A stretch of DNA of 64,000 nt from Chondrosia reniformis (lineage: Eukaryota; Porifera; Demospongiae; Chondrillida; Chondrillidae), in assembly GCA_947172415.1 (NCBI GenBank), contig OX359190.1, positions 7,254,001 to 7,318,000 on the forward strand, given 5' to 3'. Below the pieces are notes generated by a model. It did not search any database and was not told where the DNA came from. It saw only the letters and a list, made by a program, of their open reading frames with translations. Position 1 is the stretch's first letter, and each line of letters starts with the position of its first letter. This document shows, one piece after another, positions 1-64,000 of the stretch. The position numbers were made by a program, and so were the translations under genes.

Positions 1-11
1 CATAGACAATT

Positions 12-3000
12 TTACTGTTGATGAGGAAAGCTTAGACAGGGCTTCTTGCAAGTATATACATGGAGAGACCCTGCTTTCCTCATTTTTGAGTTAATCTGGT
101 ATCCTACTGTGAATAGCAATATCATTATGAATGTCAATGCCTAATGTGTGTCCCTCAGATATGACATGTTAGGAAACCACATAGACAGGTAACATAAAGT
201 TTCATGGAATATTAACTCATAAACACTGCTATTTGCAATTCTACATAAGAAGGTTTGGAGTATAACTTGAAGTTAAATAGACTTTAAAAAGAGCTAACAG
301 TAATCCAAACTCACTTTTGAATCTGTTTCCTTTTTCTTCTTAGTTGATCTTGAACAACAGCTGCTATATACAGTCAAGATATTATTGTCATATACTGAGT
401 CAGTGTCCATTACTTTAGTCTATAAATGCACCTACCTCTTGTGATTGCAACAGATAATAATGCAGCCTATTGTAAAAGGTATTAATAGCAGAACTACACC
501 AATTAAGCTTCCAGCAACCCGATCAAGTGGAAATTGTGGAGGGAGCTTTGAGGTCCTGATACCTACATTTCAGTAACACCAAAACTTAAAATTTCATTCC
601 TTTTAGGCCACATATAAGTACACTTTAACAATTGCATAATGAGCTGAGAAACATCTGTTCATGTATCCAATGATATATGTGTGACTATATGAACCATACT
701 TGTTCCACAGTAGGGAGGGTAGTAGGTGTTTTTGTCATTTGAACAGTTGCACGTATTTGGACCAACACAGGAACCGTTATTCATGCAACCAAGGTTGCAT
801 TTGTCTACCATTAGAAATGGTGAAAACATTAATCACATGCACCATAGCCACACTAACAAAGTAAAAGAATTGGCCGCAACAGCTGTACAAAAATGCACAA
901 GCTTACATTCATTGCAGTAGTATCCAGTATATCCTACATCGCATAGACATGCACTCATAAAGCAAGTTCCACCATTTTCACAAGGTGTTGCCTCAGTGCA
1001 AATTGGAGCGAGTTCATTTGAAACTGGAAAATGTAGTATTAACTAACTGTATATTCATTCTCCAACTTGCATGAAAGCATATGTACAATAACATATGCAT
1101 ATAACTAACTTGCACACACTACCCCAACTGATTCTTGAGGTGTACATGAGCTGTCAGGATTGTTCCAGCCACCATGAACACAATCAGCTAGTGTGAGTTC
1201 ACTACCATTACAGACTACACTATCCAACCAAAAGCTTCTGGAGAAGCCAAATGAGCCACCATACTCAAAATTCAGTGAGTAATAGGCTTTTGGAAAACCA
1301 AGCTGTCTACAAATAACATTAGCATTATCTTCCGACCATCTATCATTGCACACAGCTCTCCACTTCCCTAGATTATATATCTCTATTGTCCCCTCAGCTG
1401 GAATATTACCACCAAGAAGACGAGCTTGAAATTCTTATTTAATGAAGAAAAAGAGTATATAAATCTACTTTCCTGCTAATTAAAAATTAGTTTACTCACT
1501 GTGGATAAAGCTTACCTTTTACCATTTCGCAGTGTTCACCAACATAGTCCTGTTGACAGTAACAATGGCCACGAAAGCAAGTACCTCCATTGTAGCATTC
1601 AAATGTATCACAATTGTCTGTAAGGCAAGAAAAGTAGCATAGGAAGTCATCTATTCTCCAAGTGGCATCACTAAGAACCCATACCTACACATGATATCCA
1701 GACTTCATGATTAAATGGACATTCCCTTGCAAAACCTAACAGACTATATTCACTGCAGTTTGAAAGGTAGTCTTCACTTCCATCACATTTTATGCTTAAT
1801 AAGAGCGAGTCAGATATTCCACTCTGCCTTGGCTCATTTGAAGTCCTTGCAGCTCCAGGGTAACCTAGCTGCTTACATGCAACATCTGCACTATACAAAT
1901 TCCAGTTCTCTGTACAAACACTTAGCCATTCTTCATTATACAACATGTCAACTCTTCCTTCATTCAGAATATTACCCTCAGACAAACGAATAGGATTTCC
2001 TTAAACAAATAATCAATAAGTATACAATAGCAATGGATTTAGTTACCGATATAATATGCATTCATTGCAGATTTGCTATGTAAAAATAAAATTTTTAATT
2101 AAAAGATGGATTCTGAGGTAGTTTGAACTGCCAAACATTAAGCTTACATTGCATTTGATTAGGTCCTACATACCTGTATATTGCTCACAGTAATCCCCTG
2201 AAAACGAATCTAGACAGTAGCACTTCCCTAGATAACAGGTGCCATCATTAAGACAGAGTAGACCTCTGCACATTTCTATTGCTGGATCTGAGTGTAAAAA
2301 TATGCAGTCTGTGATATTTTCTGTACTAGCTGGAATGCATCCTTAAAAGCAACACATACCTCTACATATAACTCCTGCATCTTTTGAATGAGTACAACCA
2401 GTAATACTGCCTCCAGTGTCATACTGACATCCTCCAAGATTTGTTTCTCTTCCGAGGCATACAACATTACTCATTAAAATGGAAACATCATTACTTGCTT
2501 CCCCTGTACAAATTTAGGAGATCAGAGTGTATATAATTTTAGCTATATGACCTATAGATTATGAATGTGATGTATTTGTACCTAATAATCCGGATGAAGT
2601 GGCAGTTATAGCTCCAAGGTATCCAAGCTGCTTACACACAACCTCGGCATCAACATGATCCCATTTCTCATGACACACTGTTCCCCATTTTCCATTGATC
2701 TGAACTTCAAGATATCCCAGGTAGGGTCTTTCACCATTCAAGCGAACCTGTACACTCTCTAATTCAGAAACACCACAAAAATATGAATGACACTACAGTA
2801 ACTTCCTTATTAATTATTCCCCAATTCTTCTTATTACATCACCTCAGATACCATTTTACCATATAGGTGCTAATTTATATAAAGCATATTGTGTACATGT
2901 ACATACTTACAAATCCATTAAATCAAGTGGTGAACATGTGATTCTGTTAAACTAAAAGGCTTTAGGAATTTCTAAATATGTACAGACACTAAAGAATCTG

Positions 3001-5450
3001 ATCTGTGATTTGTGTTCATAGTTTATCTCTTTGAAACATAACAAATGTTCAACTTTAATTTTTGCAGCAAGGATGTTTTTTTGTAATTTAATGGGCTCCC
3101 TGTAAAGCAGCCATATTGAGAAGAGTGGAGTTCTTGTATATTAATAATACCTGATATCTGAAGTAGATCATCTGGCAATTGTTGAAATGATATAATATGC
3201 TATCTTTTAGTTTTACTATACCTCAAAACCTCCTTTCTGTTTACCTCTCTCACAAGCTGATCCAGTCCATTCTTTAGTACAGTTACACTTTCCATTAATA
3301 CAAACTCCTCCATTCTGGCAAGATGCTCTTTCATTATCGCATTCATCTACATGCATATGTATACATAACAGTGTAAGTTACAAAATACCATTGTAAATAA
3401 TGTATACAATGTACTTAATGTAAATATTGTAATTAATGTATGACCCCATGGATGGCTCTATGCTAAATTTCTGATGGTCATTATATCAAAATTATCTATC
3501 TCAGCACTATCGTCTGCAATATTACATAGCAGCTATTTTCGGCTGTTTCCTGTACATAGAACAACTTTGGACATCCTTACTTCTAATAAATGTTTTTCTA
3601 TTACTTGTCATATATAGGTCCAGGCTGGTTTCCGACCAAATCACTCCACGCAGGATGTCTTATTGAAAACTGTTGATGACTGGAGGACTTCACTGGATAA
3701 AGGTGATATCGTAGGGACTATCGTGATAGACCTAAGTAAAGCATTTGACTCAATTGATCATATAATGCTTCTGAAGAAAATTAATGCATACGGAGTCTGT
3801 GGTAGAGAACTAGCCTGGTTCACAAACTACTTGCAAGGCAGGAAGTACAGAGTAGTAATGGAAGGAGTGAAATCAGAGTGGCGCACTCTTACGAGAGGAG
3901 TCCCACAAGGCTCCATCTTGGGCCCACTTCTATTCATATTGTTTATTAATGACCTGCCCAATGCTGTGGAGAAATGCATAGTAAATCTTTACGCTGATGA
4001 TATAACAATATACACCTCAGATAGTGATGCTAAATGTGTTGGTGTCAGATTGGAAGAAGACCTTAGTCAGGTAGCAAAGTGGATAATGGAAAATGGGCTA
4101 AAAATGAATATTGCTAAGACCCAGCTTATGGTGCTTAGTAGGAAGTGCAATAAGAGGAAGTCAGATGATGTACAAGTCAGATCCAGAGATCAGGTATTAA
4201 CTAAACAAGTATCAGTGAAATATCTTGGTGTCCACATTGACAGAGATCTAAATTGGCAGTTGCATATAGACAGTGTACGGAAGAAATGTCTGGACAAGCT
4301 AGCCCTCATTAGAAGAGCAGGTCACTATTTGCCATGCTCCATAAGGAAACTGCTCTATCTAGCAATTGTGCTTCCACATCTTGACTATTGTTCTGTTGTT
4401 TGGCACTCTTGTGGCACCACTCTCAGTGACAGGGTTGAGAGGATTCAGAATTATGCCATGCGCATGATTCTTCAGAAACCACCTAGAACAAGAAGCCACC
4501 CACTCCGACAAATGTTAGGGTGGACTACCCTACACCATAGAAGACATCTAGCTATGTTAGGTAAAGTACATTGCTGCCTGACCAACAGAGCACCTGCTTT
4601 CCTGACTGCAAAGTTTGTCACAAACGTGGTTCATAATGTAAACTACCCCTCAACACGCAGGAAGAACAATCTACACTTGAAGTGACCACTAACCAATGCC
4701 TATCGTTCAACATTTGAATATCAAGGGGCATATCATTTTAACTGTCTGCCATCTGCTATCAAAGACATTAGAGATGCAAAATCATTCAGAAGAGCCCTAG
4801 CCAACTTGAACTGTACAAATGTGAATTAATTCCATGAACTCAATCTATATCCATTTAAACTCTTTAAATCTATTTACTATATTTCCCCATTAACATTATG
4901 CATTCACTCTCTATCTTTTTGCATTGTACTTGATCCAGGACCTGCATGAAAATCCACCGATGATGTAGCACTCCTGATGACAAATAAAAATATCTATCTA
5001 TCTATCTATCTATAGAATATGTGACTAATTCCACAGGTTTTTATCCTAAACACGTATTTAGACCGAATTCTCACTTACAGTCAAGACAGTTCGTTTCCGA
5101 AGAATAGCCATTGCTACAATGACAGACATTTTCGGTGCATGTTCCTCCTCCGTAGCAATCCCAATCTCCGTTACACGACTGACCTGAAGAACAGGAGTAT
5201 GCTATAATTTTCAATTTGTTACGCATTTAAGGTTCTACATGGATAGGCTATAAAGGCTTAAATTCGGCTAACAGCTACCATGTTCGAACAGTTATCACAA
5301 ATGAAGCATCGTGCATAGGATCATGGAAAACCAACAATTTTAGCATGCACTTTTTGCATATATATATGCCTACAGTAGCGACTAAGATGGCATACCTTTT
5401 ACAGAAAGTATCCAAAGTAGAAAGAAAACCAAACGACACACCCAGTACAT
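12..5450 (-). CDS. EGF/SRCR-domain single-pass receptor, 14 exons
   Basis: Reconstructed by joining exons in phase: 5450-5396, 5183-5079, 3346-3245, 2758-2582, 2503-2360, 2275-2174, 1999-1685, 1617-1516, 1433-1110, 1023-907, 804-700, 562-436, 360-315 and, least sure, 95-12 ending in TAA. About 634 residues. Exon 1 (MYWVCRLVFFLLWILSVK) is a signal peptide. Then come EGF, EGF, SRCR (two exons), EGF, SRCR, EGF, SRCR, EGF, EGF; every EGF shows six cysteines. The 562-436 exon carries a transmembrane helix, followed by a short cytoplasmic tail starting SCCSRSTKKKK, with a Cys pair that could be palmitoylated. Nearly all extracellular introns are phase 1, typical of shuffled domains. The family binds ligands or microbes at the cell surface; its role here is unknown. 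A LINE lies in the intron between the two first EGF exons. The last exon uses the third of three AGs and may be wrong; the tail may extend past base 1. Confidence 0.82.
3617..5012 (+). mobile_element. 5'-truncated non-LTR retrotransposon (CR1/L2-like), nonsense-mutated
   Basis: An open frame entering at about 3617 (QAGFRPNHSTQD) and running to 4683 encodes the reverse transcriptase palm and thumb: SKAFDSIDH, GVPQGSILGPLLFILFIN and the catalytic LYADD are all visible. An in-frame TGA at 4684-4686 interrupts it, and the same frame continues with a typical C-terminus to the TAA near 4827. The 3' end is a (TATC)n microsatellite tail at about 4988-5012, the usual end type of CR1/L2-like LINEs. The endonuclease half is absent. 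It lies antisense in an intron of the EGF/SRCR receptor. Confidence 0.88.
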
Positions 5451-5680
5451 CGTGAAACCATAGTAAAAAACAGGGGGCAGGGCAAAAAATGTCCGTGTAA
5501 TATGTCTCTGACATGTACAACTGAAAGAAACTTGGTATGGTCGTTTAACTGCTTTTAGCATTACAACCTTCAGTTATTTCGTACTACTGAAGACAAAGAA
5601 TACGAAAGTAAAGATAACTGAGTGATTTACGGCGAATGAAAAACACGATTCATAACATCTCGAGCATGTACAGCTGTAGT

Positions 5681-5737
5681 TAGTCTCGCGTAGCCAGACC
5701 GCTTTCGGGGAGTAAGGGGTCTGGCTACCCTAGACTA
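5681..5737. repeat. short fold-back (MITE-like) hairpin
   Basis: Two arms, tagtctcgcgtagccagacc and ggtctggctaccctagacta, are near-perfect inverted complements around a 17-base loop. There is no coding content. It lies just upstream of the first receptor exon. Confidence 0.75.
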
Positions 5738-6130
5738 AGCTATACTTACCTAATGATGGCATGCCTTTTGGAGCGTCTTACAGGCAGGGCAATGTTGAAT
5801 TCTGATAGCTATGGATGAGAAATTGAAAATTTAAGGTATTGCTACACTATACCTGGGATTTTAAACGGTTAGCAGAAGGATTGGCGAGTTTTCATTTTAA
5901 CTACACTAATATAAGCACAATACTCCTCAGCTTCGTAGGATAGTTCAGAGGTACCCTTTGAGGTTAAACTTTGAAATTTTCACAGCTTACATAAAGCCAG
6001 CACTTGGTTTCAATATTTATATACTTGAAGCCTGTTCAATAGGCCTGGTTTAAAGTTTGATATACACTATATATATATATATATTATTGTTATTATTACA
6101 ATGACACCATTCGTACATGTAAAGCATGCT
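5738..6130. other. spacer without a recognised gene
   Basis: AT-rich sequence between the receptor's signal-peptide exon and the next LINE remnant. It ends in a (TA)n run near 6067-6085 and an ATT run. No exon-like reading could be supported on either strand. Confidence 0.5.
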
Positions 6131-6139
6131 TATAAGGAG

Positions 6140-7571
6140 GAGAATGTTTAGTTGCATTCATCGACCTCAGGAAAGCATATGACTCAGTCAACAGGATTCT
6201 GTTGTGGCAGAAGCTGAAGAGAATAGGGGTATCTAATAAAATGATTGATACCCTTAAGAGCATGTATGAAAGAGTGTTTTGCTGCATAGAAGTCAACGGC
6301 CATCAAAGTAATCTCTTTCCTGCAGAGAAGGGTGTGAGACAAGGCTGTATTTTGTCCCCCCTATTATTCAATTTATTCATTGATGATATGAACAAGAGTT
6401 AGCAAATTAATGCAGGAATCAAACTTGAGGAGTTTTTCTTTAATCATTTACTTTATGCTGACGATCTGGCCTTAATGGCAGAAATGGTGGAATCACTGCA
6501 GAGTCCTCTGCAGAAAGTAGGTGGCTGGTGTGGTGAAAACCACCTGAATATGAATGAGCAAAAGTCAGCAATTGTCCATTTTAGAAGGAGATCTAGAAGA
6601 TCTATTTTATGTCAATATCAATTCACAATCAATGGAAATCCCATTGAAATCCAAAGTGAATTTAAGTATTTGGGCATTGTATTTGAAGAGCACCTTGATT
6701 TTTACAAAATGGCAGATGTTAACAATGATAAGGCAGTGAAAGCCTTTAGTTTTATTAAGAATGAATGGTATAATCAAGTGGAAATGAGTCCAGTGATATT
6801 CAAGAAAGTGATTCAAACTTGCATTTTCCCAATTTTTGATTATGGATGTCCCCTATGGAGTTTATTTATAATGAGATCTCTAAATGAGTCTCTTAATCTT
6901 CAAATTGGAAGATTTCTTTCTAGGGGTATCCAAGCTGCACCCAATCCCAGCAATTGAAAATAATATTGGCTGGAGGACAGCAACTGAGAGGCAGACGCTA
7001 CAATGCCATATAGGCCTACTGTATTTGCAAAAGATTCTGAAGATGAAATTAATTAGTAGATTGTGCCACAAGGTATACTGTACATGATATCACTAAATAA
7101 CCTCAAAAGTTGGTGGGGAAAGATTCACAATGTGGTAAGAGAGTTAGATATATCTCTCAATTTGTAAAGAATCAAGATTATAATGAAGTAATGCAGACAA
7201 TTAACCAAAGGCTATTGATACAGGAACAGAAAAGATATATAGACCTAGATAAGAAACCCAAATTGTTATTTTATAAAAAGATCTTTAAATTGATTTTAGA
7301 TCCCTCCCTGCGATTGCATATGTCCATGCACGCAAGGGCAATACGCAGCTTCTTATGCAACCTTATTGCTGGCACTCTCCCCCTTAGGGAAGAAGTAGGA
7401 AGGTTCCTAAATGAAAGAAGATCAGAGCGATGGTGTAGACTATGCAATTATGAAGCAAAAATTGATGACACAATCCACTTTTTGGCAGTATGTCCAAGGC
7501 TGAATGTTGTGAGGCAGGCGATCCTGCATGGGGTCGCTGCAATGGGACATCTCCTCCTTCATAAGCAATGA
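6140..7571 (+). mobile_element. decayed second non-LTR retrotransposon
   Basis: A reverse transcriptase is recognisable in pieces. FIDLRKAYDSVN and GVRQGCILSPLLFNLFIDD read in one frame up to a TAG at about 6400; LYADDLALMAE and the FKYLG thumb motif follow at about 6450-6957. After further breaks, 7110-7571 gives a C-terminal tail with CRLC-x8-9-DDTIHFLAVCP, a CCHC-like knuckle found at the end of several LINE polyproteins. Stops at about 6400 and 6955 plus frame changes make it non-functional. The motifs differ from those of the LINE at 3617, so this is another family. A fragment of a related tail lies at 21281-21586 on the minus strand. Confidence 0.82.
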
Positions 7572-7975
7572 ATATCTGGCCTTTTGCCTGGCAGCAGCTA
7601 GCATTACAAGTTTTTCGCTGGCATATCGATTAAAGGCACTTTTCAGGAGGAGGTGCGATATCTTGTAAAATACTGAACATAATATGCATCCTTTAATATA
7701 AATACATGTCGGCTATAGATATAAATAACACAAGATATATAGTTTAATTAGAAAATAATTAGTAAGTTATATAGCATAGCAACAAACGCTACATAATAAT
7801 GCAGCATATATGTAATCTCAGAAAATGTATCCTCAACAGACCCTATATCAAATATCAAATATGTAATAGTTAATATGTAAATTATTGTTAAATATGCTGC
7901 CAATTTGGTAATTACCCTTAAAAAGTAAATAGCTAATGTGAAGGAAAGACTCTACAATTCCCGGAGATTATGTGA

Positions 7976-8266
7976 GAATCAGTGACTTCAGACCAGACTT
8001 ATGAATCAGTGACCCCAGACCTGACTTATGAATCAGTGACTTCAGACCAGACTTATGAATCAGTGACTTCAGACCAGACTTATGAATCAGTGACTTCAGA
8101 CCAGACTTATGAATCAGTGACTTCAGACCAGACTTATGAATCAGTGACTCCAGACCTGACTTATGAATCAGTGACTCCAGACCTGACTTATGAATCAGTG
8201 ACTCCAGACCTGACTTATGAATCAGTGACCCCAGACCTGACTTATGAATTAATGACTCTAGACTAG
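7976..8266. repeat. 27-bp minisatellite, about 10 units
   Basis: Tandem copies of a 27-base unit built on gacttatgaatcagtgac, with two sub-types (ttcagaccag and ccagacctg) in blocks. Because 27 is a multiple of three the array stays open and would encode a nine-residue repeat (TYESVTSDQ or TYESVTPDL). No exon flanks or homologous gene support translation, so I treat it as satellite DNA. Confidence 0.85.
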
Positions 8267-8430
8267 ATATACATTACTTTACCTTTAATAATTACATTAC
8301 ATTAATTTTGTTTTGTTATAGTGACTCATGGCCCGGCTTGGCCTAGTGCTGCTTTTTTAGTTATAGCATGTGTCACTTTAATAAACAATTATTATCAATA
8401 ACTCGAAAATACTCGAGCGGCTAGGTGCCG

Positions 8431-8876
8431 TAATAACTTCACTTTCCTGAAACTACGCTAGCCAAACACTGAAAAAAATCGAATCAAACGTTTCAACCCC
8501 AATCCAGAGGTCCTCATCAGTGATAATAAGTACTACAGTATGGGGGAGAAATCAATAAAAGTGTATGAGGGCGTATCAATAACAATAGGTGATGCAATAG
8601 CATAGTAAAATAGAAAAGGCAATTGTCATAATCAGAGATGTGCTTTGGAGGCCTGCCACATCCGTGCTCAAGTAAATACAATGAACAGAGATGCGGGCCC
8701 TTTGCCCTCAGTGTACAACCCTCTCATTCCCCCGGGGACTAAAGTGAATTGGCAATTATGACAATTGCCTCAATTGAATCACCTTTTATCACTGATGAGG
8801 ACCTCTGGATTGGGGTTAAAACGTTTGATTTTTTTCAGTGTTCAGCTAGAGTATTTTCAGGAAAGCGAAATAATAA
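8431..8876. mobile_element. non-autonomous element with ~90-bp terminal inverted repeats
   Basis: The left arm (about 8431-8528) and right arm (about 8780-8876) are imperfect reverse complements, sharing aaccccaatccagaggtcct, cactgaaaaaaatc and ctttcctgaaa. The 250-base centre has no credible coding frame. The long arms and short unique core fit a fold-back element or MITE. Confidence 0.8.
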
Positions 8877-9012
8877 TTATCATTATTATATAAAAATCTT
8901 TTCTTCTATGTTACACAATCAGCATTGCATTGATGATAACATTTCTTTCATGTATACATCCTTTGCTTTAACTATGAAACATTCATATATTTTATTAACT
9001 CCAACCAAAATT

Positions 9013-10104
9013 TTAATAAACCCAATCTACAGAAGATGTCCACTGTAATAAATCAAGCAACTTGCTAATAAAGGGTTCATACAAATTCTGGATCAGCATC
9101 CTATTTCTGCTATTCAGTAAAACGCTCTTACTGTGGATACCTTCATTGTAAACTCTTGAAGTGATAGCTGACAATGTCTCATCACTCAAGTTATCAAGGC
9201 CAAGAAAAAGCAACACCTGTTGTACAATCTTACCAGGCATTTTGAAAAACTCTTCACTATTGATGACTAGCATGTTTTCTGCCGGCCAGACACAGAGCCA
9301 TTTGGCAAGGAACGCAAGATATAAACCATCATATAGCAAATGTGCACCTCCTTGCACTGCACAGTTTAAGTCTAAAGCTACTGACATATTTATAGTTCGC
9401 TGGTTGAAATTATAACGACTTCCAAGGACAACTGACAGCCGCTTCCACTCTGCTTCAAAGATTTCATTGATATCAGATTTTGGTCCATACCATTTCGCTT
9501 TTACTCTCATCAAATAATTCGATTCAAATCGTCGATATGGGTTTCTCAGCAAATAGACAATCTTAGCCTTGCTACCACAAGCCCTTTGTATCCGATTAGG
9601 GACTTGACAATTGGTGGAGTAGAAGACAGTACTCTCTCCACTAAGATTAGCATTGCTGTCCTTTGGAAAATTGCTCAAATACGTTCTCCACGTTGAGTTG
9701 TTAAATTTATCATGTCGATTAAAAAAGAAAGTTTCTCCACTATGCAAACCACCACCAGGATTAGCCACTTTAAAATTTGGATGCTTGGAAAGATAATTGA
9801 TGAGTGAGGTGGTCCCTCCTTTGCGTGTTCCGATAATAAATAAAGACGGGCAACCTTCGTGTTGTTCGCTTTGGGAAACGGCGACCGACTTGCAGTAAGA
9901 GTGGTCGAATTGTATTTCATCTCCTCTAACAGTAAGGGTATACTCCTCTAGCCTGCTATCAGGTACTGAAGTTGATACCGCTTCTTTCGAGAATGTGATT
10001 TTAGTCTCAATCCATGGATTTACGTATAAGTAGACAAACCCACATATAAGGAGTACTAGATTAAAGACGACAATTCGTTTTAGGGTCACCTTTTCAGTCA
10101 CCAT
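9013..10104 (-). CDS. type II membrane sulfotransferase, tandem copy 1
   Basis: Intronless, 363 residues from the start shared by all three copies (MVTEKVTLKR at 10104). An in-frame ATG 36 bases upstream would add MQFYAPRPRCVK but is not shared with copy 3. An N-terminal helix at residues 8-27 acts as signal anchor for the Golgi membrane. The 5'-phosphosulfate loop GTRKGGTTSL lies at about residues 92-101 and the 3'-phosphate motif LLRNPYRRFES at about 185-195. SGETFFFN follows the first loop, where the catalytic acid sits in heparan sulfate sulfotransferases. Together these indicate transfer of sulfate from PAPS to a glycan. The substrate is unknown. Asn-x-Ser/Thr sites agree with a lumenal catalytic domain. 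Confidence 0.85.
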   Translation of the reverse strand: MVTEKVTLKRIVVFNLVLLICGFVYLYVNPWIETKITFSKEAVSTSVPDSRLEEYTLTVRGDEIQFDHSYCKSVAVSQSEQHEGCPSLFIIGTRKGGTTSLINYLSKHPNFKVANPGGGLHSGETFFFNRHDKFNNSTWRTYLSNFPKDSNANLSGESTVFYSTNCQVPNRIQRACGSKAKIVYLLRNPYRRFESNYLMRVKAKWYGPKSDINEIFEAEWKRLSVVLGSRYNFNQRTINMSVALDLNCAVQGGAHLLYDGLYLAFLAKWLCVWPAENMLVINSEEFFKMPGKIVQQVLLFLGLDNLSDETLSAITSRVYNEGIHSKSVLLNSRNRMLIQNLYEPFISKLLDLLQWTSSVDWVY

Positions 10105-10140
10105 TTTTACACATCGTGGGCGGGGGGCGTAAAATTGCAT

Positions 10141-11320
10141 ATCGTATTAGTTCTGAGGCCATAGCCATTGTTCCCAAATGTTCTTGCGCAATCACATATG
10201 ATAGCATTATAACACTTAATTGATCAAAATATGATATATAAAAGAAGTCAAACAGAAACATTACAAGGTTAAGAGTGCATCCATAATAAAATAGAAAAGT
10301 GAACAGGGGAGCAGGATATGGCCTTGAGATACCATGCATGTATTGTATTTATGGTCCTAAAACTTATGTAGACAAAATGAAAGAACTAACGGTCTCCATG
10401 AGGGCTGCTGGACACATTTAGAAATCTACTAGTACTACACTGTGCACATGTGAATGTTTATTACAGCATTTTTTCAGTAGAATTCGCTGTCGATTTTTCC
10501 ATAAAATTCGTTGTCTTGTCATGCAGTACCGTTTCAGTAGAATTCATTTTTTCCATTACTATTGGTTGCTTTAGCAGTAGAATTTGCCAAACGTTCAAGG
10601 AGAGGCACCATTTGGTCTATAAACATCAACTTCCAACTTAAAAAGAGATACATACATATAAAGTGGGCTCACTCAATCACAAAATGTCTTAAATAAATAC
10701 TCATTTCCTTAGAATCATATTTGTAATAAACATAATATAAAGGGAATATATGTTAAATTCAAAAAGCCTAGACTTGTTTTCCAATTGTGTTTTCACAACA
10801 GTACATCTCGTCTCAATTACATGTAGCAAGCATTTAGCACATAATAGAATAAAGATTTCTTCTAACTGCTTAGAACTGGGGGGTCGAAACGTTTGACAGA
10901 AAGAAGAACCAAAAAACTGCGTCTTTAGACGCTCCCAAAGTTGAAAGATGACCCTTTCCAAAGAAAATTTAGCATAAATCAGATTTGAAATAAAAATATA
11001 TATAATCGTAAAGTGTGAATAATTGGCAGATTCCTATCCCTTATCATGACCATGGCATGACAGATGCATTTAATGAGCTTCACTGGATGATATATAATCA
11101 GTTATGAATTTTTTAGATTCCTGACTCTCTTATACAGTACCAGGGAATATATTAACTGCACTTTCATTATATCAGATGCATTTAAGGAGTTTTACTAAAT
11201 TAATTGTTGCAATTAATATTGACAATTGATGCAATGCTTTCAGACATGTATATAGCTATAGCTAGCAACTTTCCAGGTAGCCTAGCATTTCTAAATTGAT
11301 AAGGTGTTTCAACGGCATGT
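10141..11320. repeat. duplicated spacer between sulfotransferase copies 1 and 2
   Basis: Nearly identical to the spacer at 12672-13860. Its two halves also match 16826-17228 and about 17726-18010 inside YME1L1 introns, in the same order and orientation. The 497 bases in between, which hold a YME1L1 exon, are missing here; the join is at tcaaggag. The left end (ccatagccattgttcc...) resembles the element ends at 40070, 48290 and 50820. It shows no coding potential of its own. Confidence 0.8.
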
Positions 11321-11540
11321 ATGCTTACATAAAATCTTTTACTATTACGTTACACAATCAGCATATATAAAAATATATGCATTGACGATAACATTTCTTT
11401 CATGTATATATGCTTTGCTTTAACTATGATACATTCATATATTTTTATTAAAAAATCAACTCAATAATATATTTTAATTGAAATATACATTTATCGTAAA
11501 AATAAAACTGTACATTATAGTACTACTCCAACTCAAAATA

Positions 11541-12635
11541 TCAATAAACCCAATCTACAGAAGATGTCCACTGTAATAAATCAAGCAACTTACTATTAAA
11601 GGGTTCATACAAATTCTGGATCAGCATCCTATTTCTGCTATTCAGTGAAACACTCTTACTCTGGATACCTTTATTGTAAACACTTGAAGTGATAGCTGAC
11701 AATGTCTCATCACTCAAGTTATCAAGGCCAAGAAAAAGCAACACCTGTTGTACAATCTTACCAGGCATTTTGAAAAACTCTTCACTATTGATGACTAGCA
11801 TGTTTTCTGCCGGCCAGACACAGAGCCAGTTAGCAAGGAACGTAAGATATAAGCCGTCATACAGCAAATTTGGTGCACCTTCTTGCATTGCACAGTTTAA
11901 GTCTAAAGCTACTGACATATTTATAGTTCGCTGGTTATAATTATAACGACTTCCGAGGACAACTGACAACTGTTTCCACTCTTCTTCAAAGATTGCATTG
12001 ATATCAGATTTTGGACCATACACTTTTGTTTTTACTCTCATTAAATAATTCGATTCAAATCGTCGATATGGGTTTCTCAGCAAATAGACAATCTTAGCCT
12101 TGCTTCCACAAGCCCTTTGTATCCGATTAGGGACTAGACAATTGGTGGAGTAAAAGACGGTACTCTCTCCGCTAAGATTAGCATTGCTATCCTTTGGAAA
12201 ATTGCTCAAATACGTTCTCCACGTTGAGTCGTCAAATTTATCATGTCGATTAAAAAAGAAAGTTTCTCCACTCTGCAAACCACCACCAGGATTAGCCACT
12301 TTAAAATTTGGATGCTTGGAAAGATAATTGATGAGTGAGGTGGTCCCTCCTTTGCGTGTTCCGATAATAAATAAAGACGGGCAACCTTCGTGTTGTTCGC
12401 TTTGGGAAACGGCGACCGACTTGCAGTAAGAGTGGTCGAATTGTATTTCATCTCCTCCAACAGTAAGGGTATACTCCTCTAGCCTACTATCAGGTACTGA
12501 AGTTGATACCGCTTCTTTCAAGAATGTGATTTTAGTCTCAATCCATGGATTTACGTATAAGTAGACAAACCCACATATAAGGAGTACTAGATTAAAGACG
12601 ACAATTCGTTTTAGGGTCACCTTTTCAGTCACCAT
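11541..12635 (-). CDS. type II membrane sulfotransferase, tandem copy 2
   Basis: 364 residues from MVTEK, intronless and open throughout. It has the same signal anchor, PAPS-binding loop and 3'-phosphate motif as copy 1, and differs by scattered substitutions (for example KVYGPKSD for KWYGPKSD, and APNLLYDG for AHLLYDG). Like copy 1 it lacks about 29 residues of the stem region that copy 3 keeps. The flanks on both sides are duplicated with it, so the repeat unit is about 2.53 kb. No lesion is seen; it is probably functional. Confidence 0.85.
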   Translation of the reverse strand: MVTEKVTLKRIVVFNLVLLICGFVYLYVNPWIETKITFLKEAVSTSVPDSRLEEYTLTVGGDEIQFDHSYCKSVAVSQSEQHEGCPSLFIIGTRKGGTTSLINYLSKHPNFKVANPGGGLQSGETFFFNRHDKFDDSTWRTYLSNFPKDSNANLSGESTVFYSTNCLVPNRIQRACGSKAKIVYLLRNPYRRFESNYLMRVKTKVYGPKSDINAIFEEEWKQLSVVLGSRYNYNQRTINMSVALDLNCAMQEGAPNLLYDGLYLTFLANWLCVWPAENMLVINSEEFFKMPGKIVQQVLLFLGLDNLSDETLSAITSSVYNKGIQSKSVSLNSRNRMLIQNLYEPFNSKLLDLLQWTSSVDWVY

Positions 12636-12671
12636 TTTTACACATCGTGGGCGGGGGGCGTAAAATTGCAT

Positions 12672-13860
12672 ATCGTATTAGTTGGGACCATAGCCATTGT
12701 TCCCAAATGTTCTTGCGCAATCACATATGATAGCATTATAACACTTAATTGATCAAAATATGATAAAAGAAATCAAACAGAAACATTACAAGGTTAAGAG
12801 TGCATCCATAATAAAATAGAAAAGTGAACAGGGGAGCAGGATATGGCCTTGAGATACCATGCATGTATTGTATTTATGGTCCTAAAACTTATGTAGACAA
12901 AATGAAAGAACTAACGGTCTCCATGAGGGCTGCTGGACACATTTAGAAATCTACTAGTACTACACTGTGCACATGTGAATGTTTATTACAGCATTTTTTA
13001 AGTAGAATTCGCTGTCGATTTTTCCATAAAATTTGTTGTCTTGTCATGCAGTACCGTTTCAGTAGAATTCATTTTTCCATTACTATTGGTTGCTTTAGCA
13101 GTAGAATTTGCCAAACGTTCAAGGAGAACCACCATCTAGTCTATAAACATCAACTTCCAACTTAAAAAGAGATACGTACATATAAAGTGGGCTCACTCAA
13201 TCACAAAATGTCTTAAATAAATACTCATTTCCTTAGAATCATATTTGTAATATTAATAAACATAATATAAAGGGAATATATGTTAAATTCAAAAAGCCTA
13301 GACTTGTTTTCCAATTGTGTTTTCACAACATGTTTTAAATCAGTACATCTCGTCTCAATTACATGTAGCAAGCATTTAGCACATAATAGAATAAAGATTT
13401 CTTCTAACTGCTTAGAACTGGGGGGTCGAAACGTTTGACAGAAAGAAGAACCAAAAAACTGCGTCTTTAGACGCTCCCAAAGTTGAAAGATGACCCTTTC
13501 CAAAGAAAATTTAGCATAAATCAGATTTGAAATAAAAATATATATAATCGTAAAATGTGAATAATTGGCAGATTCCTAACTCCCTTATCATGACCATGGC
13601 ATGACAGATGCATTTAATGAGCTTCACTGGATGATATATAATCAGTTATGAATTTTTCAGATTCCTGACTCTCTTATACAGTACCAGGGAATATATTAAC
13701 TGCACTTTCATTATATCAGATGCATTTAAGGAGTTTTACTAAATTAATTGTTGCAATTAATATTGACAATTGATGCAATGCTTTCAGACATGTATATAGC
13801 TATGTACAAGCTAGCAACTTTCCAGGTAGCCTAGCATTTCTAAATTGATAAGGTGTTTCA
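12672..13860. repeat. duplicated spacer between sulfotransferase copies 2 and 3
   Basis: Second copy of the spacer described at 10141-11320, with small insertions and deletions, for example extra bases near 13250 and 13330. Both spacers have the same deletion junction relative to the YME1L1 introns, so they share one ancestral copy. Confidence 0.8.
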
Positions 13861-14085
13861 ACGGCATGCATGCTTACATAAAATCTTTTACTATTACGTT
13901 ACACAATCAGCATATATAAAAATATATGCATTGACGATAACATTTCTTTCATGTATATATGCTTTGCTTTATGATACATTTATATATTTTTATTAAAAAA
14001 TCAACTCAATAATATATTTTAATTGAAATATACATTTATCGTAAAAATAAAACTGTACATTATAGTACTACTCCAACTCAAAATA

Positions 14086-15267
14086 TCAATAAACCCAATC
14101 TACAGAAGATGTCCACTGTAATAAATCAAGCAACTTGCTATTAAAGGGTTCATACAAATTCTGGATCAGCATCCTATTTCTGCTATTCAGTGAAACACTC
14201 TTACTCTGGATACCTTTATTGTAAACACTTGAAGTGATAGCTGACAATGTCTCATCACTCAAGTTATCAAGGCCAAGAAAAAGCAACACCTGTTGTACAA
14301 TCTTACCAGGCATTTTGAAAAACTCTTCACTATTGATGACTAGCATGTTTTCTGCCGGCCAGACACAGAGCCAGTTAGCAAGGAACGTAAGATATAAGCC
14401 GTCATACAGCAAATTTGGTGCACCTTTTTGCATTGCACAGTTTAAGTCTAAAGCTACTGACATATTTATAGTTCGCTGGTTGAAATTATAACGACTTCCA
14501 AGGACAACTGACAGCCGCTTCCACTCTGCTTCAAAGATTGCATTGATATCAGATTTTGGACCATACACTTTTGTTTTTACTCTCATCAAATAATTCGATT
14601 CAAATCGTCGATATGGGTTTCTCAGCAAATAGACAATCTTAGCCTTGCTACCACAAGCCCTTTGTATCCGATTAGGGACTAGACAATTGGTGGAGTAAAA
14701 GACGGTACTCTCTCCGCTAAGATTAGCATTGCTGTCCTTTGGAAATTTGCTCAAATACGTTCTCCACGTTGAGTCGTTAAATTTATCATGTCGATTAAAA
14801 AAGAAAGTTTCTCCACTCTGCAAACCACCACCAGGATTAGCCACTTTAAAATTTGGATGTTTGGAAAGATAATTGATGAGTGAGGTGGTCCCTCCTTTGC
14901 GTGTTCCGATAATAAATAAAGACGGGCAACCTTCGTGTTGTTCGCTTTGGGAAATGGCGACTGACTTGCAGTAAGAGTGGTCGAATTGTATTTCATCTCC
15001 TCTAATAGTAAGGGTATACTTCTCTAGCCTGCTATCAGGTACTGATGTTGATACCGCTTCTTTCGGGAATGTGCTTTTAGTCGCTACACCAATCCACATC
15101 TTATTCTGTCCTTTGTTCTGCTGAAATGCCTTACCCAACTCGTAGCTATCGATATTAGATGTCTGTAGCTCAATCCATGGATTTGCGTGTAAATAGACAA
15201 ACCCACATATAAGGAGTACTATATTAAAGACGACAATTCGTTTTAGGGTCACCTTTTCAGTCACCAT
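14086..15267 (-). CDS. type II membrane sulfotransferase, tandem copy 3 (longest)
   Basis: 393 residues, intronless. Signal anchor at residues 8-27, a longer stem (about residues 34-68), PAPS loop GTRKGGTTSL at 121-130, SGETFFFN at 151-158, and 3'-phosphate motif with Arg216 and Ser224. Homology to copies 1 and 2 stops about 15 bases upstream of the ATG, so copy 3 has a different upstream region and perhaps a different promoter. The longer stem suggests it is closer to the ancestral form. The sulfated substrate is not evident. Confidence 0.86.
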   Translation of the reverse strand: MVTEKVTLKRIVVFNIVLLICGFVYLHANPWIELQTSNIDSYELGKAFQQNKGQNKMWIGVATKSTFPKEAVSTSVPDSRLEKYTLTIRGDEIQFDHSYCKSVAISQSEQHEGCPSLFIIGTRKGGTTSLINYLSKHPNFKVANPGGGLQSGETFFFNRHDKFNDSTWRTYLSKFPKDSNANLSGESTVFYSTNCLVPNRIQRACGSKAKIVYLLRNPYRRFESNYLMRVKTKVYGPKSDINAIFEAEWKRLSVVLGSRYNFNQRTINMSVALDLNCAMQKGAPNLLYDGLYLTFLANWLCVWPAENMLVINSEEFFKMPGKIVQQVLLFLGLDNLSDETLSAITSSVYNKGIQSKSVSLNSRNRMLIQNLYEPFNSKLLDLLQWTSSVDWVY

Positions 15268-15284
15268 TTTTACACAAACTAATG

Positions 15285-16140
15285 GAGGGTCTTACCATAG
15301 ATACCCTATGGTCTTACGTATAGCCGGAAATAACGGCGCGCGGAGAATTTATTTTGGCGAATTGGTGACTTTTACAGGAATTGCCTAATTTATGATCCGC
15401 ATCATAGTGACATAATCCATTGAAAGGAACGTGGGAAACCACTAAAATATTCTTCCCACCAGTTTTTCCGGGTAGGGTAAAGAAGAGAGTTTCCGGACAA
15501 ACATTGACTTGCGCAACAAATTTCCCCTATCGCTTCACTTTTTCTGCTCCTTTGGCAGCCAATGGAGGATGGACTGATAGACAAAGGAAGGGCCTACCAG
15601 ATTAACACGCTTCAAGTTCGTACATTGTTGCTTGTGGCAGAGCGCGTCGCTTTTCCACAAAAAATGTTAAGGGAGGGGATTTCCGGTCCCACAGAAGTTA
15701 AAACAATTAACCATTCACAAATATATACTTCTCCATTATTACATATAATTAAAGGCTTAAAATGAATTTGACATTCATGCAATAGTTTCAATTTTAATTA
15801 TACAACAGTATTATTCACTAGCATCTGGATAATTAAAGTATTGAAACTAGACTGTGCTCCTACATAGTTTAGCTAATCATGCTGCAGTGGCACATTAAAA
15901 CATACACATCACTTCCTGAGAGAGAAACTCAATTCCTAAGATCTCTATTCCGGGTAGAACTTATATTCAGGGGAAACTGAATTCCTGTTACACCAGTGTC
16001 ACTAAGATGTACATGTAAACAGTATACAGTTTCATTACAGAGCAAATTATTAAACCTTATTTTAATAGTTGATGCTATATCTATCAGATTTCCAAATAGT
16101 TAGGTCATACAAGTTAGACCAAAATCATTTCTTTGACAAC
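15285..16140. other. spacer without a recognised gene
   Basis: Between the start of sulfotransferase copy 3 and the 3' end of YME1L1. It contains a short GC-rich stretch (ggcgcgcgg, about 15335), possibly promoter-proximal for copy 3, and otherwise AT-rich sequence. Open frames of 60-67 codons on both strands show no domain or splice context. Confidence 0.5.
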
Positions 16141-16145
16141 TTCTA

Positions 16146-27858
<11,713 letters not shown>

Positions 27859-28380
27859 TTCGAACTAGGTTTTAACCACTGCTGAAAATAAAATTGAGTA
27901 GGTCGACCACTAGTTCGACGCCATATTTATTTGATTAAGTCATCCTGACCCCCAATGGCAGATGGCACGTATACAGAGTAACGAAATGATTACGCAATAT
28001 ATATAGTATATTATTATTATTATTATTATATATAGCATATATATACGTAATATATGTATAATATATAGATATTATCAGCAGGACAGCAGGACAACACGAC
28101 AAAGCTATACCAGAAAGCAGTGATATTAGCGTAAGTAGATGCAGATATACATAATATATATACATATTGTATATAATCATTACGGTATAATTACATAATC
28201 AGTACTCTGTACATGTACATGCATGTGCCATCTCCCAGCAATTGATCATGAAATAGCAATCTTTTTAAAATAAATTGATATAAAAATGGTTAAAATAATA
28301 AAATAAATTTAAATTATTGGTTATAAGTTCTATATGTTCAGCTTGTAGCAGCACAGTCTTGTAAATGTGCAGGAGAGTAG

Positions 28381-30245
28381 CTAATCCTCAAACAAAGTGG
28401 AATGTTGAGGAAAATATTTTTTCAGCTCATCTTTTTTAGGAGCAGAGCGTAAAAACCTTGTCATTTGAGACTGGGTGATGTGTGCCTCATCAATCTTTAA
28501 GTAAGTAGACACATACTTGTCCCATGCTTCTTCATGGGATATATTTGGACTTGCCAGTTTTTCTGTAATTTTTCTTTTGTTTACTTCGGTAGGTAAAGGC
28601 TTGAAATAACATATTTCGTTTCCTTGCTGGTGGAAATGTCCCAGGCCCTCGGATTGTAGTTGACTGAAAAGACCCTTGACCTTTTGTGAGGCAAAGGTCC
28701 TTTCAGAAAAGGTAACTGTTCTATAACAGTCCCGAGGAGTTGTAAGCGGCCCTGGTCGAGTTAGAATGTGTTCAGTGACTTTTTCGATTGTCAATTCACG
28801 CTTTGCAGGCTGTGGGTCTGTTTCATCTCTGTCAATACACTGTACCATAGCCTATATAGATAGAATACATATATAAACATGGATGTATGTGTGTGTAATG
28901 CAGTTTAAATATGCAAGTTTATTATATTGACTAATCACAACTCACTTGCTCATAAACTGTTCTTTGTGCTTGAAAATAGTTAGTCAAACTCAGGGCCATT
29001 TGAGCTGTTTCTTCCGATATTATGTTGCTGTGACCGGAGATGTCATCTGACAATCTAGAATTTAATGCTGCATCCAAAGCCAGGTACAAGACATGCAGTA
29101 TGCCCGACAATCTAGAATTGGATTGAATTGAGGTGAGTATATGTATTACATACTATAAAAATTAATTCTTGCTAAACTGTCTATACTTACCTAATCATTA
29201 CCCGTCTATCTTTTGATACGTTTCCGATTTGTGAGGAAGGCCCTTCAGTGTCATCCCACTTGCATCGGCCAAGTTCATCGGCAAATTCAATGTATACAAC
29301 TCTGGCCTCCTTGCTCAATTCATACAGCTGCTCACTGAAGTGCCATCTTTCTATGATTTCATAGACTGGCCCCAAGGTCTTTAGGACTGAAGTGTGCAGC
29401 TTTGCAGCCCATTCTTCAACCTCTGCTTCTTGCAGTAAATGAGGTTTCGGTGTACATAACAAGAGACAATCCACAAAGCCATCATGACAACTGTACAGTG
29501 TTGGGTAAATTTTTTGTACAAAAGGAGCTGGCTGTAGGAATCCACACATACATACGCAAGGATTTGGCACCCTTTCTCTATTTGCTACTGCTTTCTGTGA
29601 GCCTGTGAATATACATGTTTGCAAGTCTTAGAAAAGTATATTCCTCTAGTAGCAAATATACTCACCTGTACTCTTATTCCGGTCTCCTCCATCATAGAAG
29701 CGGCAGTACAATTGACGTTCTCCTTGTCCTTCCATCTGCCTCCTCTGTAGTAGATCAAAGAAGGCCGTCATTTCCTCCTGTGCAACTAGGGCATGGCCAT
29801 TGCGGTTAGCTAAGTGCTTAAATAAGCCTTGTCTGGTGTAGTCATCTACAATCATTTCTCGCTTCTCTTCCAGCACCAGGCTACAGAGTGGCTGCTGAAC
29901 AGACAGGCTAAATCCTTGGGACTTTCCAGAGCCAGTATCAGCAATACAAATGAGGAATAGGCTCATTGGTTCCTGGTAAGTTTCTCTAACCTTGACATGA
30001 GCTAATGGGCCCATTATAGCTGCTGTGGCAGCTAACATCCCAATAAATATAAATTCCTCCTTTGTATTGTGTGCCTTGGCTAGTGTTTCTAGCCAATTAT
30101 AGATTTCCACTGGCATCACCTCCTTCCAAGGAAAGGGAATATCTTTAGCTGTTTTAGAAAACTTGGTAGCTGCCTCCTTTGATAGGTATGTTTGACCAGG
30201 AAACTGCATCTTTTTTCTCTTCGATGATGGGGTAAAGGTAGCCAT
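28381..30245 (-). CDS. DUF3987-like P-loop protein, 4 exons, 542 aa
   Basis: Exons 30245-29666, 29602-29191, 29111-28946 and 28851-28381 join in phase (580, 412, 166 and 471 nt) from ATG to TAG. Residues 103-109 (TGSGKSQ) form a Walker A loop after a strand-like stretch. LVAQEEMTAFF about 60 residues later looks like a Walker B or sensor segment. The second exon is Cys-rich near its start (CVCMCGF). The C-terminal part is mostly helical and charged. The pattern resembles DUF3987, a helicase- or primase-associated ATPase domain common in phages, plasmids and some eukaryotes. I infer nucleotide binding; a function is not known. No terminal repeats or transposase flank it, and no lesion is seen. 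Confidence 0.72.
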
Positions 30246-32250
30246 TCTAGTCAGTTTATACAGTATCCTACAGCCTTAGCAAATGAGGCTGATTCCACTG
30301 TTTTATAGAGACAACTGACAGTTGGCAAGGCTACCCAAGGCTTCAACACTTTGATATGTTATTAACACAATTATCAATTCAATTCAATAAGCATTATTGG
30401 CATGGGGAGCCTCTTAGTCATTGCAATTGGTTATATACTTTACAGTGGTCCCAGTTAATCAAGAATGTATAAAAGTTATACTACATTGTAATGTATGGTT
30501 GTATCTAAATGTTACATCATGTTAAATTATGACTGAATGTGATATGACCTTATGTACTGCTGATTTTTATGGCCATGTCTTACCATGCATTATGCAGTTG
30601 AAGTTCACCAAAGAACTTGATACTGGTTTGTAAGATTAAGTAAGGATGGTCCAAATCATCTTTTATATATTGTAGCATGTAATTTGGATTGGATTGTGGA
30701 ATTGTACATAAAATCCTAGCATATGTATAATGTGTATATATAGGGCAAATTTTATTTTTCACCAAATTTTCTAACACTCCTAGAATGTTCACTAGAGGTG
30801 CCTCTGAATGCTGACACCAAGTCTTATCTCCATATCTCTCAGTCTTCTTGAGTTCAAGCACCAAATGTACATAAAATCCCAACATACGTATAATATGATA
30901 ATAGTGTACCAGTCAGTAACATATATAAGTGAGCTTATAGCATAATAATAATATTTTTAAGTACATCGTATATATATATATATGTACAGGATTCATTCAG
31001 TCAATGAAGATCTACACCATTCATCAATCCTAATCCAACAAACCAGTACAGAATTCATAAAAGAACTTTGACTCAAACTAGCATGATGGAATAGGTTTGT
31101 AGGCATGCTTTAGAGGTGTATAGGCTTATAATATCTATGGCAACCATATAATGTTCACCAAATAAAGTGTTAAAAGGGACTCATCCACAGTAGCAGTCAG
31201 GCTTTTCAGAATAAAATAGCCACCTATTTACAAGGTATTGTGTTAAAAAGGACTCATCAAAACATTCATAATCACACATTCAAAATATGTAATATTATCT
31301 AAATACCAAATTTGAGTTCATTTTCTTCTTTGCTTCATTTTAAATTTGAACTACAGGTGCCATCACTGCTTCTTCCCTAAAAGTGAAAAGAAATAGCATC
31401 ACATTTTATGAAAATACTGCACTCCAAGAAATTCAAGCTAGCACCCTTTTCACAATTACTGACTAAAGAAACATCTAACTTCATGCAAATATGTATAATT
31501 GTTTATATTACACTTTTAGCAAACTCTCATTTTTGTGTTTCCAAAGACAAGACAGATTACATATCTTTCATATAGCTTCCTTTTCAGTACATGTATTTTA
31601 CTCTTACTGTAACTTTATGAAAACTTGTGTAAATGATATAGTTGCACAAAAAGAAAATTAGAAATTAGGTAAAAAATAAACAAGTATACAATAAACCCTT
31701 TAAGAGAGCTGATTCAATTGAAAATAAGCTTCGATACACCTTAATCAGAATTTCACAATCCAAATCAGAACATGTTCTATATAGTAAAGCTAGAACAGAG
31801 CTGCCAAGTTACATTAGTGAGAATGCTGGAGATTCGACCCTACCCATATATTCAAAGGCGCTGGGATGACGGGCAGCCATATTTATCAATTTGTGACGTC
31901 AGCAAAAAATGGAGGCTAGATCGTCTGAGCAGAACAAAAGTCGCAGGAAGACCAGAGTGCGGCTACATTAGGATTAGCATACCTGCTCTGCTGTAACTCA
32001 GACTTCTATCTAAAGCTGTTAATGTTCATCTCAGGTGGTTCACATAAATATATTTAAATTTATTTAAATTTATTTAAATTTTGTACACCTATCCAGCTCT
32101 ATTGAAGTTTGCTGGAGATTGAGCTTGGTGTGCGTGTGAGATGGAGGTGTATACGTATGACACACACCTAATGCGTGTGTCTTGGCAGGTCTGCTAGAAT
32201 CATAAAGATAGTATATAGTAGAAAAAACTTCAATATAGTGAAAGATGAAG
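30246..32250. other. long spacer without a recognised gene
   Basis: AT-rich. It holds a short 12-base tandem of atttatttaaat near 32050-32080 and a run rich in attcaattcaat at about 30370. Small open frames, such as the 101 codons at 30580-30885 on the minus strand, show no domain or exon context. It separates the DUF3987-like gene from a decayed transposase. Confidence 0.5.
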
Positions 32251-32269
32251 AAATCAGTTTAACTTTTGT

Positions 32270-33760
32270 TTGCCATTGGTCATCTACTTCTTACAACTGA
32301 AGGCGTGGTTTTTCCAAAGGAATGGTGTAGAAGGATTATATAGAAATCTTTTAGAAGAATTTGGTGGTAATTATCAGTATCTATCTACCTCTGTCAATGT
32401 ATTGCCATCAGATGGCCAGCCTTACAACTGCCCCATAACATTTGTAATGCCACCTTGCACTGTGGTCACCAGTTGAGCAGTATCCCTCAGATTACACTTG
32501 TCCTAAGTGCACCAGCACTTAGGACACTTGATTTGCAGATGACATTGAGACCAGGTAAATGGCAAGATGGGAGTAACCCACAATCTACACCAAGGAAAAT
32601 ACATGGCGTGGATGGCCCCATTATTGTAATATCTAGAGTTTACAGCTGTCCAAAAGGACATGAAATTCTTAAGTGGCTATCATCCGAACATATTGAGTCA
32701 AATTCCTCTAGAGGAGGCAATACCTTTTGCTCTATGGCACAGAACTGGCTTTATATATATACAACCTGCTTGAACTTGTTCAGTCAATGGTTCTTGCTGG
32801 TATTAGCATAAGTCCTATTGCCAACACACTGGAGAATAATAGATACAAGATGTACTTTCGATTTAAGAATATGTATCATAAGATACACACTTATTTTAAT
32901 GCTCCAGAAATGCTTTTTCTTACTGTAAATCAATTTGAAGACCTGTTTGGTACAGAGTTGACTCCATTAAGACATTCCATCTCAAATATATTCTTGGCTG
33001 GATTCTGGAAACATGAACATTTATATTTTACTGAGATGAAGAAGACTACTGTGTCAAAACAGATGATTGGCTCTGTTGTGATCATACCTTTGCATCAGTC
33101 AGTAAGTGAAAATGACAACTGATTTGTAAATACTATACTGTACACCAAATGTCACTGAATTTCCTTTACTCAGGGAATTTTGGAATCTCTAGGGATGCAG
33201 ACAGAAAGTGGATTAATCACTACAATGTACTCTTTTGTATACTAAATGACCAAGGACAGATTGTAACCTGGAGACTTACGCCAAATGTGATGTCTTCCAC
33301 TGCGGAAGCACTGCTAGTTGGTCTTAGCGATCAGTTGATTGCTCAGGGTGTTAATGTAAAAGAATTTTAAATTGATAACTGCTGTGCATGGAGAGCAAAG
33401 TTGCAAAGTGTCTTTGGACCTGGGCTGACAAGGACATAAAAGGCCTTTATATACGTATGTCATATGATGTCCCTTGTGTACAAGTTACAAAATGGTCTCT
33501 AACCCTGTTGATTATGCGAATGCATGCAACCAAACATCGGTATTCTTAGCTCCCTCACAAGGCAAATCAAATAAAATATGCTGTGGTTATTAGCTGAGAT
33601 CCCTTTAAGACTGGAACCTTTGTTGATATATGGCATGCAGATGCATCATCTTCAGTCTATACTAAGGTGTGAAAAGGTAATTGGTAGGCCATGTGTTCTA
33701 CCTTGGCAATTGGATGATCTGTATCAACTACTTCTCTCTATGCAGTAGTTAAGAATTTCA
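32270..33760 (+). pseudogene. decayed DDE-like transposase of uncertain superfamily
   Basis: One protein can be followed through at least four frame shifts. The pieces are: an N-terminal part at 32270-32476 ending near MPPCTVV; a zinc-ribbon-like part with VYSCPKGHEIL at about 32640-32675; a helical part at 32727-33060; a segment around 33070-33105 containing DHTF; 33170-33370 with WINHYNVLFCILNDQGQI; then IDNCCAWRAKLQSVFGPG after a TAA at 33368. DHTF and DNCC would be the first two acidic catalytic positions. The VYSC...GHE pattern recalls DUF6729-type transposon proteins, a weak match from memory. Most of the region after the second acidic residue is deleted, with a possible tail at 33600-33760. 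Not functional. Confidence 0.62.
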
Positions 33761-34282
33761 AAGTCTGCAACAGCGCGACTAAAGTCTTGTACTGTTTAAA
33801 TACTGATTATCCTATAGCAAAGCTGATAACATTAGCATCGTGGTAGTTTTCTTTTTAAGGAAATCTCAGCCAGCAAGCAACCAGATAGTCTGCCCAGTCC
33901 CAGAGAAGGAAGAAAGAGGAGACATAATGAAATGTTGGTCAATCCAGGTCATACATCAAACTAAACAAAATGCATTTTAAACAAAACATTCTAAAAGTAT
34001 ATTAAAGTCTCGGACAAAGCGCTCAATAAATTCTCTTAAACAATCTGCGGGATCCCAATCTGTGTTACTACGAATGAGTAAGCGTAGCATAGCCATTAAA
34101 AAAACAGAACCAATCCTATTAGGGACTTAATGGTTACATTTAATGTAACCATTACTACGTTTTATGTTATGTCTATGGTGAACTCAAAAATATTTACTTA
34201 AGTGAAGTACTTTGCTGGCTAATTACACTCAAGTACACTACACAGTGAAAGTTAATGGCAAATATAAAATTACAATCAAGTA

Positions 34283-34592
34283 CAGTGGACCCTCGCTTAT
34301 CCAGACCTCGAGTATCCGGCCTTAGATTCCGTTTCTAATTAACGTCCATCGTTTAATAGCGTGTACGAGTTTACGACAATGGCTAGCTGTAGCGATGTCT
34401 CCTTGAAAAGGAAGCGTAGTTGTGGTACTTTAAAGACCAAACTAACTTATTTGAACTAACCACTCGACAAAATCAACCGAACTCGTTCCTTGCTTGATCG
34501 AGGCGGCATTTCTTTTGCTTCACATATCTGGTCGTTTCAGTTATCTGGACATTGTCCGGTCCCGTTGGGTCCAGATAAGCGAGGGTCCACTG
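34283..34592. mobile_element. 310-bp pogo/Tc1-like MITE with TA target duplication
   Basis: Ends are cagtggaccctcgcttatc and its reverse complement, flanked on both sides by TA (34281-34282 and 34593-34594). The repeats extend to about 26 bases with one or two mismatches. The interior has no transposase, so it depends on an element elsewhere. The CAGTGGACCCTCG end resembles Tigger/pogo elements. Confidence 0.85.
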
Positions 34593-35019
34593 TACTACAC
34601 AGTACAAGTTACAAATTTATGAGGTCCAAGTGACTATATAATATTAAAATTACAATCAAGCACTAGCTACACATGCAATGCAAGTTACAAATTTAAAGAG
34701 ATCCAAGGGACCCATATATAGCAGCAGTAAGTGCCACAGTTTCTCTGGCATCAGAGTTACCATATGAGTGATAACGAGAGGACAGTTCTTGTATAAATTG
34801 CTCACCAATCTTCCCCGAAGGCACCATGAATATATTTCTTCTCAACTTCTCTGTAGGCAGCGTCTAGATCTCGGCAATATTCAGCTGCATCTTTCTCACC
34901 CCATTTAAAGTTCTCTGTATTCGTCGAACTGTGTAATACACCTACTACTTTCTTATATATAATACGTGCCTGCTCTACCATCTTCTCGCTTTTGTGCCTG
35001 GGACCTTTCTGATGATAGT

Positions 35020-35380
35020 TTAGTCATAATAGTACCTCAAGCTGCGACTCAGTTTTTCATAGTTCATTCTTGGCTTGTTCTTTCTTGCCCCCCACTTTCT
35101 ATCCACCTCTTCAGGGTCATTGAGTTTAAACTCCCACTCCCTGGTTGTCCAACTAATGCAGCTCTGGTTTTCTCTGTCATTCAACAACTCCAGTAGAAAT
35201 TGCCACAACTGAATGGGACCTGGGTTCTGGACTGTCAGCTGGGGGACATTGCCTTGTTTCTTCTGCAATTGAGGGGACCTCAGAGAGAGGGGCGGAGGAG
35301 AGGGAACTGGGGATCGGCTGGGAGAATGGGGAGAGTTTGGGGAGAAAGGGGAGGGGGAGCAGGAATGATCAGAGTTTGGG
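35020..35380 (-). pseudogene. ETS-domain transcription factor fragment with premature stop
   Basis: Reading from a likely acceptor at 35380, a Ser/Pro-rich stretch leads into an ETS DNA-binding domain: [11 protein letters not shown], then [35 protein letters not shown] and SLRYYYD. Helix 3, which reads the GGAA core, is intact. A TAA (35020-35022) directly follows YYYD. The same frame then continues TIIRKVPG, which fits the normal wing of the domain, so the stop most likely replaces a conserved Lys codon. The wing and anything beyond are lost unless the stop is a sequencing error or is read through. No upstream exons were found. Either a recent pseudogene or an assembly error. Confidence 0.75.
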
Positions 35381-35599
35381 CTGGGTATTGCAGAGGAAAG
35401 AACAGAAATATAATATCTTACTAAGCACATTTCACTAATAAGTGTGCCTAAATGACAATGTACAATCTGAATTAAGCAAAACTGAATAATAAAGTTTCAA
35501 ATAAGAGCATACAGTTACTCAGGGAGTTTAATTCAATAATGCATAAACTTTCAATATTACACAATTTTCATATACAGAGCTACAAATTGGGATAGAGGC

Positions 35600-36440
35600 T
35601 GATATACCTGAAGCAGTACTTTACGTTGCTTCAAAACTCACAACCTACTCAGAGGTTACATATTACAACTAGCCTGCCATCATCAAGTGCACTTGTTTTT
35701 CACCGTGTCAGGAGGAAGACACAGAAGAAGGAGGAGGAGATAGGGGAGATGGAGACACAGACAACATCCACCTCCACCATGCCCCTCCCTTCTCTCCAGG
35801 AGGTACTCCCAGGCATCCTATGGGAAGTACTCCCTTAAAAGGTACTACAGCAAGAGGTGAGTAGCTAGGTAGTATGGGGTAATACTCAGGCTATAAATGT
35901 GCATTTTGTTCTTACAGAGACAGAAGGCTAACTTTGTTTGGAAGAAAAAGCAGGTAGGTTTCTTTCAAATGTTACAGCAGAGTAGCAACCACTCTTCAGT
36001 CAACCACTGAGTCCTCTTTCCACTATATAGGCACCTGACGATGACGACACCACCGATATTGCCAGAAAGATAAGGAGACTAGATGGCCAAGCACATAGAC
36101 TGAGTTGTCCTGTGAGTGTATCATGTACTGAGTGTACCAAGCACGTACTGTCAACCCAAGATGCCTTATACAACAACTGAACTTTAGATTTGTCTGGATG
36201 ATTGGAGTGGGTTTGGCAGCGAAGCGGTGTACTTAAAACACTGGGTGTGATTGCACAGCAAACACTTATTGCAGTTTCCAAACAGAACCACCAACCATCC
36301 ACCAGATCTTGCCAAATAAGTATTCTTTTTCTCTTTTCCTTTTTTGCAAGCAGAAAATAAGAAACACAATGGTGTCTAGGAATTCAATGCTAAATACCCT
36401 GAGACATTACCATATAAACAAAGGCCAATGGTGAATCATT
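35600..36440 (+). other. unassigned stretch with weak exon-like pieces
   Basis: A purine-rich open stretch at about 35700-35800, a piece bounded by AG and GT at about 35920-35954 (RQKANFVWKKKQ), and another after an acceptor at 36030 (APDDDDTTDIARKIRRL) read open on the plus strand. They do not join into a recognisable protein. They could be the upstream part of the Merlin element that follows, or decayed host exons. Confidence 0.25.
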
Positions 36441-36508
36441 GCAGGATAAATATTCCAAGTGTTTGCATGAACCCTACACAGAGGATATCGCGGAGTACCT
36501 AGACATAG

Positions 36509-37160
36509 ATGGAGGTGTCCTGCCTGCTACAGTGTTCAACCTTAAGGGAAGGGAGTTTCTTCAGCAAATTAAAGCTGACACTGCAGAAATGGCTACTCCT
36601 TATGCACTGGTGGGCCTTTGAGATAGCTGTTACTACAGCTACACAACTTGAGGTCACTGAAAACACAGCTTGTGCAGCATTATCAGTGGTTTTGTGAGGT
36701 GCGTTCCACTAAGCTGTGTTCTTCTCAAATACTCCTTGGAGGCCAAGGGGTGGAGGTCCAAATTGACAAGTCCCTGTTTTCGCACAAACCTAAGTTATAT
36801 AAAATTACATTACTAAGGTTACATTTAAATTCAAATAACATTCAACACGTACTATATGTATACACAGAATCACAGGGGCAGACCTCCAAGGCAGGAGAGA
36901 TAGGTGTTCAGCTTGTGCGACACCTCTTTTGACCCAGCCCTTTGGGCATATGGAGCTGGTGCCTGACCAAAGGGCTAGTACTTTGCTGCCCATTATTCAA
37001 GTACATGTGAAGCCCAGCACCATAACCGCCCCAGACGAATGGAGAGCATACAGCAATGTTGGTCAGCTACCCAATGTAGCTGCCCACAGCTGTCAACCAT
37101 AGCATTAACCTTATGGGTCCCACTGGGATCCACACTAGCAACCGTCTATATGGACTTTAG
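36509..37160 (+). mobile_element. Merlin-type (IS1595/ISXO2-like) transposase remnant
   Basis: Three pieces in shifting frames follow the order of an ISXO2-like DDE transposase. First, GSFFSKLKLTLQKWLLLMHW and TENTAC (36560-36697). Then ILLGGQGVEVQIDKSLF (36730-36780), holding the first acidic residue. Last, TLLPIIQVHVKPST with DEWRAY (36980-37060), and after another shift VNHSIN and TGIHTSN (about 37095-37150). Eukaryotic transposons with this transposase are named Merlin. Frameshifts make it dead; terminal repeats were not found. Confidence 0.72.
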
Positions 37161-37441
37161 AGAACTTCTGTACTGAGTTTGAATGAAAGTTTCTTCTTAA
37201 TGAAGGAGATACGGTTGATTAAATATTTTGTATCATATAAATTTTTACTTCATCGCGACATTTTTTTCAAAAAATATCTGAGACAATTTTCTGCAATTTT
37301 TACTGGCACTTACATATAAGTCACAAGTAAGTAATCATTGATGCCAAAAATGTAATTTCTACCAAAGCACCAAAAGTGTACCTTTTTCACATGGACAGTC
37401 CCATAGAGTATATCAGTGTATGTGTACAATGTATACATCTA

Positions 37442-37553
37442 TCAGTGTTCTAAATGCTGTGCCTGCATGACAGCAGACAGTTTGTCAAAAAGATGACCAG
37501 TGGAAGGTCTTTCAGCTGGGGCTTCTTGCAAACATTCCTTCATTTCAGAGTAA
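37442..37553 (-). pseudogene. orphan last exon of a protein kinase domain
   Basis: An exon-like piece after an acceptor reads YSEMKECLQEAPAERPSTGH, then LFDKLSAVM and a stop at 37442-37444. This is subdomain XI of tyrosine-type kinases (M-x-x-CL-x-x-x-P-x-x-RPS, with the invariant Arg). No other kinase exon is visible on the minus strand nearby, so it is either a stranded fragment or the last exon of a gene whose other exons were not recognised. Confidence 0.55.
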
Positions 37554-38017
37554 CTACGTATTTATAAATATTAAAATAGCCCAAAGATGAGGACTACATA
37601 CAGTATGTACAAATAGAAAATTATGCACATTTCTGTACTTGTTTATCTTATCATTTCAGGATGGAAAACCTGTTCTAAAAGATGTTTTGAAGTTAGTTGA
37701 AACCTGTTTTTTAATATGACAACCTATCCTTACATTTTCCCTTATTTGTATTAATAACAATGTGACACGAGTGGTGAGAAAGTGTTTAATGCTAATTGGA
37801 AGAAATTCTATAATGTAAATAGCTACATTTGTCAGTCAAAGTACAAAGGATAAAACCATTGTAATGAAAAATGTCACATTCTTAATTATGGTTTTGAAAT
37901 TGAACAGGTATTTCAAAGATGTCTGTTTGTACAAAACTTCATATTAATGCCAGTTTGTTATATGTTACCCTTAGAATACTGTTTTTGTGATTTGTATAAA
38001 TACATACGGCACGTACA

Positions 38018-38703
38018 AAAAAGGTTTACATCGAACTTCGATCGACTTCCAAGAGAAATAGAAAGGCTACATCGAGACAGGGAAGCACTAAAGGTTGATA
38101 AAGGACAGGCAAAGCTTGAAATAGAAAAGCTACAGCATCAGTAAATCTATCAGATGTACGGTATACGTCAAAAGTAATGCTAATACTCACGAGATTTGAG
38201 TGCGAGTGCCTCAAAGAAGCAAATGCTAATGAGTGGCATTTAGCTCGAGATTTTAGCGAGGACCAAATGGTGTGCGCACAACAAACCTGATAATGGTATA
38301 AATAAGCAGGTGTCGAATTTTTTTTACACAACCTTTCGAGAATCGACTGTCAATCCTTCTTAAGCAATCAATATATCACCGAAATCGATACCTCAGCTAA
38401 TTCTTTCTTGATTCGGCCATAAGAATAGGTATATTCGGTCGTAAGGACTACGATACGTTGTCTAGCATAATGAGATAGTCATGGCATAGTGGCGTCACTT
38501 CTCAAATCTTGAATTTCTCATCGAAAAACGTGTTGCTTTTAGCATTCAATGCGAACGTATAATGTATTTTCCCATGATATTAGATTGAGGTGTAGCCGAG
38601 CGATGCTCGAGATGATTTCTCGCCATACTAATAAATAATGTTCTTCTATTATTGCCATCTCACTACTAGTGACAACACAGTTAGTTAAAGGGGGTAGTGT
38701 GGT
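38018..38703 (+). repeat. segmental repeat A, copy 1 (encodes a coiled-coil tail)
   Basis: About 660 bases from 38040 match 47281-48034 at high identity. At its start, a frame reads IERLHRDREALKVDKG and stops at a TAA near 38144. A heptad-like pattern suggests the last exon of a coiled-coil protein carried by the repeat. Copy 2 has a frame-changing difference after KVDEG. Confidence 0.7.
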
Positions 38704-39825
38704 GATTAAAAATGTTTGAGATTAGGAATACTGCCTAAACGTTCCCTTTCCCAAGGTAATGCCTAGCAAAATATTCAGTTCAGGGGGCCATTTTTTGGCA
38801 GAAAAGATATCCTGTACATTAAATTGTCTCATCAGCTGCATTTCAATAAACCTGTTGTTCATGCGGTACCTACCTAAAAAGCGTACACTACCTATTATCG
38901 GCATATAAATAGTTGAACGTCACAGTTTCCTTACCATTTGCTTTTTCAACTTACTTTAAAAACAACCAATGAGATCATTGTCTCTTCCTGCAACAGCATA
39001 TGAAGTATTACATCCATCCCAACGTTTTTTATGTTTTGTGCTAGGACCAGGGCAAGACCTAAATGCCATTGTATGCCGTCAATTTTTCAAGGCCATATCT
39101 CTTAGAAAACGTTACAGTGCAAGCTTTATGTAACAGGGCTGTTTTATGGCCATATTTACTGGACGAATATACAAAAACTAAGCAACAAAACCCAAATGTG
39201 GTGTAGTAGGGATCACTTCCAGTACATTAGGGAATCATGAGGTATCTGCTAAAAATTTGTCAGTGCCTCATGAACTTGGAGGAGGACAGCAGCTTAGGTG
39301 AACATGAGGGTGCCGTCTCAACCACTGACACTTTTGATGCATATACTTCAGCATGGCTGGACATTATAGATCGTGGTGGTCTATTCAAAATTAGTCTTAC
39401 TTTCTTCTTTGCCTGTTTTCCCAGTCTCTTAGAAGACCTAGATCGTTTGCTGGGAGCAGTTACAGTAGTCATCTTTACTATATACGTAGATTAGATTTTT
39501 GTTTTGATAATAAGCAAATCTAAAGTAAGGATAAGGAAGTCCAAAATATTGATAATCAAGACCACCCTGTTCTGTGGTCAATCCTTAGCAACAGATCACT
39601 TTCTCCATAAATATGGCAAGAATGTGGACAATAATTCTATAAACTTCATATTGTCATTTATTTGATGCTTCTGTTTAAGTAAGCCTGTCTGCATGTATCC
39701 ATGATGATAAATGCAGATGTACAAACATTGTCAAGCACACATATCTACATTACATTACATTACACCCATAAACACACACACACTTACAAAGCAAATATCC
39801 TCATTAAATGGTTGCTTTTCCACTA
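38704..39825. other. 1.1-kb segment present in copy 1 but absent from copy 2 of the segmental repeat
   Basis: In the second copy the sequences on either side are contiguous near 48035. The segment includes a stretch at about 39080-39110 (gtcaatttttcaaggccata and following bases) also found, inverted, at 43600 and 63530. A Lys/Arg/Ser-rich 70-codon minus-strand frame lies at 39260-39472. It looks like an inserted or rearranged repeat; no gene could be assigned. Confidence 0.5.
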
Positions 39826-40070
39826 TTGGCCTAAGTTGTTAGGATCCCATACCCTACCTCCTGAAAGGTTGTGATTCACCTTGACCCAGTTGAACCATAA
39901 TGGGTCCCAAGGTCTAACCACAGCAATGGCCTCCAGAAACATTGACTGAGTCATGTATCTTGTACTTACCATCCTACGCATTTAATTGTAATGTAAACAA
40001 ATTCTTTTAAAACCACAAAACGCCCCTTTTTGGTATACAATTGGTATATAGTAACAATGGACATTTGGGT
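39826..40070. repeat. segmental repeat B, copy 1
   Basis: Starting at ttggcctaagttgttaggat, about 245 bases match 48036-48280 almost base for base. It ends at the element boundary tggacatttgggtagtgggg. Confidence 0.75.
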
Positions 40071-40505
40071 AGTGGGGCCATAGCCACTGCTCCGAAAAGT
40101 TCTTGCGTAACTGTAATAGAAAGGTATATGAGGGATTGTGTAAGAGTATAGAAGACTCGCGATGATAGTTATGTTTGCATCATCTGACGAATAAGCGGAA
40201 GTGGCGATTCATTGAAATCAGTCGTTTAATAGTAGTGGTGTGTATTATTCGACCGCATTTAAATATTGTCATTTTGAGTTAGCATAAGATTGTGTAAATA
40301 AGGAAGGTGACAACCACTAATTAACTTGGAACATTTTTAATCGAGAAGATCCTCTAGGAGACGTGAGACCCTTATTGAAATTGTGAGATGGTAATTGAAC
40401 GAGAGTATGTTTATGAAAGCGTTGCGTATGGAATGAAATCAGCAAGATAATGGAAGGTTTTTTAAAATAGAGTCAGTTCACTTTGTATAATTAGACGGAT
40501 GGATT
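40063..40505. mobile_element. non-autonomous relative of the 48277 transposon, copy 1
   Basis: Begins acatttgggtagtggggcca and matches 50806-51245 through its length (shared gtgagacc, gaatgaaatcagcaagataa, agagtcagttc). It matches 48277-48560 over its first 290 bases, which in that copy lead into a transposase gene. There is no coding content here. The right boundary is not certain, and the element may run on to about 42310. Confidence 0.65.
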
Positions 40506-41371
40506 GCAGGGCATGTAAGTTTATAGCTGTCTGGGTAGGTAAAGAGTAGATAGAAGCAGGAAGTGATTAGTTTGTTGGTTATTTTGTGTAACTGTAAGCA
40601 ATGCGAATGTTAATTGAAAGGAATAGTGTTCTGTTATAAAGGTTTTTTAGAAGAAAGCACAGTTTTGTGATGATAGATGATTTAGGTAATATTTGTATGT
40701 TACAATAAATGTCAGAAGAATGTCTGTATAAATAAGGCAATGGCTATTGTTGTCTTGGAAAGAGCACCACACATATTGAAGTGTAAAGCAAGCACCAGTC
40801 TAAGGTCATATTAGCACTATTTGGATATTGTGCTAGACCCTACCTTCTTGCTCCTGTAGTAGCACTGCTGGTGGTCAGGAAGTAGGGAGTGATATGAAGC
40901 AGGGAATGGTATTCATAATATTAGACTAAAGGTAAACATGGTGTAATGTACAATGCAACATGCTTAGCTTTGGTCTAATTTTAAATGCTTGCCAAGTTGG
41001 TTATCAAACCACATGGCAGTCCTCCCTTTACAAATTAAAATATTGCACAATGATATATTGACCATAATTACGCAACGTTACAACAACATGGCAATACGAA
41101 TAACAACATAATAGCAGTCATTTTTCCAGCTCTTGATGGGAAAAGAATGATAGGAAAATTTCACAAGGGTTTAGTTGAATCACACTGAACTCATAAGAAA
41201 TTGTTATATGATCATTAACAGGATCTTGGTAGTTCAGTCAGGTTTGGCATGGTTTAATTACCCCAAACACATTTCCGAACCTCCTTGAGTTGTCACGTGA
41301 TTTGCTCATGCGCAAAAGGAATTTAAACCATGCTTCACATCTCAGGAATTTCCTCCGTAGTTAATTGAAGA

Positions 41372-41499
41372 ATGGCGGCTTGCAAAAAGCTAAAGGTAAA
41401 GCTAAAGCCTGCAAAGCATAAAAGGGGTAACAACCTAGAGCTTGAGAAGAAAAAAGTGCAAATTGAAACTCAGATTGAGGAGGAGATAAACTCTGAAAA
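41372..41499 (+). other. possible first exon of a lysine-rich protein
   Basis: ATG at 41372 opens a Lys/Glu-rich frame (MAACKKLKVKLKPAKHKRG...) ending GAA AA|GTAAGAT, a strong donor, after 128 bases. It resembles a first exon in composition and boundary, but no following exon was identified. It could belong to the transposon sequence on either side. Confidence 0.3.
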
Positions 41500-42175
41500 G
41501 TAAGATCACTGTACTTGAATAATATCATAACTTATTAATTTTATGCACTGTGGTCTGAGTGATATTAATTCAGTCGCTTCTTATCCTTATTTTGGTGGGA
41601 CTTTCAGGATGGCTCATCTAGTATCTGGTTACTTTTACTTAAATGCTGACGACTTCATTAAATATAAGAAGAATTGTCTATCCCCAAGAAGAAACGTCTT
41701 AGTTTACCATATTTGGACAAGGATATAAGAGGATTTAAAAAGCCGATGCCGTCTTAAAATCCTGTTGTATCGCGGTTATAAAATTTTAACACAGGTGGTT
41801 GCCCTGGAAACGGAGTATGTTTATTATTATTATTACGAGCAAATGCAATGAGCTAGTTTTCTGATTCATGAGAAATTACCCTATGATAGCTGTTCCTTCT
41901 GGAGCTGAGTCTTTCAAGGAATGTTGAACCACCCCAAACTCATTAGAAATGATCCTATGACCCTTCTTCCGTCAAGTGCTCAGTGGTTCAGTCAGGTTCG
42001 GTAGGTTGAAGCACCATGGACTCATTACAAATTATCCTATGATGGTTCAAAGGTATCGTCATTGTTACGTCTGGACCTCAATGGTTCAAGGAAATAGGGC
42101 GATTGCACAATGACGTCCTATTGGGTTCTAAATATATAGTGTTAGCAGAGAGATACCGATATTCTATAGCAGATT

Positions 42176-42247
42176 ATGAAGATGAAAATAAGTAAGATTG
42201 TAGTTGCTTGGCGTCTAGTGAGGGCAATTTCGGCTGTCTTCACAATT
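42176..42247 (+). other. conserved short hydrophobic exon, copy 1
   Basis: Reads MKMKISKIVVAWRLVRAIS with AVFTI, then a GTAAGT donor. A homologous exon at 50080-50145 reads MKRRTLIVAFRIVRTISAVL with TI and a GTGAGT donor. Frame, donor position and upstream bases (tagcagagag) are all kept, which suggests a real 5' exon of a repeated gene. Protein unknown; the peptide could be a signal or membrane anchor. Confidence 0.4.
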
Positions 42248-42783
42248 GTAAGTTTTTTTATGTTATAATATAAAAATTAAATAGACATTGCAGCATTTTA
42301 TCAGTAACGTCTAAAAAGGCTGCCAGAGGCTCTGGTGGAGTGGGAGTCCTAATTAAAGAGTCTCTACTTTGTATATATACTGCATATATACTGTATGGTT
42401 TCCTTTGGCAATCGAATTTGCTGCTGCGAGTAATTCTCCAAACGAAATACAGTCAAACTCTGATAGTAAGAATGAAAATTGGTATATATACTTACTAAGC
42501 AAGGTATACTTGTAACTTACAATGTAGAATAGCTCCTTGGGGATTGGTAAAGTATACTTAATAAAAGAGGGTACTTAATATCCCAGGTATTTACTCTCAG
42601 AGTTTGACTGTAATATCAAAAAACGTAATTCTTAGGCACCTGCTATAAAACGTCAGAATGTATCAGCACCTGAATCACGCACTTTGTGCATGACCTACCC
42701 CCACATAATTAGACCATACGTGCACGCAAGCAAAGAAGTACCATGGTATCTACTGTTGTAAATTTAGATTGAATTGAAAGAAA

Positions 42784-43263
42784 TTGTTGAAATTGGTGAG
42801 GTTGCTCTTCCCTCATCTACAAGTTACATTCTCTGCTGGTTTCGGGAGAGAGTTTCAGAATAAAATGCTGAAACAACTTTGTGTTTCAATCGTTCCTTCA
42901 GCATGCTTTCTGTTTCAGGGTGCCCCAGACATCCTAATTCATCATAGTTACACTTTGGTTAATAGTTCTAATATTGATCTTGACAGTAGCACCAGTGAAG
43001 ATGAGGCAGTTGAGAACTGCCATCAGAGACCACCACTTAAAGCAAATGATGGGGTGGGTTTACCAGAGAAGACAGGAGAAATATTTGCTGCTCTGTACAT
43101 CCTCTTGGTTTCTAAAATCCTGAGAAAAATAATTAAAGGAAAGAATATTGAACGTAAATCTGAAGTAAAAGGACTTCTTGTGGACAAAATATTATCAGGA
43201 GTGGAATGTTCACTGTCAGTTGAAATGAGGAAAGGTGCAGCTAGTCCACTAATTGCTTTATAA
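42784..43263 (+). CDS. hypothetical protein or exon
   Basis: A 159-codon open frame. A good acceptor (tgtttcag) at 42918 suggests that only the second half, from GAPDILIHHSYTLV, is exonic. That part is acidic in the middle (SSTSEDEAVE) and then helical and basic. I do not recognise a family. Repeats surround it, so a transposon origin is likely. It could be a downstream exon of the frame starting at 42176. Confidence 0.3.
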   Translation: MLKLVRLLFPHLQVTFSAGFGREFQNKMLKQLCVSIVPSACFLFQGAPDILIHHSYTLVNSSNIDLDSSTSEDEAVENCHQRPPLKANDGVGLPEKTGEIFAALYILLVSKILRKIIKGKNIERKSEVKGLLVDKILSGVECSLSVEMRKGAASPLIAL

Positions 43264-43349
43264 ACAACTTTATGGGTTCCATTTTGACACCACAGATATT
43301 GTGCAGCCTTCTAAAGCATCTAATTAACCCTGAGGATTAATAGGTTCCA

Positions 43350-43745
43350 TTTTTGGGGCGCCACAGGCGCCCCTATATTGTTTTCAGAAATTATGTTAAC
43401 GTATGGCTTCCTGTTCGTAGTCTTGTATATATATATATATATATATCTGTCAAAAAATGGCGGACGTTCGGATAACTTTCGTTTTCTAGCTTAAAATTAG
43501 CTTTCTCTTCCTTAGCGTAGAACAGTGAACGAACGAAATGGACTTAAAAACCACCCTTACTAATACTATGTAACGTGAAGCTTGCGCAAAAACGTTTTCT
43601 ACGAGATATGGCCTTGAAAAATTGACGGCCAACAAGAGTCGATCGGAAATCGGTTAACCGGATATCTATGAGAAGCAGCCAAGTAGTTCGAGTTTACTTA
43701 GGGGCGCCTGGCGCCCCACGAGTTTTTTAAACTCGAACTCCTTGT
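43350..43745. repeat. element bounded by GGCGCC-rich palindromes
   Basis: Left ggggcgccacaggcgcccct and right aggggcgcctggcgcccc bracket about 350 bases, with an (AT)n run at about 43427. The right part (aagtagttcgagttt...aaactcgaactccttgttt) also occurs at 63600-63655, and its gatatggccttgaaaaattg stretch recurs at 39090 (inverted) and 63540. A dispersed non-coding repeat. Confidence 0.65.
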
Positions 43746-43963
43746 TTGTTTTTAATTGTAACAATTGTAAGTTCAAAAATGTTATATATAATGTACAGAC
43801 ATTGAGTCTTAATTAATGTTTTGAAGCCAGTGTAACTATGGCAACAAGGAGTGGGGTGAGTGTCTAACAGACTGGTTGGAATGTTGATTGTGTATCCCTA
43901 TGAATTTAATTTTCATTTGTTTGTGCTGGTCATGCTCAGAGGCTGAGTTTGCACATATATATA

Positions 43964-43983
43964 CTGTACTGATTGAAAGTAAT
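43964..43983 (+). repeat. left terminal inverted repeat of the BEN transposon
   Basis: CTGTACTGATTGAAAGTAAT directly after TA. Sub-terminal GC-rich palindromic repeats (cgagaggcctcgagaggcct) follow at about 44015-44040 and could be transposase-binding sites or hairpins. Confidence 0.8.
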
Positions 43984-44146
43984 GTGAGAGTCCCCGCGAG
44001 GGTCTCCCACCCACTCGAGAGGCCTCGAGAGGCCTCGCGAGCGCTCGCAGCACGTTATCACCTCGCAGGGTGTATAAACGCCTTAAATCGTTCGCTACTA
44101 CGTGTTAAAATAGGCATTTAGTCGTTATTTGTTATTCTGAAACGTT

Positions 44147-45731
44147 ATGACAGCGAAAAATTTAATCTCCGTGGAGTGGCTCGAGTCGCGCGACCAAGGA
44201 AACATCAATAAAGTCAATATAAAACACGTAGTAGAGCCTGGTGTGGAAGATATTTCAGTGGGGGCAATCGTCAAAGTGAAATTTGGCAACAAAATTTACA
44301 GCGCCAAAGTTTTAGACTTGCTTTCGTGGAAGCCTGGCAAGAGGAAAAGTAGGAAGAGGCCTGCAAAAGAGAATGTAAGTTTTCTTGAAATTAAAATAAG
44401 GGGTAAGCCACTTACGAATTTGATTATGCTGCACTTAATATCCATATCGTAGGTCATTAAAAAGGCAAAAGTAACGCGCAAATCTAAGCAAGTGAGTCAT
44501 ACACCCTACGTGCATCTAGAGTAACCAATCAATAATCGGCCACTCGTATGGTTATTATTCTTTTGTGTGTGCTTAATTCCCACTGTAGATCACTAAAAAG
44601 GCAGATACTGCGACTCGAAAATCTAAGCAAGTGAGTCAATCAAAAATACATGCATCTATCAATTCATCAAATTTATAAATGATTATTGTTTTGTTTTCAC
44701 AGAAATGGCTGGGAGTAGGGAGTCCAGTGAGAGCCCCATTAGGGACAATCAGCAACACCAGTCAGCCTTCTACTACAGTGGCTCTGACCAATCTGTCCCC
44801 TGTTCGCTGCTCTTCCTCACACTCATCCTCACTACTCTCTGCTTCCTCCATCTCAGTTTCGCCCATCACCCCAACATATTCACCCACTACACACCCTGCC
44901 CTTTCCTCCACATTAGTCTCTCCTCGCATCCCAACACAGTCACTTTCGGCAACCCCAAGACGTTCATTAACCTACAGACTGTCTTCCTCCACCATCTCAC
45001 CACCACTCCTTACTACACCACATTCATCGACCTACCATCCCCCAACAGCTCCACTTTCACCAATATATCAACCCATAATTCATCCTTCACACTACACTGA
45101 TCCCTCCCAAGCCCCACTAATCCATCAGTGCCATTACAATTATCCTCACTACACTCATCTTCCTGTGCCCACTCCACCCCCTATGCATCCAGCCCTCTCA
45201 CCAATGTTAACATACCCACCATATCAAGTCATCTACCCTCCTACCCCTACTTGTGCTTGCACTCCACGCCCTACTTGTGCTTGCACTCCACGCCCTACTT
45301 GTGCTTGCACTCCACGCCCTATAGCTACTTGTGCTTGCACTCCACACCGTTCTGCTCCTGATGTGGATGAAGAGGAGTCATTTATAAAATTTGATGAGGT
45401 TTTTGAAAATTATACTAGTGGTGAAAACCTTAAATTTCAGCAGGCAATAATAGACAATACCTATCAAAAGGCCTCATCAAAAGGAAACCTGGCTGTCCTG
45501 CTAAGTAGAAAGGCCTTTACAAGAAGAGAACGGAGGAGAGCTAACTGTGATGGAGATGCAAGATATAAAAAGGAAGCCTTATCTCCAAGCCGGCTGGATG
45601 CTATTAAAAGAGCAATTGGGTCGATCTACCCTAGGCGATATGGAGAAGAAGAAAAGGATTGGTGGAGACCATTTAAGCAGGCAATAAATGAGAGTTGCCG
45701 CAGATTAAATAGAAATAAAAAGTTCTGCTAA
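44147..45731 (+). CDS. BEN-domain protein carried by the transposon, 4 exons, 445 aa
   Basis: Exons 44147-44374, 44453-44491, 44589-44630 and 44703-45731 all join in phase 0. Exon 1 is a compact basic module (VGAIVKVKFGNKIYSAKVLD, a beta-barrel-like pattern recalling Tudor or chromatin-reader folds; inference). Exons 2 and 3 are near-duplicates encoding KKAKVTRKSKQ and KKADTATRKSKQ, nuclear-localisation-like. Exon 4 starts with a Ser/Thr/Pro-rich stretch and a TCACTPRP repeat. It ends in about 80 residues fitting a BEN domain: LAVLLSRKAFTRRE, then KEALSPSRLDAIKRAIG, DWWRPFKQAINESCRRL. BEN domains bind DNA or chromatin in animal regulators, some viruses and some transposons. It faces the transposase gene. 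Role unknown: target choice, silencing evasion or regulation are possible. Confidence 0.75.
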
Positions 45732-45927
45732 TTATAAACTAAATCTACTACTATATAGTAAATTTCTTGTTAAGAACATTTATGAGCCAAAATACTCCGT
45801 GAATCCAACCATCATCAATGAATGCATGTGAATATACCGAAAAATAGTAATATAGTAATATAAAAATAGTAATATAAAAATAGTAAAAGAAAAATAGTAA
45901 TATAATAGTCCACAATAATAAATAATA

Positions 45928-46947
45928 TCACTCTCCAGTTATTCCACCTTCCTTGGCCACAATTAATGGTAACACTGAATGCGTGTGTGAGATATATTTA
46001 ATACATTTAGTTATGGACATTTTTAGCCTCCAAAATTGCTGAATTCCTTGCACCAATTCTTCTTTTGATAAAGGTTTCACCTGGCGTGCCAGGTAATGTT
46101 TTAATTCTTTCCAAACCCTTTCAATAGGGTTCAGATCAGCACTGCTGGCAGGTGTCTTCCACCAATTAATTTTCTCATCAATGTAGAACTGCTTTGCCTT
46201 CTTGCTAGTGTGTTTTGGATCGTTGTCCTGCATAAACCTGTAACCATCTGCAAATGTGTCCTTTAGAAATGGCAGGAGATGATCTTTCAAAATTTCAATG
46301 TAAAGATCTGCATCCATTATTGAATCAAATATACAAATTTTTGTAGCCCCCCGTTTCGAAATACCGGCCCAAACATTTACTTTCAAGGCATGTTTTGCTT
46401 GTGGCTTCAGCATCCTTTCCTTCCCAACTTGTACCCGCATATAATCAGCATGTCTTCTCAACTGCACTGAACTCTCATCAGTCCAAATCACGTCATTAAA
46501 TTCATCTTTGCTCTGCAGACACTTTAGTGCAAATGCTTTTCTGTTAATTTTATTTGTTTCACTGATCATGGGCCCAAAACGAGTTCGTACAACTTTCCAC
46601 TTGAGATTTTGCCTTAAGTGAGCTCTAATCGCCGATGAAGAAATTATTATGCTGTACTCTTTGTTGAGAAGGTAAGCAAGTTCCCTTGAAGAGAGCTCAT
46701 CGTCTTCTTTCAAGCGATTGTTTAAGAAGACTCCCATTTCTGCCGTTATTTTGGGACGTCTTCCAGATCGTCTGAAGTCTTGCAATCCTTCACCAGTCTC
46801 CCAGCGCTGAATCCACCTTCGAACAGTTTGTGCGGTTGTTGGAAAGCCTTCTTCGCTTAATATTCCAACGATTTCTCCTACCGTCTTTCCATCCGTTTTT
46901 AAAAAAACGATTCTCTGTCGAACGTATGGATTTAAACGACGAGGCAT
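45928..46947 (-). CDS. Tc1/mariner-type DD34E transposase, intact, 339 aa
   Basis: A single exon from ATG to TGA without breaks. An N-terminal helix-turn-helix pair (residues about 1-115) binds the terminal repeats. The catalytic triad is Asp157 (VIWTDESSV), Asp241 (MQDNDPKHTS) and Glu276 (LNPIERVW), with 34 residues between the last two: the DD34E spacing of Tc1-like enzymes. The C-terminal helical part runs to IVAKEGGITGE. The ATG lies 193 bases inside the right terminus. The length (about 340) is normal for the family, so the enzyme could be active. Confidence 0.93.
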   Translation of the reverse strand: MPRRLNPYVRQRIVFLKTDGKTVGEIVGILSEEGFPTTAQTVRRWIQRWETGEGLQDFRRSGRRPKITAEMGVFLNNRLKEDDELSSRELAYLLNKEYSIIISSSAIRAHLRQNLKWKVVRTRFGPMISETNKINRKAFALKCLQSKDEFNDVIWTDESSVQLRRHADYMRVQVGKERMLKPQAKHALKVNVWAGISKRGATKICIFDSIMDADLYIEILKDHLLPFLKDTFADGYRFMQDNDPKHTSKKAKQFYIDEKINWWKTPASSADLNPIERVWKELKHYLARQVKPLSKEELVQGIQQFWRLKMSITKCIKYISHTHSVLPLIVAKEGGITGE

Positions 46948-47120
46948 TCTTCGAGAACAAACAGAGAGATTATTTTTTAGATCACACTAACGAAAACCAA
47001 TAATATTTCACGCCTTATCGGTAAAGAAGTGTGCTAACGAGATGCCTTATCGTTATATAAACGTGCTAACGAGATGCGAGCGTTTGCGAGGCCTCGAGTG
47101 TGCTTGCGAGGGACACGCTT

Positions 47121-47140
47121 ATTACTTTCAATCAGCACTG
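47121..47140 (-). repeat. right terminal inverted repeat of the BEN transposon
   Basis: On the minus strand CAGTGCTGATTGAAAGTAAT, with TA outside it. Subterminal cgaggcctcgc and repeated gagatgc...cgttagcac motifs at 47035-47085 lie between it and the transposase start. Confidence 0.8.
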
Positions 47141-47229
47141 TACATGGAGTAGTAATTCAACTATTGAACCTGGACAGTTCACAGCATTCATCACTGTAGG
47201 TTCTGTCAGTCTCAAGATGAGTACTTGAA

Positions 47230-48034
47230 ACATGTAAGAGAGGAGATAAAAGTAATGTTCAGTCGCGACGTGAAAAGCTTAAAGCAGCAAATAGAAAGGC
47301 TACATCGAGACAGGGAAGCACTAAAGGTTGATGAAGGACGAGGCAAAGCTTGAAAAAGAAAAGCTACAGCATCAGTAAATCTATCAGATGTACGGTATAA
47401 GTCAAAAGTAATGCTTATACTCACGAGATTTGAGTGCGAGTGCCTCAATGAAGCAAATGCTAACGAGTGGCATTTAGCTCGAGATTTTAGCGAGGACCAA
47501 ATCGAGTGCACACGACAGACCTGATAATGGTATAAATAAGTAGGTGTCGAATTTTTTAACTACCATTCGAGAATCGACTGTCAATCCTTAAGCAATCAAT
47601 ATATCGCCGAAATCGATACCTCAGCTAATTCTTTGATTCGGCCATAAGAATAGGTTTATTCGGTCGCAAGGACTACGATACGTTGTCTAGCATAATGCGA
47701 TAGTCATGGCATAGTGGTGTCACTTCTCAAATGTCAAATTTCTCACCAAAAAACGTGTTGCTTTTAGCACCGTATAACGTATTTTCCCATGATATTAGAT
47801 TGAGGTGTAGTCGAGTGATGCTAGAGATGATTTCTCGCCACACCGAGTAATTCTCCCTCATTTCTCGAAATCGTCACCTATACTTGTTGATGTACGTCAC
47901 TCGGTAGTAGTCAATTTACCCCACGATGGTCACCTTTCAAGATCGAGATAATGCTCTAATTACCAATAAATTCTATTATTGCCATCTCACTACTAGTGAC
48001 AACACAGTTAGTTAAAGGGGGTAGTGTGGTGCAA
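47230..48034 (+). repeat. segmental repeat A, copy 2
   Basis: Matches 38018-38703. A frame reads YLKHVREEIKVMFSRDVKSL then KQQIERLHRDREALKVDEG, ending at a TGA near 47352. The sequence continues without interruption into repeat B (48036), unlike copy 1. It includes an extra stretch near 47850-47960 not present in copy 1. Confidence 0.7.
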
Positions 48035-48035
48035 C

Positions 48036-48280
48036 CATTATTGGCCTAAGTTGTTAGGATCCCATACCCTACCTCCTGAAAGGTTGTGATTCACCTTGAC
48101 CCAGTTGAACCATAATGGGTCCCAAGGTCTAACCACAGCAATGGCCTCCAGAAACATTGATTGAGTCATGTATCTTGTGCTTACCATCCTACGCATTTAA
48201 TTGTAATGTAAACAAATTCTTTTAAAACCACAAAATGCCCCTTTTTGGTATACAATTGGTATATAGTAACAATGGACATT
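48036..48280. repeat. segmental repeat B, copy 2
   Basis: About 245 bases matching 39826-40070 with only scattered differences (for example acgcccc versus atgcccc). It abuts the transposon starting at 48277. Confidence 0.75.
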
Positions 48281-50070
48281 TGGGTAGTGGGGCCATAGCC
48301 ACTGCTCCGAAAAGTTCTTGTGTAATTGTAATAGAAAGATATATGAGGGATTGTGTAAGAGTATAGAAGACTCCCGATGATAGTTATGTTTGCGTCATCT
48401 GACAAATAAGCGGAAGTGGCGATTAATTGAAATCAGTTGTTTAATATAGTGGTGTGTATTATTCGACTGCAATTAAATATTGTCGGTTTTGAGTTAGCAT
48501 AAGATTGTGTAAATAAGGAAGGTGACAACCACTAATTAACTTGTAACATTTTTAATCGAGAAGATTTATTGCCTAAGGGAAAGGGGAGGGGTTTAATGGT
48601 TAGCGACTTTATTGAAGAACATGGAGGCTTTTTACAATTAACAGATGAAGAGGTAGAAGATGCTAAACGAATTTATAGTAATCCTAATTTTCCACAGTAT
48701 GGTAGAGAAATTTTGCACATAGGAGCAGAGAATGAGGGATACTGGACTAGTGAACTATTCGTTAAACATGTAAAGAAAGTAGCCAAAATTGTATCATACA
48801 AGTATCCAGTAGATAGATTTAGCATAATATGGATTTTTGATCAAAGTAGTAATCATAGGGCATATAGTGATGATGCATTAGTAGCAAGTAGGATGAATGT
48901 AAATGACTGAGGCAAGCAACCAGAAATGAGGACAACAACATGGAATGGCAGGGAGCAGGTTATGGTTAACAGAATGGGACAAGCAAAGGGATTACGGACA
49001 GTATTGATAGAAAGAGGTGTGACTGCAGCTACGGATATGACAAAGAAAGAAATGATGGATATATTAGGTAAACATGAAGATTTCAAAAATGAAAAATCTA
49101 AAATTGAAAGAATTTTGCAGGCATTAGGTCACAGAGTACTATTTTTACCAAAATTTCATCCAGAACTTAATCCAATAGAGAGGGTATGGGGTAAAGCCAA
49201 GGTTTATGCAAAGGATAAGTGTGATTACACATTCAATGGACTGAGAAACGTAATTATACCAGCTTTTAATAGTGTAAGTACAGATGACATTAGAAAATTC
49301 TTTAGGAAATCCCGCGATTATGCACATGCATACAGAGAAGGCTCTACAGCATTAGAAGCAGACAGTAAAATTAAAGAGTACAAAAGTCACAGAAGAGTTC
49401 CAGAAACAGAAAGTAGATAAGATGTTTGATTTTACTGACTTAATTTAATACCATACACCTCACATTTTTGATTTCCAGTGTATTTCATTATATTGTTTAC
49501 ATTGTGGTTTCAATTATGCAAATTAGGTAAAATATAAAAGTTAATAACTCCTTCCTAGAACCATTTATGGAAAAAATCCTCTTTACAAATTTAGATAATT
49601 CATTCTAGTTTAGAATGCTAGCGAAATTTACTTCCTAGAAGGTTTCCCCACAAACTAGATAGAAAATGAATATTTGTACCATTAAAAATTTCCAACTGAT
49701 ATTTCTCAAAAATAAAGAAGTATATTACAAAAAGCCTCTTTATAAAGTTTAAAAATTATCTTAAATATATATTACATTAAACAAAGTAAAAAAATTTCAA
49801 ACAACCTAGGAGGAGATTGAAGAAAAGCATCTTTTTACCTTATTTGGAAATCGGGGGCAATTACGCAAGCCCATGGCTACCATGGTAACACAATTGTCTC
49901 GCTATTCCAAAGCTACATGACTTAGCTACAATCTGTCCAAGTTTCAAAGAAAAGGACTTTACCAAATTTGAATTTAAGCTTATCAAAGCTTCAGAGGTAA
50001 AAAATTCAAAAAGTGGAAGCTTTGACTGAAACGCACTATAGTGCTAGCAGAGAGGGGGCATATTTTATAG
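48277..50070 (+). mobile_element. IS630/Tc1-related transposon with a defective transposase
   Basis: Starts acatttgggtagtggggcca, shared with 40063 and 50806. The transposase at 48569-49420 is followed by AT-rich sequence. Near 49855-49895 the sequence cttgcgtaattg...gctaccatgg occurs inverted relative to the left end, so the right terminus may be about 49860-49900 or farther right. The boundary is uncertain. Confidence 0.55.
48569..49420 (+). pseudogene. IS630-like DDE transposase with one in-frame stop
   Basis: One continuous frame of 284 codons broken only by TGA at 48908-48910, in a conserved segment (VASRMNVND*GKQPEMR). Visible motifs are IIWIFDQSSNHRAY with the second catalytic Asp, and LNPIERVWGKAKVYAK with the Glu. 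The N-terminal DNA-binding part is short or missing, so an upstream exon is likely. The enzyme would be inactive without read-through. Confidence 0.8.
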
Positions 50071-50079
50071 TATACAAAG

Positions 50080-50145
50080 ATGAAAAGGAGGACCTTGATA
50101 GTTGCTTTTAGAATTGTGAGGACCATTTCGGCTGTCCTAACGATT
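50080..50145 (+). other. conserved short hydrophobic exon, copy 2
   Basis: Homologue of 42176-42247, with the same splice-donor position (ATT|GTGAGT). Reading on past the donor gives 68 codons to a TAA, but the agreement between copies ends at the donor, which favours splicing. Confidence 0.4.
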
Positions 50146-50805
50146 GTGAGTATGTTATATTATTTAAAGATAGAATACAAGTTGCAGTATTTTATTGCAC
50201 TTTATTTGTATGTAGTACGATTCTATAAGAGGTTTGCGTGCTTGGTGGGTACGCAGGAGAAACGGTCGCACTTTTTAATGCAGTAAGTGCTGCATTGTAG
50301 GTAAGTAGTGATTATTGTAGTAATTGTAGACGTAAATGTAAAGTAGCATAACAATTAATCGAGTGCGAGTAGTAATGGTTTATTATATACCTGTTATAGT
50401 TTGTATGATTTGGTGTATTGTGATTGTACGTAGATTGTATAATTATATTGTATTCTTTTGTTCTATAGACGGCAAAGATGTGCAGCAGTGTTATGTTGAC
50501 TTGCAACTGATTGATTAGTTATCCGATTTTATATTTTTAATTGCAGTATTAAGTTGATTTTAATAAGAGAGTTAATGGTAATGTTGCACTAACTTCGCCA
50601 ATCGTACAAGTATATATAATCGGATCAATTCGGCAATTATTCGTTATGTCGCTTATGTGGGGGCGTATATAATGGAAAGTAAGATGGAGGCGCATGTTAG
50701 TTATTAATCTGTTTTATCTAAAGGGATGAAGAGTATTTTTGTTTTACACGATTTACTTGTCCTTTAACACAGGGTAGAGTGTGCGGAAAATCGGATTTGA
50801 GTGTA

Positions 50806-51245
50806 AGACATTTGGGTAGTGGGGCCATAGCCACTGCTCCGAAAAGTTCTTGCGTAACTGTAATAGAAAGATATATGAGGGATTGTGTAAGAGTATAGAA
50901 GACTCACGATGATAGTTATGTTTGCGTCATCTGACAAATAAGCGGAAGTGGCGATTAATTGAAATCAGTTGTTTAATAGTAGTGGTGTGTATTATTCGAC
51001 TGCAATTAAATATTGTCGGTTTTGAGTTAGCATCAGATTGTGTAAATAAGGAAGGTGACAACCACTAATTAACTTGGAACATTTTTAATTGAGAAGATTG
51101 TCTGCAAGACGTGAGACCCTTTTTGAAATAGTGAGATGGTAATCGAACTAGAGTATGTTTATGAAAGCGTTGTGTATGGAATGAAATCAGCAAGATAATG
51201 GATGGTTATTTTAAAATAGAGTCAGTTCGCTTTGTATAATTTAAT
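50806..51245. mobile_element. non-autonomous relative of the 48277 transposon, copy 2
   Basis: Matches 40063-40505 throughout, with few differences, and 48277-48560 at its left end. No open frame. It lies 2.5 kb downstream of the transposase-bearing copy. Confidence 0.65.
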
Positions 51246-52217
51246 GGATAGTCATCCAAAAAGTAATTACTTCCTTCAAAAGTATTGTATTCTGTTGTTA
51301 TGCTGGCCTTCTCCTGAGGCAGCTCGCTTGACAAATCATGCCAATCATGCCAATCATGCCAATCATCCTTCAAAATGTGTGCATGAACCGCCTCAGTGTC
51401 CACATTACCTCCCAGTAAATGGCAATACATCGATTAATCACTTTACAATATCGCTGCAAATGTTCCTGCCGCTCTTCTGCACAAATTGCCCGCTTGAAGC
51501 GATCCACTTCTTCTGCTTGCCTCTTTCCCCTCCTGGAGAACAAGTTAGAGCATATTCCACTCCCCAAACTGTTTAAAACATCAATAAATTGTTTGCACTT
51601 GCTGTCACACGTCGGTGCGGGTGCCATTTTTCGTTGCTAATGAAACACGTGACCTGTATGACCCTCTGGCAACTTCCAGTCGCGTTGCCAGTCCCGTTCT
51701 TTCGTGTGTCTATGCTTTTACCAGGTCCATACCTAAAAAATGCTACATTACAATGCTGCTCAGCGGCAGCTTCCACTTTACTAAAATCAACAGGAGGGGT
51801 ACCAAGGACCTGCCTTTGCAGCTCTTGGAAGCCTTCCATAAGCCCTCCCTAATTAGCAAACCTGCCAATATTGACACCATCATAGGTGGCAGCATCAAAT
51901 GTGAAATTAGTACAGTGGACGACATAGTCACCAGACTCAGCCCTCGATGGACAGGGTGATTCAGCATAGATACAAATGTTGCCGCGCACATATGTACCTA
52001 CTGGACCAGATAAAAATAGTCCCAAGCCTGCTCCCTCTATGGAGCTTGGGTGAATGGTAAGGTGGCCTTCGTTGGAAAAATCATCCCCTCTGCTAACTTT
52101 GCAGATTCCCCTTTCAAAGGTGCAAATGTAAGGGGGGGATGCGGCGTGTGGTAATTTCTGCCTCAGGATTGATGGCTTCGTATTTCGGGCTGATTTCTCA
52201 CATGGATCCGTACACAA
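51206..52217 (-). pseudogene. SET-domain protein gene with in-frame stop and frameshift
   Basis: From ATG at 52217 a frame carries IHPSSIEGAGLGLFLSG (start of a SET domain), VRGNICIY, a Tyr-rich middle strand and GVNIGRFAN, equivalent to the GNxxRFxNH cofactor-binding motif. A TAG at 51849-51851 follows Asn. The same frame then continues QELQRQVLGTPPVDF and EQHCNVAFFRYGPG to 51573; further pieces in other frames reach 51206. SET domains transfer methyl groups to lysines, usually on histones. Sequence after the stop could be the rest of the catalytic fold. A nine-base tandem (catgccaat, about 51336-51365) lies in the tail. It sits among transposons and may be a transposon passenger. Confidence 0.6.
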
Positions 52218-52299
52218 TTGGTCAATTTGGAAACAGTATGGCTATGCCAGGAAGCCTTCCATCAGTCAAAGCCAGCAATCTAGTATCGTACCTACTAAA

Positions 52300-53248
52300 A
52301 TTGTAAAAAAAGTTAACTTTCACCGAGCATGTCAAGGAAACGTATACGGGCACGGGCATTGAAAAAAACGTACGGCTTTTTTACGTAAATGGATAGGTGT
52401 ACCAGAGGATACGTACGAACATACAAACTAAGTTGCACATTCCTATAATTTATTATACATCGCTAAAGTGTTAGGTGAAACAGCGGTAGAAAAGAATCCT
52501 TTAACGTAATCGGAATAAACCATTCTTCAACTCAACACTAAAGAAATCTCGACACTAAATGAATCTCGGAAAGGTGTAACATTCTTAATAATTATCGCTA
52601 TAAGCATATGTTCCGTAGCTATGGGTGTCCTAGTAGATACGTAAACATTCGTAAGTAGGTCGTATACGGGCATTCTGCTTAAAACTTTGGAGTTTCAATA
52701 AAGCTTCGATCAAACTTCGGTGAAAATTCGACCAAATTCCACAAAAATTTCTACCTAACCTCGCTTTAAATTCGGCAAAACTTTGATTTCTTCTAATCAT
52801 CATCTCAGTAGCAATTTTGCGTAGTAATAGACATTATTCAACATATCAAAGTGGAAGTGTGATAATACCCGAAATCGCGAATACATGGTAAACTGAATTT
52901 CATAATGTGCTAAAATTGTAGGAAAAGAACTTGCACACAAGAGAAATGCCAATGGGTGGTGCCATCCTGTCAGTCAACCCCAACTTCTACTACAAAGGAA
53001 CTGGGTGACTTCTTTCAGACGCTGAATCAATGTTGAACTAAACCTGCAATGCTACAACTTTATTATGCCCAAGATTTAACGTTGGAAGCCAATCTGGATT
53101 CAGATGATCTTACTCAACTGGCTTTGCCGCAACTAAAATACACAACACCTAAAACACGAGGCGATTGTGTAATATCTGACGTCACACGAAAACGCTAAAA
53201 CACGAGGTAATTGTGTAATCATCACACGAAAACGCTAAACAGCATTAA
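52300..53248. other. spacer upstream of IGBP1
   Basis: AT-rich, with no supported gene. Near 53150-53240 two direct copies of taaaacacgag...attgtgtaat...cacacgaaaacgctaaa lie just before the IGBP1 ATG and may include its promoter. Confidence 0.5.
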
Positions 53249-56200
53249 ATGGAGGTTACTTTGAAGGAATTGTTTTCCAGAGGCAAGGAATCGTTTATCA
53301 AGCTGACAACCTACGACTTAAATCCTGGGTCGGGTGAATTTAAGGTGGGAATATGTTAAGTAGTGAAATGAGTCCAGGACCTATGGCATTGTGGGAAATT
53401 CTACATTCGAATCACTCACGTCGTATACTCCGCATATTCCGCTCCAGTAGCAATTAAAGGTGGTTCTCTTCGTCTTAATTCTTTCAGGTTTGCTTACGCC
53501 AAACTTTGTCTGATTTAGAGGAAGTACTGAGAAGTATTAAAGTATTGGACATTTTCAGTTATAACGAAACACTTGAAGATATCTCTACTAAGGACATTAA
53601 GTGAGTAGAATATTAGCATGACAAATCTAATACCGTAGTTCGGGAAATTTTCGTTGTTAAAATATTTTCGTGGTTGGCTCAAACCACGAAAATATTTTAA
53701 CACGAAATATTTTTAACAACGAATAATAACACGTTGTACAATCTACGTATATATGTAAACGCAACACAGCTGAGCGCGGCCAAAATGGCTCTACTGCGAT
53801 ACCTGCAGCGCAAGGACGGTTTACCGGACCCAAAGGGCTCACTTTCGTGAAAGCCGCGAACACAGAGATCCCTTTCGTAATCCTCTATTTCTCAACGTAA
53901 TTACGTAACGTGTATAAATTTTCGTGGTAGCCCCCAGACCACGAAAATATTTTAACACGAAAATTTTTTCCACGAAAATTTCCGAACACGAAAATTTCCC
54001 GAACTACGGTACACCATTCTCCTACATGCTATGCCTACTCTGTAAAAAAGCCTATAGAAAACTAAACCTGGAGGGAGTTTTGTATGAAGATACAGGAGTC
54101 TTTTCTTTTCTTTTCTTCTTCTGCTCCATTGGGATATTAGCACGTATGACAAGTCAACATGCACTGCTTTCATTATCATTATCATAAAGGTAACCCTTCA
54201 GTACAAGGCTGATATAAAGGGCCTAATTTTAAGGGGGACCTGCTACATATAGAGGTTATTCAGATGACGTCACACACCACGTGCCAACTCATTGCCCAAC
54301 GCCGTGAGTGGCATTGTGTGGACGTGTAGTAGTATGGGGAAGAGTTGTTGCGCCGTCGGCTGTATGAATAGGTTTACCAAAGGTTCGTCCATCCATTTCT
54401 ATCGTTTTCCTGATGACCCAGCTAGGAGGGTGAGATGGATATCCGCCGTAAATCGTAAGGATTGGGCTCCGAATGAACATTCAGGGATATGTAGCGAGCA
54501 CTTCATTTCGGGCGAAAAGAGTAACGATTCTCTGTCTCCGGACTATGTGCCGTCTACATTTAAGCACTTACCGAGCCCACTTAAGAGGAAGCGTGCCAGA
54601 GGCATGGAGAGGTATGAAAGGCTCTCGCTGACCAAAAAGAGGAAAGACACTGAAGTTGATAAACAGTCTGCTGCAGCCGTGTTGTTGGCATTGTCAGAAG
54701 ATGGAAATGGGACGCTTTTCTGTGAGCCACACACTGGACGTTCTTGCTCAACTGTATTGAGTATGACTGATATTGATTCGTTGGAAGCTAGGTGCATGGA
54801 TTTTGAGAAACAAAATGAATGTTACCGAAAGAAATGTCATGATTTGGAAGAGGAATGTCAAGGACTTCTTGCCGAGAATGCAATTGTGAAGAAAGATTTA
54901 GAAAGCATGACAAAAGAGTGTACTGATTTGAGAGAGGCCAATACAAAGCTCAGAGAGTCCATCAAAAGGCAATCCTTGACAAAGCAGTCCTTTGAAAATG
55001 ATGATAGCAAAGTTAAATATTACACCGGATTGCCTTCTTTTGCCCGATTGATAGCTCTTTTCACTTTTGTCAGTGCTTCAATTTCAGACAGCAGCAAGAC
55101 CATACTCTCTCCATCCAGTAATTCATTGTGGTGTTAATGACATTGCGCTTAAATCTTGGTGCTTAATATAGCATATAGGTTTGGTGTTAGCCAGTCTACA
55201 GTGTCACGGTATTTTAATAAGTGGATCAATGTTATGTATGTTCGCCTTCAGTGTCTTGTGAAGTGGCCGAGGCGCGAGGAACTGCGGAAACCCCTGCCAG
55301 TGGACTTTAGGGCTGAGTTCCAGAAATGCGCTGTCATCATAGATTGTTTCGAAATTTTTACTAAACACCCCACAAACTTGGTAGCAAGAACTCAGACCTG
55401 GTCCAATTATAAACATCACAACACCGCTAAGTTCCTTATTGGCATTGCACCGCAAGGGGCTGTTACATTTATTTCTCAAGGATGGGCAGGGCGGGTGTCA
55501 GACATCCATTTAACAGAAAATTGTGGACTGCTTGACAACTTGCTTCCTGGTGATCTTATTTTGGCAGATAGGGGATTTAATATACATGAAAGTGTAGGTA
55601 TGTTTTGTGCAGAAGTGAAAATGCCAGCCTTCACTAAAGGTGAGAAGCAATTAAGTCAAGCCGAAGTTGACACCTCAAGGCAACTGAGTAGGGTCCGCAT
55701 ACACGTTGAGAGGGCAATTGGGGCAGTGCGACAGAAGTACACCATGCTAGAAACCACGCTACCAATCTTAATTATGTCCACACCAGGTGAAAAAGTTAAT
55801 ACTGTTGACAAAATTGTGTTTGTGTGTTGTCCATTATACAATTGTTGTGATCCTATTGTATCAAGTGAATAAGTGTAAACAGTATCACAATTTGAATATT
55901 GATATATTGATATTGACTTTTTGTACATTGTAACAATGATACTGTATGCATGCATATAATCTGTGCCAAATGAGTCTATTATGATTGCAGTGTCTTTGTG
56001 CTCCTTGAATGAGGTCTTTTTTCTTATTTTTTCTACAATCTGGGCAAAGCCACTTGCCTTTGGGTATTTTAGCAATGCGGAGGCAAGATGTATGGAACCA
56101 CTGTATGTTGCAAGAATTGCTGTCACAGCATATCATTTCTCCAGATTCACCTGTTCGGCAATAGCACCAAAGTTCAAGCTGTTGCTCCCCCTGCTCTGAA

Positions 56201-59200
56201 TCCGGTTTCATGGACACTGCGGAGTCAGGTTTAGTGGTAGTGATAGTGGATTTACTCTTCTTAGTGTACCACTTTCCCAACATTTCTGGAAGAACAGCCA
56301 ATTTTATAAACTGTTCACATTTACTAAATGCATCCACAATGAAGTCGTCGTCAGGCAGAATTCTTTGAATTACCAGCTCTTCCTCTCTCCATACAACAAA
56401 ATCACAGTACTCAACAGAACAAAGCTTTATTTGAGCTTGGACTTGGTAGTAATACGAATGCTTGACATCCAAATGAAAGTGGCCGTCATCTTTCTTTAGA
56501 AAAAAATGTTGACCAGCATCTGCAAAAGCTGTTTCTCGGCATGAATAAGGACATTTAATTTCCAAAACACCTTTTCCACAGCATCCACAGCTCACAATGC
56601 CATCAGGAGTAGCTCCCATAAACGGATGTAAAATGTGAACATACAAACCACTTTTTGAGAATGTTACATATACATGACTTTGCCACACCTGCTTCTTATA
56701 GGTTTCCAGAGCAGTTACCTCATGCTTGCAGCCCCATTCCGTGGCAGCATTCTTGAATTGAGTACTTTCAGGGTAGCAGACAGATGTAATTAAGGACTGC
56801 GAAGGTTGTGCCACATCCGTATGTGCTGCTGCCTTCAGTTTTGATGCAGTGACACGACCAGCCCGCTGCTGGAACCAAATTTTCGAAACTGATTGCTCAC
56901 GTGTTTTCAGCTCGATCTGGTTAGCCTGCTCTTGTGAAATGGAGTAGGTCTGAAACACCTGTTCACCAACATCAAGCAGTTCTAAGTATGATAAGGGCAT
57001 ATAGTCTTGACGGAAGAGGTGGGTCAATGGCTGGGGTAGAACTCCTTTTGCACTCAAAGGCACAAAGTTTTCACAATGTTTTGGGACCAACGATAACACA
57101 ACTGGTTTTCCGGTCTTTGCCAGCTCTGAATAAAATTCCTGCACTTCTTTTGTTGGTTCCTGGACCTGTTTGGTTGGCTGGCTACTCCTAGACGACTCAC
57201 CCTTGTTAAGCGAAGTAAGCTTTTTCCGCTTCTGAAGTGGCGTTGAAAAATCTATATCTGCCAATCTGGCAAAAGGAACAGCGCGAAAAGAAGGTGGAAG
57301 CCATCAGGACGGAAGCGATGTACATGTAAGCCTCTTCTTCGTTTGAGTATTTCCTTCAGTAGTGAATAGCAAGGCAGCTATGTGAGAGCAAGCCTCTCCT
57401 AACCCCGCCATACAAGTGCAATGTGCGCAAACAACAGGACCGTCTTGTTTAACAGCTACCCAAGTTCTAACCGGTGTTGCTGAGACCCTTTGAGAGTGTC
57501 GGACGCGAGAGGTGACTAGATAGGTATTCTTGCAAGAGCGAATCTCCACAACACGTACACTTTCTACCCAACCACTTACAAAGTAGTTGTAGGCATCGAG
57601 GCTTCTGTACGCTTTCAAGCTTTCACCCGTGTAGACACTTGGAGACTCGATGAGGTAGTTGAATATGTCGGCATATTCAACATCAGGCCACAGCTGCCAG
57701 TCAATTGAAGCTTCTGACTGCCAGTTCATGTATGGATCTGTCATTCCTCCAAGTTTCTCCAGCTTTTCTCTGTACCTGCTCTTCGCTTTATCCTCCAAAT
57801 CATCGTAATACGCTGAAAATTGTGCCTCGGCTATACTGACGCCGTGCCGTTCGCAGAATTCTTGCCACTCAAGATGGCACCCTAGCAACAGTATCCACGA
57901 TGAATATCATTATCGGCCGTTTCTGAATAACCTCTATACATAAAACATCAAGAGTATATGCCGACTATTTAAATTAAAAAATTTTATTTCATTCTCTTCT
58001 AAACGATTTATGGGCAGCAGATCTAGGATTTTGCCGAGGGGATTCGCACATACATATCTACTCTTCGGCTTGGCTGTTTTGGTTATGGGAACTATCCTGA
58101 CTGTCTTTCATTTATTAGGAATATTGACCTTCTTAAGGCTTACTAATTATCATCCACTTTTAAGCAGCTCTTTCTTTTGTCATGGACTATGTGTTACACC
58201 AATGATCCTCTTTAAATGCCTTTGAAGACCTCTACTGATTTGCAATCCTTGATGCCACTAACATAAATAAATCACCTGTTATAATAACTTTCACTTTCCA
58301 CTACTAAAAGGCTTACACACTCTTAAAAAAGCAGTCACGTCATGGCTACTATACACTTTTCCCTGCTCCAGATGGGAAATTTAATGAACTGTATTCTTAT
58401 TGCATACATACGTAGTCAAATTAATTGATAGCATTTATTAGAATATAAGTCCTCATTCTCAGACCCCGCAGCCTCAGGCAGCTTGACCATCCTGTTTTGG
58501 CAGTCTCCTCATCACCTCCTGGCACTCTGGTCTCTCTTCCTAGCCTGTCAGGCCATTATGATCAATAGTGAGAACACAATAAGGACCATGACATATCCTC
58601 ACCAGTTTGTAGACAGGTCCTGTTTTAGCTCCTGGCATTTTCAGAAACACCCTGTCTCCTGCTTTAGCTAGCTCCCATGCTTCAGACATGTTAGATACTA
58701 AAATACATACTTTTGTATCATCCATGTGGACTACAGTCCTTTCTGGTGGGGTATTAAAAACCGTATCAGTAGGGAGCTGGGCATCTCTACCATATAGAAG
58801 AAATAAAGGGAACTCCCCAATAGAGCTCTGTGGGCTCGCCCTACTATCCAGTCATGCTGACTGGACTCCACTGTCTCCTGTCTGTGGAAAGAAATGTACC
58901 ATTAAAGTGCTCACATCTCTCTGTGGTTGGTATGAAGTGCTTGTAACCTCGTATATTCCTAGCATAGAATACAGCTCCTTCATCAGTCCTGAAAGTGAGT
59001 TGTCAGAAAAGTCAAAAAAAAGAAAAAAAAGTAGTTCCCGTGGAACTCGATGACTTATTATGATTTTTTCCACCAAAAGTCTGGTAATCGTATATGCACT
59101 CTGTTCCTTAACTGCAAAGACCTCTGGCCGCTTTTGTCAGATAGTCTATAAACATGACAGCATAGCAATATCCCTTCATACTCGGGGATAACTGCAGGAC

Positions 59201-62200
59201 ACCCACCCCTTTGCAGTCTGAAGGTCCTGCTACTGGAATAGGGACCAGAAGGTGCTTGACAGCTTGCCCCCTCTGCACATTGGCACACACCAAGCAGGTG
59301 CGGCTCCAGCGACAGATAACTCCCCACACCTTGAGCCAGCAGTAATGCCTCTGCAACTTCCCATACACCTTAGAATTTCCAAGGTCCTAATGGACCTTGA
59401 TGGGACGCAAAAAATCAATTTTTCTGTGGTTACTTACATTAGGTGGAACCTTTTTCAATATTTTATTCAGAGTTGTTCATTTCTTATTTTAGATATTTGT
59501 GTACAAATGCCCTATTGGGACATTTAATACATCAATTCGGGGAAGGAGACAGAATTGAAGTGCTTGAATCCTCCAAGGTATTTAATGTATTAGATGTGGA
59601 ACATGTAGTGGCCCTGGTAAAGTTTTCCCACGTACTGTGATTAACAAACCACTACCAAATGTATTGATTGACGCTCCTGCTCTTATGACCTTCAGCTGGC
59701 TGTTGCGTACATCTCTCATTTTCATGAGTGCAGTCTCTTTAAATAAGTTATCATCCATTGCATGGTATGGATTGTTTGTTTAAAGGGTGGGGCAGAAACA
59801 TATGGGGCTGTACATCTATATCTCCTGAAATCTATACGTACATACGTAGACTGCAAAATGTCTTGGCATGACTTTTTGCATTGCATCAAATCCTACTATT
59901 ATCAATAGTTGTGTTTACATCACTGAAAACAATTTTATGACAACTGGCTGGTTTCGGTATGGGCATGGCCCCTGAAATACTTTTTATGAGATTGATTATA
60001 GAACTCTCTAGAATGACTTTAACATATACTTTTCTCTTTACTTTAGATACATTTAATTGATTTCCTTGAGCTTTGTGCAAGGTGTGAGGTTGAAGTTGAA
60101 GCTGAGGTGTGCATGTACAAGTAGTTTTGGTAATAATTTGGTGTATGACTGATTTTTCTTGTTCAGTCTAGCTGCTCAATTTTACAAGATTCTAAGGTAC
60201 CCGCAAACCTAAAGAGTTCAGCTGAGCATCGACAGACAAAAATAGCACGTTATAAGAAAATAAAGGAACTTGAAGGACAAATCAAGGTAACTGAAGTATT
60301 TCAAGTAGTTCAGTTCTTTTATCTTTATCGATAAAAGTATGTACTTTTAAGTAGGCAGCTGCATATAGAATTTTCTACAATAGAATTCTTATTCTTTAAG
60401 TGAGCCTTCTGAATATTTATAGGCGCTTTCAGATAAGGTTGAGTCTCAACCATCAACTCTCCCAGTTGATGAAGAATTACAGGTGGGGTGATTGACTGTC
60501 TATTGTAATATAGTAAAAATATATGTTCTGTAGTATGTATGTAGTATGTATATACGTACGTACATACGTACTGTATGTACTGACTTGTTGGTATTGATAT
60601 GGGTCAATGTCTGTAAACATATTCGTAATCTAGCGTGAACTACTTCTTAATGAAGCAAAATTATGGATTAGAAGAAGTGAAGACACCCTTGAGAGCATTG
60701 AAAATGAGTTGCAAACAGTTAAAGGTATGAAAGAGTTGAAATTAAAAGAAGATCCAAAGGAAGCAAAATCGTCCAATACTGGGTAAGTATCTCTTTTATC
60801 TCTTTAATTCATTCCGGTATAGGTTATACTACCATTTAGGTTGAGTTATGTAACAACAATTTATCCTAAACATGCGTATGACTACCTGCTATGGTACAAT
60901 GCAAGATACAAAGAGATTCATTGGGATGCTATACAGCTTCAACGTTTGGCTATTATATTTAGGTCTTTTCTCAGTAGCTCACTGGATAGTCTAATTTGCC
61001 CTTGTCCCTCTCTCGAATTCCAGTTTTGGCTAATGGGACTAGTGACTAGAAATAATATCCAATTGTAGTCAACTGCTCTTACTGGAGCAGTAGCAAGCTG
61101 ATACGTTTTCTCTGTATATAGTACTAACTGTATCTTCTTGAAGGAAGATATGCTTCATTTACAAAGCAATAATCCACACAACAAACTCTGCTAATAGCCT
61201 ATCCTGACACTGAATATAAGAACCACTACTGCTGTTATTGTATTCAGCCATTGAAGGACATTTTCACTACCTAATGGGTGTTCTTTCTTGTTATACGTAC
61301 GTACGTAGATCAAAACCAAAGTCATTCATTATCACTAAGGATGTCATATCAAAACATGTATTTGGTGCGGGCTATCCTAGTTTGCCAACAATGACTGTGG
61401 AAGAATTCTATGAACAGCAGTACAAGAACATCAAGTCTGCTGAACACAACCAAAGGTATTTATGTAGGCAACAGTACTGATAATGATATGTACCATATAC
61501 GTATGTAAGAGTAAAATGTGTAGTTTATTATATTGTATGTTTATGTTATTGGATTTTTTACAAAATTATTACATATACGTACGTAGCTCTAGTGCTGGTA
61601 AGACAAGTGAAGAAGACAAAGACGAAGATGACAGTGAAACTGAAGAAGCAATTAAAAAGGCTCGAGAGTGGGACGCTTTTAGAGATGGTAATCAATTACT
61701 CTAGTACTCAGTATATGTGTGTGTGCATGTGTGTGTGTGTGTGTGTGTGTGTTCAAAAACCGTACCAGCATAGAACCAATTATGCAATGTGCTACTCAAG
61801 TTTTTTGATTTGTAAATGTTTAATAAATAATGAGTAAACATACCCCCTCGATTTTCCTACTGCCCCATACTGAAACAATTTTCCCATCCTAAATCCTGTG
61901 TAATAGGAGTGTTGTGATTCAGTTCAATTTTGCTTCCTTTGCTTAAAATAACATTTTGGTAGATGTATTTTAATTGCTTTTATGCAATCATGAAATGGTA
62001 TTCTAGGTTAGCTGTTAGACACTTTTCATAATTTGTTTGATTCCAACCAAATCATTTAGTTTTTTTACTGTACTCTGATGAAGGCCACAGTACGTATGTG
62101 GTTGAAACGTCAGTATTGATTTAGTAATGACTTATTGTGAATCATTTGGTTGGAATCGAACGAATTATTAATACAATGCTTTTATGCATCTTACATTGCC

Positions 62201-62367
62201 ATTTTGGTGAGTCTGGCCTGTCATCACCTACTTTCTCATCCTCACACAAACATGGCAGAAAGTAGGGGATAGCATGCCAGATTCCATCTTGGTACGTATG
62301 TTATACTGCTTTTATTTCCTCTGTAGATCACAAACGGGGATCAGGAAATAGACATAACATGAGCTGA
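53249..62367 (+). CDS. IGBP1: immunoglobulin-binding protein 1 / alpha4 / TAP42, 10 exons, 323 aa
   Basis: Exons 53249-53344, 53488-53600, 59493-59577, 60047-60106, 60167-60286, 60423-60482, 60634-60782, 61309-61455, 61587-61687 and 62327-62367 all join in phase, 972 nt in total. The protein starts MEVTLKELFSRGKESF. The N-terminal helical repeat domain binds PP2A-type catalytic subunits. RQTKIARYKKIKELE is in the helical part, and the family signature VFGAGYPSLPTMTVEEFYEQ lies near residue 250. The C-terminus KKAREWDAF...DHKRGSGNRHNMS matches the conserved end. The family is a scaffold that stabilises PP2A-like phosphatases downstream of TOR. Human IGBP1 is 339 residues. Intron 2 is 5.9 kb because it holds a MITE, a whole DNA transposon and gypsy debris; the other introns are short. 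Confidence 0.93.
53631..54011. mobile_element. hairpin MITE in IGBP1 intron 2
   Basis: Begins taccgtagttcgggaaattt and ends with its reverse complement, ttcccgaactacggta. Internal ttttcgtggt...accacgaaaa pairs occur twice, so each half also folds. Same family as 18644-18924. Confidence 0.85.
54334..55872 (+). pseudogene. THAP-domain DDE transposase with two frameshifts
   Basis: Start chosen at MGKSCCAVGC, where the THAP zinc finger begins (C-x4-C, then CSEHF); an upstream in-frame ATG at 54292 adds only 14 residues. After the THAP domain come a basic stretch and a coiled coil (about residues 150-230), then YYTGLPSFARL. Between about 55100 and 55165 two frame changes are needed to continue through FIVVLMTLRLNLG to NIAYRFGVSQSTVSRYF, the helix-turn-helix. 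The DDE_4 core follows: IIDCFEIF (Asp), LILADRGFN (Asp) and HVERAIGAVR (Glu). Without those frameshifts it would be a full enzyme. Confidence 0.85.
55885..57888 (-). pseudogene. YqaJ-type nuclease with SWIM and PHD fingers, one in-frame stop
   Basis: One frame from ATG at 57888 to 55885 with a single TGA at 57304-57306. N-terminal part: a SWIM-type zinc finger (CAHCTCMAGLGEACSHIAAL). Middle: a YqaJ/lambda-exonuclease fold of the PD-(D/E)xK class, with FMGATPDGIV (Asp), VLEIKCPYS (Glu-x-Lys) and a downstream Gln in QAQIKL. C-terminal part: a PHD finger (CYC-x8-MICCD, WFHTSC, WLCPDC). Proteins of this type accompany ISL2EU transposases; a role in processing transposon DNA ends is inferred. It faces the transposase, the stops being only 12 bases apart. 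Confidence 0.82.
57940..58445. other. intronic sequence without recognised content
   Basis: Part of IGBP1 intron 2 between the DNA transposon and the gypsy remnant. A 71-codon plus-strand frame at 58010 looks hydrophobic, but no homology or splice context supports it. Confidence 0.45.
58450..59420 (-). mobile_element. gypsy-type LTR retrotransposon remnant (integrase region)
   Basis: Minus-strand pieces in changing frames: an integrase zinc-finger end and core start at 59420-59108 (CLVCANVQRG, LVPIPVAGP, AVMFIDYLTKAA, with the first catalytic Asp position changed in context), and a polyprotein C-terminus at 58725-58540 (GDRVFLKMPGAKTGPVYK, FHGPY-like CHGPYCV). No LTRs, protease or reverse transcriptase were found. 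It is a short dead fragment in IGBP1 intron 2. Confidence 0.75.
61718..61755. repeat. (GT)n microsatellite
   Basis: Near-perfect GT dinucleotide run in the last IGBP1 intron, about 30 bases after the exon 9 donor. Confidence 0.9.
62030..62167. mobile_element. short inverted-repeat element in the last IGBP1 intron
   Basis: aatttgtttgattccaacca at the left pairs with tggttggaatcgaacgaatt at the right. The centre has gatgaaggccacagtacgta and ggttgaaacgtcag. It is the same general design as the element at 8431, which also contains a gaggacc...ggttgaaacgt-like core. Confidence 0.75.
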
Positions 62368-62853
62368 GGATTTCATGATGAATGTTTTAATCTTTTTGTC
62401 GAAGCCCTTTTTACTATGTTCTAGAGTCACCATATAGACAACATGACAGTTTCTTGGAGTTTGGCAGTGTTGACTGCAATATGGTGGCTCAATATGCTAT
62501 TTATAGTGTGTATGATGGAAACTGTATTCGCATGTGCTGCATTCACACCCAAACATATATATGTGTGTAATGATATACAGTGTGCTGCAATGCATTTTAC
62601 ATAATTATTTAAACTATATACAAAAATTTTGTAACCAATTCTAAATTTGTCAGACAGTGCAAGATAATCACTACACTGTACAATGTATGCACTACGAGGA
62701 GGCCTTACAGAGCTAATACTGCAAGAAGAAACGATATTGCCTCCATATTTACTGAGTCGTTGGCACGTAAATATGAAGGCCACATTAGGCGTCTGGGCTA
62801 TAGAAGCGAGACTAAAAATCGCCCGGACGTAAAGATATCTAACCTTTGGTAAA

Positions 62854-63278
62854 ATGTCTGCCGACTTAAAGAGAGAGGTAGAGCGAAAAAAACAAAGGCT
62901 AGAAGAGCTAAGAAAGAGACGCAACGATAAGACTAGAGAAGTGTCAGCTAAAGAGGTGTGTAGCAAACTAGTTAAAATCTCTCTCGTCTGTGTATCGGAT
63001 TACTTGTCAATTAGGTCCAGGACAACCGATATCCCAAAAAGAATGTTCTGTTGCTAAGTTCTTTTCCTACCTTTACTGCTAATACAGGTTCTTAAGAAAG
63101 ATGGCGATACAACAAAGTCTTTGGAGCAACAAAGAGCAGACATCGACGATTTAGTCAAAGACTTGATTGGACCAGCTTCGAGTGGTTCTAGTCCCTCGAC
63201 AGTTGCACAGGTATCTACATCAGATGGACAAAGTACACCAGCTTCTAGCTCAACTGAGGTGGTTCAAGTAACTTCTAA
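62854..63278 (+). CDS. cytoplasmic dynein intermediate chain, N-terminal exons (partial)
   Basis: Exon 1, 62854-62955, starts MSADLKREVERKKQRLEELR, the charged coiled coil that opens dynein-1 intermediate chains and binds dynactin p150 and NudE. Exon 2, 63088-63278, joins in phase 0 and ends in phase 2 before GTAAGC. It encodes LEQQRADIDDLVKDLIGPAS and a Ser/Thr-rich linker, as in the family. The WD40 repeats and light-chain sites must lie beyond the right edge. The start is 487 bases after the IGBP1 stop, on the same strand. Confidence 0.8.
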
Positions 63279-63309
63279 GTAAGCTGTCATTTTAAGATAC
63301 TACGCAATG

Positions 63310-63660
63310 GAATCCCTTTTTATCTGGTCATGCGTAGGCATTTTATACCTTTCGTTTGAGTGTCCATCCTCCCTACCCAGGGACAACAAAGGGTATGGTA
63401 GAGAGGGCAACTTATATTGGTTTCTTGAATCCCCATTTTTGAGGAAGGGATATCTCCACTATGTGGCATTTAACATAGTTACGGCTGCCTACCTTTCTGT
63501 ATATCTAAACATAAAGCCTGCACAAAAAGTTTTCTATGAGGTATGGCCTTGAAGTTGACTGCATTCAAACGATGACCAGAACTGGTGAAACAAACATCTA
63601 AGAACCAGCAAGTAGTTCGAGTTTGGGGGCACTAAACTCGAAATACTTGTTTGAGTAAAT
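63310..63660. repeat. dispersed repeat related to 43350-43745
   Basis: Shares aagtagttcgagttt...aaactcgaa...cttgttt at the right end and ttctatgaggtatggccttg in the middle with the element at 43350. It lies in the intron after dynein exon 2. The stretch 63660-64000 shows no exon that I can support. Confidence 0.6.
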
Positions 63661-64000
63661 CTAGATATGGATGGTATAATAATGTACACATGCACAACAG
63701 AGAAGTCACAAATGTTAGATTATGCAAAGGCATGCAATCTCAATGTAGTATGCGTACGTACATTATATTTGCATATGATTGATAAGCTTGGTGATAACTC
63801 AATCCAATAGAGCACACTTTATTCTCTGTTCGTGTTCTTGATATGAAACTGGAGGCAAGTAACAATTTTGATTAAAAACAGCAATTGTCCTCTAAATCAA
63901 GTCTATGGTCTAGCCATTCCATTTATATTGTTCTGCCTTTCCACAATGACCAGGAGAGTGCTGCCAGTAGGGTTGGATACAATATCCCAAGATGTTTTGG

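Follow-up and report, generated by a model that had tools for sequence, protein, structure and literature searches.

Tc1/mariner transposons are the standard example of a mobile element with one gene, usually encoding a transposase and nothing else. The sponge DNA analysed here, a stretch of 64,000 nucleotides (the window), holds one in which the transposase gene converges on a second gene ending in a BEN domain, and the question is what such a partner does for its element. Our reading, to which we give a probability of roughly 60%, is that the element is one member of a two-protein Tc1/mariner lineage that is old and has diversified, and whose BEN partner would bind short motifs arrayed at the element ends, serving as an accessory factor for the transposition of its own copies. 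The finding is wider than the original prediction had it: this is a diversified two-gene lineage with two gene orders and motif arrays at the element ends.

The element was predicted to be young and TA-flanked, with near-matching 20-base ends, and its borders and copies bear this out (Table 1). The left border reads TA followed by CTGTACTGATTGAAAGTAAT, from position 43962, and the inverted counterpart (18/20 identical) ends at 47140 and is followed by TA. The joined flanks match three unoccupied places in the genome at 97% across the junction, and the two of these that were aligned have a single TA and no insert; the TA is thus a target-site duplication, and the coordinates 43964-47140 are exact. 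Terminal inverted repeats are also present in several relatives, and were not found for some others, in short or decayed stretches. A full copy at C3:7152782-7156022 differs from the window element by two substitutions and two repeat-length indels over about 3.2 kb, hence the view that the element is young; the two-gene unit has moved as a whole. Seven short derivatives bear the window element's ends, with no BEN domain and hardly any of the transposase.

Table 1. Features of the two-gene element, in positions of the window.
Feature	Position	Strand	Evidence
Two-gene Tc1/mariner (IS630/Tc1) element, complete	43964..47140	.	TIRs, TA sites, empty sites (97%), near-identical copy on C3
Left TA target site	43962..43963	.	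Empty-site alignment
Left terminal inverted repeat, 20 bp	43964..43983	+	18/20 identity to right end; relatives' ends of same type
Left subterminal CpG-rich motif array (CTCGAG, AGGCCTCG, CTCGCGAG, CGCTCGCA)	43984..44061	.	z 4.3, p 0.005
Left arm of 33-bp subterminal inverted repeat	44029-44061	.	Inside left array
BEN-partner exon 1, N-terminal module, possibly SH3/tudor-like (weak)	44147..44374	+	Aligned in 14 copies across clades
BEN-partner exon 2, basic	44453..44491	+	Splice signals, frame
BEN-partner exon 3, basic, resembles exon 2	44589..44630	+	Splice signals, frame
BEN-partner exon 4: WLGxGSP motif, Pro/Ser-rich linker with peptide repeats, BEN domain, stop	44703..45731	+	Junction agrees with uninterrupted relatives
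Linker motif RAPLGTISN, D-box-like; related forms in other clades	44730..44756	+	Post hoc
BEN domain, residues 366-437	45489..45704	+	Pfam PF10523; profile vs BEND3/BANP structures
DD34E transposase, 339 aa, intact, converging on BEN gene	45928..46947	-	DDE_3, IS630, SB100X profile matches; triad alignment
Right subterminal motif array	47063..47120	.	z 8.0, p 0.0025
Right arm of 33-bp subterminal inverted repeat	47063-47095	.	Inside right array
Right terminal inverted repeat, 20 bp	47121..47140	-	18/20 identity to left end; relatives' ends of same type
Right TA target-site duplicate	47141..47142	.	Empty-site alignment

The transposase is as lesion-free as was claimed: its frame of 339 aa has no stop, and D157, D241 and E276, with a spacing of 34, are invariant in an alignment of 11 sequences. 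It matches DDE_3 in a Pfam scan (E 1.7e-17), the NCBIfam IS630 model above that model's cut-off (E 1.7e-39) and a profile comparison with SB100X (E 6e-38), and its helix-turn-helix (HTH) DNA-binding part matches HTH_32, so that it has both the DD34E triad and the HTH part by which Tc1/mariner transposases are recognised. Viral and prokaryote collections (33 and 3 loci) gave just distant transposases, 20-43% identical over parts of their length.

The predicted partner protein is 445 aa long, from four exons with GT..AG introns. Its BEN domain scores 27.5 bits against PF10523 (E 3.6e-6; Pfam cut-off 23.2), and the profile matches the BEND3 and BANP structures at E 2e-9 and 6e-8; partners from some other clades fall below the BEN cut-off or have no score when taken alone, yet can be aligned with those of the window clade. 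DNA binding by the partner is likely. The splice model is backed by three relatives that encode the same modules in a single uninterrupted frame (376-508 aa), which also means that the four-exon layout is not general, some relatives having one exon. Exons 2 and 3, the basic exons proposed to be duplicated, resemble each other (VIKKAKVTRKSKQ / ITKKADTATRKSKQ). Exon structure varies among relatives, and the linkers are basic and low-complexity or, as judged by eye, coiled-coil-like, and bear peptide repeats. A single-copy gene in which a transposase-like HTH is joined with a BEN domain was also seen, and is a candidate for an element-derived animal BEN gene.

The N-terminal module is kept across families (14 aligned copies from several clades). 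It may be SH3/tudor-like; the match to the KDM4A tudor domain is weak and about 25 residues long (E 0.003-0.006), and the best profile match is an antifreeze protein (E 0.001). Single-sequence structure models (mean pLDDT 53 and 40) were set aside for all purposes except the description of this module as strands only. It is here that a role in regulating copy number or target choice has to be weighed, with the partner as a repressor of transposition or with its N-terminal module as a chromatin tether for the integration complex. The likeness to KDM4A would suit a tether, deletion derivatives in two lineages retain the start of the module, and the D-box-like linker motif, picked out post hoc, could confine the protein to a phase of the cell cycle. 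A repressor, however, would be unexpected in nearly all autonomous families, and we consider such a regulatory role quite improbable.

How firmly the two genes belong together can be judged across the genome. A BEN gene lies within 4 kb of 28 of the 29 intact transposases (the window element included), compared with a mean of 0.22 and a maximum of 3 for 29 random points in 1000 draws at the same distance. The 28 pairs stand tail-to-tail in 19 cases and head-to-head in nine, so the pairing has outlived a change of gene order, and one head-to-head pair is bounded by perfect 32-bp inverted ends (TA included). Copies with the same ends and transposase and no BEN gene, which the original prediction had named as evidence against itself, are thus lacking among intact members, since the sole unpaired one (C4:3020471) is frameshifted. 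Among long stop-bearing transposases, 12/16 have a BEN place in the compiled list, and the four that do not are a point against our reading. One of these four, C10:983682 (L065), does have BEN-like ORFs; for the other three, C2:6288006 (58% identical, with a single stop), C5:4197089 and C1:4947566, the compiled list gives no BEN place. Four elements with transposases about 39% identical (L054, L062-L064), taken up as BEN-less controls, proved to have the partner on the other side, head-to-head, and were therefore recounted as BEN-bearing. Together with the good BEN score and the conserved N-terminal module, the pairing supports the suggestion that the element carries its own DNA- or chromatin-binding factor.

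The pairing also bears on whether the BEN gene is a host gene captured once by chance, hitch-hiking with no function for the element. Animal host chromatin proteins do contain BEN domains (PMC10206803), and 56 of the 108 BEN places, some of which may be solitary, have none of the 64 tallied transposase rows (shorter fragments left out) within 4 kb. Retention in 28/29 intact members and in two gene orders speaks against a passenger, as does selection. Between families, dN/dS is about 0.08 for both genes in the pair C2c-C9b, where the BEN dS approaches saturation, and 0.10-0.16 in the remaining pairs with finite dS; these ratios indicate that purifying selection acts on both genes and on both protein modules, in line with the selection first suspected. 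Transposase and BEN distances agree over 13 elements (r 0.66, p 0.0003), and not significantly inside the six window-clade elements alone (r 0.36, p 0.12).

The element ends point the same way. In 13/13 BEN elements CpG density is 4.6-11.4 per 100 bp at the ends against 1.6-3.9 in the interior, and most of the 13 have motif arrays, which are family-specific (the motif map uses motifs chosen from the ends themselves), while five BEN-less elements have little of either feature; in the window element arrays of short motifs stand at both ends, as in En/Spm-type elements. A within-end test gave p<=0.05 at 19/26 ends of these elements and at 2/10 ends of the five BEN-less controls. Arrays are thus weak in some families: 7/26 ends have p>0.05, among them the two ends of C1a and the two of C2f. 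In a held-out test, 6-mers repeated in one end were denser in the opposite end than in the interior in 25/26 cases (C10e fails in one direction), some counts being inflated by terminal repeats >30 bp, and the controls reached at most 2.1-fold (10 tests). That arrays are weak or absent in the five BEN-less elements is a further point against a passenger, which we hold to be most improbable. The BEN domain of BANP was crystallised on CGCG-containing DNA (PMC10206803); the BANP-like CTCGCGAG, considered as a common target, occurs in the ends of the window element, C1a/C2f and L048, 4/13 elements, and so is not a general one. Both head-to-head elements inspected have their gene starts in the middle and their arrays at the ends all the same, so that a role of the arrays in end function is more likely than one as promoters.

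The same arrays could serve a sequence-specific anti-silencing factor, the partner binding them, opening or demethylating copies of its family as VANC does, and so permitting expression and end cutting. VANC targets are reported often to be tandem repeats differing between related elements, and VANC proteins to vary in their peptide-repeat regions and in exon structure (PMC5735166); the sponge arrays, linkers and exon structures vary likewise, and CpG-rich ends with a possibly tudor-like module (a weak match) would suit a chromatin role. Against this, the arrays lie away from gene starts in the two head-to-head elements, and the BANP BEN domain bound DNA equally well whether or not it was methylated (PMC10206803). 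We regard anti-silencing as unlikely.

Under the accessory-factor reading, the DD34E transposase would cut and join at TA sites, while the BEN domain most probably binds the CpG-rich arrays in the terminal ~250 bp of both ends, and the partner would assist end recognition or pairing and so the transposition of its family's own copies; array binding and help in transposition are the parts that we infer. Sleeping Beauty and Mos1 move by transposase alone, which shows that transposition can in principle do without a partner. More tentatively, at somewhat less than an even chance, this large animal lineage may be obligately two-component, its BEN protein coevolving with clade-specific CpG arrays and required for transposition or escape from silencing, and some animal BEN genes may derive from such elements.

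Literature on BEN domains and transposases described no BEN-carrying Tc1/mariner element among the matches listed (titles and starts of abstracts, with Repbase and most subscription papers outside the search). BEN as a whole word is absent from PMC10027918 and from the main text of PMC7325037, and 'BEN domain' stands solely in the reference list of PMC5704228. If our reading is right, two-component control can arise in Tc1/mariner elements as it did in the En/Spm and VANDAL elements of plants, and the partner has been retained here despite deep divergence and a switch of gene order. The lineage would also supply a natural set of BEN domains with candidate target motifs, on which rules of BEN recognition could be tested, and a possible mobile source of animal BEN genes.

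Compared with known systems, the sponge element shares with Tc1/mariner DD34E elements such as Sleeping Beauty the DD34E transposase, terminal inverted repeats and TA duplication, and differs in its CpG-rich subterminal arrays and in a BEN gene retained from family to family. The En/Spm (CACTA) elements of plants, with TnpA and TnpD, pair an accessory DNA-binding protein with short subterminal motif arrays at both ends. The working logic would be alike, provided that the sponge partner does bind its arrays; the transposase and accessory protein are unrelated, the target duplication there is 3 bp and the kingdom is another, and with its TA duplication and IS630-type transposase the sponge element is no member of the CACTA superfamily. 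The VANDAL transposase is Mutator-like. VANDAL/VANC of Arabidopsis resembles the sponge system in its element-encoded, repeat-bearing, variably spliced partner and family-specific arrays, whereas VANC motifs are reported from introns and from the region upstream of a gene (PMC5735166) and the sponge arrays stand at the ends; the VANC domains DUF1985 and DUF287 are not among the Pfam matches of the window protein or of relatives' scanned partners. Ciliate TBE and Tec elements likewise add further ORFs to a Tc1/mariner transposase, those of TBE also being reported under purifying selection; TBE adds a zinc-finger protein together with a small ORF, and Tec a site-specific recombinase (PMC7325037), and the context is the ciliate germline. 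With BANP and BEND3 the partner has the BEN domain in common by profile; these are host genes, whereas the sponge BEN protein is encoded by the element and carries a different N-terminal module.

The Tc1/mariner element at 43964-47140, which carries a transposase and a partner gene for a BEN-domain protein, belongs to a lineage and is no one-off. The window transposase as query gave 122 genomic matches, and the intact set (stop-free, with 300 or more of the 352 residues in the alignment) comprised 29 members, the window included. Loci matching the element BEN part (BEN places) were pooled from several searches to a total of 108, with N-module-only and duplicate rows excluded. Same-transposase copies lacking a BEN gene, which would have pointed to chance capture, were looked for; for 28/29 intact transposases an opposite-strand BEN place lies no more than 4 kb away, in tail-to-tail order (genes converging) for 19 and head-to-head (genes diverging) for nine, against a mean of 0.22 and a maximum of 3 for 29 random points in 1000 draws. 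The exception, C4:3020471, is frameshifted and adjoins putative reverse-transcriptase-like ORFs. A BEN place was also found near 12/16 long stop-bearing transposases and 10/14 of 200-299 residues; locus L065, unpaired in the tally of these weaker classes, nevertheless has BEN-like ORFs, and none of the 108 places adjoins C2:6288006-6288989, a transposase of 58% identity interrupted by one stop. Conversely, 52/108 BEN places adjoin one of 64 tallied transposase rows, shorter transposase fragments lying outside the tally. From its downstream side alone the head-to-head group looks BEN-less, a reading that was rejected.

The left terminus of the window element reads CTGTACTGATTGAAAGTAAT, its right terminus is the inverse of this at 18/20 positions, and a TA dinucleotide flanks each side. 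In the genome searched (117.38 Mb, 15 contigs), where the window is C2:7254001-7318000, a query made of the two flanks around a single TA has three matches at 97% (query 1-239, junction ~202), and the same flanking repeat has further copies at 84-90%. Because two aligned empty sites are continuous across the site with a single TA, the element was inserted at a TA inside a copy of another repeat, and its predicted boundaries are exact. Contig C3 carries a second full copy, set in different flanks and distinguished by two substitutions and two changes of repeat length; the two-gene unit has therefore moved in one piece, and recently. At least seven short derivatives retain ~446 bp of the left end and ~200-235 bp of the right, and larger broken pieces also occur, e.g. 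C5:4154560-4159242, with exon 1 and transposase fragments and the BEN part missing. Exon 1 of the BEN gene is still present in the short derivatives, although all four that were examined seem to have it frameshifted.

The window transposase proved as free of lesions as predicted, with D157, D241 and E276 invariant in an alignment of 11 relatives and profile matches to IS630 and Sleeping Beauty, and the partner's C-terminal BEN domain scores 27.5 bits (cut-off 23.2). Three related elements (C1:5376k, C9:2784k, C14:1864k) encode the N-module and BEN in one uninterrupted frame, which counted from its first Met is 508, 445 and 376 residues long, and the exon-4 start KWLGVGSP of the window aligns with SLWLGNGSP and SLWLGNGTP of the C9 and C14 proteins. 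These single-frame relatives support the predicted four-exon model, and the same gene models show introns to be a feature of only some families. The linker carries family-specific tandem peptide repeats, TCACTPRP, HHPVYPSTPS and TFQSPYPP (window 45238-45345; C1a and C9b proteins). A motif defined post hoc, [PAVS]Lx[DE][IVLM][TNSD], occurs in 7/15 linkers, where shuffled linkers average 0.39, and an R is frequent three residues ahead of its L; window 44730-44756 encodes the related, D-box-like RAPLGTISN. Such a motif might signal degradation or mediate docking.

Features of the window and the candidate host gene
Feature	Position	Strand	Remarks
Transposase	45928-46947	minus	intact
Partner gene			predicted four exons, 445 aa; C-terminal BEN domain
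L048-family pieces	38157-38617 and 47391-47948		apparently two deletion derivatives
L050-like end piece	52478-52677
Fragment of another IS630-type transposase	49094-49216 (C2:7303094-7303216)		DDE_3 positions 93-135
HTH-BEN ORF	L110:1707-3068 (G000:C3:8964309-8965634)	minus	single-copy, intact

One L048-family piece starts ~250 bp right of the window element, and ORFs of the BEN-less loci L059 and L061 match the same DDE_3 positions as the IS630-type fragment.

BEN parts of some far clades alone fall below the Pfam cut-off or give no score; they nevertheless align with window-clade BEN, and a joint profile of 15 sequences matches the BEND3 (2e-9) and BANP (6e-8) structures. N-modules likewise align between clades, W11 and G39 hardly varying among the 14 sequences, with weak structure matches, the best to an antifreeze protein (E 0.001) and the next to the KDM4A tudor domain over ~25 residues (E 0.003-0.006). 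Transposase and BEN distances agree across 13 elements, near-identical copies excluded (r 0.66, p 0.0003), the agreement being non-significant among six window-clade elements alone (r 0.36, p 0.12). Three subclades, {C1a, C2f, C14n}, {C2c, C3d, C9b, C10j} and {L049-L053}, are common to both trees, in which support is weak at part of the deeper nodes. TIRs at TA bound whole relatives, e.g. C1:5376k, C9:2784k, C2:6139k, C10:1094k, L048-L051, L055 and the head-to-head C3:7166k, whose 32-bp ends are perfect; the stretches examined for several others (e.g. C2g, C12i, C12l, C14n, L053) showed no TIR. Head-to-head-family derivatives of ~1.1 kb (L107:89-1178, L108:955-2038, the two examined) retain both ends and the BEN-gene start with ~51 N-module residues; about 18 further such places exist.

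Between relatives C2c and C9b, dN/dS is 0.143/1.88 for the transposase and 0.258/3.14 (near saturation) for BEN; C1a-C14n BEN gives 0.325/2.07. N-module values are 0.187/1.81 (C9b-C3d), 0.184/1.87 (C3d-C2k) and 0.248/1.69 (window-C5q), synonymous sites being saturated in the remaining between-family pairs. Young same-family copies give ratios of ~0.2-1.8 from few changes, as is common between transposon copies.

Within bases 31-210 of each end, repeated 6-mers exceed shuffles (p<=0.05) in 19/26 ends of 13 elements, 12 of them independent since C1a and C2f are near copies, with z>=3 in 17. The BEN-less controls L057-L061 gave 2/10 and 1, end positions being uncertain in L057, L058 and L061, and window pieces reached z>=3 in 1/59. 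In a held-out test, one end's repeated 6-mers were denser in the opposite end than in the interior in 25/26 tests, some values being inflated by TIRs >30 bp; controls reached at most 2.1-fold (10 tests). CpG per 100 bp is 4.6-11.4 in ends vs 1.6-3.9 in interiors in 13/13 elements (five controls: 1.4-3.6 and 0.9-2.4). It is this count and the held-out test that carry weight, because the motif map uses motifs picked from the ends. The motifs are family-specific: CTCGA/CACTCG in L048, ACGGGCGTA-like in L049-L051, CCGCGGAA in L068, GTTAAC in L055, GTACTCG in C2c and AGGCCTCG/CTCGC in the window. In the head-to-head L067 and L068 both genes have central starts (open frames begin at 1391/1841 and 1378/1661), in a region where some 6-mer repetition from different motifs is also seen, and the arrays lie at the ends despite this, so the end rather than the promoter is the likely site of action.

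The BANP BEN domain binds CGCG DNA, according to PMC10206803. From the known DNA binding of BEN domains, the constant pairing, selection and the arrays, we infer that the partner binds its own element's ends and, bound there, may aid synapsis or cleavage. The main rival is that the partner would act as an anti-silencing factor, as VANC is reported to do (PMC5735166); a third possibility is that it represses or tethers to chromatin.

The HTH-BEN ORF of L110 has a transposase-like N-terminal HTH at residues 4-64 (best BLAST E 0.001) and a BEN part that shares 36-43% identity with the element BEN parts it matches best (Pfam E 0.005, below cut-off); a DDE part and terminal repeats were looked for and none found. 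It is a candidate host gene built from both element genes.

Among the matches listed, in open literature (Repbase and most subscription papers being outside reach), no paper on a BEN-carrying Tc1/mariner was found. The ciliate TBE and Tec elements, as described in PMC7325037, are multi-gene Tc1/mariner elements like the window lineage, but their partner genes differ from BEN.
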